Below, piece by piece: positions 1 to 64,000 of a DNA stretch of 64,000 nt. Under the pieces are notes generated by a model, which was not told the origin of the DNA, did no database searches, and was given only the letters and a program-made list of their open reading frames with translations. How positions within the stretch are numbered: position 1 is the first letter of the stretch; each line of letters begins with the position of its first letter. Source of the stretch: Ornithobacterium rhinotracheale DSM 15997. Its GTDB lineage: Bacteria > Bacteroidota > Bacteroidia > Flavobacteriales > Weeksellaceae. The stretch spans positions 997,501-1,061,500 of the forward strand of contig NC_018016.1 in assembly GCF_000265465.1 (NCBI RefSeq). Direction: 5' to 3'. The position numbers and the translations under genes were made by a program.

Positions 1-2
1 AA

Positions 3-2108
3 ATTGGTTTGGTTTTAAGCGGAGGAGGTGCCAAGGGATATGCCCATGTGGGAGTATTGGAGGAATTGGAAAAAGCACAGATCCCGATAGACTACATCGG
101 TGGAACAAGTATGGGTGCCATTGTAGGAGGTTTGTATGCCTCGGGGTATTCGGCAAGCGATTTAAAGAAAATTTTAAAAGAAATCGATTTTGAAAAGATT
201 ATCTATGATGAGCAAAATCGTGAAGATGCTCCTTTCTTTCAAAAGCAGTATGAAGAAAAATATTTGATTTCGCTTACCTTCAATCATTTTAAATTATCGT
301 TGCCAAAATCTATTTCCAAAGGGCATGGAACATTAAATACCTTGGTCAAATACTTGCAACATACGCATGATAACAACGATTTTTCACAACTCAATATTCC
401 GTTTTTGTGTATAGCTACCAATCTCGAAACAGGTAAGCAGAAAGTATTTAAAGAAGGCTTTTTGCCCCAAGTAGTATTTGCATCAGGTGCCTACCCTACT
501 CTTTTTGCTCCTGTGAAAATAGATTCTGCTTTTTATATAGATGGCGGTGTGGTGAATAATTATCCCGTGCAGGAGGTAAAAGATATGGGAGCCGACATCA
601 TCATCGGGGTAGATTTAGGCGAAGGATTAATGAAAGAAAAAGACATCAAAAATGTCGCAAATATTTTAGAACAAATCGTTTCTTATGGTATAGAATCTAA
701 AACCGAAGAGCAAAGAAAAAAAGTAGACATTGCTATAAAACCAAATATTGTAGGTTTTTCTGTCATGGATTTTGAGGCAAAAGACACATTGATTTCTATC
801 GGTAAAAAAGCTGTTTTGGATATAAAACCTCAAATTGATAGCCTTTCTAAAATCGTAGGAAAACACAAAAGAGAAACCAATATTTCTTTGATAGACGATA
901 TCTATCTGGTAGATGATGTGAATATTTCTGGACTTAAGAGTTATACCAAAAACTATGTTTTGGGTAAAATGGGAATAAAGTTTCCACAAGCTGTGAAATA
1001 TGACATGATTCTAAAAGGGATCAACGCATTGTACTCCACAGGAAACTTCAAAGAAATAAACAATAGACTGGAAAAAGATGAAAAAGGTAATAACATTCTC
1101 TATCTAGACATTGTAGAAAATACCGATAATCTTTATGTAAAAGCAGGTTTGCATTACGATGAATTATTTAAATCTTCTCTGCTTTTAAATTTTACGGCAA
1201 AAAATATCATAAGTATTAATACCACCCTTTCTGTAGATTTGGTTGTGGGAGATAAACCCAGATATTATGTAAATTATTTTGTAGACAATGGTATCAAACC
1301 AAGCTTTGGGCTAAACAGTGCATTTCAGCAATTTTCTGTATTAAACCGATTAAAGCAAGTAGGAGTGCCTAACTTAAATTATGATGTAAAAACATTCAAA
1401 AATCAATTTTACATACAATCCACTTTAAAGGAACGCTATGCCGTGGGATTAGGTTTTGAACACCAATATCTGAAGATAGAAACTCAAAACTTATCTGATG
1501 ATGATTCCAACAAAAGCTTGGTGAATAATCATTATTATACACCCTACTCTTTCGTGAAAATAGACAATAGAGATCATAAATATTATCCTACCAAGGGAAT
1601 GATGTTCGATGGCGAAATCCACTACATCGTGGCATCTTCTGAAAAGGATTTTGACCCAACACTTTATTTAAAATCCAATGTTCAATTAAATTTTCCTTTG
1701 GGAGATCACTTTGCTATTCAAACAGGCGGTAGGTTCAATACCTATTTTTCGTCTACCAATATTCCAAACGGATTAAACTTTAATATAGGCGGATTGCAAC
1801 AGCAATTAATATTAAACTCATCTCCTTTTTATGGTTTAAATTACGGTTCTCTCGTAACAGGAAGTATGTTTGAATTAAGAGGAGGAGTGCAATACAAGTT
1901 TTTAAAGAAAAATTATTTATCAATCAATGCTAATATACTTTCCATTGCAGATAAATTAAAAGATTTAAACTTTGTAGACTATAAATACCAAGGTTATGGA
2001 GTTACTTACAGTTACGATAGTCCCTTTGGTCCACTTTCAGGCACTTTAAGTTATTCTCCACAATATGGCAAAGTGATACCATATGTATCATTAGGTTATT
2101 GGTTTTAA
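3..2108 (+). CDS. Patatin-like phospholipase with Omp85-type beta-barrel (5' partial)
   Basis: Outer-membrane protein with an N-terminal patatin lipase domain. The oxyanion-hole GGGAKG lies within the first dozen visible residues, the nucleophile elbow GTSMG at about 34-38, and the catalytic Asp in DGGVVNNYPV near residue 178. A POTRA-like segment (about 300-375) follows, then a long beta-strand-rich region ending in aromatic YWF, as in Omp85/BamA barrels. This is the PlpD-like architecture in which lipase and barrel form one chain. The reading frame is open to the first bases of the window, and a TTG codon at position 9 falls inside the patatin motif. The true start and signal peptide therefore lie upstream. 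Substrate unknown. Confidence 0.9.
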   Translation: MGLVLSGGGAKGYAHVGVLEELEKAQIPIDYIGGTSMGAIVGGLYASGYSASDLKKILKEIDFEKIIYDEQNREDAPFFQKQYEEKYLISLTFNHFKLSLPKSISKGHGTLNTLVKYLQHTHDNNDFSQLNIPFLCIATNLETGKQKVFKEGFLPQVVFASGAYPTLFAPVKIDSAFYIDGGVVNNYPVQEVKDMGADIIIGVDLGEGLMKEKDIKNVANILEQIVSYGIESKTEEQRKKVDIAIKPNIVGFSVMDFEAKDTLISIGKKAVLDIKPQIDSLSKIVGKHKRETNISLIDDIYLVDDVNISGLKSYTKNYVLGKMGIKFPQAVKYDMILKGINALYSTGNFKEINNRLEKDEKGNNILYLDIVENTDNLYVKAGLHYDELFKSSLLLNFTAKNIISINTTLSVDLVVGDKPRYYVNYFVDNGIKPSFGLNSAFQQFSVLNRLKQVGVPNLNYDVKTFKNQFYIQSTLKERYAVGLGFEHQYLKIETQNLSDDDSNKSLVNNHYYTPYSFVKIDNRDHKYYPTKGMMFDGEIHYIVASSEKDFDPTLYLKSNVQLNFPLGDHFAIQTGGRFNTYFSSTNIPNGLNFNIGGLQQQLILNSSPFYGLNYGSLVTGSMFELRGGVQYKFLKKNYLSINANILSIADKLKDLNFVDYKYQGYGVTYSYDSPFGPLSGTLSYSPQYGKVIPYVSLGYWF

Positions 2109-2156
2109 TAGATTAAAAAGCATTTAAAAATAGAAATAAAATATTCATTTTATACC

Positions 2157-2164
2157 TATCTTTG
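2157..2164 (+). promoter_or_regulatory. Candidate -7 box for mnmG
   Basis: TATCTTTG matches the Bacteroidota -7 consensus TAnnTTTG and sits about 70 bp before the mnmG start. No good -33 TTTG was seen at the usual distance. Confidence 0.4.
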
Positions 2165-2192
2165 CAAAATATTCCACGCGGTAATATATCAA

Positions 2193-2208
2193 TGTTCCAC
2201 GTGGAACA
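2193..2208. promoter_or_regulatory. parS centromere-like site (perfect palindrome)
   Basis: TGTTCCACGTGGAACA is a perfect 16-bp palindrome, extending to 20 bp with flanking AA/TT. It fits the conserved ParB-binding parS form TGTTnCACGTGnAACA. It lies in the leader of mnmG, a gene often found near oriC and parAB in bacteria. Expected role: loading of ParB(Spo0J) for origin segregation. Confidence 0.88.
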
Positions 2209-2231
2209 TTTTTTTAAAATACTATTGAATT

Positions 2232-4106
2232 ATGATTTTTACTCAAGCATACGATGTTATAGTTGTAGGTGGTGGGCATGCTGGTTGCGAGGCAGCAGCT
2301 GCTGCAGCCAATATGGGATGTAAAACGCTACTTGTAACCATGAATTTGCAAAACATAGGGCAAATGTCTTGTAATCCTGCCATGGGCGGGATAGCCAAAG
2401 GGCAAATCGTTCGAGAGATAGATGCGCTCGGTGGATATTCTGGAATTGTTACCGATTACACAATGATTCAGCACAAGATGCTGAACATGTCCAAAGGTCC
2501 TGCGATGTGGTCGCCAAGAGCACAATCCGATCGCATGCGTTTTGCAGAAAAATGGAGATTGATGCTTGAGCAAACAGAAAATCTAGACTTTTATCAAGAA
2601 ATGGTGAAAGGACTTTTGTTTGACGAAAATCAAAAAATCTGTGGTGTAGTTACAAATATTGGTGTAGAGATTAAAGCTAAATCTGTAATCTTGACCAATG
2701 GTACTTTTTTAAATGGTTTAATCCATGTTGGGACAAAACAATTCGGTGGAGGAAGAATGGGAGAGGGTGCTGCACGCGGCATCACAGAACAATTAGCCGA
2801 ATTAGGTTTTGAAACAGGAAGAATGAAAACAGGAACACCCCCTCGCGTGGATGCAAGAAGTTTAGATTATTCTAAAATGATTGAGCAACCTGGTGACGAA
2901 AATCCACAAAAATTCTCTTTTACCGAAACCCCTAAATTAGAAAAACAGCGTTCCTGCTATATGACTTATACCAATCCTGAGGTGCATGAAATTTTGCGTT
3001 CAGGATTCGATCGTTCGCCTATGTTCAATGGAACGATAGAAAGTGTAGGTCCTAGATATTGCCCGTCGATTGAAGATAAAATTAATCGTTTTTCTCACCG
3101 CGATAGACATCAAATTTTTGTGGAACCCGAAGGCTGGGAAACCATCGAAGTTTATGTCAATGGATTTTCAACCTCCTTGCCAGAAGAAGTGCAAGCCGAA
3201 GCTTTGCGTAAAATTCCAGGATTTGAAAACGCAAAAATCTTTAGACCAGGTTATGCAATAGAGTACGACTACTTCCCTCCTACTCAATTAAAACATACAC
3301 TCGAAACTAAATTAATAGAGAATTTATATTTTGCAGGACAAATCAACGGAACCACAGGGTATGAAGAAGCAGCTTGTCAAGGTTTAATGGCGGGAATCAA
3401 TGCGGCACTCAAAGTACAAGGGAGAGAGCCTTTTGTTTTGAAAAGAAACGAAGCCTATATAGGAGTTTTAATAGATGATTTAATTACCAAAGGAACCGAG
3501 GAGCCATATCGCATGTTTACCTCTCGTGCCGAATTTAGAATTTTGCTTAGACAAGATAATGCTGATGAAAGATTAACGCCACTTGGTTATGATTTAGGTT
3601 TAGCCTCTCAAGCACGCCTTGATCGCATGCACCAAAAATATGAGCGTACTGCACAATTGATTAAATTTATACAGAATACTTCTGTGTTGCCAGAAGAAAT
3701 CAACCCGATTTTAGATAAAAAAGGCGGAAATCCAATTTCTCAAAGTATGAAAATGGACGGAATTGTGAAACGCCCCGAAATCAGTTTAGATGATTTAAAA
3801 GATTTAAAAGCCTTTCAACAATATTTTCAAGAAAATGAATTTGATCAAGAAGCTTGGCAACAAACTGAAATTCAAATCAAGTACGAAGGATATATCAAAA
3901 AAGAAGAAGAAAATGCCATGAAGTTAAATCGACTAGAATATGTGAAAATTCCAGAAGATTTCGATTTTATGCAAATTCAAAGCATCTCGATGGAAGGTCG
4001 CCAAAAATTGCAAAAAATAAAACCAGCAACCATTGCACAAGCTTCGAGAATCAGTGGAGTATCTCCTTCGGACATTAGTATTTTATTAATTCATTTAGGT
4101 CGATAA
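2232..4106 (+). CDS. mnmG: tRNA uridine-5-carboxymethylaminomethyl modification enzyme MnmG (GidA)
   Basis: FAD-dependent partner of MnmE that installs the (carboxymethyl)aminomethyl group on U34 of certain tRNAs. The Rossmann FAD motif VVGGGHAGCEAA is at about residues 11-22, followed by the family signature NPAMGGIAKGQIVREIDALGG near 49-70, a second GTFLNGLIHVG block, and the C-terminal helical domain (GYIKKEEEN, SGVSPSDISILLIHL) that contacts MnmE. Its 624 aa is full length. The ATG directly follows a leader containing parS. The downstream methyltransferase starts 8 bp after its stop, so the two are probably cotranscribed. Confidence 0.97.
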   Translation: MIFTQAYDVIVVGGGHAGCEAAAAAANMGCKTLLVTMNLQNIGQMSCNPAMGGIAKGQIVREIDALGGYSGIVTDYTMIQHKMLNMSKGPAMWSPRAQSDRMRFAEKWRLMLEQTENLDFYQEMVKGLLFDENQKICGVVTNIGVEIKAKSVILTNGTFLNGLIHVGTKQFGGGRMGEGAARGITEQLAELGFETGRMKTGTPPRVDARSLDYSKMIEQPGDENPQKFSFTETPKLEKQRSCYMTYTNPEVHEILRSGFDRSPMFNGTIESVGPRYCPSIEDKINRFSHRDRHQIFVEPEGWETIEVYVNGFSTSLPEEVQAEALRKIPGFENAKIFRPGYAIEYDYFPPTQLKHTLETKLIENLYFAGQINGTTGYEEAACQGLMAGINAALKVQGREPFVLKRNEAYIGVLIDDLITKGTEEPYRMFTSRAEFRILLRQDNADERLTPLGYDLGLASQARLDRMHQKYERTAQLIKFIQNTSVLPEEINPILDKKGGNPISQSMKMDGIVKRPEISLDDLKDLKAFQQYFQENEFDQEAWQQTEIQIKYEGYIKKEEENAMKLNRLEYVKIPEDFDFMQIQSISMEGRQKLQKIKPATIAQASRISGVSPSDISILLIHLGR

Positions 4107-4114
4107 AAAATAAA

Positions 4115-4963
4115 ATGTTTCACGTGGAACAATTAAAAAATAATCAAGTAAAGGATTTTTTGGTAACGGGAGAAAAATTTTCGCTCGTGATAGATGACGA
4201 AGTGCCTGGGATGTTGCGCACCATGCCCCGCCCCTTCTCTACCGAGCTAGATAAATATTATGATAGCAAAGAATATATTTCGCATACCGATGGTGAAAAT
4301 TCTTTTTTTGAAATTCTCTATCAGCGTGTCAAAAAATATAATCTTGCTTATAAGAAAAATATTGTTTTCTCGACCCAAAAGCCCAAAACAGCACTTGATT
4401 ATGGCTGTGGAACAGGCGATTTTGTAGAATTATTATTAAATAATGGAGTGCAAGCATTTGGTTATGAGCCAAATAGCAATGCTGTGAGACTTGCAAAACC
4501 CAAAATAGGCGATAATTTACTAATAGAATCGGAGGTTTTTACCAAAAAATACGATGTTATCACCCTTTGGCATGTATTAGAGCACATTCCCAATTATGAT
4601 TTAATACTTTCAGAATTATTAAAATGTTTAAACCCTGGCGGGAGAATCATTTTAGCTTTGCCCAATCATAAATCGTATGATGCATATTTTTACAAAAACT
4701 ATTGGGCGGCTTATGATGCACCAAGACATTTGTGGCACTTCTCCCCTACTTCAATTAAATATTTAGCCAAAAAATTTGGCATGATTATAGAACAAGTAAA
4801 GCCAATGTATTTTGACGCTTTCTATGTAAGTCTACTTTCAGAGAAATATAAGCAAAATACATTTGGGATTTTGAGAGCACCATTGGTAGCCATGTATTCA
4901 AATTTTAAAGCCATGTTTACCAAGCAGTACTCCTCCCTAATCTATGTGATGAAGAAGAAATAA
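4115..4963 (+). CDS. Class I SAM-dependent methyltransferase with parS-encoded N-terminus
   Basis: Methyltransf_23-like protein of 282 aa. The SAM-binding motif LDYGCGTGDF is near residues 88-97, an acidic motif follows at YEPNSNAV, and motif IV-like ITLWHVLEHIP lies near 149-158. The C-terminal half carries NYWAAYDAPRHLWHFSP, often seen in methyltransferases of glycan or quinone-like pathways; the substrate cannot be told. Its first six codons (MFHVEQ) coincide with the parS-like sequence at 4116-4131, so the N-terminal residues are dictated by a DNA site. It follows mnmG by 8 bp. Confidence 0.85.
   Translation: MFHVEQLKNNQVKDFLVTGEKFSLVIDDEVPGMLRTMPRPFSTELDKYYDSKEYISHTDGENSFFEILYQRVKKYNLAYKKNIVFSTQKPKTALDYGCGTGDFVELLLNNGVQAFGYEPNSNAVRLAKPKIGDNLLIESEVFTKKYDVITLWHVLEHIPNYDLILSELLKCLNPGGRIILALPNHKSYDAYFYKNYWAAYDAPRHLWHFSPTSIKYLAKKFGMIIEQVKPMYFDAFYVSLLSEKYKQNTFGILRAPLVAMYSNFKAMFTKQYSSLIYVMKKK
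4116..4131. promoter_or_regulatory. Second parS-like site, overlapping a start codon
   Basis: TGTTTCACGTGGAACA differs from a perfect parS palindrome by one base-pair asymmetry (TTTCAC/GTGGAA). It overlaps codons 1-6 of the methyltransferase gene. It lies 1.9 kb from the first site, a spacing typical of clustered parS copies. Confidence 0.82.
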
Positions 4964-4983
4964 ATTTTAAAATTAAAATAGAA

Positions 4984-5460
4984 ATGAAAAAAGTATTACT
5001 CTTAATGCTATCTGTTGCATTCTTTGCTTCTTGTTCTCCAACACAAAACGCAGCAAAGCAATCAGCCAAAGATTTTAGAGGAGATTGGACACTTACATCT
5101 GTTACGCCTCGTGAGGCAGGCATACAAATCACCAGTTTGTTTAATCAAGCACCACAAAGCTGTTTTGTTGGGAGCTCTTGGCATTTAGTAGCAAATAATA
5201 ATTCGGGAAATTATATTTTCAATAATGTTTCTTGTTCAAGCGAGCCAAATAAAATCAATTGGCACATGACTAATGAAAATGGCGTAAACTATTTCTGGTT
5301 TAAAAGAATAGCTGCAGGAGAGAAAGCTAAAAATGTGCTTACAGGCTATAAATTAAAAGTAGAAAACATTTCAGATTACCAAGCACATCTATCTCAAGAA
5401 GTGCCAGTAGGAAATCAAAAAACAATAATCGATTATTACTTTACAAAAACTAGTAAATAA
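4984..5460 (+). CDS. Lipocalin-like lipoprotein
   Basis: Secreted lipoprotein of 158 aa with a short signal sequence ending at the lipobox FFASC (Cys about 17). A lipocalin-like domain follows: FRGDWTLTSVTP starts the first strand and a YKLKVENISDYQAHL strand pair lies near the end. Small lipocalin-family lipoproteins are common in Flavobacteriia and are thought to bind small hydrophobic ligands, but no ligand can be inferred here. The ompA-like lipoprotein starts 10 bp after its stop, so they probably form an operon. Confidence 0.75.
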   Translation: MKKVLLLMLSVAFFASCSPTQNAAKQSAKDFRGDWTLTSVTPREAGIQITSLFNQAPQSCFVGSSWHLVANNNSGNYIFNNVSCSSEPNKINWHMTNENGVNYFWFKRIAAGEKAKNVLTGYKLKVENISDYQAHLSQEVPVGNQKTIIDYYFTKTSK

Positions 5461-5470
5461 ACTTATAAAA

Positions 5471-6154
5471 ATGAAAAAATTAAAATTAAGAGTATTACCT
5501 ATACTCGTTGTTGTAGGATTATTATTGACAGGATGTGAAGCTGTACAAAACACAAACAACTCCCAGAGAGGTGCAGCCATAGGTGCAGCAGCTGGAGCTG
5601 GTTTAGGAGCTCTTATCGGTAAAAACAACAGAGCCCTCGGAGCCATTGTAGGTGGTGTTGTAGGTGGTTCTGCTGGAGCTATCATTGGTAAAAAAATGGA
5701 TAAGCAAGCACAAGAAATCGGGCAAGCTTTGCCAGGTGCCGAAGTAAAGAGATCTGAGGAAGGTATTCAAGTAATTCTTGACGAAAATTCTGAAGTGAGA
5801 TTTGAATATAACAAATCATCTTTAACTCCAGAAGCTAAACAAAACTTGGCTAAAGTGATTAAAGTTTTCAAAGAATATCCAGATACAAACATCATGGTAG
5901 TAGGTTATACAGACAATGTAGGTTCTCAATCATACAACCAGCCATTGTCTCAAAAAAGAGCTCAATCTGTTGCTGATTTCTTGATAAGCAACGGAATTGC
6001 AAAAAATCGTTTGACAGTAGTGGGTATGGGTAAAGAAGATCCAAGATATTCAAACGATACGCCACAAGGCAGAGCTGGAAACCGCCGTGTTGAATTTGCA
6101 ATTACAGCAAACGAAAAAATGAAAGCTGAAGCTAAAGCTGAGGCTGGTGAATAG
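5471..6154 (+). CDS. OmpA-family lipoprotein with glycine-zipper domain
   Basis: Lipoprotein of 227 aa. The signal peptide ends in the lipobox LLLTGC (Cys about 22). A glycine-zipper stretch rich in GAAIGAAAGAGLGALIG and GAIVGGVVGGSAGAIIG covers about residues 35-76. The OmpA peptidoglycan-binding domain is C-terminal (about 105-218) with VVGYTDNVG and LSQKRAQSVADFL and the GNRRVEF ending that contacts diaminopimelate. It probably links the outer membrane to peptidoglycan. The end is Ala/Glu-rich. It is followed by a strong bidirectional terminator. Confidence 0.9.
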   Translation: MKKLKLRVLPILVVVGLLLTGCEAVQNTNNSQRGAAIGAAAGAGLGALIGKNNRALGAIVGGVVGGSAGAIIGKKMDKQAQEIGQALPGAEVKRSEEGIQVILDENSEVRFEYNKSSLTPEAKQNLAKVIKVFKEYPDTNIMVVGYTDNVGSQSYNQPLSQKRAQSVADFLISNGIAKNRLTVVGMGKEDPRYSNDTPQGRAGNRRVEFAITANEKMKAEAKAEAGE

Positions 6155-6173
6155 ATTAATCATTAGTTTTATA

Positions 6174-6207
6174 AAAAATGCGCATCTCACGTGAGATGCG
6201 CATTTTT
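6174..6207. terminator. Bidirectional terminator between ompA-like gene and nfu
   Basis: A 34-bp perfect palindrome with A-rich left and T-rich right arms (core ATGCGCATCTCAC/GTGAGATGCGCAT) lies between convergent genes. It can terminate both strands. Confidence 0.85.
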
Positions 6208-6244
6208 GTTTTAATCAAAAAATATTGAATTTAAGCATTTTTTC

Positions 6245-7123
6245 TTATCCATTAATCGCTTCTACATGTTCCACAACATTTGGGAGCATTTCTTTAAGCA
6301 TTGCTTCGATTCCGTTTTTGAGTGTAATCGTAGAGCTTGGACAGCCGCTGCATGCACCTTGCAAAAGCATTTTGGCAGTTTTGGTAGATTCGTCAAACGA
6401 AATAAGGGCAATGTTTCCTCCATCATTTGCCACTGCGGGCTGAATATATTGGTCTAAAACGCGCTGAATTTCTTTTTCGGTACCAGAATATACCTTCTGT
6501 TCCAAATGCTCTTCCCATTCGTTTTTAGGTGCTGTATAATCGCTCTTCACTATGGTTTTGCCGCTTTGTAGATAATTCAACAAAAATTCACGGATTTCTA
6601 AAGCCTTAATTTGCCAATCTACTTTATGATCTGCCGTAACCGAAAGAAAATTTTCTTGTAAAAAGACTTCTTTCACAAAATCAAAATTTTCATACAATTC
6701 CACTGCAACGGGCACTTGGGCAGCCTCTTCCCTACTCTTCACTTCCACGATTTGCGGTGTGATTTCTTGATTGGCTACAAACTTCATCACATTAGGATTT
6801 GGCGTCATTTCGGCATAAAGCGTGTAGGGAACTTTTTTAGCTTTTTCTATAATGATGGTAGAATTTTCAAGATGATCGTTGATTAATTCTTTTAATTCCT
6901 GTGCGATATCTTCCCAATCGATTTCCTCCATTTTTTGAATCGCCACAAAATTAGCGGTGATAAATACCCTTCTCACAAAAGGAAAAAGAAAAAGTTGTTT
7001 TGCCATAGGCGAGTTCAAAATAGTGTCTTCTGCTGTGTATTCGTAGCTACCAGAAGTCAGAATTTTGTCGCAAACAAACTTCATGATATTTTTTTGTGGG
7101 GTTTGTTCTATATATACTCTCAT
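6245..7123 (-). CDS. Nfu/NifU-type Fe-S cluster carrier with duplicated N-terminal domain
   Basis: Fe-S cluster scaffold/transfer protein of about 292 aa. Two successive Nfu_N domains (each starting with a TPQKNIMKFV- or TPNPNVMKFV-type motif and an F-VRRVFI/F-VKEVFL core) precede a C-terminal NifU domain with the cluster-ligating CSGCPSS (CxxC) motif. The duplicated N-domain is the usual form in Bacteroidota. ATG 7123 is preferred over the upstream TTG at 7150 because the TTG lies inside the -7 promoter box (CAAAGTTA, plus strand 7148-7155). Confidence 0.9.
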   Translation of the reverse strand: MRVYIEQTPQKNIMKFVCDKILTSGSYEYTAEDTILNSPMAKQLFLFPFVRRVFITANFVAIQKMEEIDWEDIAQELKELINDHLENSTIIIEKAKKVPYTLYAEMTPNPNVMKFVANQEITPQIVEVKSREEAAQVPVAVELYENFDFVKEVFLQENFLSVTADHKVDWQIKALEIREFLLNYLQSGKTIVKSDYTAPKNEWEEHLEQKVYSGTEKEIQRVLDQYIQPAVANDGGNIALISFDESTKTAKMLLQGACSGCPSSTITLKNGIEAMLKEMLPNVVEHVEAING

Positions 7124-7147
7124 GCTTTTTTTATTAAAAATCGTGTG

Positions 7148-7155
7148 CAAAGTTA
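7148..7155 (-). promoter_or_regulatory. -7 box for nfu
   Basis: On the minus strand TAACTTTG matches TAnnTTTG and lies 25 bp before ATG 7123. This supports the shorter start of the Nfu gene. Confidence 0.55.
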
Positions 7156-7191
7156 CATTTAAAATACTTAACTTAAACCCAAAATTTGCTT

Positions 7192-7704
7192 ATGGCTTTA
7201 ATAAAAGAATTAAATGGCATTCAGCCCAAAATGGGCAAAAATGTATTTTTAGCTGAAACAGCTACGCTAATCGGCGATGTACAAATGGGCGATGATTGTA
7301 GTATTTGGTTTAATGCCGTGTTGCGTGGCGATGTCAATTTTATAAAACTTGGCAACAAAGTAAATATTCAGGATAATGCTGTGGTGCATTGTACCTACCA
7401 GAAATATCCCACCACGATTGGCAATAATGTTTCGGTGGGGCACAGTGCTATTGTGCATGGTTGCACCATTCAGGACAATGTTTTGATAGGAATGGGTGCC
7501 ATTGTGATGGATGATTGCTTGATTGAATCTCACGCAATTATCGCGGCAGGTGCCGTGCTCACGCCACACACGCATGTTAAGACAGGCGAATTGTGGGCGG
7601 GCGTGCCTGCACGCAAGATCAAAGAAGTTTCAGAGGATTTAAAAACTAATGAAATTGAGCGTATTGCCAATAATTATGTGAAATACAGCTCGTGGTATAA
7701 ATAG
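7192..7704 (+). CDS. Gamma-carbonic anhydrase-family hexapeptide protein
   Basis: Left-handed parallel beta-helix protein of about 170 aa built of hexapeptide repeats (IGDVQMGDDCSIW, VNIQDNAVVH, ISVGHSAIVHGC-like rungs). The three metal-ligand histidines of the gamma-CA family are present: one in VVHCTY and two in VGHSAIVHG. The family includes Cam-type carbonic anhydrases and YrdA/PaaY-like proteins. Activity here is plausible but unproven. ATG 7192 was chosen over a TTG two codons upstream. Confidence 0.85.
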   Translation: MALIKELNGIQPKMGKNVFLAETATLIGDVQMGDDCSIWFNAVLRGDVNFIKLGNKVNIQDNAVVHCTYQKYPTTIGNNVSVGHSAIVHGCTIQDNVLIGMGAIVMDDCLIESHAIIAAGAVLTPHTHVKTGELWAGVPARKIKEVSEDLKTNEIERIANNYVKYSSWYK

Positions 7705-7866
7705 TTATTTTGTTGATTAAATAAATTCAAAATTAATTTTAAAAATAATGTAGAACGCGAGTTTTAGTCTTTCTAAGATAAAAAGTAAAGAAACCTTAAG
7801 TGCATAAAAACAGAGTTTCTTACAAAATATGGCTAAAAATCATATAGGCTCTAAATTTATCTTTTA

Positions 7867-7874
7867 TATATTTG
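7867..7874 (+). promoter_or_regulatory. -7 box for the aspartokinase-olsF operon
   Basis: TATATTTG matches TAnnTTTG and lies 19 bp upstream of the aspartokinase ATG. Confidence 0.45.
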
Positions 7875-7893
7875 CGAATTAATATTAAGTAAA

Positions 7894-9144
7894 ATGAAAA
7901 TTTATAAATTTGGTGGGGCTTCTGTAAAAGATGCAACCAATGTACAAAATGTAGAAAAAGTTTTAAAAGCCACAGGCTACCAGAATTGTTTTTTGGTCGT
8001 TTCGGCAATGGGAAAAACAACCAATGCCCTGGAGGATGTCGTGAGTGCATATAGAAATAAGGAAGATTATCTTTCATTATTAAACGAAATTGAGCGTTTT
8101 CACATCAATATTGCCAAGGAATTGATTCCTGAGATTCATCCCGTTTTTGAGCAAATTATAAAGCTTATTGCCGAGGTGAAAACTTTTTTGAGTTTAAATA
8201 AATCACCAAAATATGATTTTGTGTACGATCAAGTCATCAGTCTTGGGGAATTACTTTCAACCAAAATCATCAGTGCCTATTTAAATTTTAAAGGCATAGA
8301 AAACCAATGGATCGATGCCCGAGAATACATTAAAACCAATAATTTCTACCGAGAGGGAAAAGTAGATTGGGAAAAAACGGAAAAAAACTTCAAAGGATTA
8401 GACGAAGATAAATTATACATTACGCAAGGTTTCATAGGCTCAGACGAGAATAACTTCACCACGACCCTAGGGCGTGAAGGTTCCGATTACACAGGAGCTA
8501 TCATTGCCTATTGCTTAAATGCCGATAGTTTAAGCATTTGGAAAGATGTAAAAGGGGTATTAAATGCCGATCCACGCGTTTTTAGCAATACACAAATTTT
8601 GAAAGAAATCTCTTATGAAGAGGCGATTGAGCTTGCGTATTATGGAGCTTCTGTTATTCACCCAAAGACATTGCAACCACTGCAAAGCAAAAACATTCCG
8701 TTGTATGTAAAATGTTTTGAAGATCCGAGTTTGCCAGGTTCGGTGATTAAGCAAGGAAAGCGTCTCGATCCACTTGTGCCGTGCTATATCGTGAAGAAAA
8801 ATCAGATTACATTAAGTATTTCGAGCAAAAGTTTCTCTTTCATCGACGAGGAAATCATTAAAGATGTGTACGAAAAACTTTCAGACAACAAAATCAAAGT
8901 TAATTTGATTCAAATTTCAGCGATTAGTTTGCTACTTTGTATCGAGGATAAATTCCATAATTTGGAACAATTAATCGAGGATTTAAACCAAAAATATAAA
9001 GTTTCTACGGTAACAGATTGCACACTCTACACCATAAGACACGCGCAAAAAGATAGCGAAAATATTATTCCAAATCACGATAAAGCCATCGTGAGACAAG
9101 CTGCAATCAATACCTTGCAATTAGTGGTAAAAGAAGAAAAATGA
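7894..9144 (+). CDS. lysC: Aspartate kinase (monofunctional)
   Basis: Catalyses phosphorylation of L-aspartate, the first step of Lys/Thr/Met/diaminopimelate synthesis. The N-terminal kinase signature KFGGASVKDA is at residues 4-13. LGREGSDYTGAIIAYCL near 190 and WKDVKGVLNADPR near 217 are conserved catalytic blocks. The C-terminal ACT regulatory region follows (about 300-405). At 416 aa there is no fused homoserine dehydrogenase. Its stop overlaps the start of the OlsF-like gene (ATGA), so the two are translationally coupled. Confidence 0.92.
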   Translation: MKIYKFGGASVKDATNVQNVEKVLKATGYQNCFLVVSAMGKTTNALEDVVSAYRNKEDYLSLLNEIERFHINIAKELIPEIHPVFEQIIKLIAEVKTFLSLNKSPKYDFVYDQVISLGELLSTKIISAYLNFKGIENQWIDAREYIKTNNFYREGKVDWEKTEKNFKGLDEDKLYITQGFIGSDENNFTTTLGREGSDYTGAIIAYCLNADSLSIWKDVKGVLNADPRVFSNTQILKEISYEEAIELAYYGASVIHPKTLQPLQSKNIPLYVKCFEDPSLPGSVIKQGKRLDPLVPCYIVKKNQITLSISSKSFSFIDEEIIKDVYEKLSDNKIKVNLIQISAISLLLCIEDKFHNLEQLIEDLNQKYKVSTVTDCTLYTIRHAQKDSENIIPNHDKAIVRQAAINTLQLVVKEEK

Positions 9145-10949
9145 GTTTAATTTCTGTAAAAGACATAGCACAAGTTTCTGGATTACAAAAGTTTGGAGTT
9201 GTAGGGCAGCCTCTTGCCTTTATGATGCATAGAATGCTGGATTTCAAAAAATTAAACAGTATTTATGATGCCAATAAAGATTTGTCCAGCCCTGCGTTTG
9301 AGACCAATTTGCTCAAAGATTTGGCAATCACCTACGAGGTGCAAGACGAGGAGCTTGCAAGGATTCCTAAGGAAGGTCCTTTTGTCGTAGTATCCAATCA
9401 TCCGCTGGGCGGGTTAGACGGGATTATTATGCTTAAAATCCTTTCGGAACTTCGTCCAGATTTTAAAATTATAGCCAATTTTCTGCTCCAAAAAATAGAA
9501 CCATTATCAGAAAAAATTTTTCCTGTAAATCCGTTTGAAACCCGCAAAGATGTAAAAAATAGTCTTTTGGGAATGAAAGCGGCATTGGAATATTTGCAGC
9601 AAGGGCATCCGATCGGTGTGTTCCCAGCGGGAGAAGTTTCGTATAAAAATGCACAGGGCGAAATTGTAGACAAACCTTGGCAAAAACCGATTATGAAACT
9701 GATTAAAAAAGCGGGCGTGCCGATTATTCCAATGTATTTTAACGCGCGAAATAGCAAGCGTTTTTATAATCTTAAAAAACTGCACCCAGATTTGCAAACG
9801 GCACTTTTGCCCAAAGAATTATTAAAAACAAGACTAAAACCAATTCAATTAAGAATTGGAAAACCAATTACGGTAAAACAGCAAGAAGAGTTTGATACGA
9901 TTGAGGAATTTACTAATTTCTTAACCAAAAAAACCTTTGTTTTAGCCTCCTCATACGAGCCTAAAAAGAACATTACACAAACGATTAAAAGCTCTATCCC
10001 GAGCCGCCCAAAAAGCGTAAAAAACATCATTCGCGAAACGCCTACTGAGGAATTGGTGCACGAGGTAGAAAAATTACGCCAGACCGAGGCACTTTTGTTT
10101 AGCAATAGCCGATATGAATGCTATTTCTGTGATTTTAAAAGTATTCCGAAGCTAATGCGTGAAATCGGTCGTTTGCGCGAAATCACTTTTAGACTAGTGG
10201 GAGAAGGAACCAATAAGGAAACCGATACCGACCGATTTGATAAGCATTACAATCACTTGATTTTGTGGGATACACAAGAGAATAAAATTGCGGGAGCTTA
10301 TCGTATGGGATTGGGAAATGAGATTTATAAAAATTACGGAATTAAAGGTTTTTACATCAGCGAATTATTCCATTTTGAGCCAGAGATTCAGCCATTTTTC
10401 AGAAAATGTATCGAGATGGGGCGTGCCTTTGTGGTGCCAGAATACCAGCAGAAACCTATGCCACTATTTTTGCTTTGGCGTGGAATCGTGCATGTAGCCT
10501 TGCGCAATCCTGAGCATAAATTTATCTTAGGAGGTGTGAGCATTAGCAATCAATTTTCGCAGTTTTCTAAGGCGTTGATGATTGAGTTTATGCAATCATA
10601 TTTTTATGATCCATATGTGGCGCAATATGTGAGACCACGAAGAGCTTTTAAACCCAAAATCAAAGATCAAGATATGGATTTTATCTTTGATGAAGCTAAG
10701 GCGGATTTAAATAAATTTGATAAGCTCATTGAAGAGCTCGAGCCAAATGCATTACGCTTGCCTGTTTTAATTAAAAAATACATTAAGCAAAATGCCAAAG
10801 TCATCGCCTTTAATGTGGATCCTAAATTCAATGATGCGATAGATGGGCTCATGTATATTCGAATCTCTGAACTACCAGAAAGCACAATAAAGCCTGTTCT
10901 GGAGGAGCTAGAGGCGGAAATTAGAGAGAAAGAAAAACAGAAATCTTAA
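9141..10949 (+). CDS. olsF: OlsF-like bifunctional ornithine/aminolipid acyltransferase
   Basis: A 602-aa fusion. The N-terminal PlsC-type acyltransferase (about 60-270) has SNHPLGGLDG as the acyl-acceptor histidine motif and FPAGEVS as the glycerophosphate-like motif. The C-terminal GNAT-like OlsB-type N-acyltransferase domain (about 320-520) has YRMG-GxE-type strands and GRAFVVPEYQ. OlsF enzymes of this architecture were described in Serratia and Flavobacterium johnsoniae; they make ornithine lipids from ornithine and two acyl-ACPs. The amino-acid headgroup used here is inferred. The motif has five, not four, residues between His and Asp. A terminator follows. Confidence 0.82.
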   Translation: MSLISVKDIAQVSGLQKFGVVGQPLAFMMHRMLDFKKLNSIYDANKDLSSPAFETNLLKDLAITYEVQDEELARIPKEGPFVVVSNHPLGGLDGIIMLKILSELRPDFKIIANFLLQKIEPLSEKIFPVNPFETRKDVKNSLLGMKAALEYLQQGHPIGVFPAGEVSYKNAQGEIVDKPWQKPIMKLIKKAGVPIIPMYFNARNSKRFYNLKKLHPDLQTALLPKELLKTRLKPIQLRIGKPITVKQQEEFDTIEEFTNFLTKKTFVLASSYEPKKNITQTIKSSIPSRPKSVKNIIRETPTEELVHEVEKLRQTEALLFSNSRYECYFCDFKSIPKLMREIGRLREITFRLVGEGTNKETDTDRFDKHYNHLILWDTQENKIAGAYRMGLGNEIYKNYGIKGFYISELFHFEPEIQPFFRKCIEMGRAFVVPEYQQKPMPLFLLWRGIVHVALRNPEHKFILGGVSISNQFSQFSKALMIEFMQSYFYDPYVAQYVRPRRAFKPKIKDQDMDFIFDEAKADLNKFDKLIEELEPNALRLPVLIKKYIKQNAKVIAFNVDPKFNDAIDGLMYIRISELPESTIKPVLEELEAEIREKEKQKS

Positions 10950-10975
10950 AAGTTTGCGTAAAGATAAAAAAGTTA

Positions 10976-11006
10976 AAAGCTTGCTTCAAATTTTGAAGCA
11001 AGCTTT
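10976..11006. terminator. Bidirectional terminator (olsF / decarboxylase operon)
   Basis: A 14-bp perfect stem AAAGCTTGCTTCAA with ATT loop and T-tracts on both strands sits between convergent transcription units. Confidence 0.85.
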
Positions 11007-11033
11007 TTAGCATAGAAAAAAGTTCACAAAAAG

Positions 11034-12317
11034 TTATTTTACTACTCCAATTTTTGAATGAACTGGAATATTTTCGCTATCTAAACTAGGTGTTTGTCCA
11101 TGCAAATCCCAATCGATTTCTACTCCTTTTCTAAAGATTAAACAGTGTGTAGAGCCTCCGAAATGGAACATTCCGAGCTGTTCGCCTTTCTCTACATGTT
11201 GTCCCTCTTTCACAGTGATTTCATTAGAAGAAACTTCTGCCATACCTACTGCAATAAAGCACATTAATCCTATTTTTGGATTATCTGCTTCGATAAAGAT
11301 GATGGCTCTAGAGGCTACTTCTGTGATATAGGCTTGGGAGTCGTTTGGGGCAGATGGGTCTGCCTTTCCATCTTTGCTATGGAATCCCTCGTAATAGTTT
11401 TCTGAATAATAACTGCCATAGACATTGTATGCTTTCACGATTTTACCACTCACAGGTGAATGCCAGCGGTGATAGCTTAAAGCACTTAAAAAGGCTTGAT
11501 AAACGGTTCCGTCGGCAAATTGTTGAGCCAGTTCATCATTATCCATCATGTCTTGTAGAGAATAAGGTTGCCCTTTGATCCAGAATTTAGCTTTTAAAGG
11601 TACATTTTTCTCCAGTCTGTATGGTGCAGATTCACAGGCATTGGCTATAACATCGTTATTGCCAGGCTCTGCCACAGGTCGCACGCCTTCTTTGAAGGTT
11701 CTTGTGAAAAATTCGTCCCAAGATTTAAAACCATATTTTTCTTCGATTTTATCTGATTTGCAATCAAATAATTCAAGAAAATTATCGCCATAAGCTGCTT
11801 TGCTCATACTTTCGAGCGCAAGCGGACAAAGCCAGCCTGTGCTACTTGTATTCAGTGCTGAAACAGAATCTTCGGATTGTAGATATTTTCCCCAATAATC
11901 CAAAATGGCTTTGATTTTCTTATTCACTTTTTCGTTCATAAAGAAAACATAGCCCGCAGCAGTTGCCATAGGCCAGTCTAAAATGGCATTGATCGGGAAT
12001 CCTACAAGTCCTGTTGTATTAAACTCCATGGGGCGAGTGAGCACGGCATTGATTAAATCAAGCATATGCTCATAATCACGAACTTGTGGTGTGTTGATGG
12101 GCGTGTTTTTATACTTTAAAGGAATCTCATCGAACATGGCTTGTGCCAAGTTAAAAATATGGCGATCGCTCTCGATTAAATCTTTTAAATCTTGCACAGG
12201 AGGCAACAACGATTGTTTTTCTTTTTCTACCTCATCGCAGAGTTGATTCATCCAATCGGTTAAGAACTCTTGATCCTGTGGTAGCCACTGCCCTACTCTA
12301 TAAGTGTGTTTTTTCAT
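11034..12317 (-). CDS. PSD-family pyruvoyl decarboxylase, PsiD-like (probable amino-acid decarboxylase)
   Basis: A 427-aa member of the phosphatidylserine decarboxylase superfamily with the long N-terminal extension (about 1-180) typical of PsiD-type proteins. In the catalytic half, WDEFFTRTFKEGVRP precedes YHRWHSPVSGKIV, which carries the expected catalytic His. FHFGGSTHC near 385-393 supplies the self-cleavage Ser (about 389) that becomes the pyruvoyl group; classical PSDs have LGST. It lacks membrane segments. It is the last gene of an operon with histidine decarboxylase and an antiporter, so a free amino acid is a more likely substrate than phosphatidylserine. Which amino acid is unknown. 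Confidence 0.8.
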   Translation of the reverse strand: MKKHTYRVGQWLPQDQEFLTDWMNQLCDEVEKEKQSLLPPVQDLKDLIESDRHIFNLAQAMFDEIPLKYKNTPINTPQVRDYEHMLDLINAVLTRPMEFNTTGLVGFPINAILDWPMATAAGYVFFMNEKVNKKIKAILDYWGKYLQSEDSVSALNTSSTGWLCPLALESMSKAAYGDNFLELFDCKSDKIEEKYGFKSWDEFFTRTFKEGVRPVAEPGNNDVIANACESAPYRLEKNVPLKAKFWIKGQPYSLQDMMDNDELAQQFADGTVYQAFLSALSYHRWHSPVSGKIVKAYNVYGSYYSENYYEGFHSKDGKADPSAPNDSQAYITEVASRAIIFIEADNPKIGLMCFIAVGMAEVSSNEITVKEGQHVEKGEQLGMFHFGGSTHCLIFRKGVEIDWDLHGQTPSLDSENIPVHSKIGVVK

Positions 12318-12338
12318 TTTTAAATAATTTTTTGATGA

Positions 12339-13766
12339 TTAGAATTTAACTTTACCCATGATGATTAAAATAATTGAAATAATGGCTAAAATGACTAAAA
12401 TTATTGCCAGCCATTTTTCATATGATTTAAAAATCGGTTCGTTTAATTTTTGTTCCTTGCGTGCATACCAGAAGAAAATGATACCGATGGCGTAAATCAC
12501 AGAAGTGATTAGTAAATAATCTAATCCTCCAGCATAGAGCAACCATAAGCAATAGATGGTGGAACAAATCCCTACAAATAGTCCTAAATTGCGACGCTTG
12601 CTATTGTCTTTAAAAACAGTTTTATTCTGTGCTGATTTCCACAAGAACATGGAACTGAATAGATAAGATGGTAGAATGATTACTCCTGTAATATCAATAG
12701 CTGCATCGTACACATTTTTGGCGGTAACTACGAGTATCATAAAGATAGTCATCACCACACTTGAGATATATAATGCTGCACTTGGCACTTGTTTATCATT
12801 TTCTCGTGCAAAGATTTTAGGCAAGTTTTTGTCTAAAGCAGCGGTGTAAGGTACCTCTGCCACTAAGATTGTCCATGCTACCCAAGCACCACCTACGGAG
12901 ATGATTACGGCGATATTTACGAAATCCACAAACCAGCCGCCTGCTGCTTGTTGCAATACATAGCCTGTAGAAGGATCAGTAAGTTTTGCCAATTCTGGTT
13001 GGTGCATAATTCCGTAGGCTAAAACGCTTAAAATCACATATAGCAACAATGCTACTACAAAACCTATAATGGTTGCAATACCTACTTGAGAAGGTTTTTT
13101 AGCTCTACCTGAAATAACGACGGCACCTTCAATACCTATGAAACACCAGAGTGTTACCAGCATAGGGGCTTTTACTTGTGCACCAATACTTCCTAAATCA
13201 AGGGATTTGCCCCAAATATCAAAGTCAAAAGTTTTGATATTGAAGAACACAATCATTGCAATGATGATGACCAAGATGGTAATGAATTTAGCCACTACCG
13301 TGATGGTGTTTATACTAGCGGCTTGTTTTACACCTCTTAGCACCAGAAAGTTATAAAACCAAATTAGCACTGTTCCAAATACCACTGTTTGCCAGCCATG
13401 ATTGAGCAATACGGGATAAAATCTCCCCACAGCATCGTTTAGCATTACTGCAAAGGCAACATTTCCTGTTGCGGAGGCAATCCAATATCCCCATGCGGAG
13501 TTGAAACCAACATAGTTGCCAAAGCCTTCTCTTGCATAGGAATAAATACCATTGGATAAATCAGGTCTTTGGTCTGATAAAAATTTGAAAGTAAATGCCA
13601 AGGCAAGCATTCCCACGGCTGTAATTATCCAAGCAATAATTACAGGCCCTAGTGCAGAATTCTGTGCCATGTTTTGAGTGATGTTGAATATTCCACCCCC
13701 AATCATAGAACCTATTACCATGGCAATAAGCCCTATTAAACCAATTTTTTTAGAATCGTCGCTCAT
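12339..13766 (-). CDS. APC-superfamily amino acid/amine antiporter
   Basis: Integral membrane protein of 475 aa with about 12 hydrophobic segments. The N-terminal APC signature GLIAMVIGSMIGGGIFNI (about 12-29, with the GSMIGGGIF substrate-backbone loop) places it in the basic amino acid/polyamine antiporter group with ArcD/AdiC/HdcP-like exchangers. It lies between the PSD-like gene (22 bp) and histidine decarboxylase (12 bp). It most likely exchanges external amino acid for the decarboxylated amine. Histidine/histamine exchange is the simplest inference; specificity is not visible in the sequence. Confidence 0.88.
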   Translation of the reverse strand: MSDDSKKIGLIGLIAMVIGSMIGGGIFNITQNMAQNSALGPVIIAWIITAVGMLALAFTFKFLSDQRPDLSNGIYSYAREGFGNYVGFNSAWGYWIASATGNVAFAVMLNDAVGRFYPVLLNHGWQTVVFGTVLIWFYNFLVLRGVKQAASINTITVVAKFITILVIIIAMIVFFNIKTFDFDIWGKSLDLGSIGAQVKAPMLVTLWCFIGIEGAVVISGRAKKPSQVGIATIIGFVVALLLYVILSVLAYGIMHQPELAKLTDPSTGYVLQQAAGGWFVDFVNIAVIISVGGAWVAWTILVAEVPYTAALDKNLPKIFARENDKQVPSAALYISSVVMTIFMILVVTAKNVYDAAIDITGVIILPSYLFSSMFLWKSAQNKTVFKDNSKRRNLGLFVGICSTIYCLWLLYAGGLDYLLITSVIYAIGIIFFWYARKEQKLNEPIFKSYEKWLAIILVILAIISIILIIMGKVKF

Positions 13767-13777
13767 GATTTTTAATT

Positions 13778-14665
13778 TTAAGATTTAATACTTTCTTCCC
13801 ATTCAGATAGTCTCATATCGTTTAACTGATGGAAGCCTTTTGCAGGAATTGCATTTTTAGCTAAAGAAACATATGGAGCACAAGTGAGAGCTGTTCCCAC
13901 ATAGCCCGGTGTCATGATCAAGTAGGCAAATCCGATGTAGGTTCTTGAGTACACAACATCTTGATCTTCGCCACATGCTACAATAGACCAAACTACTTTT
14001 TTGCGATGTTCTTCTAGAAATGCTTTTAGGTTTTCTGGATTATCATCTTGAGTCCAAGCACCTGCATCTTCTATGAACAAATCGGCAGAATTTTCTCTGT
14101 CTTTGGTAATAGAAATGGCGATAAAACTCCATACGCCATAGGCTTCTCCGTCGCCTTGTGGCTTTCTGTCTTTGGGTCTAAAAACTGTGGTGCTTTTATT
14201 GGCACAAATAATGTGTCCGCCAGGAACAGGAGGGAAAACTCTGTTTTTCTCTGTCCCGAAGAGTGAAATTCCTGCTTTTAACAACGGAGCCGCATCATAC
14301 ACGGGTAAATCGGAACCATCGTATTGTTTAGCAACAAAAACGGGTTCTTCTTTCTCATCTTCTATGGTATCTGAGGTGGCTAAATCATAGCCCCAAATTT
14401 GTCCAGCGATTCCGCAAAATGACGAAGCGGTAAGCATATTGATTTGCCCTACATAAGCATCATTGGCTTCTGCCCGATCATAAGCCACTATCCCATCTAG
14501 CAGTAAATCATCTGTCTTTTCTACTTCGCCCACCGAAACTTTTAGTACAGAAACATAGCCGTTTCCTTCGTTGCCAGCTGCACCATAGCCATCGCAGTAA
14601 TTATCGTATATACTGATGGCTGTGCGATCAATTTTCGCATTTTTGTGGTGTCTTTTAATTTTCAT
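13778..14665 (-). CDS. hdcA: Pyruvoyl-dependent histidine decarboxylase
   Basis: A 295-aa proenzyme of the pyruvoyl histidine decarboxylase family known from Lactobacillus 30a and Clostridium. It shows the family blocks GNEGNGYVSVLKV, LDGIVAYDRAEAN and VGQINMLTASSFCG. Self-cleavage is expected between Ser81 and Ser82, the same numbering as the Lactobacillus enzyme; Ser82 would become the pyruvoyl group of the alpha chain. YGVWSFIAISITKD and the acidic LFIEDAG carry active-site residues. It converts histidine to histamine + CO2. It lies 13 bp downstream of the broken PLP decarboxylase and 12 bp upstream of the antiporter. Confidence 0.93.
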   Translation of the reverse strand: MKIKRHHKNAKIDRTAISIYDNYCDGYGAAGNEGNGYVSVLKVSVGEVEKTDDLLLDGIVAYDRAEANDAYVGQINMLTASSFCGIAGQIWGYDLATSDTIEDEKEEPVFVAKQYDGSDLPVYDAAPLLKAGISLFGTEKNRVFPPVPGGHIICANKSTTVFRPKDRKPQGDGEAYGVWSFIAISITKDRENSADLFIEDAGAWTQDDNPENLKAFLEEHRKKVVWSIVACGEDQDVVYSRTYIGFAYLIMTPGYVGTALTCAPYVSLAKNAIPAKGFHQLNDMRLSEWEESIKS

Positions 14666-14678
14666 GATATTAGGGTTT

Positions 14679-16957
14679 TTATTGTTGTTTTAAGCAAAGG
14701 ATTTTGTAGTAGATCACGCCATCTACTTCGTCTCTTTCCACACCGTGAATGTCTTTTTCATAGCCTTTGAATCGGTTTTCAAAAGATTCTAGTGTTTTGA
14801 GATAGTGGTAGATTGCAATACTATCTTGATCAAGCAATTCGCCGCCCATCATCACAGGGATTCCTGGAGGATAAGGCACAATCATCACGGCAGGAATGCG
14901 GCCTATCATTTGGTCTAGATAGAGATATTCAGATTTGTTTTGAACCAAAAGTTCATATGCTTTGGCTGGTTCCATTTCTTGTTTTGGTAATTTTTCAAAA
15001 GCCATGTGCATGGTTTCTAGGAAATTAGTTTGTTTAAAGAAATGGTGCATTTCATTACATAAATCTTTTAGTCTCATATCTTGGTATCTCTTGTCGTAAT
15101 CTAGTAGATAAGGGAAAATGTCCTTAATAGGAATATTTCTTTCGTAGTCGTGTTTAAAGTTGAGTAGCTCGGCAAGCAATTCCCCTTGTTTTCCTTTTGT
15201 GGTACCGAATGAATGCAACATTAGGAATGAATAAGTGTCGGTTTTCTCGACCACGATTCCTTTTTGGATTAAATAATCGGTTACGATTCCAGCAGGGATT
15301 CCTTGCTCTTCGTAGGTGCCGTCCATTCTCACACCAGGAGTTACGAAGGTGAGCTTGATAGGATCTAGCATGATGAAGTCTTCTTCTATATCCTCAAACC
15401 CGTGCCAGTTGTATGTTTTATTTAATATCCAAGCGGATTGATGGTCTACTAAATCTCTAGGTTCTGCTTTTTCAAAATCTACATGAGTACCATTGATTTC
15501 TACTTTAGATGGTTGCCAAAGTCTAAAGAACCAATCTTGGTGTTCGGCATATTTTTTAAATATATTTTGGACTTTTTGTCTTAATTCCACAGCGGCCAAA
15601 ATATTATCCTCACTCATCTGCAATCCATCTTGAGACATCATCTGAGAGGCAACATCAAGCGATGCAATCATGGCGTAGTTTGGAGAAGTAGAGCCGTGCA
15701 TCATACTAGGCTTCGTTGAATTCATCTGGCAAAATGTGCGTAGATGAACCTTGTTTTATATGAATCATAGAGGCTTGAGAAAATGCGGTGAGTAATTTGT
15801 GGGTAGATTGCGAACAGAAAATAGGTGGATGGTAGCCTACACAATTTTCATCAGACATACCAAAGAAGCCTTTGTACACAGGGTGGAATTTAGCATAAGC
15901 ATACCAAGCTTCGTCAAAATGTAGATTTTCTACATGGTCTTCCAATTGATTTTTAATTTTGGTCACATTGTAGCAAATTCCATCGTAAGTGGAATTGGTA
16001 AGTGCCGACATTTTGTAGGTAGTTCTGTCGTCTCCTTCCTCGATTAAATCACTATTTTTAATCTTTTCGAGCCCAGATTCTTTCGAAAATTCAGAAAGTC
16101 TCACAGGTCCTATGATTCCTAGCGCATTTCTTCTAGGCTTCATATACACAGGAATGGCTCCTGTAATCACCATGGCATAGTTAAGCGATTTGTGGCAGTT
16201 TCTATCTACCAAAGCTAGGTCTGAATGCGTAACTCGCCCGTGCCAAATGATTTGATTAGCCGTTGAGGTTCCGTTTAGTACATAATAAGTTAAATCAGAG
16301 CCAAATGTTTTTTCGGCAAGTTTTTCAGATTCGTTTACCACACCGCTATGGTCTAGCAAGGATCCCAGTTCTGGTACCGAAATCGAAAGATCGGAACGCA
16401 TTACATTTTCTCCGAAAAATTCATAAAAAGCCACACCAGCAGGACTTTTCAAGAAACCTTCGCCCCCCCATATGCCCAGGAGTGTGCCATGCATATTTGT
16501 AGGTTTCTACATATTTTTTCAGTGCTCTGAAAAAAGGAGGATATATACCATCAATATAAGCATTGATCTCATGGCTTATGCGCCCTGCCATAAAGTTGAT
16601 AGTGTCGTCATCAAGCCAATAGTAGCCTGTTACAGAACCTAATAATTCGTAAGAAAGCTCTTCGGCTGATACTCTTTCTGCAATGATAAAAATAGGAAGA
16701 TTAGAAAATTTCTTTCTCAGACTTTCTAAAACTCTTTCTTTAGCTTGTTGCTCTTCCTCTAAACGCCAATCAATAATTACGCCCACGATTTCTCTTTGCG
16801 TGGTACATCTACTTTCTAGACTCTCTAGGGAGTAAAGTTCAAAAATTTCAAATCCCGACTCGGCGATACGGTAGGTAAGGTCTTTTAGTCGAGAGGCTTC
16901 GTAGTCAAGTTCCTGCTCTGAGGCTAGAACTAGAACTTTCCATGTTTTTTTAGACAT
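14679..16957 (-). pseudogene. Biodegradative arginine/lysine/ornithine decarboxylase, two frameshifts
   Basis: Three overlapping minus-strand frames together make one fold-III PLP decarboxylase of about 759 codons, the size of AdiA-type enzymes. Frame 1 (16957 to about 16465) holds the response-regulator-like wing domain and YAWHTPGHMGG. Frame 2 (about 16465-15706) continues GEGFLKSPAG and contains the PLP lysine in SQSTHKLL. Frame 3 (about 15708-14679) continues MMHGSTSPNYAM to the C-terminus. The first break is in a run of seven C (plus strand 16463-16469); one fewer restores MGGEGF. The second is at 15706-15708, where one extra base makes TAG instead of Tyr. Both are +1. Real decay, slipped-strand switching of the G7 tract, or sequencing error are all possible. 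Arg, Lys or Orn specificity was not resolved. Confidence 0.88.
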
Positions 16958-17034
16958 TTTTAAAATATTTAGGGTTAGAGTTTTTTATCTCAATGCCTCC
17001 CTAATCACAATAGCCTCTTCACAATAGCATATAC

Positions 17035-17065
17035 CAAAGGTATACAAAAAAATGAACCTTACAAA
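17035..17065 (-). promoter_or_regulatory. Promoter of the decarboxylase operon
   Basis: On the minus strand TTTG (17065-17062), a 19-bp spacer and TACCTTTG (17042-17035) form a full Bacteroidota promoter. It lies about 80 bp upstream of the first decarboxylase codon and leaves a leader of about 70 nt. Confidence 0.7.
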
Positions 17066-17131
17066 TAATTTAACAGAAAAAATAATATTAATTACAAAAA
17101 CTATTTAAAAAATGTAAATCATTGATTTACA

Positions 17132-17713
17132 CTAAAAATCTTTCAAAGCTTGGTACAATCGGTGCACGGGCAGGCCCATTACGGTGAAGTAGCTACCTTC
17201 TAATTTTTCCACGCCCACATAGCCTATCCATTCTTGCACGCCATAGGCACCCGCTTTGTCAAACGGATGAAAGGTATCGACATAAAATTCAATTTCTTCA
17301 TCATTTAAAGCAGAAAATTGCACCTTGGTCTTGTCTGAAAACACGATTTGTTTCTCGGTTGAGGTGATTCCTACCGAGCTGATGACTTCGTGTGTTTTGC
17401 CACTGAGTGCCTTGAGCATGGCAATCGCCTCTCCCCTATTTTTAGGTTTTTCTAGCGCACGATCTTTAAGCCAAACAATGGTATCGGCAGTGATTAAAAT
17501 TTGTTTTTCGTGATTAAATTGAAACGCTTCGGCTTTTACACGGCATAGAAATTCGGTGATGTTTTCAGCCTTTAGTTCGGCAGAATAAGACTCATCGGCG
17601 TGTAATGGCTGCGTTTTAAAGTCTAAACACAGCCCGCGCAACAATTCTTCTCTGCGTGGCGATTGAGAGCCTAAAATCAGCTTAAAACCTTTTAATTTAT
17701 CTTGTAGTAGCAT
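17132..17713 (-). CDS. maf: Maf-family nucleoside triphosphate pyrophosphatase
   Basis: House-cleaning NTP pyrophosphatase of 193 aa. The N-terminal LILGSQSPRREELL loop binds the triphosphate, followed by the catalytic ITADTIVWL Asp, the EKPKNRGEA motif and LSGKTHEVISSVGI. These fit the YhdE/dTTP-UTP-type Maf fold. ATG 17713 is preferred over an in-frame start nine codons upstream because family homology begins at KLILGSQSP. A terminator of the upstream minus-strand gene lies between. Confidence 0.9.
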   Translation of the reverse strand: MLLQDKLKGFKLILGSQSPRREELLRGLCLDFKTQPLHADESYSAELKAENITEFLCRVKAEAFQFNHEKQILITADTIVWLKDRALEKPKNRGEAIAMLKALSGKTHEVISSVGITSTEKQIVFSDKTKVQFSALNDEEIEFYVDTFHPFDKAGAYGVQEWIGYVGVEKLEGSYFTVMGLPVHRLYQALKDF

Positions 17714-17740
17714 AGTGCAAATGTAAAAAAGTGTGTACAA

Positions 17741-17768
17741 AAAAAGATGACCGATAAGTCATCTTTTT
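17741..17768 (-). terminator. Terminator after the 17.8-18.3 kb gene
   Basis: An 11-bp stem AAAAAGATGAC/GTCATCTTTTT with a 6-nt loop, continuing into a T-run on the minus strand. Confidence 0.8.
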
Positions 17769-17791
17769 GTATTTGATTGTTTTTTTAATTT

Positions 17792-18322
17792 TTATTTAGC
17801 GGATTGAGAAAGAATTTTTCTTAACACAGCCTCCGTTTCTTCTTGTTTAGGCAATAAAAATGGAGTATTTAATTGTTTAGCTCTGAACCAAATTTCGCTG
17901 ATTTCTTTGCCGTTTTTAAAACTATTGTTTTTAAATGAAATCAATAAAACATCTTTAGTTAAAAATTTATATTTTAAATCAGAAGTGGTGTTTACAGATT
18001 TGGGATTTACACTATTCACGATATGCTCAACATAGGTGCTGTCCGAAGTAACATTATAGTTTCCGTAGAAAGATATCCCTTGAACCCCTTTATTGTCTGT
18101 GAGAAAACAATAAAAAGTGCCGTCTGGATTCATAATTTTGTTTTGTCCGCTGCGCATAATTCTTGCGTCTCCTTGATAATCATAAGGAATCATTTGTACC
18201 CAAAATCCCGCCAAGCCTTCTTGTTCTGCAATGTGTTTCTTTTGTTGAGCAAAACTTAATGTCGTTACGCATAAAAATAGAATTAAAGCTATTTTTTTGC
18301 TTAAATTGAATTTCCTCATCAT
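17792..18322 (-). CDS. Secreted protein, DUF4488-like
   Basis: A 176-aa protein with a cleavable signal peptide (hydrophobic IALILFLCVTTLSFA, cleavage likely before QQKK). The mature part starts GLAGFWVQMIPY and has alternating strands (GTFYCFLTDNKG, GNYNVTSDSTYVEHIV, KDVLLISF), resembling small lipocalin-like Bacteroidota proteins (DUF4488 type). Function unknown. It has its own terminator and stands alone between maf and a membrane protein. Confidence 0.6.
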   Translation of the reverse strand: MMRKFNLSKKIALILFLCVTTLSFAQQKKHIAEQEGLAGFWVQMIPYDYQGDARIMRSGQNKIMNPDGTFYCFLTDNKGVQGISFYGNYNVTSDSTYVEHIVNSVNPKSVNTTSDLKYKFLTKDVLLISFKNNSFKNGKEISEIWFRAKQLNTPFLLPKQEETEAVLRKILSQSAK

Positions 18323-18380
18323 ATGTTAAAATTTAAATTTTTCACAAAAATATAAATTTTAAATCATAAATCATTGAAAA

Positions 18381-19211
18381 TTATTTTTTAATCAACACCA
18401 AAGTATCCGTTGGCTGTTGGGGCCATTTGTAAGAATTTGGCATTTTTTGTCTAAGTTGTAGCACAATGCTGTCGCTTGGTGTATCGTTTAGCGTAATTTC
18501 TATGTTCTCTTTAGGAAATCCAAATGCTTTATCATTTTTGCCCAATGGCTCAAAATGAAATCTAGCATAATTCTCTTTTTCGCCTTGAAATGGGATAAAT
18601 AATATTTTTTTGTTGTAGAGCGAATCGTTTAATTGATATTCCATAATTTTAAATTCGGCTTCGTCTGCCAAATGAATTTGCGTGCTATCAAGTAGCTGAA
18701 ATTCTTGCTTGAGCGGAATATAAGTAGTTTGTTCCAAAACGCTGACTTTTGGGTCGGATGTTGCTGGTTTTGCATCAAAAATATTAATCGCTGCAATGAT
18801 GATGTAGGTAAGCATATTCCCGATTAATAAAGGCTTAAAAAGTGTTTTAAATTTTTCTTTGTAAATTAGTTTTATGACTAAAGTTTCAATGGCCACGCTG
18901 CCCAAGCACATCAAAACATAGCTTGCCACCCAATTCACGAGATTGAAGGTGGAATCAAACAAAATGCTATCAAAAATAAAATGCCAGCCCAGCATTCCAA
19001 AAGCCATCAAAAATGTACCGACGAGCCCCGAAACGAGATTCCCAATCAACGAAGCGACAAAGGATTTTAAATAACTATAGCCAAGCGCGTATTTGAGCAC
19101 AAACATTTCCACGACGATAGTCATAATAATTAAAAACCAGAATTTTAGCAAATTTTCGGCGATGTAAAGTGCTGGCCAAATCACATTGCTGGGCAAAATC
19201 GAAAGCATCAT
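18381..19211 (-). CDS. Multispanning membrane protein of unknown function
   Basis: A 276-aa protein. The N-terminal 140 residues contain about four hydrophobic helices (FLIIMTIVVEMFVLKYAL, a Gly-rich LIGNLVSGLVGTFLMAFG, VASYVLMCLGSVAI, and LIGNMLTYIIIAAINIF). The remaining 130 residues are a soluble, probably extracytoplasmic beta-rich domain. No family was recognised. It could take part in envelope assembly, but nothing in the sequence proves this. Confidence 0.55.
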   Translation of the reverse strand: MMLSILPSNVIWPALYIAENLLKFWFLIIMTIVVEMFVLKYALGYSYLKSFVASLIGNLVSGLVGTFLMAFGMLGWHFIFDSILFDSTFNLVNWVASYVLMCLGSVAIETLVIKLIYKEKFKTLFKPLLIGNMLTYIIIAAINIFDAKPATSDPKVSVLEQTTYIPLKQEFQLLDSTQIHLADEAEFKIMEYQLNDSLYNKKILFIPFQGEKENYARFHFEPLGKNDKAFGFPKENIEITLNDTPSDSIVLQLRQKMPNSYKWPQQPTDTLVLIKK

Positions 19212-19503
19212 AAGTTTTAAATTTTAAAATATGATTGAATTACAAACAATTGTGCCAAAATATCATTTTCAATGGCTGATAAAACTCACATTCATAAAAC
19301 GAGTGCCCAAATCCGTGTCTGAAATAGCAAAAATCGGAATGTTTTGGTACAAGATACTTAGCATAGATTTTCGTTTTTTACGATGATTAAAATTTAAATT
19401 ACACCGTAATATTATACCCAAAAATAAATGCCTTGTACAAAAATTTGCAAACTTGCGCACACGGGATTGCTTGTCTCCTATTTTTTCTTGGCTTTTTTAA
19501 GTT
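19212..19503. other. AT-rich gap, no supported gene
   Basis: Low-complexity AT-rich DNA between the membrane protein and a decayed gene. A 31-codon minus-strand frame beginning MLSILYQN is visible but has no export signal or recognisable motif. It may be debris of a longer gene. Confidence 0.5.
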
Positions 19504-19729
19504 TTATTTCGTTTTTTCTTTTCTAAGTTTTAAATCGAATTTTCCCCCTTCTAAGACCAATTCATCTTTATTTAATTTTTTGATTTTAAAAGTTTTAATC
19601 GTGTTTTGAATCACTTTTATCATTTCCCGTAAAATCAAATTTCACATAAATAGTTTTGTGTTCTTTTTTTTCTTGCGCATTCACGCCCAAACAAAACAAG
19701 CCGATAAGGATTAAAAATAGGTTTTTCAT
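19504..19729 (-). pseudogene. Small secreted protein broken by a frameshift
   Basis: From ATG 19729 a signal peptide (KNLFLILIGLFCLGVNA) is followed by QEKKEHKTIYVKFDFTG, and the frame then stops at 19595 after 44 aa. A second frame continues directly (IQNTIKTFKIKKLNKDEL, then LVLEGGKFDLKLRKEKTK) to a stop at 19504. Joined, they give a roughly 75-residue exported protein with a lipocalin-like strand pattern. A one-base indel near 19615-19635 would explain the break. The first 21 bp around its start are identical to those of the gene at 20252. Confidence 0.6.
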
Positions 19730-19730
19730 T

Positions 19731-20252
19731 TTAAAAATCAGGTGATGAATAAATGTATAAATATCCGTTACGCGGTTCTCTGCAAATATCTTCGTTCATG
19801 TATCCTTTGAAACAATTTATGCTTAAATTATGAGCATGATCAATTTCAGTAGTTCCTATTTTAAATTTTTTAGGAAAAAGTTCTAATATCACATTTCTTA
19901 TTGTATCCCCAACTGAATTTTCCTGCTTTTTTTCATTGTATGAAATGATTTTATACTTTTTTTCTGAGTTCAAATCCTTAGCGTAGACTACGTGCCAGCC
20001 ATTATTTAATTTTTGGGTTTCTTCTATCACCAAATTATACTTAGGCGGATATAGTTCCAAACAAGTTTGTTCTATAATTTTCAGTTTGTTCGGGACTTTT
20101 TGATTATCATAAATATTTCTGCAATAGGAAGCACTCAAAGTGTCCTTAATGCTTATTGAGTCTTTTGTAGCCGTTGCATTTTTCTTTGTTGCGCAAGCAA
20201 CTAATAACAGCATAACCGTTGGCACTAAAGCCATTAAAAATAGGTTTTTCAT
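19731..20252 (-). CDS. Putative lipoprotein of unknown function
   Basis: Starting at ATG 20252 the protein has 173 aa. A signal peptide (MKNLFLMALVPTVMLLL) ends in the lipobox LVAC, followed by a Lys/Thr/Ser-rich linker. The rest has two Cys-containing segments (ASYCRNIY, IEQTCLELY) and a C-terminal NCFKGYMNEDICREPRN, so disulfides are likely. No family was recognised. ATG 20252 is preferred to an upstream start six codons earlier because it matches the signal-peptide start shared with the neighbouring decayed gene. Confidence 0.6.
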   Translation of the reverse strand: MKNLFLMALVPTVMLLLVACATKKNATATKDSISIKDTLSASYCRNIYDNQKVPNKLKIIEQTCLELYPPKYNLVIEETQKLNNGWHVVYAKDLNSEKKYKIISYNEKKQENSVGDTIRNVILELFPKKFKIGTTEIDHAHNLSINCFKGYMNEDICREPRNGYLYIYSSPDF

Positions 20253-20363
20253 TAAAAATCTTTTAAACACAACTAAAATACAATTTTTAAATCATTTAAA
20301 ATGTTAAGAAATTAAGTTTAAAACAAGCTAAAAATCCAATCTTTAAATCTTCGAAAAAATCAC

Positions 20364-20371
20364 TACCTTCG
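20364..20371 (+). promoter_or_regulatory. -7-like box for leuS
   Basis: TACCTTCG is a near match to TAnnTTTG, 38 bp upstream of the leuS ATG. Confidence 0.4.
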
Positions 20372-20409
20372 CAACTTATAGAAGATTACTTAATTTATTT
20401 CAAATAATT

Positions 20410-23244
20410 ATGCAATATCAACCCAATCAAATAGAACCCAAATGGCAAAAGTTTTGGGCAGAAAATAGAATTTACGAGGCAGAAAATCATTCAGATAAGC
20501 CAAAATTTTATGTACTCGATATGTTCCCCTATCCATCAGGCGCAGGTCTGCATGTGGGGCACCCGCTCGGCTACATAGCATCAGACATTTATGCGCGATA
20601 CAAACGCCACAAAGGCTTCAATGTTTTGCACCCTATGGGCTACGACAGCTTTGGTTTGCCTGCTGAGCAATACGCTATCCAGACAGGGCAGCACCCAGCC
20701 ATCACGACTAAAGAAAACATTGCTCGCTACCGTGAGCAGTTAGACAAAATCGGTTTTTCGTTTGATTGGGACAGAGAAATCCGCACTTCCAATCCCGATT
20801 ATTATCGCTGGACACAGTGGATTTTCTTGCAATTATTTGATTCGTTTTTTTGCAATCAAGACCAGAAAGCCAAACCAATCAGCGAATTGATTGCACATTT
20901 TGAAAAAAATGGAAATGCTAATTTAAATGTTGCTTGTGACGAAGACACGCCAAGCTTTACCGCCGAAGATTGGCAAGCTTTTTCAGACAAAGAAAGATCA
21001 GAAATATTACTAAAATATAGGCTCACTTATCTTGCCGAGGCAGAGGTGAACTGGTGCCCTGCGCTGGGTACTGTGCTTGCCAATGATGAGGTAATCAACG
21101 GCTTATCTGAGCGTGGAGGACATCCCGTAGTGCGCAAAAAAATGCGCCAATGGATGATGCGTATCACTGCCTATGCCGAAAGATTGCTCAACGGAATCGA
21201 ATACAACGAGCAAGATCTTGAGTGGACAGACGCACTAAAAGAATCTCAAAAATACTGGATTGGGAAATCCAAAGGTGCATCGGTAAAATTTAAAGTTAAA
21301 GGACAAGAAAATACCGAAATCGAGGTTTTTACTACTCGTCCTGATACCATTTTTGGCGTTTCGTTTATGGTGTTGGCACCTGAGCACGATTTGGTGCAGC
21401 AGCTCACAACACCAGCACAAAAAGAAGCCATCGATGCCTATATCGAGGAAACAGCCAAACGCAGCGAGCGTGAGCGTATGGCAGAGGTAAAACGCGTAAC
21501 GGGCGTGTTCACAGGAGCCTATGCCATCAATCCAATCAGTGGTAAAGAAGTGCCAATCTGGATTGCCGATTATGTGTTGGCAGGCTACGGAACGGGGGCT
21601 GTGATGGCGGTGCCTGCGGGCGATGAGCGTGATTATGCCTTTGCAAAAACTTTTGATTTATCCATCGAAAATATTTTCGAGGGAGTAGACATCAGCGAGC
21701 AAGCCTTTACCGATAAAACAGCCAAGGTGCCTTTGCAAAATTCTGATTTCTTGAATGGACTTACTGTGAAAGAAGCCATGAACAAGGCCATCGAAAAAAT
21801 TGAAAGTTTAGGCGTAGGAAAAGCCAAAATCAATTATAGATTAAGAGATGCCGTATTCAGCCGTCAGCGTTATTGGGGAGAGCCCGTGCCGATTTATTTT
21901 AACCAAGGCATTCCGCAGTCGATTGGCGAGGAACATTTGCCACTCGTGTTGCCAGAAGTAAGCGAATATCTCCCTACCGAAACGGGCGAGCCGCCACTAG
22001 GTCGTGCAACACAATGGGCTTGGGATATCGAGAAAAACCAAGTGGTAGAAAATTCATTAATTGATGAAAAAACGGTGTTTCCATTAGAGTTAAACACCAT
22101 GCCAGGCTGGGCAGGTAGCTCATGGTATCAGTTCCGATATATGGATCCGCAAAACGAAGACGCTTTGGCATCAGACGAAGCATTAAAATATTGGCAAAAT
22201 GTGGATTTATATTTGGGCGGAAGTGAGCACGCAACGGGGCACTTGCTATATAGCCGTTTTTGGACTAAATTCTTAAAAGATAGAGGTTTTGTAAGTTCAG
22301 AAGAGCCGTTTAAAAAACTCATCAACCAAGGAATGATTTTGGGCGAAAGTGCTTTTGTTCATCGTGTGAATAATACCAATCAATATGTTTCTGCCGATAA
22401 ACTTGAGGGCTACGAAACCACACCTGTTCACGCAGATGTAAGCTTTGTGAGCGGGAACAATGTGCTAGATACGCAGGCTTTCAAAAATTGGAGAGATGAC
22501 TTAAAAGACGCTGAATTTATTGTATCAGACGACGGAAAATTCTATGTTTCGCGTGAGGTAGAAAAAATGTCTAAATCTAAATTTAATGTCGTAAATCCAG
22601 ATGATATTTGCAACGAATACGGAGCGGATACTTTGCGTATGTACGAAATGTTTTTGGGTCCAATTGAGCAGTCCAAACCATGGATTACCAATGGACTAAG
22701 TGGAGTAAATGGATTCATCAAAAAGCTATGGCGTTTGTTCTTTAAAAACGACGAGCTTCAAGTAGTGGATGCGCCAGCGAGTAAAGAAGAGCTTAAAGTA
22801 TTGCACACTTTAATTCAAAAAGTGACAGACGATATCGAGAATTTCTCGTTCAATACATCGGTTTCTGCCTTTATGATTGCCGTAAACGATTTGCAAAAAC
22901 TACAATGCAACAAGGCTGAAATCCTTTCGCCATTGGTGATTTTGCTTTCGCCATTTGCGCCGCATATTGCCGAGGAATTGTGGCATGTTTTGGGCAACGA
23001 GGACAGCGTAACACGCCAGCCCTACCCTATTTTTGAAGAAAAATATTTGAAAGAAGACAACAAAGAATATCCGATTTCATTTAACGGAAAAATGAGATTT
23101 ACCCTATCATTGCCACTAGATTTAAGCAAAGAAGAAATCGAAAAAGCCGTAATGGAAGAGCCACAAACTGCCAAATATCTTGAAGGAAAAAACCCGAAAA
23201 AGATTATCGTAGTACCAGGCAAAATCGTGAATATTGTGATGTAA
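20410..23244 (+). CDS. leuS: Leucyl-tRNA synthetase
   Basis: Class Ia synthetase of 944 aa charging tRNA-Leu. The HIGH-type motif is in [15 protein letters not shown] (about 38-52). The CP1 editing domain contains the conserved [13 protein letters not shown] (about 308-320) and [10 protein letters not shown]. The zinc/leucine-specific region and the KMSKS motif ([15 protein letters not shown], about 717-731) follow, then the anticodon-binding and C-terminal domains. The chain carries an insertion near 145-185 (between [11 protein letters not shown] and [16 protein letters not shown]), longer than in E. coli LeuS and seen in Bacteroidota. It stands as a single gene with a strong terminator. 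Confidence 0.97.
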
Positions 23245-23272
23245 ATTCGTAAGCATTTTTGAATAAACTTAT

Positions 23273-23305
23273 CCCCGCGCGGACAAAGTCCGCGCGGGGA
23301 GTTTA
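23273..23305 (+). terminator. leuS terminator
   Basis: A perfect 12-bp GC-rich stem (CCCCGCGCGGAC, AAA loop, GTCCGCGCGGGG) stands out in AT-rich DNA, 28 bp after the leuS stop. It is followed by a short T-rich stretch. Confidence 0.75.
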
Positions 23306-23417
23306 GTTTTATACATTTTTAGTGAAGCTTTTTGTGGCGATTTATAGTAAATCTTTCCCTTTCTTTTAGATGATTTATGCCTAAGAGTTTGCGCTTTTGT
23401 AAGGATGTTTTAGAAAA

Positions 23418-23545
23418 TTCTTAAGTGAGATTAAGAGAAAACCCTTAAGAGTTTTTATCTTAACCCTTAAGGATTATTGTAGTAACCCTCAAGGGTTTTT
23501 ATTCTAACCCTTAAGGGTTATTGTTATAATCCTTAAGGATTTATT
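23418..23545. repeat. Tandem array of about 22-bp palindromic units
   Basis: Five units start at 23440, 23462, 23484, 23506 and 23529, with steps of 22, 22, 22 and 23 bp. Each centres on a palindrome close to AACCCTTAAGGGTT. A degenerate sixth core is near 23418. The array lies in the 487-bp gap between leuS and the acetyltransferase gene. The rest of that gap shows only the leuS terminator and AT-rich DNA. Confidence 0.85.
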
Positions 23546-23731
23546 TTAAAACTAAAGGAGAAAAGACCTAAAACATAAGTTGCTTTTTTCTAAAACAAGC
23601 GGAGGTGTTATTTAAAAGAGGCTTAAGGAGTGAAGGGGGATTGCTTTAAACATAAAATAATATAGAGCTCCTTTTAGTTTTTGTTTAGGTTTAAAAAATC
23701 AATTATCTTTAGAACTTGAAACTGAAGAGAT

Positions 23732-24904
23732 ATGAAACCCCGCTATTATTCCCTAGATGTGTTCCGTGGAGCCACGGTAGCATTGATGATTTTAGTTAAT
23801 AATCCTGGTTCGTGGAGTGCAATGTTCAAGCCACTCACCCATGCCGAATGGGCAGGTTGCACGCCCACAGATTTGGTGTTTCCATTCTTTTTATTTGCGG
23901 TGGGGAACGCCATGGCATTTGTAATTCCACGAATGCAGAAAGCGGGAAGTCAAGTTTTTTGGCGAAAAGTTTTAAAAAGAACATTTTTAATCTTTATCAT
24001 CGGCTTGTTGCTCAATTGGTTTCCGTTTGTGCAATGGAAAGATGGAATTTTAACCTTTAAACATTGGGAGAATGTGCGAATTTTAGGGGTTTTGCAGCGT
24101 ATTGCTTTTGCTTATTTCTTTGCAGCCATTATTGCTTACTATTTTAAGGAAAAAAAGGTTTTAATCATAAGTTTTTTACTGCTCATCGTCTACTGGCTTT
24201 TAGCCTTACTTTTGGGCGGAGCCGATCCGTATTCCATGCAAGGTTTTTGGGGAACGAGGGTAGATTTAGCCATTTTGGGCGAATCGCATATGTATCACGG
24301 AGAGGGCGTTCCGTTTGATCCTGAGGGATTTGTTGGTGCTATTTCGTCTACGGCACAAGTTTTACTGGGCTATTTAGCAGGGAAAATCATCATGGCGCAA
24401 GGTGAGGTAAATTGGCTTTTTGTGAGAGCACCAAAAACGAGCGAACTGCATTACAAAGTGCTGAGTATGCTATTTGTAAGTGCTGGGATTCTGCTTGTTG
24501 TAGCGTATGTTTGGCAATTGGATTTTCCCATTATCAAGAAAATTTGGTCTAGCACTTATGTGTTGTACACCACGGGCTTGGCGATTATCACAATCAGCAT
24601 TATGATTTGGTTTATTGAGGTTTTAAAAGCTAAAAACTTTTTGACGCAATTCTTTGATGTTTTTGGGAAAAACCCGCTATTTATTTTTGTTTTAAGTGGA
24701 TTAATTCCGCGCCTTTTGTCTTTGGTAAGGATTCCTACTCAAGACGGATTTACCACGCCTTTAAAATATATTTATACCACATTTTGCAAACCTTTGTCTG
24801 CCAATGAAAATGTGGGTTCTTTTGTGTATTCTGTGGTATTTTTGGTATTGATGTGGAGCATTGCTTATCTGCTCGACAGGAAAAAGATTTACATCAAAGT
24901 TTAA
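23732..24904 (+). CDS. Membrane acetyltransferase, heparan-alpha-glucosaminide N-acetyltransferase-like (DUF5009/COG4299)
   Basis: Polytopic protein of 390 aa with about 10-11 membrane helices. It opens with YYSLDVFRGATVALMILVNNPG, the family signature that places a conserved Asp and Asn near the first helix, and continues with TPTDLVFPFFLFAVGNAM. Relatives transfer acetyl groups across membranes to amino sugars. In this neighbourhood of glycan genes, acetylation of a surface or salvaged sugar is a reasonable guess. It starts 187 bp after the palindromic array. Confidence 0.85.
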   Translation: MKPRYYSLDVFRGATVALMILVNNPGSWSAMFKPLTHAEWAGCTPTDLVFPFFLFAVGNAMAFVIPRMQKAGSQVFWRKVLKRTFLIFIIGLLLNWFPFVQWKDGILTFKHWENVRILGVLQRIAFAYFFAAIIAYYFKEKKVLIISFLLLIVYWLLALLLGGADPYSMQGFWGTRVDLAILGESHMYHGEGVPFDPEGFVGAISSTAQVLLGYLAGKIIMAQGEVNWLFVRAPKTSELHYKVLSMLFVSAGILLVVAYVWQLDFPIIKKIWSSTYVLYTTGLAIITISIMIWFIEVLKAKNFLTQFFDVFGKNPLFIFVLSGLIPRLLSLVRIPTQDGFTTPLKYIYTTFCKPLSANENVGSFVYSVVFLVLMWSIAYLLDRKKIYIKV

Positions 24905-24934
24905 GAAAAAAATAGCACCTTTGCAGTAAATAAA

Positions 24935-26056
24935 ATGAGCATGAAAGTTTTACACCTATCGGGGTCTAAACACCACTGGAGCGGAAACGAACAACAATTA
25001 GCGGATTTAATCGAGAATTTATCGGCACTGGGCGTAGAAAATCACATCTTGTGCTATGAGGATTCAGAAATTCAAAAATATGCTTTAAAAAAGGGAATTA
25101 AGGTTTGTGCTTTGCCCCGAAAAAGTATTTATTCGCCGAGTTTGGCACGAGCTTTACGAGACTATATCCGAAGGAAACATATTGAAGTGATACATGCTCA
25201 TACAAGTAATTTTTTGACATTGTATTTGGTGGCAGATTTGCTGTTTTCGCTCAAGACGCCTACCGTGTTTTCGCGCAAAGGATTTAGCGAAAAATCTAGT
25301 TTTGTGAGCAGATATAAGTATAATTACAAAAATATAGATGCTACGATTTGTGTTTCGGGAGCGGTGCGCGAAAATTTGAAACAATTTGTGAAACCTGAAA
25401 ATCATCACAGATTGCGCGTGATTTATGACGGAATTAAGGTTGAATCTTCGCAAAAAGAAATGCCCGATTTTCGCCAAAAATACCAGATTCCGCAAGATGC
25501 TTTTCTATTAGGAAATATTGCCAATCATGTGCCTGCCAAGGATTTGGAAACGCTGGTGCGCACAATGGATTATTTAATTCACACTTTGGGCAAAGAAAAT
25601 GTGTATTGCGTGCAAATTGGAAAAGAAACGGAATTTACGCCAGCATTGGAAGCTTTGGCTAAAGAGCTAAATGTGGACAGGCAATTGATTTTTGTAGGAC
25701 AAATTGCCGAAGCCAAATACTATTTACCACAATTTGATACTTTTGCAATGTCTTCTCAGTCAGAGGGTTTGCCACTCACGGTGTATGAATCGTTTTTAAA
25801 CAAAATTCCAGTCGTGAGTACCAAGGCGGGTGGTGTTGCCGAAGCGATTACCGATGCCGAAAATGGCTTGCTCAGCGAGATAAAAGACCACCAAACTTTA
25901 GCTCAAAAAATAAATACTTTGATAGAAAATCCTAATTTAAAACAAGAATATGCTGAGAAAGCATATGAGGTTTTGTTAGAAAAATTTGATGCTAAACTTT
26001 GCGCCAAAAATACCAAGGATTTATACCAAGAAGCAATCGAAAATAGAAAGAAATAA
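24935..26056 (+). CDS. Glycosyltransferase family 4
   Basis: GT-B fold transferase of 373 aa. The N-terminal domain starts MKVLHLSGSKHHWSGNEQQ (donor-side glycine loop) with IEVIHAHTSN near residue 83. The C-terminal nucleotide-sugar domain has LLGNIANHVPAKDLE and SEGLPLTVYESFLNKIPVV, the E-x7-E motif of retaining GT4 enzymes. It probably builds LPS or another surface glycan. Its stop codon overlaps the start of the PIG-L gene by one base, so the two are coupled. Confidence 0.88.
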   Translation: MSMKVLHLSGSKHHWSGNEQQLADLIENLSALGVENHILCYEDSEIQKYALKKGIKVCALPRKSIYSPSLARALRDYIRRKHIEVIHAHTSNFLTLYLVADLLFSLKTPTVFSRKGFSEKSSFVSRYKYNYKNIDATICVSGAVRENLKQFVKPENHHRLRVIYDGIKVESSQKEMPDFRQKYQIPQDAFLLGNIANHVPAKDLETLVRTMDYLIHTLGKENVYCVQIGKETEFTPALEALAKELNVDRQLIFVGQIAEAKYYLPQFDTFAMSSQSEGLPLTVYESFLNKIPVVSTKAGGVAEAITDAENGLLSEIKDHQTLAQKINTLIENPNLKQEYAEKAYEVLLEKFDAKLCAKNTKDLYQEAIENRKK

Positions 26057-27402
26057 TGGAGTTTGTTATATTTTTAGTTATACTAATTATCAGCACTTTT
26101 TTACTTTACAAAAAGCGAAAAAAATCTTATCCCTATGCGGTGAATCAAGACGAAAAACACGCTTTTAAAAATGGACAAAAATTGCATTTAAAACACAATT
26201 CTTTATCCTTGCCAAGTGATGTCCAAGAACATACATTATTCTTAAAAATCAAGGTAAAAAGCAGTTTATTAGGCTTTTTAAAACAGCCATACATTGAAAT
26301 TTCGGCAGAGGGTAAATCATTGAAACAATACATAGAGCATGGTGCCAAAGGCGATAGATATTTAAACATCAGTAATTTTAATTCGGTGAAAGAAATTACT
26401 CTAAAACCTAAGAGAATGCAGATTTGTAGCGATGAGGTAGAGCTATTTCAGTTTAAAAATCCTGAATTAAAAGATAAAAAAATTCTAATCGTAGCACCAC
26501 ATCCCGATGATGCCGAAATCGCGGCGTATGGCTTGTATAGTCAGTTTGCTAAAGATGTTTTTGTACTCACTTTTTCGGCGGGCGAGCGAGGGAAATTCAA
26601 GTATAGAGAGCTCTATACCGATGTCCAAGAACAGCATTTGAAGAAAGGCGAAATCCGTACTTGGAATGCTCTTACGGTGCCTTTGATGGCGGGTGTGCCT
26701 ACCGAAAATGTGCTGATGCTTGGCTACTTCAACGAAATGTTGGATGATATGTATCGTGAGCCTGAAAAGAATTTTGGTTCCGATAAATTAAATACCGATG
26801 ATGTTGAAATCTTTAGAAAATTTAATTTTTCATCGTTGGGTAAAAAACTTGCGGGCGAGGCAAATTGGAATGATATGATTCAGAATTTAAAAATGATTTT
26901 AACTGAATTTCAGCCAGATGTAATTATTACGCCTCATCCGTTTATCGATAGTCATGAGGATCACCAGTATGCTACGATTAGCATTATTCAAGCCTTGAAA
27001 GAACTCAATTTACACGATGGGAAATTGCTTCTTTACACCAATCATTATACTGAAAAAGAGTTTTATCCGTTAGGGAAAATCGGTGCGATAATGCCACTGC
27101 CTTTCAAAAGTGAGGCGAATATTTATTGCTCTTCGGTGTTTTCGTTTCCTGTGAGCGAAAAAGAGCAAAAAGATAAAATTTTGGCGTTTGATGCCATGAA
27201 TGATTTGCGCCCAAATACCGAGTATCGCTTTGCACACCGTTTGTTTGCCGATGGATTTACCCGAGGACGAGAAAAGCTGTTAAGTATAGAAAAAGATTAT
27301 TTCAATCGCTATATTCGTAGCAATGAGTTGTTTTTTGTCGTGGATTTTGATGAAATGTATCAGCCCGAAAAATACAAAGCTTTAATAGAAGGGTTAAGCT
27401 AA
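26056..27402 (+). CDS. PIG-L/LmbE-type zinc deacetylase, membrane-anchored
   Basis: A 448-aa protein with one N-terminal membrane segment (FVIFLVILIISTFLLY), a roughly 120-residue linker domain, and a LmbE-like deacetylase domain. The metal motif APHPDDAEIAA is at about 149-159 and the second histidine cluster HPFIDSHEDHQYA at about 295-307. Family members remove N-acetyl groups from GlcNAc-type sugars. With the adjacent GT4 it probably modifies a surface glycan. Its last 9 bp overlap the 3' end of the convergent O-antigen ligase gene. Confidence 0.85.
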   Translation: MEFVIFLVILIISTFLLYKKRKKSYPYAVNQDEKHAFKNGQKLHLKHNSLSLPSDVQEHTLFLKIKVKSSLLGFLKQPYIEISAEGKSLKQYIEHGAKGDRYLNISNFNSVKEITLKPKRMQICSDEVELFQFKNPELKDKKILIVAPHPDDAEIAAYGLYSQFAKDVFVLTFSAGERGKFKYRELYTDVQEQHLKKGEIRTWNALTVPLMAGVPTENVLMLGYFNEMLDDMYREPEKNFGSDKLNTDDVEIFRKFNFSSLGKKLAGEANWNDMIQNLKMILTEFQPDVIITPHPFIDSHEDHQYATISIIQALKELNLHDGKLLLYTNHYTEKEFYPLGKIGAIMPLPFKSEANIYCSSVFSFPVSEKEQKDKILAFDAMNDLRPNTEYRFAHRLFADGFTRGREKLLSIEKDYFNRYIRSNELFFVVDFDEMYQPEKYKALIEGLS

Positions 27403-28791
27403 ATTTCTTTTAGGGGAGACATACAAAACTCCGATGAAAATACAGGTTAAAACAATTGTTTTTTGATAAAAAAAGGCACTGTCTACTAGCATGAGAAAAA
27501 AGGTTGGGAATAGAAAGAAAAACATTCTGTAATCCTTTAGCTTAAAGCTTTCACATGCGTAAGATATGAGAAACAAACAAAGAAAAACAAGTCCCAGCAC
27601 ACCATGACGAATATATGCCATCAAGAAATCATTGTGTAAATGTTTAAAGAGATCGGAGTCGATCGGTGTTTTTGAAATAATTGATTGCTCAGATAGCGTT
27701 CCGCTACCAAACCATGGATTTTCCTGAATTTGTGCTAGTGTGCTAGAATATAATATGTTGCGTGTTTCGTCATGAAAGAAATGGGTATAATTAAACAAGA
27801 AAATAAATCCAAATATTCCTATTGATAGAGCACTTATGGAGATAATGAGTACATTTCTTAGATTCCATGATTTTAGCGTTTCAAAGCAGATAATCACCAG
27901 CAATAATATAAAGAACACAACTTGGGCTAGCCTAACTTGTAAAATATTGATAAAACAGAACAGAAATAAGAAATAAATGAATAATTCGCCTTTAGAAATA
28001 AAGCCAGATTTATTTTGATAGTAACTCGCATAGCTTGTTCCTCCCACAATTGTTAAAAGCCAAACAATAAAGCTATAATGTTTCTGTGTGTGGAAGCATA
28101 GAACCCCAAAAGGAGATTCAGGAGCGAGATAGTCTTTACGAAATCCAAAACAAGACAAAAAGCTAATTTCAGCACTATGACAAATAAGCACATAAGCAAT
28201 CCAGTACCAAATAAAAAGTACTAGACAAAATTTAAAAATAATACTACAAAATACGCTGATGTCTTTAGCTCTTAATCTATAAAAACACAATACTACGGGG
28301 AGGATAAGAAGCGGTATTTGGTCTTCTATAATCCATTGATTTTCATTAAGTGAAATGTCTTTAACCCAAAGAAGTCCCATAAATTGCAACAATGCATACA
28401 GGAATAGAAAAATTAAACTGGGGGAAATTTTATAAAAATCTCGTTTGTATATTCCATAAAGCATAGCAATAATAGCAACAATATAACTAGCATGTGCTGT
28501 AGCTTTGTATGAATAAAACCACAATATAGTTGCCAGACTTAGTAGAATGGGAATCCAAAAATGAAAGTCCCTAAAATAGGATTTGTGTTTAACTAAAAAG
28601 CCGACAAACCACCATAAAAAAATAGAAAATATATAAATATTCCCGATGCTTGCTAGCCATTTAAGGTCAAAAGTTTCGTAATTATATCCCGAAAAATATA
28701 AAACGGAGTCAAAAATTATAAAAATAAGTAAAGGAAATAAAGTCGCTATTAAATAGTTTTTCTGGTTTAAACTAGAAAGCCAAAATTTCAT
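27394..28791 (-). CDS. O-antigen ligase-family (Wzy_C) membrane protein
   Basis: Polytopic protein of 465 aa with about 11-12 hydrophobic helices. Near residues 355-400 a large periplasmic loop contains NPWFGSGTLSEQS and the conserved HLHNDFLMAYIRHGVLGL, the Wzy_C signature. The His of LHND is the expected ligase-type residue. Such proteins either ligate O-antigen to lipid A-core or polymerise repeats; this sequence does not separate the two roles. Its start overlaps the stop of the upstream GT2 gene by 4 bp. Confidence 0.85.
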   Translation of the reverse strand: MKFWLSSLNQKNYLIATLFPLLIFIIFDSVLYFSGYNYETFDLKWLASIGNIYIFSIFLWWFVGFLVKHKSYFRDFHFWIPILLSLATILWFYSYKATAHASYIVAIIAMLYGIYKRDFYKISPSLIFLFLYALLQFMGLLWVKDISLNENQWIIEDQIPLLILPVVLCFYRLRAKDISVFCSIIFKFCLVLFIWYWIAYVLICHSAEISFLSCFGFRKDYLAPESPFGVLCFHTQKHYSFIVWLLTIVGGTSYASYYQNKSGFISKGELFIYFLFLFCFINILQVRLAQVVFFILLLVIICFETLKSWNLRNVLIISISALSIGIFGFIFLFNYTHFFHDETRNILYSSTLAQIQENPWFGSGTLSEQSIISKTPIDSDLFKHLHNDFLMAYIRHGVLGLVFLCLFLISYACESFKLKDYRMFFFLFPTFFLMLVDSAFFYQKTIVLTCIFIGVLYVSPKRNLA

Positions 28792-29753
28792 TTAAATAAA
28801 TTTTTAAATTTAAAACAAACTGGACAATAAAGACTTAACCAAATACCAAGGACACGATGCATTCCAAGCATATTAGGCGAATTTTCTTTCAAAATAGATT
28901 TTAGAACAGGATTTATTTTTTCATTCATGGTTCTAAAATCTCGGCTGAACAAAGCAAATCGGTGAATGTTTTGTTTTTTGATGTGATAAATTGATTTGGC
29001 AATACTGGCTATTACCTGTTTTGGATTTTCCAGAGAATCTGGATTATTTTTAGCAAATAGATATAAATCATAAACAGCTTCAAACAAATCAAGTTCTTTT
29101 TCTAAACAAGTTGTCTTATCTGAAGTTATACTCGAATTATGCTCTCTATAATGAGATTTAGATTGATTAATCTTGATTACTTTATTTGATTTCAAAAATA
29201 TCTTATACATAACAAATATATCCTCAAAATATTTACCATGAGGAAAAGTTATTCCATCAAAAAGATCTTTTTTATACAATTTTGCCCAAGGATAATCTTT
29301 CATTTCTTTATTGATAAGTAATTTAGAAAGAGCTTCTTTCTTTTCCCATATTTCTTTGTTTCCTTGATGCCAAACGGGAATAGATTTATTAGGCTTATCA
29401 ATATAATAGCCACAACAAGCGATGTCTGCATTTTCTTTTATGGAGTTGCTGTAGAGAAGTTCTAGCATATCTAGTTCTAACCAATCATCTGAATCTACAA
29501 AAGTGAGGTAAGGTCTCTTGCAATTTTGAATGCCTATGTTTCGGGTTTCAGCAATTCCCTTATTTTCTTGGTTGATGAGCTTAAATCTATCATCATTAGC
29601 AGTAAATTCTTCACAAATGCTTTGCGAGTTGTCGCTTGAGCCATCGTTGATTAAAATCACTTCAAAATCTTGAAAAGTTTGATTCTGAATAGATTCTAAA
29701 CATTGGCGTAGATAACGATCGCTGTTATAAATGGGAACAATTATACTAATCAT
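28788..29753 (-). CDS. Glycosyltransferase family 2
   Basis: GT-A transferase of 321 aa. It opens with ISIIVPIYNSDRYLRQCLES, then INDGSSDNSQ and the metal-binding FVDSDDWL (DxD-type) near residue 92. AKLYKKDLFDGITFPHGKYFEDIF is the usual acceptor-side block of EpsJ/WaaV-like enzymes. It sits in a minus-strand trio with the TupA-like gene (2 bp upstream) and the O-antigen ligase gene (4-bp overlap). Confidence 0.9.
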   Translation of the reverse strand: MISIIVPIYNSDRYLRQCLESIQNQTFQDFEVILINDGSSDNSQSICEEFTANDDRFKLINQENKGIAETRNIGIQNCKRPYLTFVDSDDWLELDMLELLYSNSIKENADIACCGYYIDKPNKSIPVWHQGNKEIWEKKEALSKLLINKEMKDYPWAKLYKKDLFDGITFPHGKYFEDIFVMYKIFLKSNKVIKINQSKSHYREHNSSITSDKTTCLEKELDLFEAVYDLYLFAKNNPDSLENPKQVIASIAKSIYHIKKQNIHRFALFSRDFRTMNEKINPVLKSILKENSPNMLGMHRVLGIWLSLYCPVCFKFKNLFK

Positions 29754-29755
29754 GA

Positions 29756-30670
29756 TTAAAAGTTTTTAATTTCGGTTTTGTTTACGGGTAGAGCAGGAAG
29801 GATGAATTTATCCCCAAGGATTTTATTATATTTTTCTGGCTTAAAGTCGTCACGCCCATCGGCGGGGTAGAAAGTCATTTCGCCAAAGATAATTTGCCCA
29901 CGAATAGAGTACATGTCCACACGCACAAAGGGAAATCTATCTGCAAGTTTTTCTGCTACTTCAATCATTTGAGCAAAGTTTTCAGGCTTTTCAACTTGGG
30001 AGCCTTTAATCCATTTGTTTTCGGGAACATCACGAAATGGCAATAATTCAAAATTTAAATCAAAAAAGCCCGATTTATGATTTTGTTCGCGATCGAGATG
30101 CACTTCTACAAATTCAGGTTTGCCCCCGAAACAGTAAAATTTATAATCTGTAATGGAACCACGACCTAGCTCATCTAAGTATTTTTCTATTACCAAACGC
30201 GGTTTAATATCTTTGTAAGCCCACTCTTGTCCGCCACGGAAATATTGATTGCGGTGCATCCATTTTTGCATTTTGAGTTTAGCTTTGGCACGATTAAGTT
30301 TAGATTTATCGGGCACAATCAAGTTGAAGCCATAGCCATGCACTGCCTTGATTACGAATTTGTTGGGTAATGTATCAAAATCAATATCACTCACTTTGTC
30401 ATAAACGCCAAGACATTCGTTTAAATATTCTTCGCCAATTTTTTCTTTCACATATTCTCGCACGGCGTATTTATCCACTAATTGATTTAGGATTTGGGGA
30501 CGAAAATGCGCCTTATACCATTGGATTTTTTCGTTAAATTCCGTTGGGTTTTCATCCTTATATTTCTTCCCTGTGTAGTATTCGTAGTAGTAGCCTACAT
30601 ACTTAGGACTAGGGAGAAATTTAAGGCGTTTCATGATTCCCAAATAAACTTTTCTAAAAAAATTAGCCAT
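29756..30670 (-). CDS. TupA-like ATP-grasp glycan protein
   Basis: A 304-aa protein of the ATPgrasp_TupA family. Features are NPTEFNEKIQWYKAHF, LVDKYAVREYVKEKIGEEYL, the lysine/nucleotide strand NKFVIKAVHGYG, LVIEKYL (hinge) and FVRVDMYSIRGQIIFGEMTFYPADG carrying the metal-binding Asp and Glu. Family members occur in capsule and teichuronopeptide clusters and are thought to add amino acids to sugars or act as unusual transferases. ATG 30670 is chosen because the longer frame adds a basic, Cys-rich N-terminus without family similarity. Confidence 0.85.
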   Translation of the reverse strand: MANFFRKVYLGIMKRLKFLPSPKYVGYYYEYYTGKKYKDENPTEFNEKIQWYKAHFRPQILNQLVDKYAVREYVKEKIGEEYLNECLGVYDKVSDIDFDTLPNKFVIKAVHGYGFNLIVPDKSKLNRAKAKLKMQKWMHRNQYFRGGQEWAYKDIKPRLVIEKYLDELGRGSITDYKFYCFGGKPEFVEVHLDREQNHKSGFFDLNFELLPFRDVPENKWIKGSQVEKPENFAQMIEVAEKLADRFPFVRVDMYSIRGQIIFGEMTFYPADGRDDFKPEKYNKILGDKFILPALPVNKTEIKNF

Positions 30671-30769
30671 AGATTTGTTACTGCAATGTGCGCAAAGATA
30701 TGTAAATTTGCGCTGAGATAGAATGCGTTTTATTAAAATAATCATAAAAAACTAATTTATTTAAGAAGT

Positions 30770-31582
30770 ATGGAAATTTCGGTAATCATAAGTACTTACA
30801 ATGCCAAAGAATGGTTGCAAAAAGTTTTGTGGGGCTACAACCAGCAAACTTTTCAAGACTTTGAGCTAGTGATTGCCGACGATGGCTCTCGAGAAGACAC
30901 ACGAGAGATGATTGAGGATTTTAAAAAAATAGCCAAATTCCCAATTACGCATGTGTGGCACGAGGATAGAGGCTTTCAGAAATCTGAAATTTTAAACAAA
31001 GCCGTAGTACAATGCAAGGCACCATACATCATCATGTCTGATGGCGACTGCATTCCGCGAAAGGATTTTGTGGAAGTTCATTTTAAAAATAAAGAAAAAG
31101 GCAGATTTTTGTCGGGCGGATATTTTATGCTCCCGATGAATATTTCTGAATTAATCTCAGAAGACGACATCGTGCAACAACGCTGTTTTGATGTGAAATG
31201 GCTCGTAGCCAATGGGCTTAAAAAATCTTTTAAAAATAATAAACTTTCGGCGAGTGGGTTAAAGGAAAAGTTGCTCAACCACATCACGCCTACCAAGCCC
31301 ACTTGGAACGGGCATAACGCCTCAGGCTGGAAAGAGGACATTGTGGCTGTGAACGGTCTCGATGAGCGAATGCAATACGGTGGGCAAGATCGCGAGCTAG
31401 GCGAGCGTCTTGAAAATTACGGAATTCGTGGCAAGCAAATTCGTTATAGTGCCATCGTAGTGCACCTCGACCACGCACGCGGCTATGTGAACAAAGAAAG
31501 CTGGGAAAAAAACCATGCCATTCGCAAAAATACACGCGACAATAAAATCAAACGCACGCCCTTTGGAATCGTAAAAGATTAA
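30770..31582 (+). CDS. Glycosyltransferase family 2 (chondroitin-polymerase/galactosyltransferase-like)
   Basis: GT-A enzyme of 270 aa starting MEISVIISTYNAKEWLQK. It shows the ADDGSREDT nucleotide loop, the MSDGDCIPRKDF DxD motif (near residues 87-98) and the C-terminal Glyco_transf_7-type block LDERMQYGGQDRELGERL with its catalytic Asp/Glu. It probably acts on LPS core or other surface polysaccharide. It is divergent from the minus-strand glycan genes, with a 99-bp gap that probably holds both promoters. Confidence 0.88.
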   Translation: MEISVIISTYNAKEWLQKVLWGYNQQTFQDFELVIADDGSREDTREMIEDFKKIAKFPITHVWHEDRGFQKSEILNKAVVQCKAPYIIMSDGDCIPRKDFVEVHFKNKEKGRFLSGGYFMLPMNISELISEDDIVQQRCFDVKWLVANGLKKSFKNNKLSASGLKEKLLNHITPTKPTWNGHNASGWKEDIVAVNGLDERMQYGGQDRELGERLENYGIRGKQIRYSAIVVHLDHARGYVNKESWEKNHAIRKNTRDNKIKRTPFGIVKD

Positions 31583-31630
31583 AAAATCTTTCAATTCAAA
31601 AAATCATTTTATTTTTAGCATATTAATTAT

Positions 31631-31638
31631 TACTTTTG
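31631..31638 (+). promoter_or_regulatory. -7 box for the TPR-ribH-rnhA unit
   Basis: TACTTTTG matches TAnnTTTG, 21 bp before the ATG at 31660. Confidence 0.45.
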
Positions 31639-31659
31639 CATATTGTAAACCATAGAAAA

Positions 31660-32355
31660 ATGGCAAGAAAAGAGAATCATAAAAAATACGCCACACAGGA
31701 GGCTTTTGAGAAATTAGAACAAACTGCACAAAGTTCAGAGCACTTTTTAGAAAAAAATGCCAAACTTTTAGGAATCATTTTTGGTGCCTTAGTGGTCGTA
31801 GTTTTAGGTTATTTCGCTTATTTAAGATTTATTGTAGATCCTAAAAATGAGGAAGCTAACAAAGAAATCGTAACTGCAGATAGAATGTATCAGCAAGACT
31901 CTATGCAATTAGCCTTAAACGGTAGTGCAGGTGCTTTCTTAGGTTTTGATCAAATCATTGAAGATTTTGGAGGAACCAATGCAGCGAATTTAGCTAAATT
32001 CAAAGCAGGTGTAGCAAACTATAAATTAGGAAAATATCAAGAGGCGATAGATGATTTTAAAGCATTTAAAACCTCTGAAGAAGTAGCAGGTGCTGTGAAA
32101 GAAGGAGCGATAGGAGATGCACTTTCTCAGTTAGGAAAAAAAGAAGAAGCTTATGAAGCTTATGCCAAAGCCGCTAAAGCTACTAATGTGCAAACAATCC
32201 AAAGAATCTATACCAGAAAAGCTGCTATTCTAGCATACGAAACCAAGAAATTCGACGAAGCAGTGAAATTGATAGAAGCGTATAATAAAGAATACGCAGA
32301 AGGATTAGGTTCAGATATGGATAAATTGTATGTCCTTTTAACCAATGCTAAATAA
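31660..32355 (+). CDS. Membrane-anchored TPR protein (YfgM-like)
   Basis: A 231-aa protein. A charged N-terminus and one membrane helix (LLGIIFGALVVVVLGYFAYL, about 35-54) are followed by a periplasmic tetratricopeptide region (FKAGVANYKLGKYQEAIDDF, LSQLGKKEEAYEAYAKAA). The topology is that of YfgM/BamD-like chaperone adaptors. ATG 31660 is chosen because the upstream in-frame start lies across the promoter. ribH follows after 2 bp, a conserved pairing in Flavobacteriia. Confidence 0.8.
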   Translation: MARKENHKKYATQEAFEKLEQTAQSSEHFLEKNAKLLGIIFGALVVVVLGYFAYLRFIVDPKNEEANKEIVTADRMYQQDSMQLALNGSAGAFLGFDQIIEDFGGTNAANLAKFKAGVANYKLGKYQEAIDDFKAFKTSEEVAGAVKEGAIGDALSQLGKKEEAYEAYAKAAKATNVQTIQRIYTRKAAILAYETKKFDEAVKLIEAYNKEYAEGLGSDMDKLYVLLTNAK

Positions 32356-32357
32356 TA

Positions 32358-32846
32358 ATGGCAACAGAAAACAAAAATTTATCTCAATACAATAAAGAAG
32401 AACTACCCAGTGCCAAACCTTATAAGTTTGGCATTGTTGTTTCATCTTGGAACTCAGAAATCACGCATGCACTTAGAGATGGCGCGATTGAAACTTTAAA
32501 AGACTTAGGCGCATCAGATAAGAACATTAAAACACTAGAAGTGCCAGGAAGTTTTGAATTGCCTTATGGTGCTAAACTTTTGACAAAATATTGCGATGCT
32601 ATAATCGTTATTGGGAGTGTAATTCGTGGCGAAACGGCACATTTTGATTTTGTGTGCCAAGGCGTAACACAAGGTATTATGCAGCTTAATGTGTCGCAAA
32701 ACACGCCTGTGATTTTCTGTGTTTTGACAGATAATAATATTGAGCAATCTCGCAATAGAGCAGGAGGAAAGCACGGAAACAAGGGTGTAGAAGCCGCCGT
32801 AGCCGCCTTGCAAATGGCAGACATCCGAAACCAAAGAGGGTTGTAA
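32358..32846 (+). CDS. ribH: 6,7-dimethyl-8-ribityllumazine synthase
   Basis: Penultimate riboflavin-pathway enzyme (162 aa) condensing the aminopyrimidine with dihydroxybutanone phosphate. Recognised by SSWNSEITHALRDGA, VPGSFELPYGAKLL, and VIRGETAHFDFVCQG with the catalytic His of the family. The end ...GNKGVEAAVAALQMADI is typical. It forms an operon with the TPR gene (2 bp) and rnhA (3 bp). Confidence 0.95.
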   Translation: MATENKNLSQYNKEELPSAKPYKFGIVVSSWNSEITHALRDGAIETLKDLGASDKNIKTLEVPGSFELPYGAKLLTKYCDAIIVIGSVIRGETAHFDFVCQGVTQGIMQLNVSQNTPVIFCVLTDNNIEQSRNRAGGKHGNKGVEAAVAALQMADIRNQRGL

Positions 32847-32849
32847 AAA

Positions 32850-33323
32850 ATGCAAATTTACGCCTTTACAGATGGCTCTTCGCGAGGTAATCCCGGGAGA
32901 GGAGGATTTGGTGTGGTGCTGATTGCTCCCGAGCTTAAACTCAAAAAAGAGTTTTCGATGGGATTTCGCAATACGACCAACAACCGAATGGAACTTCTCG
33001 CAGCCATTACCGCTTTGGAGAAACTAAAAGGAAAGCAAGACATCGTTATTGTTACAGACTCTAAGTATGTGTGCGATGCGGTGAATAAGAGATGGGTTTT
33101 TAATTGGGAAAAAAAGAATTTCTCTGGGAAGAAAAATCCAGATCTATGGATGCGATTTTTGCGCAATTATCGCAAGCACAATGTGAAACTCGAGTGGATT
33201 AAAGGACACGCAGGACATAAATGGAACGAACGCGCCGACCAACTGGCGACCGAGGCTGCTGATGGCGAAAACCTTAAAATAGATATAGGCTTTGAGCGTA
33301 CCGAGCAAGCGAGTTTTTTATAA
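32850..33323 (+). CDS. rnhA: Ribonuclease HI
   Basis: A 157-aa enzyme degrading RNA in RNA-DNA hybrids. The catalytic acidic residues are visible: Asp8 in FTDGSSRGNPG, Glu in NRMELLAAI, Asp in VTDSKYV and Asp in NERADQLA. The handle-region helix (WVFNWEKKNFSGKKNPDLW) is present, as in E. coli-type enzymes. Last gene of the ribH unit. Confidence 0.95.
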   Translation: MQIYAFTDGSSRGNPGRGGFGVVLIAPELKLKKEFSMGFRNTTNNRMELLAAITALEKLKGKQDIVIVTDSKYVCDAVNKRWVFNWEKKNFSGKKNPDLWMRFLRNYRKHNVKLEWIKGHAGHKWNERADQLATEAADGENLKIDIGFERTEQASFL

Positions 33324-33385
33324 AAAATAGTGTATATACTTTATAAGAGATCTTGTGGTGATCAAAAACTTTAACACCCTAAGAG

Positions 33386-33416
33386 CTTGCAGATCCTAAA
33401 ACTTTTTATAGCTTTG
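33386..33416 (+). promoter_or_regulatory. Promoter of leader RNA, cassette copy 1
   Basis: CTTG at 33386-33389, a 19-bp spacer and TAGCTTTG at 33409-33416 fit the Bacteroidota promoter. Similarity with the second copy begins at the -7 box. Confidence 0.6.
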
Positions 33417-33420
33417 CCCC

Positions 33421-33923
33421 AATTCTATGAAACAGTGTGTGCTACATATAATGGATTGTGATAAGTTTAACATCTTTTTCTTGCCTAGTTCGAGAAAAAG
33501 TGTAAACACACACAGTATAATTGTGCGTGTATAGTTTACTTTCTGCGATTTGCATTTGCAAGTAGTTTTTCATTCAATTTAAAGAAAAAAAACAATGGTG
33601 CTAGTTTAGTGCTAGCTACACTATATTGTATAAAAAGACTAAAGCCAAAGTTCCATTTAGGAGCTTTGGCTTTATGTTTATATACATCTTTTTATCTTTT
33701 TATAAAGAGATGTTTTTGCAGTGCCCCACACTGTAAAATACTTTTTTTCACTTATTCTCATGGAACGAGCTTCCTAGTAGAATGTTTTTTTTCATACTTA
33801 ATTTTTTTGGTTGAGAGACCAAAAGAGTTATGGAGAAATGTTCGCTATGAGAATAGCCGACATTGTTTTTAAGTTTTAGCCTTGCTGTGGTATTCCCCTA
33901 ATGCCATGGTAAGGCTTTTTTTT
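33421..33923 (+). ncRNA. Putative roughly 500-nt structured leader RNA, copy 1
   Basis: The region from just after a promoter to a Rho-independent terminator is closely repeated at 47716-48220. Hairpins kept in both copies are: an arm CTTTTTCT/AGAAAAAG near 33469-33500; GCTAG...CTAGC near 33600; AAAGCCAAAG...CTTTGGCTTT near 33641-33673; CAGTG...CACTG near 33718; and GCTAT-GAGA-ATAGC near 33844. An 87-codon frame at 33609-33872 crosses these hairpins and looks incidental. It precedes a surface-protein gene, so it may be an independent RNA or an attenuating leader. Confidence 0.55.
33878..33923 (+). terminator. Terminator ending leader RNA, copy 1
   Basis: AGCCTTGCTGTGG pairs with CCATGGTAAGGCT and is followed by eight T. 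It lies 65 bp upstream of the surface-protein start, and the same structure occurs at 48177-48220. Confidence 0.75.
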
Positions 33924-33987
33924 GATAAAAAGAGAACCTGTTATAAATAAAAAAGAAATAAAAAGTAAAATTTAAATTTTAAAAAGT

Positions 33988-35463
33988 ATGAAGAGAATTT
34001 TTTTACTAATGTGGTTTACCTTGTTGAGTGTAAGTCTTTATGCTCAGCAAGAAGCCGAGGGTAGAGTAGGTATAGGGACAAGTAGTCCTAAAGCTACCTT
34101 GGATATTTTAGAGAACGCTAGTTTGCCAGAGGCACAGGCGCAGGGAGTAACATTTCCTAACTTTAGTACGGATGAGCGAGCAAAGTTTCGAGATGTTAAG
34201 GTGGGTACTATGATTTTTAATACGACCAAGCAATGTTTGGAGATGTATTATGGTCTTAAAGAAGGGGAACATTACTGGGATTGTATTCGTTGTGATGGAA
34301 ATCAACAGCAGGCACAAGATGTTCGAGTAGAAGCGGCCGGTTTTGAAGGGAATTATTTGGATGGAGTGAGAGCTACTGGAGAAAATAAGGTTAAATTTGA
34401 ATTGATCAATGATAGTTTTTCAGCAATTACGAATATAGATTTATCAAGAGCCGTTACTATAGAAAACGGAGGAAGTTCACTAAAAGTTATTGGTAGCCAG
34501 AATCAATCAATATCTTTAAATGGTGGAGAGAAAAAAGTTATATCATGGACATTGGAAGGAACGCCAAAAACGGGAGAGATAAAAGCTATTTTTGACAAGT
34601 CTGGTTTGTACGCAGAGCAAAGCATGATAATTGGAAGGGGAACAGCAACATTTACAAACTCAACAATTACAAAAAATGTGGTTTCATTATCTTCTACATC
34701 TATTAGTGTGCAAGGATATATGGATAATGGTACTTATAAAGTAACGATAGATATTCCATATACGAATGGAAAAGGAAATTATGATGAGGTGAGTGTGACA
34801 AGAGTTTCAGCGCCTGGACAAGATGGAGATGAGAATGAATTGACTTTAAAAATACCACGGGGTACATTTAGAGGTACAGGGAAATTAGTAGCAACGATAG
34901 GAGTATCTGGTGATGGTTCTTATAAGGTTAAAAAAATGCCTGCAGATCAATCGTATACGATTGCTACTTTTCCAGTGAATATAAATGGTTCTCATTTTAC
35001 TGTAGAGCTTAAAGGTTTTGGTGGTTGGACTTCTACACAGACACAGAGATATAGCGCAGGTTTTGTGAAATTAACTTGTGGTTATGGTTTTGTTGGGAAT
35101 ACTATGTATTATGCAAAAGAAGCGACAGCAACGGCTACAAGTGCAGTTAGCCAAGCAGATGCAGACCAAAAAGCTAGAGATAAAGCTCAGGAAGAAGCTA
35201 AAAGATTAGTAGATGCAGAAGGACAAGATTATGTAAACAAAAATGGAAGTTGTCGCCAATCAATGTATTATTATAGAGGTAGGGCTAGATGTGCTTATTT
35301 TGAAGGAACTGGAACCAGATATGGAGATTATTTTACCGTTTCAGGATCATCTTATTCTTACCAAGGAGCTGAATCCAAATGTAGGCAAGCATTAGAAAAT
35401 AGCTGTAATAATGGTGTAAATTCAGGTACAAGTGATGCGGATTGTAGTGTATATTACAATTAA
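33988..35463 (+). CDS. Secreted surface protein 1: shared stalk with Cys-rich DUF5977-like C-terminus
   Basis: A 491-aa protein with a signal peptide (FLLMWFTLLSVSLYA). The N-terminal block GRVGIGTSSPKATLDI to KVGTMIFNTTKQCLEMYYGL (about 27-95) is shared with the genes at 35622 and 48675. A shared beta-rich middle follows (AGFEGNYLDGV, IPYTNGKGNYDEV, near-repeat DGDENELTLKIPRG). The C-terminal 130 residues are different: SQADADQKARDKAQEEAKR, QDYVNKNGSC and several Cys, resembling DUF5977 repeats. It is probably cell-surface or adhesive. It follows the leader RNA terminator. Confidence 0.75.
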   Translation: MKRIFLLMWFTLLSVSLYAQQEAEGRVGIGTSSPKATLDILENASLPEAQAQGVTFPNFSTDERAKFRDVKVGTMIFNTTKQCLEMYYGLKEGEHYWDCIRCDGNQQQAQDVRVEAAGFEGNYLDGVRATGENKVKFELINDSFSAITNIDLSRAVTIENGGSSLKVIGSQNQSISLNGGEKKVISWTLEGTPKTGEIKAIFDKSGLYAEQSMIIGRGTATFTNSTITKNVVSLSSTSISVQGYMDNGTYKVTIDIPYTNGKGNYDEVSVTRVSAPGQDGDENELTLKIPRGTFRGTGKLVATIGVSGDGSYKVKKMPADQSYTIATFPVNINGSHFTVELKGFGGWTSTQTQRYSAGFVKLTCGYGFVGNTMYYAKEATATATSAVSQADADQKARDKAQEEAKRLVDAEGQDYVNKNGSCRQSMYYYRGRARCAYFEGTGTRYGDYFTVSGSSYSYQGAESKCRQALENSCNNGVNSGTSDADCSVYYN

Positions 35464-35536
35464 GCGTAATTAAAATATGAATTTCAAATGCAAGGTTTAG
35501 AGTAATCTATAGCTTTGAATGATGGCAGAAGAAATA

Positions 35537-35577
35537 GTCTGCAAATTCTTTCTGAGATTAATTTTGCAGGCTTTTTT
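35537..35577 (+). terminator. Terminator after surface protein 1
   Basis: TCTGCAAATT pairs with AATTTTGCAG and is followed by GCTTTTTT. It is the same GCCTGCAAAG/CTTTGCAGGC type found after the two paralogues. Confidence 0.6.
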
Positions 35578-35621
35578 GCAAAGCGTAAACAAAGTTTAAT
35601 TTTTAAAAAAGTAAAAAGAAT

Positions 35622-37298
35622 ATGAAGAGAACATTGATATTTGCATTAGTGATACCATTTGCACTGAGCGCGCAACAGCAAGACTATACGGGGCGTGTGG
35701 GGATAAATACAACTACTCCTGATGCGAGTTTAGAGGTGTCTCGGCATGATGGCATGTTAAAGAAAGATGAAACTTATGCACAAGGGGTTTCTTTCCCTAA
35801 TTTTAGCACAGCACAGCGCGAGAAGTTTCAAGGGGTGAAGGTAGGTACTATGATTTTTAATACTACTAAGCAATGTTTAGAGATGTATTATGGATTAAAA
35901 GCAGGCAATCCCAATTGGGATTGCCTACCTAAGACAAATATTCTCGCTACAGGAGGAGCTACACAGTCTCAAAATGTGGTTATAGAATCAGCTGGTTTTG
36001 AAGGGAATTATGTAGCGGGAGTGCCTGTAAGACCAGAGAATAAGATTAAATTTAAATTGGTAAATAATGGAGCTTTGCCCATAAGTCATGTAGATTTTTC
36101 TAACGCTGTGAGTATAAGTAACCCTGGTGGAAACATAAGAATGTGGGGGCATGGGCAAAATTCTGATGTAAGTCTTAATAGTGGAGAGAGCAAAATATTG
36201 TATTATAATTTGACAGGATCCCCTGCAGGAGGAGTTTTGAGTGCTAAATTTGAAAGATTAGGGCTTATTGCAACTCAACAGACTAATGTGGTTTTTGGTA
36301 GTGCGACTTTACAAGATGTACTACTTCATTATACAGGATCGCTTATACATGATCAGTATCCAATTCAAGGAAGGATAAATAACGGAGATGATAAAATAAT
36401 AATAAAAATACCGTATACCAACGGTAAGGGAAGTTATAAAGAGATTAATATAGTCAAAACAACAGCAGAAGGAGAAGGTGGAGATAGAAATGATTTAAGT
36501 TTATCCATTCCTGCTGGTAACTTTAATGATTCTGGAGAAATTATAGCTACTATAGAAGTGAAAGGTGATGGGGAGTATAAGGTGAAGCAATTAGCTCCTG
36601 GTCAATCTTATGATATAGCAGTTTTTAATGTAGATATAGATGGTAATAAATTTGTTGTAGATCTAAAAGGAATAGGGGGCATTTTAGATAAGAATTTTAA
36701 TGTGATAACAAATGGTAGGTATGAACATAGGTTTGTCTATTTACCTTTGCAAGGTTTGGATGGTAAGCTTTGGTTGAATAATAATTTAGGCGCAAATTAT
36801 GCAAATGTAGAAGACCCATCATTTAATCCTACGAAGCAAGCGAAGAGCTTAAGGGATCTCGATGCTTATGGATCTCATTTTCAATGGGGTAGAGCGGCAG
36901 ATGGACATGAGCTGACAAGGTATCCGAATGAAACTACTGCAGAGAGAGTTCATCCAGATATGCCATGGTATCCAGACGATAAATTATTGTCGTATGATAA
37001 CCCATGCCCTTCAGGATTTCATGTTCCGACGAGAGAAGAATGGGTTCAGTATAACAATTTATTAAATCAAAAAACGTGGTCAGGTTGGGAGCAAGATGTA
37101 CTTAAATTGACAGAAAATGGAGAGATGATAGCTTCTGGAGTTGATCATGGACCTGGGAAAAAATATGGTTACTATTACGCTTGGACGACATATAACCAGC
37201 GAAATGCATTTTATCTAGGAATAACACCTAGGGGGAGTGATCCTGATAGTTGGTGGGGTAGAGGATTTGGTAGAGGTATACGTTGTCGTCAAGACTAA
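35622..37298 (+). CDS. Secreted surface protein 2: shared stalk with FISUMP (C-type-lectin-like) domain
   Basis: A 558-aa paralogue of the flanking surface genes. A signal peptide (TLIFALVIPFALSAQ) is followed by GRVGINTTTPDASLEV, the KVGTMIFNTTKQCLEMYYGL block and the shared middle (AGFEGNYVAGVP, IPYTNGKGSYKEINI). The C-terminus is a Fibrobacter-major-paralogous (FISUMP) domain: WLNNNLGANYA, HFQWGRAADGHEL, CPSGFHVPTREEW and terminal GFGRGIRCRQD. The fold resembles C-type lectins. It is 158 bp downstream of surface gene 1, with a terminator between them. Confidence 0.8.
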   Translation: MKRTLIFALVIPFALSAQQQDYTGRVGINTTTPDASLEVSRHDGMLKKDETYAQGVSFPNFSTAQREKFQGVKVGTMIFNTTKQCLEMYYGLKAGNPNWDCLPKTNILATGGATQSQNVVIESAGFEGNYVAGVPVRPENKIKFKLVNNGALPISHVDFSNAVSISNPGGNIRMWGHGQNSDVSLNSGESKILYYNLTGSPAGGVLSAKFERLGLIATQQTNVVFGSATLQDVLLHYTGSLIHDQYPIQGRINNGDDKIIIKIPYTNGKGSYKEINIVKTTAEGEGGDRNDLSLSIPAGNFNDSGEIIATIEVKGDGEYKVKQLAPGQSYDIAVFNVDIDGNKFVVDLKGIGGILDKNFNVITNGRYEHRFVYLPLQGLDGKLWLNNNLGANYANVEDPSFNPTKQAKSLRDLDAYGSHFQWGRAADGHELTRYPNETTAERVHPDMPWYPDDKLLSYDNPCPSGFHVPTREEWVQYNNLLNQKTWSGWEQDVLKLTENGEMIASGVDHGPGKKYGYYYAWTTYNQRNAFYLGITPRGSDPDSWWGRGFGRGIRCRQD

Positions 37299-37365
37299 GT
37301 ATATACCTTTAGTGAACTCTATTTACGTACCTATATTAGGTTTCTAAATACAATGAAAACTATCA

Positions 37366-37407
37366 AGGCCTGCGAGTTCTTTGTCAGAAAAACTTTGCAG
37401 GCTTTTT
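37366..37407 (+). terminator. Terminator after surface protein 2
   Basis: GCCTGCGAGTT...AACTTTGCAGGC followed by TTTTT. Conserved with the terminators of surface genes 1 and 3. Confidence 0.65.
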
Positions 37408-37533
37408 AATTTCTTTTTGAGAGAATGGAGTGTTTTTTTACCTCTTCTTTTGACTTGGTGCAAAGTTTTGTGAAGACTTGGAGTAGGGGAAAAGAAATGA
37501 GAGCCCTCAGCTTCTTTTGTACTCCCATTCTAA

Positions 37534-37905
37534 CTCCCTCTTAATAAAGAAATAAAAGCAAATCCTCAAAACCGAGAGGAAAAGAAATGGTATGCCAATG
37601 CGGTGAAGACAGGCACGACAGAGCAGCGCGCTCTTGCTAAAAATATAGCAGATAAATCCTCGCTCACAGTGGGAGATATTGCCAATGTGATAGAAAATTT
37701 GCTAGAGGAGCTACCCAAGGAATTGGTAGAGGGCAAGAGTGTTAAATTAGGAGAATTTGGAACCTTTCGTCTTTCGCTGAGCAGTGAGGGGGCTGCCACT
37801 GAAAAAGACTTTAATGTGGGAATGATTAAGACGCCTAAAGTAATCTTTACGCCAGGAGTATCGCTTAAAAAGGCATTAAGCAATATTAAATTTGAGAAAG
37901 AATAA
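37534..37905 (+). pseudogene. HU-HIG DNA-binding protein, 5'-truncated copy
   Basis: An open frame beginning after TAA at 37531 encodes KANPQNREEKKWYANAV and then a full HU-type domain (SLTVGDIANVIENLLEELPK, VKLGEFGTFRLSLSSEG, VIFTPGVSLKKAL). The intact paralogue at 52291 starts with MKYKLVQ before KANPQ. Here that part is replaced by unrelated sequence with no ATG in place; the first usable start is a GTG at 37603 inside the domain. It is therefore probably a non-functional remnant, though a rare ATA or GTG start cannot be excluded. A terminator matching that of the intact copy follows. Confidence 0.7.
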
Positions 37906-37907
37906 GC

Positions 37908-37937
37908 AAAACAGGGGCTAGAAAAGCCTCTGTTTTT
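37908..37937 (+). terminator. Terminator after truncated HU gene
   Basis: AAAACAGGGGCT, AGAAA loop, AGCCTCTGTTTT then T. It corresponds to the hairpin after the intact HU gene. Confidence 0.75.
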
Positions 37938-38030
37938 GTATGCTTTTTTGTTTAAAAAAAGACTTGTTGTAATTGGCTGATAAATAGTGCTCTGCGAGTG
38001 GGTGAAATTCCCTGCGTCTTGCGATAAATT

Positions 38031-38066
38031 GCTAGGCGTCAAGAAAAAAAATTCCGCACGCCTAGC
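38031..38066. repeat. Hairpin in the cassette 3' flank
   Basis: GCTAGGCGT and ACGCCTAGC pair over an A-rich loop. The 37938-38209 gap otherwise holds DNA related to the flank of the second HU gene and the terminator of the minus-strand lipoprotein. Confidence 0.5.
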
Positions 38067-38134
38067 GATTTTATGCCGTGCGTGTAGAAGTTGAGCAACT
38101 TGCTTGAGTATAGAAAATAAGCCACTTTTTTTAA

Positions 38135-38171
38135 CCCAAAAAATAAGCACCCATGAGGAAAGGTGCTTATT
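38135..38171 (-). terminator. Terminator of the beta-helix lipoprotein gene
   Basis: AATAAGCACC...GGTGCTTATT stem with a T-run on the minus strand, just downstream of the gene ending at 38210. Confidence 0.8.
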
Positions 38172-38209
38172 GGGATAATAATTAAATTTATACAAAGAAT
38201 GAATAATGT

Positions 38210-39370
38210 TTATTGATTGTATCCGCTCCAGCCTTTAGCCCAGTCTGGTAATTGAGTGCCTGCGCCTGCGCCTGTTGCTGCTTCGTTTTCAGAGATTGCA
38301 CTTTCTTCGATTCCTTTTACTTTGGTTGCTACATTCTCAAATTTTACATTGGTGATGTGTTTTCCTTTGCTAAAGTAGTCTGTGGTTGCTTTGTCTTTGA
38401 AAGTGAACCCTACAGCCCAGCCAGAAACCACTACATTGTCTAGCGTAGCATAAGTCCCCACACGGAATAAGTTAGTTCCTTCTTTCTCATCTTGTGTACC
38501 AGCGTGCCCCACAAGGGTAATGTTTCTCAAAGTAGGGTTTGAGCGAGGTGAAGCGTCGTTGTTATTTTTATTATTATCGGCTTCGATTCCTCTGTTCCCG
38601 ATGTTGTTTAAATCTCTACGCGCATAAGCATCTGTCAAAGTTCCACGCCATCCGTCTGTCCAGTCGATAGCATCGTCTTCGTTATTGATGGAAACCACTT
38701 TAGACACATTTACAGTACCTCCGAAGAATTCGATACCATCGTCTGCTCCGTCGATTACAGAAACGCCCTCGATTACAGTTCCGTTACCCACGCCGAAAAG
38801 AGAAAGTCCGTTAAATTCTTTTTCTGAAGTAAAACGAGCTCCTGCATGCTTGATTTGCACATATTTTATAACACCAGAGTTGTCGGCATCATTAGTTCCA
38901 CCATATGGCAAGTTTCCTACCTCTGAGGTAGAAGAAGCTCCTGTGTTGATGCTTGCTTTACCGCAAACTACGATACCACCCCATGCTTTTTTCTCACTTG
39001 CGGTAAAAATTACAGGCTTTTGAGCCGTACCGTTGATAAAGATTTTCCCTCCTTGAGCTACGGCAAGGTAAGAGCTAGTTCCGCCAGAAGCCGTGATTGT
39101 AGTTCCTGCATCGATCGTTAAAGTTGCTCCATCACCTACCAAAAGAGGTCCGCTAAGTTTCCATGATTTATCGGCTGTTAAATGCAAGCTTTGTCCTTTT
39201 TTAAGCGAAATTCCATTGGTTCCGCCCAAGTTGGTGTCTGCTACTTCTACGGGTGCCTTTCCGCCTCCATTGTTGTTGCTATCATCGTTGCTGCTACAAG
39301 AAGTAAATGTTCCTAATGTTGCAAAGCTTAATCCAGCTACTAAAAAGATTTTTACGAAATTTTTTCTCAT
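38210..39370 (-). CDS. Lipoprotein with right-handed beta-helix
   Basis: A 386-aa lipoprotein. The signal peptide ends in the lipobox TFTSC (Cys about 25), followed by an Asn/Asp/Gly linker. The body is a parallel beta-helix with repeating rungs (GATLTIDAGTTI, GGKIFINGTAQKPVIF, WGGIVVCGKASI, NGLSLFGVGNGTVIEGV, DDGIEFFGGTVNV). Proteins of this kind are frequent in Flavobacteriia beside a TonB receptor, as here (52 bp downstream of the receptor gene). Probably surface-exposed substrate capture; the substrate is unknown. Confidence 0.8.
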   Translation of the reverse strand: MRKNFVKIFLVAGLSFATLGTFTSCSSNDDSNNNGGGKAPVEVADTNLGGTNGISLKKGQSLHLTADKSWKLSGPLLVGDGATLTIDAGTTITASGGTSSYLAVAQGGKIFINGTAQKPVIFTASEKKAWGGIVVCGKASINTGASSTSEVGNLPYGGTNDADNSGVIKYVQIKHAGARFTSEKEFNGLSLFGVGNGTVIEGVSVIDGADDGIEFFGGTVNVSKVVSINNEDDAIDWTDGWRGTLTDAYARRDLNNIGNRGIEADNNKNNNDASPRSNPTLRNITLVGHAGTQDEKEGTNLFRVGTYATLDNVVVSGWAVGFTFKDKATTDYFSKGKHITNVKFENVATKVKGIEESAISENEAATGAGAGTQLPDWAKGWSGYNQ

Positions 39371-39421
39371 GTTTTCTACAAAATTTTAATTAATTGTTTT
39401 CTTTTATTTTTTATTGATTTT

Positions 39422-42157
39422 TTAGAATTGATACGAAAGTCCTAATCCTAGCTCGGTTCCGTTTTTGTATTGATAAATCACCGAAGGCGTTTGGTTTTCT
39501 TGAATGCGCTCGATTTTAGGATTTAAAAGGTTTTTAGCCTTTAGCCCAAATGAAATTTTATCGTTTAATTTTAGTTTTAAAACCGCATCAAGCAAGTTTA
39601 AAGGTTGTTCTACCACGCGTCCTAAACCTTGTGTCCCGATAGAGTAGAGGTGTTTGCCGATGTATGAGTAGGAAATCACAAAGTTTAGCTTGCTGCCACG
39701 ACTGGCGTTGAGGTTGTAATCAATCCCTACATTGGCATTGGCTACGAAATTGGCAGCCCCTTCCAGTTGCTCGCTATCTTTGTTGAAATCCACAGAGAAA
39801 GGCGAATTTCCTCTAATTTTATCGTTGTTTAAGTCGGTTTTAGATTGTAAGTAAGATGCATTGGCAAAGGTGTAAATTCTATATTGATCGCGTTCCCAAA
39901 GGTCTTTTCTTATTTCAGCTTCAATTCCGTACACATAGGCTTGGTCGCCAATGTTGAGGTAGGAGTATAGACTCTCGCCCACGAGTGCTTTGGAAATCGG
40001 ATTTTGGATATATTTGGTATACAATCCAATTGAGAATAATTCGCCATTTTTAGGGAACACTTCCCATTTGATGTCTAAGTTGTTATTGTCAGACGGTTTC
40101 AAGAATGGGTTTCCTTGCGATTGCTCACTGATGTCGTCGTAGATGTAGTAAGCCAGCTCCTTTAGCTGAGGCATGGTGTAGGTTCTAGAAAGCGATAATT
40201 TAATGTTTTGGTATTCGTCTAATTTATATTTTAAGTTAAGCGACGGCAAGAATTTGGTGTATTGCGTGTCGAAATCGCTTTTCCCGTCGAGCGAACCTAA
40301 GTTAGTTTTCCATGCGATGTTTTGGCTTACGCTTTCCAATCGCACGCCCAATTGAGCCGTTAAAGCTGGGCTAAATTTGTAATTGGCACTCACATAGCCT
40401 GCATTCACATTTTGTGATCCGTTGAATGACATGGGCGTTAATTCTTTGGTATTATACAAGAAATTCGAACGAATGTTGAAAAATCCTTGGCTAAATCTTT
40501 CTGCATTCAGCACTTGATCGATGTTGTGGATATCTGGCACCAAGCTTTCGCCAATGTGCGCATCGGTGTATTCAAAATCGTATTGTTTAGACCAGAATTT
40601 TCTGTCTTTGAAACGCCCTTGGTACCCAAAATCAAAATTTAAATCATCTGATAAGAAATATTTTAAATCCACATTGGCTGCCAATTCATTGTCTTTTAAA
40701 TCATCAAAATATCTGTTTGATGAGCCACCGTCTCTTTTGAGTTTATACGAGCTTTCAAACCCATCGTAGATTAATTTATTGCTGATTCGGTTTGGTCGCT
40801 CGCTGTGTAGCGCATTGTACCCCGCAATCCAGTTTAATTCAAATTTTTCGTTTAAGTTATGTTTTCCGCCCAATTGATTCACAAAAAGCTGCGTTGTTTT
40901 AAACAAGCCACGACGCACAACTCCTTTACCTTCTTGTGCCCAGTCGTAGTGGTAGCCATAATAATTTTTCACTTCTTGCTCCGAAGAATGAATGTAGTTT
41001 GAAGTGAATTTTAATTTGTGATTTGCATTGATTTTGTAAAACAAATTCACTAAACCTGTCGCGTTGGTTGTGTATTTATTTTTGTTTGTATCGTAAAGGC
41101 TAAGCTTGTTGCCTTGTGCGTTGTAATTCCCTTCGATTCCTTTTGAAGTGGTGTAGTCGTTATCAAAACCTGCATAGAAAAACGCATTTAACTTTCGATT
41201 CAAAACATTGAAACTTCTACCGCCCTCGAGCGACATATTTAAGTTAAGCAATGGGCGTTTAATCTTTTCAAAATTCCATGAATTGAAATCGTATATTTCA
41301 AGCGAGTTGCTCGGTGTTTTTACTTGATTAAAACCTAAGAAATTCTGATTTTTAGGCAAATAGAAATCCTTTTGTTTCAGCACCTCGAGGTTGGCAGAAG
41401 AGCCTAGCGAAAGCGTTAAATAAGGTTTTCCGCTAAATTCTTTAGACACGATGTTGATGTTTGCCCCGCCGAAATCCCCAATGTTATAAGGTGAAAACAC
41501 TTTTTCAATCCCAATGTATTGAACAATGTCGGTTTTCAAAAGGCTTAAATCGATGTTTTTGTTTTCTGGATCATTCGACGGAATCGGTAATCCGTTTAAG
41601 CTTGTGGTGTTGTATCGGTCGAGCAATCCGCGCACCGAGAAAGTGCTACTTCCTTGTTGTTTCACGGTGCTGGTCGCTTTGGTCACAGCCGTTGCCACAT
41701 TGCCCACACCTTGCTTGCTCAGCTGCACAGCACCGATGTTTTCGCTGATGGCGAGTGCCTTTTTTTGAGCATTTAATAAGGAAACTTCGTTGGCTTTATT
41801 GGCTTGAGCGTCCACCACCACCGCGTCGAGCGTGGTAACAGAGGTGCCTTCGGAATCATTTGGGATAAAAATTTCGTGGATGTTTTTTCCCATTTTAGCC
41901 TTAATCTTTTTAGAAATATTGCTAAAATTAAATCCCGCTACTTTTAAAGTATAATCGCCCTCAGTAGGCACTTGAATATTGTACGAGCCATCGGCTTCGG
42001 TATAGTACACCACATCGGTGTTTTCTACTACAACTTCGGCTCCTTCTATCGGGTTCCCTTGCGCATCTCTCACGGTTCCCATGATGCTCACTTGCGCATT
42101 TGCTAGATAAATGGGGAATAATACTATTAGAATCAATAAGATTTTTTTCATTTTCAT
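39422..42157 (-). CDS. TonB-dependent outer-membrane receptor with CarboxypepD_reg domain
   Basis: A 911-aa receptor. A signal peptide (ILLILIVLFPIYLANA) is followed by a carboxypeptidase-regulatory-like domain (SIMGTVRDAQGNPIEGAEVV, about 23-100), the plug (about 120-230; STFSVRGLLDRYNTTSLNGLP) and a beta-barrel ending GLGLSYQF with a C-terminal Phe. It imports an unidentified ligand across the outer membrane using TonB energy. It is cotranscribed with the beta-helix lipoprotein and divergent from a two-component system that may regulate it. Confidence 0.9.
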   Translation of the reverse strand: MKMKKILLILIVLFPIYLANAQVSIMGTVRDAQGNPIEGAEVVVENTDVVYYTEADGSYNIQVPTEGDYTLKVAGFNFSNISKKIKAKMGKNIHEIFIPNDSEGTSVTTLDAVVVDAQANKANEVSLLNAQKKALAISENIGAVQLSKQGVGNVATAVTKATSTVKQQGSSTFSVRGLLDRYNTTSLNGLPIPSNDPENKNIDLSLLKTDIVQYIGIEKVFSPYNIGDFGGANINIVSKEFSGKPYLTLSLGSSANLEVLKQKDFYLPKNQNFLGFNQVKTPSNSLEIYDFNSWNFEKIKRPLLNLNMSLEGGRSFNVLNRKLNAFFYAGFDNDYTTSKGIEGNYNAQGNKLSLYDTNKNKYTTNATGLVNLFYKINANHKLKFTSNYIHSSEQEVKNYYGYHYDWAQEGKGVVRRGLFKTTQLFVNQLGGKHNLNEKFELNWIAGYNALHSERPNRISNKLIYDGFESSYKLKRDGGSSNRYFDDLKDNELAANVDLKYFLSDDLNFDFGYQGRFKDRKFWSKQYDFEYTDAHIGESLVPDIHNIDQVLNAERFSQGFFNIRSNFLYNTKELTPMSFNGSQNVNAGYVSANYKFSPALTAQLGVRLESVSQNIAWKTNLGSLDGKSDFDTQYTKFLPSLNLKYKLDEYQNIKLSLSRTYTMPQLKELAYYIYDDISEQSQGNPFLKPSDNNNLDIKWEVFPKNGELFSIGLYTKYIQNPISKALVGESLYSYLNIGDQAYVYGIEAEIRKDLWERDQYRIYTFANASYLQSKTDLNNDKIRGNSPFSVDFNKDSEQLEGAANFVANANVGIDYNLNASRGSKLNFVISYSYIGKHLYSIGTQGLGRVVEQPLNLLDAVLKLKLNDKISFGLKAKNLLNPKIERIQENQTPSVIYQYKNGTELGLGLSYQF

Positions 42158-42348
42158 GTAAATTCTTCAACACCGCAAAGGAATTACATTTAAAACAACA
42201 AAAGGTTATGCCTAAATTATCTTTCGTTTACCAATGTGTTATGTGAAAGTAAAGTACTTTAAATTAACATTAAGAAATGTTTTCCTCAATGATTTTACTG
42301 CAAAAAATCCCATAGAAATCGTAATTTTACCCTTGAAAACAATTTATT

Positions 42349-43023
42349 ATGAGCAAAAACAAAATTTTATTGGTAGATGATGAGCCCGATATCTTGGAAT
42401 TTTTAAGTTATAACCTAAGAAAAGAAGGCTACGAGGTAGAAACTGCCGTAAACGGTGTGGAGGGCGTGCGCAAGGCAAAAATCATAAAACCCGATTTGAT
42501 TTTGCTCGATATTATGATGCCCGAAATGGATGGTATAGAGGCTTGCAATCAGATTAAAAAAATTGAATCGCTTTCCAAAACCTTGATTGTTTTCCTCTCA
42601 GCACGCACCGAGGAATTTACTCAATTGGCTGGCTATGAAGTAGGAGCCAACGACTATATCACTAAGCCCGTGAAGCCTAAGGTACTGATGAGCAAGATTA
42701 AAGCTCTTTTAAAACTAAAGAAACCAGAGCTCACAGAAGAAATCATTAGCCTAAAAGATATTAAAATCAACCGAGAGACTTACAAGGTAAGCTACCAAGG
42801 AGAGGATTATACGCTCCCGCGCAAGGAATTTGAGCTGATGGCACTTTTGGCATCTAATCCGCAACGCGTGTTTAAGCGAGAGGAAATCTTGGAAAAAGTC
42901 TGGGGCAACGAGGTTATCGTGGGCGGGCGCACCATCGATGTGCATATAAGAAAACTTAGAGAAAAATTCGGGAAAGACCGTTTTACCACCATTAAAGGTG
43001 TGGGCTACAAAATCAATGATTGA
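42349..43023 (+). CDS. OmpR/PhoB-family response regulator
   Basis: A 224-aa regulator. The receiver domain has the acidic pair in LLVDDEPD, the phospho-acceptor Asp (about 52) in LLDIMMPEMDG and Lys in ITKPVKP. The C-terminal winged-helix DNA-binding domain (about 125-222) has LPRKEFELMALLASNP and VDVHIRKLREK-type recognition elements. It pairs with the kinase 11 bp downstream. It resembles the PhoP/PhoB-like regulators common in Bacteroidota. Its signal is unknown. Confidence 0.93.
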   Translation: MSKNKILLVDDEPDILEFLSYNLRKEGYEVETAVNGVEGVRKAKIIKPDLILLDIMMPEMDGIEACNQIKKIESLSKTLIVFLSARTEEFTQLAGYEVGANDYITKPVKPKVLMSKIKALLKLKKPELTEEIISLKDIKINRETYKVSYQGEDYTLPRKEFELMALLASNPQRVFKREEILEKVWGNEVIVGGRTIDVHIRKLREKFGKDRFTTIKGVGYKIND

Positions 43024-43034
43024 GATTTTTTTAA

Positions 43035-44000
43035 ATGAAGAAAGGATTTAAGTTTATTATAAGCTTTGTTTTGTCGAGCATCTACATGCTCATGTTTTAT
43101 TTTGGGAATAGCAGCATTTGCGAAGAAAAGGAGAAAGTTTTCTTTGGAGTGGTGTTCTATTTTGCATTATTTATAGGCAACTATTTGTTGATTTCTTATG
43201 TAGAAAACCAAGATGTATTAAAAGCTCATTCTACAAAAGAAAATTTAAGCACAAAAACCATAGCAGAAAAACTAGAGAAGGAAAAAAAGGAGCTAGATAC
43301 GCTTTATGAGCGAGAGAACTACCGCCGTGAGTTTGTGGGCAATGTGGCACATGAGTTGAAAACGCCACTTTTCTCCATTCAAGGCTATTTGCTCACGCTC
43401 ATAGAGGGCGGGGTAGACGATGAAAGCATACGCGATAAATACCTTCACCGAATCAATAAATCCGTGGAGCGTCTCACTTATATAGTCAAAGATTTAGACT
43501 TAATCACGGAGCTGGAATCGGGGAATTTAAAGCTAAACATTTATCCCTTTAACATCGTAGCACTCGTGCAAGAAGTCTTTGAACTTCTAGAAATAAAGGC
43601 AGAAAACAATGATGTGAAACTGGGCTTTGATAAGTCTTATGATGAGCCCATTAAAGTGAGTGGCGATATCGAAAAAATCGAACAGGTTTTAATGAATTTA
43701 ATCGTAAACGCCATCAATCACTCGCAGCGTGCTTGCAAGGTGAAAGTTTCGTTTCAAGTAGTGAAAGATTTAGTGAAAATCAGTGTTTCGGACACGGGAA
43801 TGGGCATTAAACCCGAGGAGATGAAACGCATTTTTGAGCGTTTTTATCGTGCCGATAAATCCCGAAGCCGTCAGCAAGGAGGTTCCGGGCTCGGCTTGGC
43901 AATTGTGAAACATATTCTAGAAGCCCATAATCAGAAAATCTCGGCAGAAAGCACCTATGGCAAAGGCACTACTTTCTCTTTTTATTTGGAAAGAGCTTAA
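43035..44000 (+). CDS. Sensor histidine kinase
   Basis: A 321-aa kinase with two N-terminal membrane helices (FIISFVLSSIYMLMFYFG and FFGVVFYFALFIGNYLLIS) and almost no periplasmic sensor loop. A coiled-coil stretch leads to the HisKA domain with the phospho-acceptor His in NVAHELKTPLFS. The HATPase domain has NLIVNAINHS (N box), SDTGMGI (G1) and GGSGLGLAIVKHIL (G2). It forms an operon with the response regulator. Its last 4 bp overlap the convergent yraN gene. Confidence 0.93.
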   Translation: MKKGFKFIISFVLSSIYMLMFYFGNSSICEEKEKVFFGVVFYFALFIGNYLLISYVENQDVLKAHSTKENLSTKTIAEKLEKEKKELDTLYERENYRREFVGNVAHELKTPLFSIQGYLLTLIEGGVDDESIRDKYLHRINKSVERLTYIVKDLDLITELESGNLKLNIYPFNIVALVQEVFELLEIKAENNDVKLGFDKSYDEPIKVSGDIEKIEQVLMNLIVNAINHSQRACKVKVSFQVVKDLVKISVSDTGMGIKPEEMKRIFERFYRADKSRSRQQGGSGLGLAIVKHILEAHNQKISAESTYGKGTTFSFYLERA

Positions 44001-44362
44001 ATCTCATGGGCATAAAAAGCATCTGTAAATACCTTAAAATGTAATTTTTGCCCTTTTTTGGTTACCACTGCAATGTCAAATCTGCATTCTACATCTAGGT
44101 CATTCTCTTGAATGTAGGCATCGGCGGCAGCGATGAGCCTTTTTTTCTTGGCTCGCGTTACCGAATCTTCTGGATTTTCAAAAATTTCGCTATGGCGAGC
44201 TTTCACTTCTACGATGGCTAAAACATTGTCTCGCTTGGCAATAATATCGATTTCCGCAGGATGAAAATACCAATTTTGGGCTAATATTTCATAGCCATTT
44301 TTTCGGTATTTCTCTGCGGCGTAGTTTTCTGCCAATTCTCCAAATTCGTTGTGTTCTGCCAT
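43997..44362 (-). CDS. YraN family (UPF0102) endonuclease-like protein
   Basis: A 121-aa protein with the Holliday-junction-resolvase-like fold. It shows GELAENYAAEKYRKNGYEIL, the nuclease motif AEIDIIAKRDNVLAIVEVKAR (Asp, then Glu-x-Lys), and the VTRAKKKRLIAAADAYI helix. Family function is not settled; a DNA-processing role is likely. It is convergent with, and overlaps by 4 bp, the histidine kinase gene. Confidence 0.9.
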   Translation of the reverse strand: MAEHNEFGELAENYAAEKYRKNGYEILAQNWYFHPAEIDIIAKRDNVLAIVEVKARHSEIFENPEDSVTRAKKKRLIAAADAYIQENDLDVECRFDIAVVTKKGQKLHFKVFTDAFYAHEI

Positions 44363-44400
44363 AAATTTTTAATTAAAAATATAGTAAAATATGGATTTTT

Positions 44401-45330
44401 TCAGCCTAGAAAATCCAAAATTGTATTTTTTTCTGAGACTTTGAACAAGACTTCCGAGCCCATGATTAAAGCCCTATTGTCGCCAAAGTGCCCCGCAGGG
44501 AAATTAAATGCAACAGGAATGCCGAGCGATTTCACTTGCTCATAAATCACTTGATTGGCAATTGGGTCAAAGTTTTCGGTATAAAATTCGTTTTCTTCTT
44601 CCACATCCATTTTGGTAAAACTTCCGCAAATCACGCCTTTCACACGACGGAACAAGCCCGAGCGTTTAAGCCCCTCGAGCATGCGATCGACATGGTACCA
44701 GTTCTCGTACCAATCTTCGATAAATAGGATTAAATCATCGCCTTCTATTGCCGTTTTGCTCCCCATCTGACTGTAAATAATGGATAAATTTCCGCCCACG
44801 AGTTTGCCTTTGGCTTCGCCCAAAATGTTCAGTTGATTGGCGGGTAAATCGTATTTTAAAGGTTTCCCTTGCAATGCGTCGATGAGCGTTTGGTGAGTTT
44901 CATGGGAATATTCCGTATTGAGTGGTTTTGCCGTAACGGCGTGCAAAGTAGGAATCCCTAAATTGTTTAAATGATTATGAAAAACCGTAATATCCGAATA
45001 CCCGATGAGGTATTTCGGCTGATTCTTAAACTGAGTAAAATCCAATCCATCAATGATTTTAACGCAGCCGTATCCACCACGCGCGCACCAAATGGCATCA
45101 AGCGAACCGTCGTTTAGCACAGCTTGTGTAAGCTGCAAACGATGTTCTGTGTTGCCTGCATACCAGTAGCCTAAATCAAATTCGGCATAAATATTTTCGG
45201 GGATTACAAGTTCCCAGCCTTGCATTTTGCACCAATTTTTGGCAAAATCCAATTCGCCTTTTTTGATGCGACCAGCGGGAGCAATCACACCGATTTTTGC
45301 GCCTTTTTTAAGTGGTGGAATTTTCATCAT
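44401..45330 (-). CDS. LD-carboxypeptidase (peptidase S66)
   Basis: An LdcA-like serine peptidase of about 309 aa that trims tetrapeptide to tripeptide in peptidoglycan recycling. It starts KIPPLKKGAKIGVIAPAGR. The nucleophile serine is in IGYSDITVFHNHL, and the Glu/His partners lie in ILFIEDWYENWYHVDRML and FPAGHFGDN. The start at MMKIPP (45330) is preferred over a longer frame because the extra residues run into the cysS-distal terminator region without homology. It lies upstream (5') of the cysS terminator and is probably transcribed on its own. Confidence 0.88.
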   Translation of the reverse strand: MMKIPPLKKGAKIGVIAPAGRIKKGELDFAKNWCKMQGWELVIPENIYAEFDLGYWYAGNTEHRLQLTQAVLNDGSLDAIWCARGGYGCVKIIDGLDFTQFKNQPKYLIGYSDITVFHNHLNNLGIPTLHAVTAKPLNTEYSHETHQTLIDALQGKPLKYDLPANQLNILGEAKGKLVGGNLSIIYSQMGSKTAIEGDDLILFIEDWYENWYHVDRMLEGLKRSGLFRRVKGVICGSFTKMDVEEENEFYTENFDPIANQVIYEQVKSLGIPVAFNFPAGHFGDNRALIMGSEVLFKVSEKNTILDFLG

Positions 45331-45340
45331 GGTTAAAAGT

Positions 45341-45374
45341 AAAAACCCCACCGAGTTGCCAAGGTAGGGTTTTG
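45341..45374 (-). terminator. cysS terminator
   Basis: On the minus strand AAAACCCTACC pairs with GGTGGGGTTTTT across a 10-nt loop, directly after the cysS stop. Confidence 0.8.
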
Positions 45375-45382
45375 ATTAAATA

Positions 45383-46855
45383 TTAATTAATTGTGTAAGT
45401 CGTTCCGTCTTTGCCGTCTTTCAATTGGATACCCCCTTCTGCCAATTCATCACGAATTTGGTCTGAAGTTGCCCAATCTTTGTTTTCACGGGCTTTTTTT
45501 CTAATGTCGATTAAAAGCTTCATCGCGGTATCAAGTTGCCCAGCGTCTTCGCTTTGCGCTTCGTTTAGTTTTAAGCCTAAAACATCTTGGGTAAAGGCTC
45601 TGAACTTTTCAATCAATAAATCCTTATCGGCTTGAGTTAAAGTTTCTTTTCCGTCTTTTACTAAATTAATGAATTTCACGGCTTCGAACAATTGCGCAAT
45701 CAGCATAGGTGTGTTGAAATCGTCGTCCATTTTAGCATAAGACTCGGCTACCCATTCAGCGATGTTTAAGTTAGAAGTTTCGCTCACAGGCAATTGGTCT
45801 AGCACTTGATTGGCCTGCACCAAGCGCAAGAATCCTTTTTCTGCTGCCATAATCGCCTCGTTTGAAAGGTCTAGCACGCTGCGGTAGTGAGCTTGTAGCA
45901 TAAAGAAGCGCACAACCATCGGGTGAAACCCTTTTTCAAAAAATGGATTATCGCCAGAGAATAGCTCTTCTGGCAAAATGGTGTTTCCTGTGGATTTAGA
46001 CATTTTTTGCCCATTCATTGTGAGCATATTGGCATGCATCCAGTAGTGCACGGGCGTTTGCCCATCATTGGCGCTCCTAGCTTGGGCAATTTCGCACTCG
46101 TGGTGAGGGAATTTTAAATCCATTCCACCTCCGTGAATGTCAAAAGTATCGCCTAAATATTTGGTGCTCATCACGGTACACTCCAAATGCCAGCCTGGGA
46201 ATCCTATGCTCCAAGGCGAGGGCCAGCGCATGATGTGTTCAGGAGAAGCTTTTTTCCAAAGGGCAAAATCTTGTGGATTCTTTTTCTCTGACTGTCCGTC
46301 TAAGGCACGCGTGTTTGAAATCAAATCTTCGATGTCTCTCTTGCTGAGCTCTCCGTAAGAATGGCTTTCGTTGTATTTTTTAACATCAAAATAAATCGAA
46401 CCATTGCTCTCATAAGCAAAACCGTTGTCCAAAATCTTTTTGATGATTTCGATTTGCTCGATTAAATGTCCCGTAGCCGTAGGCTCAATGCTCGGCGGTA
46501 GGTTGTTGAACTGTTCAAGCACTCGGTGGAAATTTGTGGTATATTGTTGCACGATTTCCATAGGCTCAAGCTGTTCTAAACGGGCTTTTTTAGAGATTTT
46601 ATCTTCCCCCTCGTCGGCATCGTTTTCAAGGTGCCCCACATCGGTAATGTTACGCACATAGCGCACTTTGTAGCCAATGTGCTGAAGGTATCTAAAAACC
46701 ACATCAAAGGACATAAAAGTTCGCACATTTCCCAAGTGAACACTTGAGTAAACCGTAGGTCCGCAGACATACATGCCCACAAAATTAGGGTGAATGCTTA
46801 CGAATTTTTCTTTTTTGCCCGAGTGAGAGTCGTAGATTTTTAAATTATGATCCAT
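45383..46855 (-). CDS. cysS: Cysteinyl-tRNA synthetase
   Basis: Class I synthetase of 490 aa. It has the zinc/cysteine ligand Cys in [19 protein letters not shown], which includes the HLGN version of HIGH, then [24 protein letters not shown] (zinc ligands) and the KMSKS motif in [12 protein letters not shown]. The C-terminal anticodon region includes a DALR-type helix set. It lies 35 bp downstream of folE and is probably cotranscribed with it. Confidence 0.97.
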
Positions 46856-46890
46856 TCGGTTTGTTTTAATTATTTAAGTTGAAGGAAAGA

Positions 46891-47577
46891 TTAAACATTA
46901 AATCTAGTTTCCATTCCTATGTATTTAAGGAACTCGGCACGCGTTGTTGGATTGGTTTTAAACGCTCCGCCCAATTCTGCTGTTACGGTGCTACTTTCAA
47001 TATCACGGATTCCGCGAGAGTTCACGCACAGGTGTTTTGCGTCGATCACGCAAGCCACATCTTTGGTGCCAAGTGCTTCTTGCATCGCACGCACGATTTG
47101 CATGGTCAAGCGTTCTTGCACTTGTGGGCGTTTGGCGTAATAATCCACAATTCGGTTGATTTTGGAAAGCCCCACCACGCTACCTTTAGAGATATATGCC
47201 ACATGCGCACGCCCCACGATAGGCAAAAAGTGGTGCTCACAAGTAGAATATACCACAATGTCCTTTTCCACAAGCATTTGGTTGTATTGGTACTTGTTTT
47301 CAAAAGTAGACATTTTAGGTTTGCGTTCTGGGCTTAATCCGCCAAAAATCTCTTTTACAAACATTTTTGCCACACGGCGAGGCGTGCCCTTTAAGCTATC
47401 ATCTGTCATGTCTAGCCCAAGCGTCTGCATGATTTGGTGAAAATTCTCCTCAATAGAGGCGATTTTTTGCTCATCTGGCAAGGCAAAAGCATCGTCTCTT
47501 AGGGGCGTTTCGTGATTGCCGGGAATGTGCCCGTCGCCCATATCTTCGTACAACTCATCTAGGTTGTTGTGTGCCAT
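46891..47577 (-). CDS. folE: GTP cyclohydrolase I
   Basis: First enzyme of tetrahydrofolate (and pterin) synthesis, 228 aa. It shows the zinc-binding STCEHHFLPIVGRAHVAYI block (Cys and His ligands), LSKINRIVDYYAKRPQVQERLT, and the catalytic CVIDAKHLCVNSRG with His and the second zinc Cys. About 50 N-terminal residues precede the conserved core. First gene of a probable folE-cysS unit. Confidence 0.96.
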   Translation of the reverse strand: MAHNNLDELYEDMGDGHIPGNHETPLRDDAFALPDEQKIASIEENFHQIMQTLGLDMTDDSLKGTPRRVAKMFVKEIFGGLSPERKPKMSTFENKYQYNQMLVEKDIVVYSTCEHHFLPIVGRAHVAYISKGSVVGLSKINRIVDYYAKRPQVQERLTMQIVRAMQEALGTKDVACVIDAKHLCVNSRGIRDIESSTVTAELGGAFKTNPTTRAEFLKYIGMETRFNV

Positions 47578-47703
47578 AATCTTTCAAAAATTTCTACAAA
47601 GTTAAAGATTAATTTTGAGAGCGCAAGTAAAAAGCATGGCTAGCACCTTGAAAGTTTTATAGTAAAAATTGTAGGAAACTCTATTCAAAATCTAAACAAT
47701 TGC

Positions 47704-47711
47704 TATATTTG
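47704..47711 (+). promoter_or_regulatory. -7 box of leader RNA, cassette copy 2
   Basis: TATATTTG matches TAnnTTTG at the point where similarity to copy 1 begins. No clear -33 element was seen. Confidence 0.5.
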
Positions 47712-47798
47712 CCACAATTCTATGAAACAGCGTGTGCAACATATAATGAATTATGATAAGTTTAACAACTTTTTCTTGCCTAGTTCAAGAAAAAGCGT

Positions 47799-47837
<39 letters not shown>

Positions 47838-48176
47838 TATATACCTTATAATATAGTTTGTCTATTTGCTTGTGCAAATGCTTCTTTCCTTTATTTAAAA
47901 ACCAAAAATATTGTTGCTAGTTTGTTGCTAGCTATACTATATTGTATAAAGAGAATAAAGCCAAAGTTCCGTTTAGGAGCATTGGCTTTATGTTTATCTA
48001 AAAATAAATGTTTTTGCAGTGCCCTACACTGTAAAATACTTTTTTTCATATACTCTCGTGGAACGCGCTTCCTAGTAGAATGTTTTTTTTCATACTTAAT
48101 TTTTCTAGCGAAACCGTTAGGAAAGTTGTTATGTAGAGTTCGCTATGAGAATAGCCGACAATCGTTTTTAAGTTTT

Positions 48177-48220
48177 AGCCTTGCTGTGGTATGCCCCTAA
48201 TGCCATGGTAAGGCTTTTTT
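48177..48220 (+). terminator. Terminator ending leader RNA, copy 2
   Basis: AGCCTTGCTGTGG pairs with CCATGGTAAGGCT and is followed by six T, matching 33878-33923. Confidence 0.75.
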
Positions 48221-48275
48221 GTTGAAAGTAGCACAGCTTTACAGCTGTAAAAAATATATAAAAGAGAAGTTCTTT

Positions 48276-48610
48276 GGGATTTTGTATAGTGCTAGTGTTT
48301 TCTTTCTTGTTCTTTTGGCTTGACCCAAAGTCTTGCGAAGACTTGGAGCAAGAGTATGTGAAACGAAAAAGTCAAGAGCGAAGGCAGCGGTTTGCCTAAC
48401 GGCACGGGGTTCGCCTCCGCTATTTGAAAGCTTAGGCTTTCAAGTTCGCTATGGAGGCTCTCCCTAAACCTGCCTTCACTCACCCTGCGTGCGCAAAGGT
48501 TCACCCGCTCAAACAAAGCGAAGCGTTAATGAGCAGGTGCATGGGCGGAGTTAATTCTCCTCTCACATAGTTGAATTAGCCCTGCAAAAGGAAACACTAT
48601 ACAAAATCCC
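48276..48610. mobile_element. 335-bp inverted-repeat element (MITE-like)
   Basis: GGGATTTTGTATAGTG at 48276-48291 and its exact complement at 48595-48610 flank a GC-richer segment. The arms continue inward imperfectly (AGTGTTTTCTTT against AAAGGAAACACT) after a 6-nt bulge. Inside is a strong hairpin (GCCTCC...TTGAAAGC-TTAG-GCTTTCAA...GGAGGC). No transposase gene and no clear target duplication were seen. It lies between leader copy 2 and surface gene 3. Part of the segment resembles 37440-37520. Confidence 0.5.
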
Positions 48611-48674
48611 GTGTGATATAAAGAAAAATAAAAAGTAATAAATCATAAAGTTTAATTTTAAAAAAGTAAAAAAG

Positions 48675-50486
48675 ATGAAGAAAAGATTTTATCTTCTAGG
48701 AATGTTGCTGGCAGGCGGTGTAGCCCTTGCGCAGCAAGATGCAGAGGGGCGCGTTGGTATCAATACCGATGCACCAGAGGCGAGTTTAGACATTTCCCGA
48801 AATGAGGAATTGTTGAGAAAGAATAGCACACAGCCCCAAGGGGTATCGTTCCCCAATTTTAGTACGGAACAGCGTGCTAAGTTTGAAAACCCTAAGGTGG
48901 GTACAATGATTTTTAATACTACTAAACAATGTTTAGAGATGTATTTTGGGTTGAAAGGTGGTCGAGCCCATTGGGATTGTATTCCGAATGCGACGAGTGC
49001 ACAGTCCCAAAATGTGGCGATAGTGCCAGCGGGCTTTGAAGGGACTTATATCGCAGGTATCCCCTTTTCTGGAGGCAATAAAGTAAAGTTTGAGTTGCAA
49101 AACAATGGTTTTTCTCCCATTAGCAATGTGAATTTTGCCAGTGCTGTGAGCTTGCAGAACGGCGGCGCCAGCATTGGTATCAAAGGCGGAGAAAATAAAA
49201 GTATCAGCCTACAAGCAGGGAGCAAAACCACGCTAAGCTACACCCTTACAGGCACCCCAGAAGAGGGTGTGCTGATGGCAAACTTTAATCATTTAGGATT
49301 GACGGCAGACCAGCAAGCCCAAGTAGGTTTAGGTTCTGCAAGTGTTGCGAACAAAGACAATTACACGGTATCTTTGTATTACCAGCCTACCAATACCGTT
49401 GTTCCAGGGAAAATAAACAACGGAGCAGAAAAAGTAACGATAAAAATCCCATATACCAATGGGAAAGGCTCGTATAATGCTGTAAACATTAATAACATAA
49501 GAACCGCACCAGGGCAAGGTGGCGATGTAAACGATTTAAGCCTTTCTATCCCTGCGGGTAATTTTGGAGTGCAAGGCGAGCTTACCGCCACGATAAATGT
49601 AGACGGCGACGGCGAGTATTTAGTAAAGCAAATGGCACCTGGCGAGCAATATACCATTGCTACCTTCCCTATTGATATGAATGGTACACGTTACGATGTT
49701 GTATTAAAAGGTATAGGTGGTATCCCAGACCGATGCTTTGGCAAAACGACATTTGACTGTGTAGGCTATGGCGCGAAAGTAAAAGAGCATGAATTTATCT
49801 ATGTGCCAATAGAAGGACCAGACGGCAGAACATGGCTTAACAACAACTTAGGGGCAGAGTATGCGAGAGTGGGTTCTCCGTATTTTAACCCAGTTCAGCA
49901 AGCCACCAGCAAAACGGACTGGAAGGCTTATGGTTCTCTTTTCCAGTGGCAGCGTAATCCAGATGGTCATGAGTTGATAAATTGGTCAAGCTCAACCAGT
50001 GGTACGCCGAAATACACTGGTACAGGTTCTATCTCTACTTGGTGGACTAATGCAGGGACTAATATGTTTATCAGATATAATGATCCGCCTTATTCATGGG
50101 TTAATTCTTCGTTAAATTCAAATTCATCTAAGTGGAATTTATGGAAGCCTAAGGGTTCCACCAACCCGTGTCCGTCTGGTTATCATGTTCCTACGCATAA
50201 AGAGCAGGTGGCGTTGCATGATGTGATTACAGGTAAGTCTAACGACGTGAATGTGATATGGAATTCTGAGATGTGGGACGAATTCGGATTACGTCTTCCT
50301 GCGGCCGGTTCACGATATAACAACTTTGGCGCTATCGAAGAAACGAGTACCCTCGGTGATTACTGGAGCAGTGACGGTAGAAAGGACCTTGGTGTATGGA
50401 GCATATACTTTAAAAGGAACATGAGCTTTGCGGGGAACAGTGGTGATCGGGCGCATGGTCATAGCGTTCGCTGCATCAAGGATTAA
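48675..50486 (+). CDS. Secreted surface protein 3: shared stalk with FISUMP domain
   Basis: A 603-aa paralogue of the genes at 33988 and 35622. A signal peptide (MLLAGGVALA) is followed by GRVGINTDAPEASLDI, KVGTMIFNTTKQCLEMYFGL, the shared middle (AGFEGTYIAGIP, IPYTNGKGSYNAVNI) and a C-terminal FISUMP domain: WLNNNLGAEYA, CPSGYHVPTHKEQ, LRLPAAGSRYNN, LGDYWSS, HGHSVRCIKD. The last 65 codons (50289-50483) are richer in G+C and resemble variable regions of retroelement-diversified lectin-fold proteins. A reverse transcriptase lies 510 bp downstream. The conserved GCCTGCAAAG-type terminator follows. Confidence 0.82.
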   Translation: MKKRFYLLGMLLAGGVALAQQDAEGRVGINTDAPEASLDISRNEELLRKNSTQPQGVSFPNFSTEQRAKFENPKVGTMIFNTTKQCLEMYFGLKGGRAHWDCIPNATSAQSQNVAIVPAGFEGTYIAGIPFSGGNKVKFELQNNGFSPISNVNFASAVSLQNGGASIGIKGGENKSISLQAGSKTTLSYTLTGTPEEGVLMANFNHLGLTADQQAQVGLGSASVANKDNYTVSLYYQPTNTVVPGKINNGAEKVTIKIPYTNGKGSYNAVNINNIRTAPGQGGDVNDLSLSIPAGNFGVQGELTATINVDGDGEYLVKQMAPGEQYTIATFPIDMNGTRYDVVLKGIGGIPDRCFGKTTFDCVGYGAKVKEHEFIYVPIEGPDGRTWLNNNLGAEYARVGSPYFNPVQQATSKTDWKAYGSLFQWQRNPDGHELINWSSSTSGTPKYTGTGSISTWWTNAGTNMFIRYNDPPYSWVNSSLNSNSSKWNLWKPKGSTNPCPSGYHVPTHKEQVALHDVITGKSNDVNVIWNSEMWDEFGLRLPAAGSRYNNFGAIEETSTLGDYWSSDGRKDLGVWSIYFKRNMSFAGNSGDRAHGHSVRCIKD

Positions 50487-50637
50487 GCGTGCGTTCACAG
50501 CGGTTTGCCGCCAGCCCGCTTAAGCTTGTAAGTAAAAAACAGGCGGGTAAGGCTAAGTATGGCGGTAACCCTATAGGGTAACATAATGTAACCCTATGGG
50601 TTCGCTAAAAAAGGTACAAACTAACCACCATACCCCC

Positions 50638-50680
50638 AAAAGCCTGCAAAGGCTTATCTATAAAGACTTTGTAGGCTTTT
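50638..50680 (+). terminator. Terminator after surface protein 3
   Basis: AAAAGCCTGCAAAG pairs with CTTTGTAGGCTTTT, conserved with the other two surface genes. Confidence 0.8.
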
Positions 50681-50702
50681 ATAATTAATAAAATAAACTA
50701 AC

Positions 50703-50959
50703 TAACCCGTAGTGCATTATAAAAAAGGTTGCTCATGTGACGGAAGAATAGTGAATTTTACTGGTTTTCAATTAAATAAAATTACAAGCCGCCTAGGGAC
50801 AAGTTGCAATTTTATTTTTATCTAAAATTGAAAGGCGCGTTTGCAGCGAAGAAAACGAAAATTTTTCCTTTCTTTGGGAATATTGGCGAAAATGATCTTC
50901 CTGATTATCATTCAATATCACAATAAATTAATCTCATTTGGATAATGCACTACGGGTTA
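50703..50959. mobile_element. 257-bp inverted-repeat element upstream of the reverse transcriptase
   Basis: TAACCCGTAGTGCATTAT at 50703-50720 and its perfect complement at 50942-50959 bound the element. AACT occurs directly outside both 17-bp inner arms (50700-50703 and 50959-50962), as a 4-bp target duplication would. Inside, AAATAAAATTACAA and TTGCAATTTTATTT form a near-perfect hairpin. No coding frame. It may be a MITE. It ends 37 bp before the reverse transcriptase start, where retron-type RNAs also lie. Confidence 0.6.
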
Positions 50960-50996
50960 ACTAATATTTTAAAAATAGTAAAAAAACTAAGACATT

Positions 50997-52139
50997 ATGC
51001 CTAAAATCTTCCGCAAACCCGCTCCCTATATGGTGTTGCCCCACGGAGATCCTATAAAAGAGGGCGGAGGGGTACTTCGCCAATATTTTGCAAAACTCAT
51101 GGCAAAAAGGCTTCCTACAGTGTGCTATCAAGGCTTTAAGCATGGGGATATTCCGCATTATATACAGCAACATAAGAAACAATACCCTTATTTCTTAAAA
51201 GTAGATATTGCAAAGTTTTATCCTTCGCTATCCCATCACCATCTTATGGTGGAAGCTCAACTAGCTTATAAAAATCTGATAGGATTAAGTTATGTTCCTA
51301 AGAATTTTAAAACGGCAGTTTTACCTTTGTTACATCATTTTTTTCAGACTTTGCCCACAGAGGCTTATGGGCTTCCACTGAATAGTGGAATGGCAAAAGC
51401 ACTGGCTCCACTCATTTATGTGAATTACTTATTGCCACTTAAGAAGCAATCTCAGTGTAAGTTTATAGCCTATGCAGATGATTTGGTGTTTTTATGTATG
51501 AGTAGGGAGAAGTGTGAGGAAATTTACAACTCTTTCATTAATTATTTATACCATATGGAATTGCGTATTAATGTAGAAAAAGTACAGCAAGGCAGATTTT
51601 CAAAAGACACCTTAGATTTCTGTGGCTATCGCTTTTCGGGCGGTTATGTGTCTATTTCCCCATGGAAGATAGAAGATTTTAAAAATAAGATAAAAGAACA
51701 GAGTCAGAAGTTTTTAAGGACGAAGAAAAAATGGGAAGAACGCTCGTTTATAAAAAGTCTAAATGCAAAAGTGAATGGGTTTGGACACTATTATAAATAT
51801 GCCAATGTACATAGTTTATTTGAGCGATTAGATGCCTTTATTCGGCAGAATATTCGTAAAACCTACAAAAGTTTAGGATTGGCAATGCCTACCCTATCAA
51901 CAATGCGAAAGTTAGGCTTAAGAAGTTTAGTAGACATTTTTAGAGGAGAGAAACAAGGCTTAATAAGCAAGCCAAAGTACCAAGACTATAAAGAAACACA
52001 ACGACATACAAGTAAACAGAGTATGAGTTTGCTTGTTACTTATATAGAAAAACTGATACACCAACAAAGTGAAATAATCGCTCAGCTAAAAAGTGTGAAT
52101 AAACAACAGCAAGAGATGATAAACTTACTGAGTATATAA
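50997..52139 (+). CDS. Reverse transcriptase, unclassified group
   Basis: A 380-aa RNA-directed DNA polymerase. The catalytic motifs are FLKVDIAKFYPSLSHHHLM (Asp about 70) and FIAYADDLVFL (YADD 159-162), then the thumb-side LRINVEKVQQG and LDFCGYRFSGG. The motif between them is GLPLNSGMAKALAPL (125-139), not the SQ form of diversity-generating retroelements nor the usual group II intron QGxxxSP. A maturase-like FGHYYKYANVHSLFERLDAFI block (about 260-282) and a C-terminal coiled coil (QQSEIIAQLKSVNKQQQEMI) follow. It lies between surface protein 3 and an HU-HIG gene. Function unknown. Confidence 0.85.
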   Translation: MPKIFRKPAPYMVLPHGDPIKEGGGVLRQYFAKLMAKRLPTVCYQGFKHGDIPHYIQQHKKQYPYFLKVDIAKFYPSLSHHHLMVEAQLAYKNLIGLSYVPKNFKTAVLPLLHHFFQTLPTEAYGLPLNSGMAKALAPLIYVNYLLPLKKQSQCKFIAYADDLVFLCMSREKCEEIYNSFINYLYHMELRINVEKVQQGRFSKDTLDFCGYRFSGGYVSISPWKIEDFKNKIKEQSQKFLRTKKKWEERSFIKSLNAKVNGFGHYYKYANVHSLFERLDAFIRQNIRKTYKSLGLAMPTLSTMRKLGLRSLVDIFRGEKQGLISKPKYQDYKETQRHTSKQSMSLLVTYIEKLIHQQSEIIAQLKSVNKQQQEMINLLSI

Positions 52140-52290
52140 GTTCACTGCTCAAAGACGCACGCACAAACGAAGTGGCGATGTGTTGTCACCTTGAACATGT
52201 TTAGCTCCGCTGAATCTTTGATTTCAGGGTCTCACGCAGAGAGCCTTAAGTAATATAAACAAACAATTATAAATAGAAAAAACAAAAAAA

Positions 52291-52659
52291 ATGAAATACA
52301 AATTAGTACAAAAAGCCAATCCGCAAGATAAGAGCAAAAAATGGTATGCCAATGCGGTAAATGCCGGCACCGTTAGCCAGCGTGCGGTAGCAAAAAACAT
52401 TGCCGAAAAATCCTCGCTCACAGTAGGAGATATTGCCAATGTAATCGAAAACTTATTAGAAGAAATGCCCAAAGAGCTCATCGAGGGCAAGAGTGTAAAG
52501 TTAGGCGATTTTGGTACTTTTCGCCTTTCGCTAAGCAGTGAGGGCGTAGGCAATGAGAAAGACTTTAATGCCACTAAAATCAAAGGTGCTAAAGTCATCT
52601 TTACCCCAGGGGTAGCGCTTAAAAAGGCGTTGAGCGACATTAAATATGAGCGAGAATAA
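52291..52659 (+). CDS. HU-HIG family DNA-binding protein
   Basis: A 122-aa histone-like protein of the Bacteroidota HU-related (HU_rel/HIG) type. It starts MKYKLVQKANPQDKSKKWYANAV, then the helical SLTVGDIANVIENLLEEMPKEL, the VKLGDFGTFRLSLSSEG beta-saddle and VIFTPGVALKKALSDIK. It probably bends or coats DNA. It is the intact paralogue of the truncated copy at 37534. It lies 151 bp after the reverse transcriptase; that gap has a short repeat-like stretch resembling common Bacteroidota intergenic repeats (about 52185-52245). Confidence 0.9.
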   Translation: MKYKLVQKANPQDKSKKWYANAVNAGTVSQRAVAKNIAEKSSLTVGDIANVIENLLEEMPKELIEGKSVKLGDFGTFRLSLSSEGVGNEKDFNATKIKGAKVIFTPGVALKKALSDIKYERE

Positions 52660-52687
52660 GCCGAAGTTTATTCATTATTTCATCTCC

Positions 52688-52717
52688 AAAACAGAGGCAC
52701 TAAAAGCCTCTGTTTTT
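52688..52717 (+). terminator. Terminator after HU-HIG gene
   Basis: AAAACAGAGGC...GCCTCTGTTTT followed by T. It matches the hairpin after the truncated copy. Confidence 0.8.
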
Positions 52718-52782
52718 TTATGTTTTTAGCCTAAAAAAAGCGCTGTTGTAATCCGCTGATAATAAGCGCCCTGCAAGGGCAT

Positions 52783-52861
52783 AAATTTCCGTGCGCATCC
52801 AGCAAAATTTCTGTGCGCATCGCGATAGATTTCTGTGCGCATGGAAACTCAGCGCGATGCG
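52783..52861. repeat. Short direct repeats and hairpin in the cassette 3' flank
   Basis: Three near-identical ATTTCTGTGCGCAT-type units are followed by CGCGATGCG, which pairs with CGCATCGCG at 52816-52824. The surrounding 52720-52975 has no gene. Its first part resembles the flank of the truncated HU gene, so the duplication extends beyond the HU genes. Confidence 0.6.
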
Positions 52862-52979
52862 TATTTGTGTGTCAAGTTCAGTGGGGGCTTTTTGCTAGTA
52901 ACCTTTGTGTCTCTTGGGGTATAAATGCTTTAGAGCTAGCTTTTTGTTCGTAGCTTGGAGGAATAAAAATTAAACATAA

Positions 52980-53011
52980 TTTGCTGAAAATAAAAACATT
53001 TTGTACCTTTG
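52980..53011 (+). promoter_or_regulatory. Promoter of the rimP-nusA-infB operon
   Basis: TTTG at 52980-52983, a 20-bp spacer and TACCTTTG at 53004-53011, about 67 bp before rimP. A hairpin-like leader (GAAGAGC...) follows. Confidence 0.75.
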
Positions 53012-53077
53012 CCCTGTTTTTAGGGAAGAAAATACCGAAGAGCATCTATTACAGAGGCTCTTTTTTTGTACTAAATT

Positions 53078-53539
53078 ATGAAAGAAAAAGTAGAAAAATT
53101 ACTCACCGAAGCCATTGCAGAAAATCCAGCTTTGTTTTTAGTAGACTGGAGCATAGACGCCCAAAACCAAATTCAAGTGTTGGTAGATGGTGATGAGGGA
53201 TTACCCATGGAAGAGGTGGTGCGCATAAGCCGCCATATAGAGCATAATTTGGATCGCGAGGCAGAAGATTTTGCGCTTATGGTGTCGTCGCCAGGGGTGG
53301 ACTATCCTTTGCAGAGCGAAAGACAATTCAAGAAAAATATAGGTAGATTACTCAAAGTGAAAACCGAAAGCCAAGGCGAAATCAAAGCACGCCTTGAAGA
53401 GGTGAACGAAGAGGGAATCACACTGACTTGGAAACAGCGCGAAAAGAAACCCGTGGGAAAAGGCAAGCACACGGTGGAAAAAGTAGAGAAAATCCCGTTT
53501 GGGGACATTAAAAAAGCAGTCGTACAAATAGAAATTTAA
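53078..53539 (+). CDS. rimP: Ribosome maturation factor RimP
   Basis: A 153-aa protein needed for 30S subunit maturation. The N-terminal domain contains LFLVDWSIDAQNQIQVLVDGDEG, EEVVRISRHIEHNLDRE and the family motif FALMVSSPGVDYPLQ. The C-terminal SH3-like domain (IGRLLKVKTESQG, IPFGDIKKAVVQIEI) follows. The position directly upstream of nusA is the conserved bacterial arrangement. Confidence 0.95.
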   Translation: MKEKVEKLLTEAIAENPALFLVDWSIDAQNQIQVLVDGDEGLPMEEVVRISRHIEHNLDREAEDFALMVSSPGVDYPLQSERQFKKNIGRLLKVKTESQGEIKARLEEVNEEGITLTWKQREKKPVGKGKHTVEKVEKIPFGDIKKAVVQIEI

Positions 53540-53557
53540 AAAAATAAAGATAAAAAC

Positions 53558-54793
53558 ATGGACAATCAGGCATTTATAGAATCAGTTGCTGAGTTCAGAG
53601 AAATAAAAAACATAAACAAAGCTACGCTTATGGCAATCTTAGAAGATTCCTTAAGACTAGTATTGAGAAGAAAATACGGCACCGACGAGAATTTTGATAT
53701 CATAGTAAACCCCGATAAAGGAGATTTGCAAATCTTCCATAATCGTGTAGTGGTAGAAGATGATGAGCTAGAAGATGAGGGCGCAGAAATATCTTTGACA
53801 GAGGCTAGAAAAATAGAGCCAGACTATGAGGTGGGTGAAGATGTATCCGAAGAAATATTTATCAAAGACCTAGGTCGCCGTGCAATTTTGACATTGAGTC
53901 AGCACCTGAAAAGCAAAATCGTGGAGCATGACAATGCCAATATCTACGAGAAATTTAAAGAACTAGAAGGCGAAATCGTAAACGGAGAAGTGCACCACAT
54001 CCGCAAATCGCATGTAATCATAGTAGACGATGAGCAAAACGAAATGGTGCTGCCTAAAGAGCAACAAATCCCTTCAGACTTCTTTAAAAAAGGAGAAAAC
54101 ATAAGAGGAGTGGTGCATGAAGTAGTGCTAAGAGGGAATAAGCCACAAGTCATTATTTCTAGAACCTCGCCTGTGTTCATGGAACGCCTTTTTGAACAAG
54201 AAATTCCAGAAGTGTTTGATGGGCTCATCACCATCAAGCGCGTAGCAAGAATCCCCGGCGAAAAAGCAAAAGTAGCCGTAGAATCTTACGACGATAGAAT
54301 CGATCCAGTGGGAGCTTGTGTGGGAATGAGAGGCTCTAGAATCCATGCCATCGTTCGCGAACTTAGAAACGAAAACATAGATGTAGTGAACTACACAACC
54401 AATTTAGAACTATTTGTACAAAGAACCTTGGCGCCAGCTCACATCAACCGAGTGGAGGTGAATCAAGATAAAAATCAAGTATCTGTATATGTAGATACCG
54501 AGGAAGTGTCAAAAGCCATTGGAGCCAAAGGAAGCAATGTGCGACTAGCCTCTAAACTAGTAGGCATGGAAATCGATGTCTATCGAGATGTTCCGCAAGA
54601 CGAAGATGTGGAGCTTTCAGAATTTAACGACGAAATAGAACAATACATCATAGACGAGTTTAAGAAAATAGGACTAGACACGGCTAAAAGCGTACTAGAG
54701 CAAGATGTAAAAGACCTCGTAGAACGAGTGGACTTAGAAGAGGAAACTATTTTACATGTGATAGAAGTGCTTAGAGAAGAGTTTAAGGACTAA
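53558..54793 (+). CDS. nusA: Transcription termination/antitermination factor NusA
   Basis: A 411-aa RNA-polymerase-associated factor. The N-terminal RNAP-binding domain (about 1-125; NKATLMAILEDSLRLVLRRKYG) is followed by an S1 domain (about 130-200) and two KH domains (DPVGACVGMRGSRIHAIVRELRNE, then EVSKAIGAKGSNVRLASKLVG). The short acidic C-terminal stretch lacks the AR repeats of E. coli NusA, as usual outside Proteobacteria. It lies 18 bp after rimP. Confidence 0.97.
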   Translation: MDNQAFIESVAEFREIKNINKATLMAILEDSLRLVLRRKYGTDENFDIIVNPDKGDLQIFHNRVVVEDDELEDEGAEISLTEARKIEPDYEVGEDVSEEIFIKDLGRRAILTLSQHLKSKIVEHDNANIYEKFKELEGEIVNGEVHHIRKSHVIIVDDEQNEMVLPKEQQIPSDFFKKGENIRGVVHEVVLRGNKPQVIISRTSPVFMERLFEQEIPEVFDGLITIKRVARIPGEKAKVAVESYDDRIDPVGACVGMRGSRIHAIVRELRNENIDVVNYTTNLELFVQRTLAPAHINRVEVNQDKNQVSVYVDTEEVSKAIGAKGSNVRLASKLVGMEIDVYRDVPQDEDVELSEFNDEIEQYIIDEFKKIGLDTAKSVLEQDVKDLVERVDLEEETILHVIEVLREEFKD

Positions 54794-54841
54794 GTCATAA
54801 TTAAAATAATAAAAAGTAAACATTAAGTGCAAACAAATTAT

Positions 54842-54849
54842 TAAATTTG
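54842..54849 (+). promoter_or_regulatory. Possible internal -7 box before infB
   Basis: TAAATTTG matches TAnnTTTG, 28 bp upstream of the infB ATG. It could add transcription inside the operon. Confidence 0.35.
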
Positions 54850-54877
54850 CACACGAATAAGAAATTAAAGTGCATAT

Positions 54878-57721
54878 ATGCCCAAATCTTACAGACTAAA
54901 TAAAGTTATTAAAGAATTAAATATTACTGTTAAAATCGCGGTAGACTTCCTTGCGAGCAAGGGAATCGAAATCGTGAGCAACCCTAATACCAAGGTGGAA
55001 CAGGATATTTATGATGTTTTAGTAAAACAATTCCAAGCAGATCGCAAGCTCAAAGAAGCATCTGAGGAAGTAGACATTAACAAGCTAAAACGCCAAGAAC
55101 AAAAAGAAAGAGAGCAACAACGCCTAGAAGAAGAGAAGAAAAAAGAAGCTCAGAGAAAGAAAGAGGCAGAGAAACTCGAAAAAGAAAAGAAAGAGGCGGA
55201 GAGAAAAGCACGCGAGGAAGCTGAAAAGCAAGCGCGCATCAAGGCGCAACAAGAAGAGGAACAAAAAGCCTTGGAAGAAGCCAAGAAACGCGAAGAAGAA
55301 GCTGCAAAAAAAGAAGATACAGAAGATAAAACTCTTTTTGGAAGAAAGAAACTTTCTGGTATCAAGACTTTGGGTAAAATAGACCTCTCTCCAAAAACAG
55401 AGAAATCTAAAAAAGCAGAAAAATCAAAGCCTAAAGCAAAAGAAGGGGCTAAACCTGAAACGCCAAAAGCGCAACAGCCAAAAGCAGAGCCTGCCAAAGA
55501 GGAGAAACAACCTCAGCCAGAAGCATCTGCAACACCTGCACAAGAAGAGGCAAAAGCAGAGCCTCAAGTAATAGAAACTAAGTATAAAAAATTAGAAGGA
55601 ATCACCAAGGTAGGGAAAATAGATCTTTCTGTTTTTGAAGATAAAAAGAAAAAGGAGAAGAAAGACGACGGCGATAAAGGAGCTAAGCGCAAACGAAAAA
55701 GAATTCGTAAAAACGCAAAACCAGAAACCGCTACAGCAGGAGGAAACAACAACAAAGGAGGTGGAAACCGCAGAGGTAAGAAACCAGCTAAAAAAGATGT
55801 TTCTGAACTGACTGAAGAAGAAGTACAAAAGCAAATCAAAGAAACCCTTGAAAAACTTACCAACAAGGGGAATAAGAAAACCAATAAAGGAGCTAAACAC
55901 CGCAGAGAGAAAAGAAAATTCCGTAGAGAGCAAGAGGAACAAGAACTACAACAGCAGGCAGAAGACAAAGTGCTTAATGTTACAGAGTTCGTTTCTGTAA
56001 ACGAAATCGCCTCTCTTATGGATGTCTCTGTAATGGATATCATCTCAGCATGTATGTCGCTAGGAGTTATGGTAACGATGAACCAGCGTCTAGATGCCAA
56101 CACGATAGAACTAGTAGCAGACGAATTTGGTTTTGATGTAAACTTTACTGATGCCGAGATAGAAGAGGCTATCGTAGACATAGAAGAAGACAACGAAGAA
56201 GATTTACAAGCGCGTGCACCAATCGTAACAGTAATGGGACACGTGGATCATGGTAAAACTTCGTTGCTAGACTACATTCGTGAAGAGAATGTAATCGCGG
56301 GAGAGTCGGGAGGAATCACTCAGCACATCGGGGCTTATGCAGTGCAACTTGAAAATGGTAAAAAAATCACATTTTTGGATACCCCAGGTCACGAGGCGTT
56401 TACCGCGATGCGTGCCCGTGGCGCTCAAATCACCGATATTGCGATTATCGTAATTGCGGCAGATGATCAAATCATGCCACAGACAGAGGAAGCCATTAGC
56501 CACGCACAAGCAGCGGGAGTGCCTATGATTTTTGCGATCAACAAAATTGATAAGCCAACGGCTAATCCAGATAAAGTAAAAGAACAATTAGCCAATATGA
56601 ATTTATTGGTAGAAGATTGGGGAGGGCAAATTCAATCACAAGACATTTCAGCAAAAACAGGACAAAATGTAGAAGAATTACTTGAAAAAGTACTTCTAGA
56701 AGCCGAAATGCTCGAATTGAAAGCTAATCCAGACCGTGAAGCAAGTGGAACCGTAGTAGAAGCTGCCTTGGATAAAGGTAGAGGATATGTATCTACCATT
56801 GTAGTACAAAACGGTACTTTGCGCGTAGGAGATTATGTACTAGCAGGTAGCAACCACGGAAAAGTAAGAGCAATGCTCAACGAGCGTGGAACTAATGTAA
56901 AAGAGGCTGGTCCATCAACACCAGTTACCATTTTAGGATTGGACGGAGCACCTACTGCGGGAGATAAATTCCGTGTGTTTGAGGACGAAAGAGAAGCTAA
57001 ACAATTAGCAAGCAAGCGTGAGCAATTGCAGCGTGAGCAAACCATCAGAACTCAAAAACACATTACCCTTGATGAGATTGGACGAAGAATCGCATTGGGA
57101 GACTTCCAAGAGCTTAACATCGTATTGAAAGGAGATGTGGATGGATCTGTAGAAGCACTAACCGATTCATTGCAAAAACTTTCTACCGAGGAAATTCATG
57201 TAAACATCTTGCACAAAGGTGTGGGGCAAATTACGGAATCAGATGTATTGTTGGCATCAGCATCAGATGCGGTAATCATTGGATTTAATGTGAGACCAAA
57301 CGCCTCAGCAAGAAATATTGCAGAGAAAGAAGAGGTAGAAATCAGAACTTATTCAATCATCTATGATGCCATCAACGAAGTGAAAGAAGCTATGGAAGGT
57401 ATGCTTTCTCCAGAGTTGAAAGAAGAAGTCATAGGCAATGTAGAAATTCGCCAAACATTCAAAATCTCTAAAGTGGGAACCATTGCAGGATGTATGGTAT
57501 TGGATGGTAAAATCACGAGAAACTCTAGCGTGCGAATCATTCGCGACGGAGTTGTGGTACACACTGGAGAGCTTGCCAGCTTAAAACGCTATAAAGATGA
57601 TGTGAAAGAAGTAACCAAAGGTTACGAATGTGGATTGAACATTAAGAACTACAATGATATTCACGAAGGAGATATCATCGAAGTTTATGTAATAAACGAG
57701 GTTAAAAAGAAATTGAAGTAA
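54878..57721 (+). CDS. infB: Translation initiation factor IF-2
   Basis: A 947-aa GTPase that brings initiator tRNA to the ribosome. An N-terminal IF2_N-type domain ([20 protein letters not shown], about 5-55) is followed by a long Lys/Glu/Ala-rich linker (about 60-360), a second IF2_N segment ([16 protein letters not shown]) and the G domain with [11 protein letters not shown] (about 451-461), DTPGHEAF and NKIDK. Domains II-IV complete the core. The linker is low-complexity and likely to vary in length between strains. Last gene of the rimP operon, with a clear terminator. Confidence 0.97.
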
Positions 57722-57751
57722 TCAAAAACTTTTTCATAATTAACTTTGCGA

Positions 57752-57780
57752 AAGCCCTGTCTATTGACAGGGCTTTTTTT
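57752..57780 (+). terminator. infB terminator
   Basis: AAGCCCTGTC, TATT loop, GACAGGGCTT and a T-run. The following 57781-58173 is AT-rich leader DNA of the SusC gene with no gene and no clear operator. Confidence 0.9.
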
Positions 57781-58173
57781 ATTTAGAAAAAAGATATAAT
57801 AAATAATTAAAGTCTAAAATTGCTCAGTAAGTGTAAAATATACGCGTTTCAAAATGTGATATTTCTACACTTAGCCATAATAAATGAGTGAAAATTGAAA
57901 ATATGATCGAATTGTTTTAAAAAATCATTTTTTAAAGGCTTGTTTTTGTTAAAAACATAATATAGAACAATTCTAAATAGGCTCGTATTTTATAGATGCT
58001 TTAATATTTTAACAATATTATTTGGAATAAAAGAATAAAAAACCTGATAAATGTCAATTTTTAAAAATATTAAAATGATGCAAAAGCTTCAAAAGGTTGC
58101 GATTGAAAACTAAATGTGTAAAATAGGATTTAAAATAGCTATTTTAGCAACCATTATAAAAACCAATTAACAT

Positions 58174-61100
58174 ATGAGGAGAAATTTAACAAGATTATTC
58201 GCCATTGGTGCTTTCTGCTTGTCATTCTATGCGTATGGTCAGCAAAAACCAATTACAGGTAGAGTGTTAGACTCAAATGGTTTCCCAATACAAGATGCAT
58301 ATGTCTATGTAGAAGGGAGCGATAAGGGAGTTTATACCGATGAGAATGGAAACTATACCATTGAGGCAAAAGATGGAGATGTTTTAGGAGTCGAATTTAT
58401 AGGGTTTGATACGAAGAATATTAAAGTAGGAGATGGGGCAAGTTATGATGTGAAGTTATATGAAGGAAAAGGAACTATCGGATTAAAAGAATTAGTGGCT
58501 ACAGCTTTAGGAATTGAACGAGAGGAAAAAGCATTAGGTTATGCTGTGTCTAGTTTAAAATCTGAAGACTTAAATGTTGCAAAGGATGCTAATTTAATTA
58601 ATAACCTTGCAGGTAAGGCCTCTGGAGTTAATGTTTACCAACAGTCTGGAACAGTAGGCGGTTCTTCTAAAATTATTTTACGAGGAGCAACTTCTATCAG
58701 TGGAGATAACCAGCCTTTGATAGTGGTAGATGGAATGCCCACAAACAATTCTTATGTTGATAATGGAATCGCGGGAGCTGTGGACTATGGAAACCCTGTA
58801 GGTGATATTAATCCTAATGATATCAAAGAGATGAGTATCCTTAAGGGGGCAGCTGCTACTGCACTTTATGGCTCTAGAGCAAAAAATGGAGCAATCATCA
58901 TTACTACAAAAGCAGGAGAAAAAGGAAAAGTTTCAATAGTTTATGATGCCACTATGCGTGTAGATGCTGTAGCTAAACTACCAAATTATCAAAACGTCTA
59001 TGCTCAAGGAACCTTAGGCAAATACGATGTTGAGAAGTTTAATGGCTGGGGACCTGAGATTTCAAAAGTTTCAGGAGAGAAATTTAAAAATTTCTTGGGA
59101 CAAGATGTAACACTTCAAGCTTATCCAGATAATGTTAGAAATTTCTTCAATAAAGGGATTACTAGAATTAATTCAATTAGTATGAGTGGGGGAAATATAG
59201 ATGGGGATTTTCGACTAGCTTATGCTAATACATATGTAACGGGAATTATGCCTTATAGTAAATATAAAAATGACAATGTTTCCTTTAATGTAAGAAGAAA
59301 ACTTTCTGATAATCTTAAAATATCAGCAAGCGGAACTTATAGTCGATCTGTTAGAGATGGATTATCAGCTCAAGGATCAAATGATCCAAACATTTTGATT
59401 GATGGAATTTTGGGAATGCCTAGAACGGCAAACCCTAATTTGCTAAGGGAATATACCTACCACAATGGAGACATTACAAAGCAGTATTTCTGGGATGGAA
59501 AAAAAGTGAATAACCCGTATTTCATTTTAGATAATAACAAGATTTCTAGCGATGTAGAGAGATTTTTTGGAAACGCTAGCATAGATTTCAAGTTTAATAG
59601 TTGGCTGTCTATGCAAAACAGAACAGGTATAGATTTCTCTACAGATTCGCGTAGAACTATTTATGCAAAAGGTACTGCAGGAGAGTTAACAGGGAAGTTT
59701 ATTGATGGTCTTCATAGATTCAGAGTTTTAAATAATGACTTTATTATTAGTGCAAACAAAGAGGTATCTCCAAAGTTGAAATTAAGTGCAAATTTAGGGC
59801 ATAATATCTATCAGAAAGAGTATTTTGAAAATACCAATACAGCTCAAAATTTGATAGAAGCAGGATTGTTCAACTATGCAAATGCTTTGAGTAATAACCC
59901 TACCAACTATCAGAGTTTAAAAAGAACGATAGGAGTTTATGGAGAATTTGTAGCTTCTTATGACGAGACTTTATTTTTAACTTTAACGGGAAGAAACGAC
60001 TGGACAAGTACACTGCCTAAGGAAAATAATAGTTATTTCTATCCATCGGTAAGTTTAAGTTACTTATTCTCTGAAAATTTAAAAAGTCAGAAATGGTTAA
60101 ACTACGGGAAAGTTCGTTTAAACTGGGCAAATGTGGGTAGTGATGAGGCTCCGTATCAATTAGATTTCTTATACACCAATCTATCCAGCTGGTTTAGTCA
60201 ATACGGTGCTGGAGGAACTTATCCATTTGACGGGAAAAGAGCAACTGCTATTCCTAGAGTTCTTCCAAATAGAAATTTAAAGCCTCAAAATCAAATCAGC
60301 TACGAGGCTGGATTGGAGATGAAGATGTTTAAAAACAGAGTTAATTTGGACGCATCTTTCTATTACATTGATACAAAGGATCAAATCGTTTCGATAGATG
60401 TGCCATTATCTACAGGATATTTTGCTAAGAAGATAAATGCAGGGCTAGTTAGGAATGTTGGTGTGGAAGTAGATTTAGGTTTAATTCCAATTAGAACAGA
60501 AGATTTCCAGTGGAATATGAATTTTACTTTTGCTAAAAACAAATCAACCGTACAGGAGCTTACTCCAGATTTAGAATCTTATGTTTTAACATCAGGATGG
60601 ACTGGCCTGCAAATCCAAGCATTGAAAGGAGAAAGTTTCAGTATCGTGGGTACAGGCTATCGCAGATCTCCAGATGGGCAATTAATTATTAATGAAAAAA
60701 CAGGATTAGTAGAAACAAAATCAGACCAAAATCTAGGAACTATAGATCCAGATTTTAGATTAGGATTTGTAAATAATTTCAGATACAAAAACTTTACTTT
60801 AAATGCTGTTTTAGATTGGAGACAAGGAGGGAAAATGTATTCTGGTACAGTTGCCTCACTTAGATCCGCAGGATTAGTAGAAGAAACGCTAGCACACAGA
60901 GGGGAGAAGTTTGTAATGAAAGGAGTTAATGAAATCAAAGACGCAAATGGAAAAGTAACCTACAAGGAGAATACTACTCCTGTAAAAGATATGGAAACCT
61001 ACTGGGGACATATGTCTGCCACTAAATTGACAGAATCTAATGTTTACGATGCAACTTATTTAAAACTAAGATCCGTGTCTTTAAGCTATCGCCTACCTTC

Positions 61101-61299
61101 AAAACTATTAAATTCTAATGTAATAAAAGGACTTACAGTAGGAATAGAAGGAAGAAATCTATGGAATATCATAGACAATGTGCCTCATGTAGATCCAGAG
61201 CTAAACTTCTTTGGACCATCTGCTACTGGAGGAGGGGTAGAGTTTAATAGCGTGCCTTTAACAAGATCTATCGGAATGAATCTAAAAGTTAATTTTTAA
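58174..61299 (+). CDS. SusC/RagA-family TonB-linked outer-membrane protein
   Basis: A 1041-aa nutrient importer. A signal peptide (AIGAFCLSFYAYG) is followed by a CarboxypepD_reg domain (QKPITGRVLDSNGFPIQDAYV, about 24-105) and the SusC plug signature (GVNVYQQSGTVGGSSKIILRG, QPLIVVDGMPTNN, MSILKGAAATALYGSRAKNGAIIITTKAG). The barrel ends in GMNLKVNF. It forms the outer-membrane channel of a SusCD complex with the lipoprotein encoded 13 bp downstream. No hydrolase or anti-sigma gene is nearby in the window, so the substrate (glycan or peptide) is open. Confidence 0.95.
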   Translation: MRRNLTRLFAIGAFCLSFYAYGQQKPITGRVLDSNGFPIQDAYVYVEGSDKGVYTDENGNYTIEAKDGDVLGVEFIGFDTKNIKVGDGASYDVKLYEGKGTIGLKELVATALGIEREEKALGYAVSSLKSEDLNVAKDANLINNLAGKASGVNVYQQSGTVGGSSKIILRGATSISGDNQPLIVVDGMPTNNSYVDNGIAGAVDYGNPVGDINPNDIKEMSILKGAAATALYGSRAKNGAIIITTKAGEKGKVSIVYDATMRVDAVAKLPNYQNVYAQGTLGKYDVEKFNGWGPEISKVSGEKFKNFLGQDVTLQAYPDNVRNFFNKGITRINSISMSGGNIDGDFRLAYANTYVTGIMPYSKYKNDNVSFNVRRKLSDNLKISASGTYSRSVRDGLSAQGSNDPNILIDGILGMPRTANPNLLREYTYHNGDITKQYFWDGKKVNNPYFILDNNKISSDVERFFGNASIDFKFNSWLSMQNRTGIDFSTDSRRTIYAKGTAGELTGKFIDGLHRFRVLNNDFIISANKEVSPKLKLSANLGHNIYQKEYFENTNTAQNLIEAGLFNYANALSNNPTNYQSLKRTIGVYGEFVASYDETLFLTLTGRNDWTSTLPKENNSYFYPSVSLSYLFSENLKSQKWLNYGKVRLNWANVGSDEAPYQLDFLYTNLSSWFSQYGAGGTYPFDGKRATAIPRVLPNRNLKPQNQISYEAGLEMKMFKNRVNLDASFYYIDTKDQIVSIDVPLSTGYFAKKINAGLVRNVGVEVDLGLIPIRTEDFQWNMNFTFAKNKSTVQELTPDLESYVLTSGWTGLQIQALKGESFSIVGTGYRRSPDGQLIINEKTGLVETKSDQNLGTIDPDFRLGFVNNFRYKNFTLNAVLDWRQGGKMYSGTVASLRSAGLVEETLAHRGEKFVMKGVNEIKDANGKVTYKENTTPVKDMETYWGHMSATKLTESNVYDATYLKLRSVSLSYRLPSKLLNSNVIKGLTVGIEGRNLWNIIDNVPHVDPELNFFGPSATGGGVEFNSVPLTRSIGMNLKVNF

Positions 61300-61312
61300 A
61301 AACAATTAAAAA

Positions 61313-62764
61313 ATGAAAAATATATTTAAAACATCGATAATCATTGGGTTTGCCTCTATTCTTTTTACTGGATGTGAAAAAGATTGGCTAGATGTGAATA
61401 AAAATCCAAATAAAACAGATAAGACATCTCCAGGAAGTCTATTTTTAGGCGCGAGTGTTGATTGGAGTGCAAACAGAATGGGCGGGGACGGCTATATCCC
61501 AATAGGTTTTATGAATCAAACAATTTCTACAGGAGGAAATGATGGATGGGGATATGTAGATGTATACGATATCAGTCCTTACTCCTTAGGAAATACATGG
61601 AAAGTGTTCTATGCCACAGCTGGAGCCAATTTTAAAGAAGCAATAAAAGTAGCTCATAAAAATAATAAACCAAACGAAGAGGCTCAGGCAAAAATAGCTT
61701 TTGCAGGATTGATGTACGATTGTACAACTATTTTTGGAGATGTGCCTTATAAAGAGGCATGGATTGAGGAAATCAATTATCCTAAATTCGATTCGCAGAA
61801 AGATATTTTAGATGATTTATTAAGACTTTTAAAAGAAGCTACAACCCAGATAGATAAAGGAGATGGGAATAAAATAGATCAGCACGACCTATATTACAAA
61901 GGAGATTTAGATAAATGGACTGCATTAGCAAATAGCTTGAGGCTGAAAATAGCGATGTTAATGGTTGACAAAGATCCAAGCAAACAGCAAGTAATTGCTG
62001 AAGTTCTTAAAACACCGCTAGTTGTAGAGTCAAGTCAAGATTTCAAATTGCCATTTTTTGATGTGCCAGGAAACAAAAATCCATTTTATAGAATTGTAGA
62101 AAAATATATGAATGGTATAAACTCAGAATTTTATGCACCAGAATCCGTCCTTAGCTTAATGAAACCTCTTAACGATCCAAGAATTCCATATTATTATGAA
62201 AAAGGGACTAAGGCGACTGAGTACTTTGGAGTAAATGTAGATGCTGAGAAAGCAAGCAAAGAGAAGTATGCTATGATCAATATGAAAAATATAGGAAGAG
62301 CTAATACGGCTGATGTTATATTGTCCTCTTCTGAAATAAATCTTCTAATTGCAGAAGCATATGCAAGAGGATTAGGCGTTGGAAAAGACTTGGAAAAAGC
62401 CCAACAGTTTTTTAATAAAGGAATAAAGCAGTCTTTGCAAGAAGCCAATGTACCTTCTTCAGAACAAGATAAGTTTTTGGACACAGAATCACTTAATTTG
62501 AAAAAAGCAACCGATGTGCTTGATGTAATACATACTCAACAATATATAAATTTTGCTAGCCGCCCATTAGATGCATGGACTCAAATGCGAAGAAGTGGAC
62601 CGAAAGGAAAAGAAATTCCTAAGCTCACGACACCTATATTAAGTCCTTTTCCTAAAGGTGAGATTGCACGCCGTTGGCAGTATTCTCCAGACGAGCTTAC
62701 AGCAAATAAATTTGCCCCTAGAATTGTACCTCAGATGTGGGAACCTATGTGGTTTGATGAATAA
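61313..62764 (+). CDS. SusD/RagB-family nutrient-binding lipoprotein
   Basis: A 483-aa surface lipoprotein. The signal peptide ends in LFTGC (Cys about 21), followed by EKDWLDVNKNPNKTDKTSP, the usual SusD_like-2 start. The helical TPR-like core includes AGLMYDCTTIFGDVPYKEAW and LYYKGDLDKWTALANSLRLKIAM. It forms the lid of the SusC transporter encoded upstream. Similar proteins act on oligosaccharides or peptides. Terminator follows. Confidence 0.93.
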   Translation: MKNIFKTSIIIGFASILFTGCEKDWLDVNKNPNKTDKTSPGSLFLGASVDWSANRMGGDGYIPIGFMNQTISTGGNDGWGYVDVYDISPYSLGNTWKVFYATAGANFKEAIKVAHKNNKPNEEAQAKIAFAGLMYDCTTIFGDVPYKEAWIEEINYPKFDSQKDILDDLLRLLKEATTQIDKGDGNKIDQHDLYYKGDLDKWTALANSLRLKIAMLMVDKDPSKQQVIAEVLKTPLVVESSQDFKLPFFDVPGNKNPFYRIVEKYMNGINSEFYAPESVLSLMKPLNDPRIPYYYEKGTKATEYFGVNVDAEKASKEKYAMINMKNIGRANTADVILSSSEINLLIAEAYARGLGVGKDLEKAQQFFNKGIKQSLQEANVPSSEQDKFLDTESLNLKKATDVLDVIHTQQYINFASRPLDAWTQMRRSGPKGKEIPKLTTPILSPFPKGEIARRWQYSPDELTANKFAPRIVPQMWEPMWFDE

Positions 62765-62786
62765 TGTTTGTAAAAAGTAATGTAAT

Positions 62787-62818
62787 AAACACCCGCTTCT
62801 TTGGAAGCGGGTGTTTTC
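62787..62818. terminator. Bidirectional terminator (susD / secreted protein)
   Basis: AAACACCCGCTTC, TTTG loop, GAAGCGGGTGTTT between convergent genes. Confidence 0.85.
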
Positions 62819-62820
62819 AT

Positions 62821-63363
62821 TTATTCAGTACACCATACATCCACCTCGCTTAGCTGAATCGTGGAGCTTATATCACCTTTACTATTATACCTGAAATTGA
62901 TTTTATAATCCTTATTCAGTTCGGGCAATTCTATCCACGGAGTTTGTTTAAAATCATTGTTGTAACGCCCCTCGTTGTCCACCAAGGGTGCATAAAATTT
63001 GGAATCAATGGATTTTACTAAATGATTGTTCTTATCTACAATAAAAACTTCTAGCGGATTACCATTGCTATAAGCATTGGCTAATGAAAACATCAGTTTG
63101 CAGCCTTTTTCTTCTGCACTTATGATGGGCGTGTATAGATTGGTTTTGAGTTTTGCTGTAGGTTTCCCTTTGCCCGAAAAAGCTGACATGTTCATGTAGT
63201 GAAAATCTTTATAATTCTTGTATTTCCATTTTCGGTATTTGTGGTTGGAGTCCACTTGCCAAGTTTCGGGTAGCCCACCAGAAAAATCCTCTTGAATCAC
63301 AATTTTTTGAGCATACAAGCCCATCGTTCCCGCAATCATTAAAAGGGAAAAAAACTTTTTCAT
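62821..63363 (-). CDS. Secreted protein, choice-of-anchor-J-like
   Basis: A 180-aa protein with a signal peptide (FFSLLMIAGTMGLYA). The mature part starts QKIVIQEDFSGGLPETWQV, the typical opening of choice-of-anchor/cleaved-adhesin jelly-roll domains, and continues with KAKLKTNLYTPI-like and FSLANAYSNGNPLEVFIVD strands to LSEVDVWC. No sorting domain or catalytic residue was seen. It could bind carbohydrate or protein outside the cell. The start at MKKFF (63363) is chosen; an ATG two codons upstream is equally possible. Confidence 0.6.
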   Translation of the reverse strand: MKKFFSLLMIAGTMGLYAQKIVIQEDFSGGLPETWQVDSNHKYRKWKYKNYKDFHYMNMSAFSGKGKPTAKLKTNLYTPIISAEEKGCKLMFSLANAYSNGNPLEVFIVDKNNHLVKSIDSKFYAPLVDNEGRYNNDFKQTPWIELPELNKDYKINFRYNSKGDISSTIQLSEVDVWCTE

Positions 63364-63399
63364 ATTCATACCAATTAGGTTAAGATTTTACAATGTAAA

Positions 63400-63435
63400 A
63401 AAATCCGTGAGAAGAGCAAACTTCCCACGGATTTT
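63400..63435 (-). terminator. Terminator of the DUF6359-like gene
   Basis: AAAATCCGTG...CACGGATTTT stem with a T-run on the minus strand, after the gene ending at 63458. Confidence 0.8.
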
Positions 63436-63457
63436 AACTAAAAGTAAAGTTATTTAA

Positions 63458-64000
63458 TTAGTTTATAAATTCAAATTCTTTGACTCCCTTTAATCCTGGA
63501 TTTTTGAAGTAGGCCTCAAGAGAACCATGTAGTTTAATTTCTTTTTTGTAATTCTCAGGCTTTGTTTTTAAGCTTAAAGCATCTCTTTCTTTTTTGGTTG
63601 GTAATTGAACTATTAAACATTTTTCAATATTGGTTTCATCTGCAGATGCTGCTATTAAAATATTTGTTTCACTACCCCAAGTTTTCATGTTGAATTCGGC
63701 ATCTTTAGTGCTATTTCCTTTAATGTCTCCTACGATAAAACCTTTAATCCATGCTTTAGTTTTGTCTTGTTTCGCTATTGCTTCAGCTACAGAGTAAGGG
63801 TTTGTTTTTGAGCCTTTCTCTGTATTTCCACCGGTGCTAGGTGGATTAGGAGTTGGATTAGGAGTTGGATTCGGATTTGGCGCAGGTGCAGGTGTTGATG
63901 TTGCAGATGTGTCAAATGTAATATCATTTTGGCTTACTACTTTGATTTGTTTTTTGCCGTTAAACTCTGTAAATGTGCCAGAAACTGTTACTATTTGTCC
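63458..64000 (-). CDS. Secreted DUF6359-like protein, C-terminal part (5' partial)
   Basis: The minus-strand frame is open from the window edge for 180 codons. It begins inside an OB-fold-like segment (GQIVTVSGTFTEFNGKKQIK and VVSQNDITF), passes through a Pro/Asn-rich linker coded by repeated AATCCAACTCCT units (PNPTPNPTPNPPS), and ends in a domain opening NPYSVAEAIAKQDKTKAWIKGFIVG, which is the DUF6359 pattern of Bacteroidota secreted proteins. An internal ATG at 63688 is not the true start. Function unknown; extracellular. Confidence 0.7.
   Translation of the reverse strand, partial: GQIVTVSGTFTEFNGKKQIKVVSQNDITFDTSATSTPAPAPNPNPTPNPTPNPPSTGGNTEKGSKTNPYSVAEAIAKQDKTKAWIKGFIVGDIKGNSTKDAEFNMKTWGSETNILIAASADETNIEKCLIVQLPTKKERDALSLKTKPENYKKEIKLHGSLEAYFKNPGLKGVKEFEFIN

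Follow-up and report, generated by a model that had tools for sequence, protein, structure and literature searches.

A FISUMP-type adhesin gene followed by a UG38-class reverse transcriptase in Ornithobacterium rhinotracheale: a possible diversifying module lacking a template repeat

In the genome of O. rhinotracheale DSM 15997, a single contig of 2,399,175 bp, we analyzed a stretch of 64,000 nucleotides (contig positions 997501-1061500, hereafter the window; coordinates below are those of the window unless given in kb or as locus positions). In this window, a FISUMP-type surface-protein gene (48675-50486, + strand) is followed by the gene of a UG38-class reverse transcriptase (RT; 50997-52139, + strand). 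We tentatively propose that the two genes belong together as a module that might work like a diversity-generating retroelement (DGR) without a fixed template repeat, a reading that we consider quite possible but still short of probable. The flagged segment, which is the last 65 codons of the surface-protein gene, closes the FISUMP domain of a surface adhesin, and the adhesin gene and the UG38 RT behind it would form one unit that is DGR-like but not a DGR. We infer that the adjacent gene is what the RT acts on, which RNA is copied and that variation is produced at all. The copied RNA would already carry a FISUMP end, being either the mRNA of the gene itself or that of a paralog, so that a separate template repeat would be unnecessary, and recombination would bring the cDNA into the adhesin gene's 3' end.

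The surface-protein gene and its C-terminal end

The gene at 48675-50486, delineated by its open reading frame (ORF) and by homology, encodes a protein of 603 aa whose N terminus looks signal-like by eye, and is one of about 13 paralogs in the genome with a FISUMP-type end. Its FISUMP (Fib_succ_major) domain covers residues 385-602 (49827-50480, + strand), where both profile matches lie below the curated cut-offs: TIGR02145 matched residues 384-603 with 40.3 bits (E 5e-10; cut-off 41.65), and PF09603 gave 27 bits (E 6.5e-6; cut-off 33.9). The paralog at locus L010 clears the FISUMP cut-off with 52.1 bits. Although its own two scores fall short, homology clearly places the gene in the FISUMP type.

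The flagged segment (residues 539-603; 50289-50483, + strand) resembles a variable region by its motifs, and the genome holds no near-copy of it. The protein end quoted in the sequence-only reading of this DNA (...GLRLPAAGSRYNN...LGDYWSS...AHGHSVRCIKD) is indeed present in the ORF translation. That reading also compared the end with the lectin-fold variable regions of DGRs, and the comparison holds for the type of domain: Fib_succ_major is an established DGR target in the available portions of two reports (PMC4159848, PMC8934634), and a true DGR acts on paralogs of the gene in the same genome (see below). The reported excess of G+C is real but modest, the last 195 nt having 49.7% compared with 44.5% in the remainder of the gene, and 31 of the 538 windows of the same size within the gene reach 49.7%. 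On the other hand, adenine depletion had to be rejected as a signature. The segment contains 25.6% A and the remainder of the gene 30.1%, but this is not distinctive: the A content also drops in L016 (26.8 vs 36.5) and L020 (25.3 vs 32.9), which as far as seen are neither DGR targets nor adjacent to an RT, and rises in L009. The undistinctive base composition of the segment counts against the proposed module.

The neighboring reverse transcriptase

The RT ORF starts 510 nt past the adhesin stop codon, in agreement with the distance of about 0.5 kb given in the sequence-only reading, and ORF and profile matches assign to it 380 aa with an intact YADD motif and a GIIM thumb. Its best and nearly full-length match was the PADLOC UG38 model (PADLOC-DB PDLC03777; 160.3 bits, model positions 28-307 of 309), followed by the next family at 85.6. 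The UG38 model, for which no curated cut-off is shown, scored 161.5 and 184.0 bits with the RTs of a Polaribacter (L059) and a Symbiothrix (L060) locus, respectively, and 47.8 bits with an RT fragment of Labilibaculum (L061), all described below. In a tree of 12 RTs, whose references were five DGR and four group II RTs only, three UG38 proteins and the five DGR RTs each formed a group of their own (both 100/100), while the four group II RTs did not group together and one of them was placed nearest to UG38 (85/90). At the position where the DGR rows carry the LxIGxLxSQ-type motif, the window RT has GLPLNSGMAKALAP. No Avd-like ORF was seen beside it in the ORF list, in which the sense ORFs of at least 60 aa between the adhesin stop codon and 53 kb are the RT, an HU-HIG gene and a 70-aa ORF at 52981 that overlaps the next gene. 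The adjacent RT can therefore not be regarded as a DGR enzyme: it is of the UG38 class, falls outside the DGR clade and lacks both the SQ motif and Avd. It should be noted that the missing Avd is not decisive in this respect, because only 62% of DGR RTs have one according to the available part of PMC8934634.

A group II intron was rejected as another candidate. The RT shares the GIIM thumb with group II intron RTs/maturases, and group II RTs are its nearest relatives by sequence among solved structures; it differs from them in scoring 84.3 bits with TIGR04416, far below the cut-off of 300, and in forming a separate group in the tree. Moreover, an Rfam search of 48000-53500 (E<=1) returned a single match (E 0.73, below the gathering score) and no intron family around the ORF.

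The interval between the two genes (50487-50996) folds unusually well (z -5.57). An intergenic noncoding RNA was rejected, as the long stem consists of the two terminal repeats of an insertion-sequence remnant and the second hairpin is terminator-like and common to the stretches behind three paralogs. The remnant (50703-50959, no strand given) is an internally deleted IS982-family element with 18-nt terminal inverted repeats and eight longer copies in the genome, one of which (L040) was found to contain the IS982 transposase. The terminator-like hairpin (50640-50683, + strand) has similar counterparts about 0.5 kb behind the paralogs L011, L012 and L022. The position of the IS982 remnant between gene and RT weakens the proposal that they form a module.

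Search for a template of the flagged segment

The absence of a template repeat from the window, as stated in the sequence-only reading, was borne out by a repeat search of 48500-53000 and by an adenine-tolerant scan that covered the window together with eight paralog regions; the best match of the latter falls within a paralog gene, where it aligns to sequence preceding the flagged segment. Of the two options given in that reading, a distant template and another mechanism, the first did not survive, and the second would be compatible with the recurrence of the gene pair in other genera (see below). Genome-wide DNA searches with the segment found no near-copy: the segment itself was the only match at E<=0.001, and at E<=10 it was joined by just five matches, each 16-23 nt long. 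Phages, plasmids and three same-genus genomes yielded no template either, and no scanned locus was template-like; on these grounds a distant template was rejected.

We also used a joined query of adhesin ends to search six genomes. In the three same-genus genomes, the best E values ranged from 0.031 to 2.6, and two weak matches in one of them (G300) fall in FISUMP genes (L092 and L097), the latter with a DGR-like end of its own. The Polaribacter end matched itself, followed by an E value of 0.014 for 28 nt of the flagged segment in an unrelated ORF, and the Labilibaculum end likewise matched itself, followed by 19 nt in an unrelated ORF (E 0.127); no template was found in these two draft genomes. 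In the part of the loci inspected, other weak matches in Polaribacter (L096 and L102) and Labilibaculum (L098, L105, L110 and L115) also fall in unrelated ORFs. Viral contigs yielded one 19-nt match, within a phage ORF unrelated to FISUMP, and no match to a second search pattern; the FISUMP domain as a query had no match in the viral scan. The lack of a template in one complete and two draft genomes favors a DGR-like module, which is also helped slightly by the fact that the weak matches inspected look unlike templates. A missing template alone does not point to UG38, however, because L011, L012 and L022 lack both a template and a UG38-class RT.

The paralog family and a resident canonical DGR

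A genome protein search with the adhesin gave 31 matches. By script extraction, 30 loci were reduced to 19 having an ORF that matches at E<=1e-5, and FISUMP-type ends were present in 12 of these 19 loci, or in 13 loci when L021, which had been merged in this step with its near copy L020, is counted as well. The N-terminal parts of the paralogs are close but mosaic. When gaps are counted as differences, 120-nt blocks of the flagged gene are 56-100% identical to L009 up to nt 1200, and identity drops to 0-37% over the last 480 nt. The pair L020 (~625 kb) and L021 (~1433 kb) consists of near-identical FISUMP loci in opposite orientation, with 56 mismatches in 3561 ungapped positions. In addition, ORF starts in L029, L033 and L072 (10115-10585) translate into THTHTH runs, implying CA/AC dinucleotide tracts close to members of the family; such tracts are used in phase variation.

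A canonical DGR was identified by searches and alignments at 568.4-573.3 kb (L072 4365-9293), about 476 kb from the flagged gene, with an RT, Avd, a template repeat and a local FISUMP target. Most differences among the ends of L010, L013, L014 and L018 fall on the first and second positions of AAY codons, and a genome search with the L010 end detected an extra copy outside these genes (570969-571155, - strand), AAC-rich and template-like. Of the two RVT_1 matches that the genome contains, this copy adjoins the second. Compared with this template, changes were found at 15/56 adenines and 0/131 other bases in L010, 16/56 and 3/131 in L014, 22/56 and 2/131 in L013, and 20/54 and 9/127 in L018; summed over the four targets, 73 of 222 template adenines but only 14 of 520 other bases were changed. 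The RT of this locus carries the motifs GLPIGSLTSQ and YVDD, and it is followed by an ORF of 109 aa with similarity to Avd (NF033474, E 2.3e-9, 37.5 bits, cut-off 80; bAvd, E 8.6e-5). Thus, the 569-571 kb locus is a genuine, intact-looking DGR that has one local and three remote adhesin targets. From the coordinates, the remote targets L013 and L018 are ~0.32 and ~0.92 Mb away from its RT, and L014 is ~0.95 Mb away if the contig is circular. Remote DGR targets are known, the maximum in the available part of a 2012 survey being >370 kb (PMC3521204). The search with the L010 end matched the four targets and the template, and the flagged gene was not among the matches. Since neither this search nor that with the flagged segment links the two, the resident template does not explain the segment, which, judged by sequence comparison, is not derived from it.

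A second group of DGR-like adhesin ends is formed by L011 (~297.5 kb), L012 (~1275.3 kb) and L022 (~1818.4 kb), the gene of the last being split across two reading frames. In these ends, A is present in 30 of 36 variable columns, compared with 15 of 25 upstream; no template for them was found in the genome, and no RT of the UG38 class lies alongside. DGR-like ends without a resident template therefore occur twice in the genome, and this is the main support for the alternative in which the flagged segment represents a DGR variable region that was frozen or recombined, either because its template has since been lost or because the C-terminal end has been swapped between paralogs, and in which the UG38 RT is uninvolved. 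We consider this alternative somewhat doubtful, although it has a substantial chance of being correct. It agrees with the layout of the segment, which equals that of the four DGR-served paralogs, and with the mosaic structure and abrupt loss of identity seen in the comparison with L009, and it gains slightly from the DGR-like FISUMP ends in G300 (L097) and in Symbiothrix (L091, L095 and L101). However, it leaves unexplained why FISUMP-like genes lie upstream of UG38 RTs in other genera, and a matching template was absent from phages, plasmids and the three same-genus genomes.

UG38 loci in other genomes

A species-genome scan with the window RT, restricted to close relatives by its use of short exact peptides, gave three loci, in Polaribacter (L059), Symbiothrix (L060) and Labilibaculum (L061). 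The Polaribacter RT is 46% identical to the window RT and has a FISUMP-like gene directly upstream on the same strand, with a gap of 188 nt. The product of this gene matches the 603-aa adhesin (24.6% over 504 columns, E 1e-20) and ends with CPDGFHVP...GWGQPIRCINNQ, but reaches no FISUMP model. The Labilibaculum RT is broken: only its C-terminal part remains, and this is joined to an N-terminal stretch with similarity to the Polaribacter adhesin (31% over 103 aa, E 7e-12). The gene preceding the RT piece shows a weak likeness to FISUMP at its end (E 9e-5 among 21 proteins compared). No FISUMP gene adjoins the UG38 RT of Symbiothrix. The three FISUMP genes with DGR-like ends named above lie elsewhere in this genome (G987), and over 75 nt L091 shares 80% identity with the Ornithobacterium template.

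A FISUMP-like gene thus appears upstream of a UG38 RT in three genera, once as remains. As there are only about 13 FISUMP-type genes in the genome, chance adjacency in more than one genus would be unlikely, and the pairing with an exported adhesin seems to fit a diversifier better than a defense RT. Several facts weaken the proposed adhesin-RT module: it draws on four loci only, with no FISUMP neighbor in Symbiothrix and a broken RT in Labilibaculum; no FISUMP model recognizes the Polaribacter protein; and PADLOC places UG38 among defense RTs. The listing of UG38 as DRT in PADLOC is also one of the grounds for another alternative, in which the UG38 RT is of a defense type or otherwise independent, resides in an island of surface genes and has the adhesin merely co-inherited with it. 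Such independence would be in line with the RT of Symbiothrix occurring without the adhesin, with the next gene (TlpA-like by reading, 33%) being shared by Polaribacter and Labilibaculum as well, and with the patchy distribution of the window RT. This RT was not found in any other genome of three overlapping sets, which comprised 320 family members (E<=1e-30), 395 order members (E<=1e-25) and 395 phylum members (E<=1e-20) and included three same-genus species. One run of the viral scan gave no match and another gave 22 weak RT matches (23-31%); phages and plasmids contained none at 1e-15, and at 1e-3 there were 267 plasmid records, with most of the 25 matches listed being annotated as group II RTs. 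On the other hand, linkage to an exported adhesin in the same order and on the same strand is unexpected for a defense RT, and no other defense gene was noticed alongside in the ORF list. We regard an independent RT as unlikely. Finally, that the resident DGR serves the flagged gene in trans is highly improbable, for although it reaches three targets at distances of 0.3 to 0.95 Mb, the genome searches with the flagged segment miss its template and the L010-end search misses the flagged gene, which together refute such service for sequences in the genome.

Comparison with known systems

The locus resembles DGRs with a Fib_succ_major target in its C-terminal FISUMP domain, in the RT lying directly behind the target and in having paralogs that are served by a real DGR; it differs in that its RT belongs to another clade, that the genome contains no template repeat for it and that no Avd is found alongside. 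With regard to the UG38 RTs, the likeness lies in the enzyme, and the difference is that PADLOC-DB files this class under DRT. Another non-DGR class tied to surface-structure genes is UG4, 66% of whose RTs are linked to fimbrial genes in the available part of PMC8934634, although both the RT class and the surface family differ from those of the window. The pairing of UG38 with a FISUMP-like adhesin was not present in the literature searched; a survey of UG/Abi RTs (doi 10.1093/nar/gkac467), which lies outside that search, may describe UG38 neighborhoods. A term search for UG38 reverse transcriptase returned no relevant paper, and a search combining Ornithobacterium rhinotracheale with diversity-generating returned none.

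In the related species O. hominis, up to 17 such genes per genome have been described, with a variable set and variability from sample to sample (PMC6421346), and a later count gives at least 20 per genome (PMC13183296), as far as the available text of each goes. The same portions of the two papers mention a putative phase-variation mechanism for these genes. The terms reverse transcriptase and retroelement are absent from the accessible text of both and from that of a study of 94 O. rhinotracheale isolates (PMC12366310). The resident DGR, with one local and three remote targets, offers a concrete candidate mechanism for the gene variability described in the available part of PMC6421346. If the UG38-adhesin pair does diversify its target, the work of a DGR would be carried out without a template repeat, and the UG38 RT class would acquire a role. 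The broader view that UG38 RTs are a second, independent lineage of adhesin-diversifying retroelements, with no dedicated template, copying transcripts of the adhesin or of a paralog, and here beside a conventional DGR serving other members of the same family, is rather unlikely at present.

Other genes near the family and in the window

A gene for an HU-HIG DNA-binding protein (52291-52659, + strand) sits behind the RT in the window and is a frequent companion of the paralog family. A gene of this type follows the surface-protein gene within ~0.7 kb in 11 of the 19 paralog loci (L009, L011, L013, L014, L015, L018, L019, L022, L029, L033 and L037), and one is also located behind the RT of the resident DGR (L072 4365-4754). 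Elsewhere in the window, three overlapping ORFs in different frames (14679-16957, - strand) look like one broken gene, presumably for a decarboxylase.
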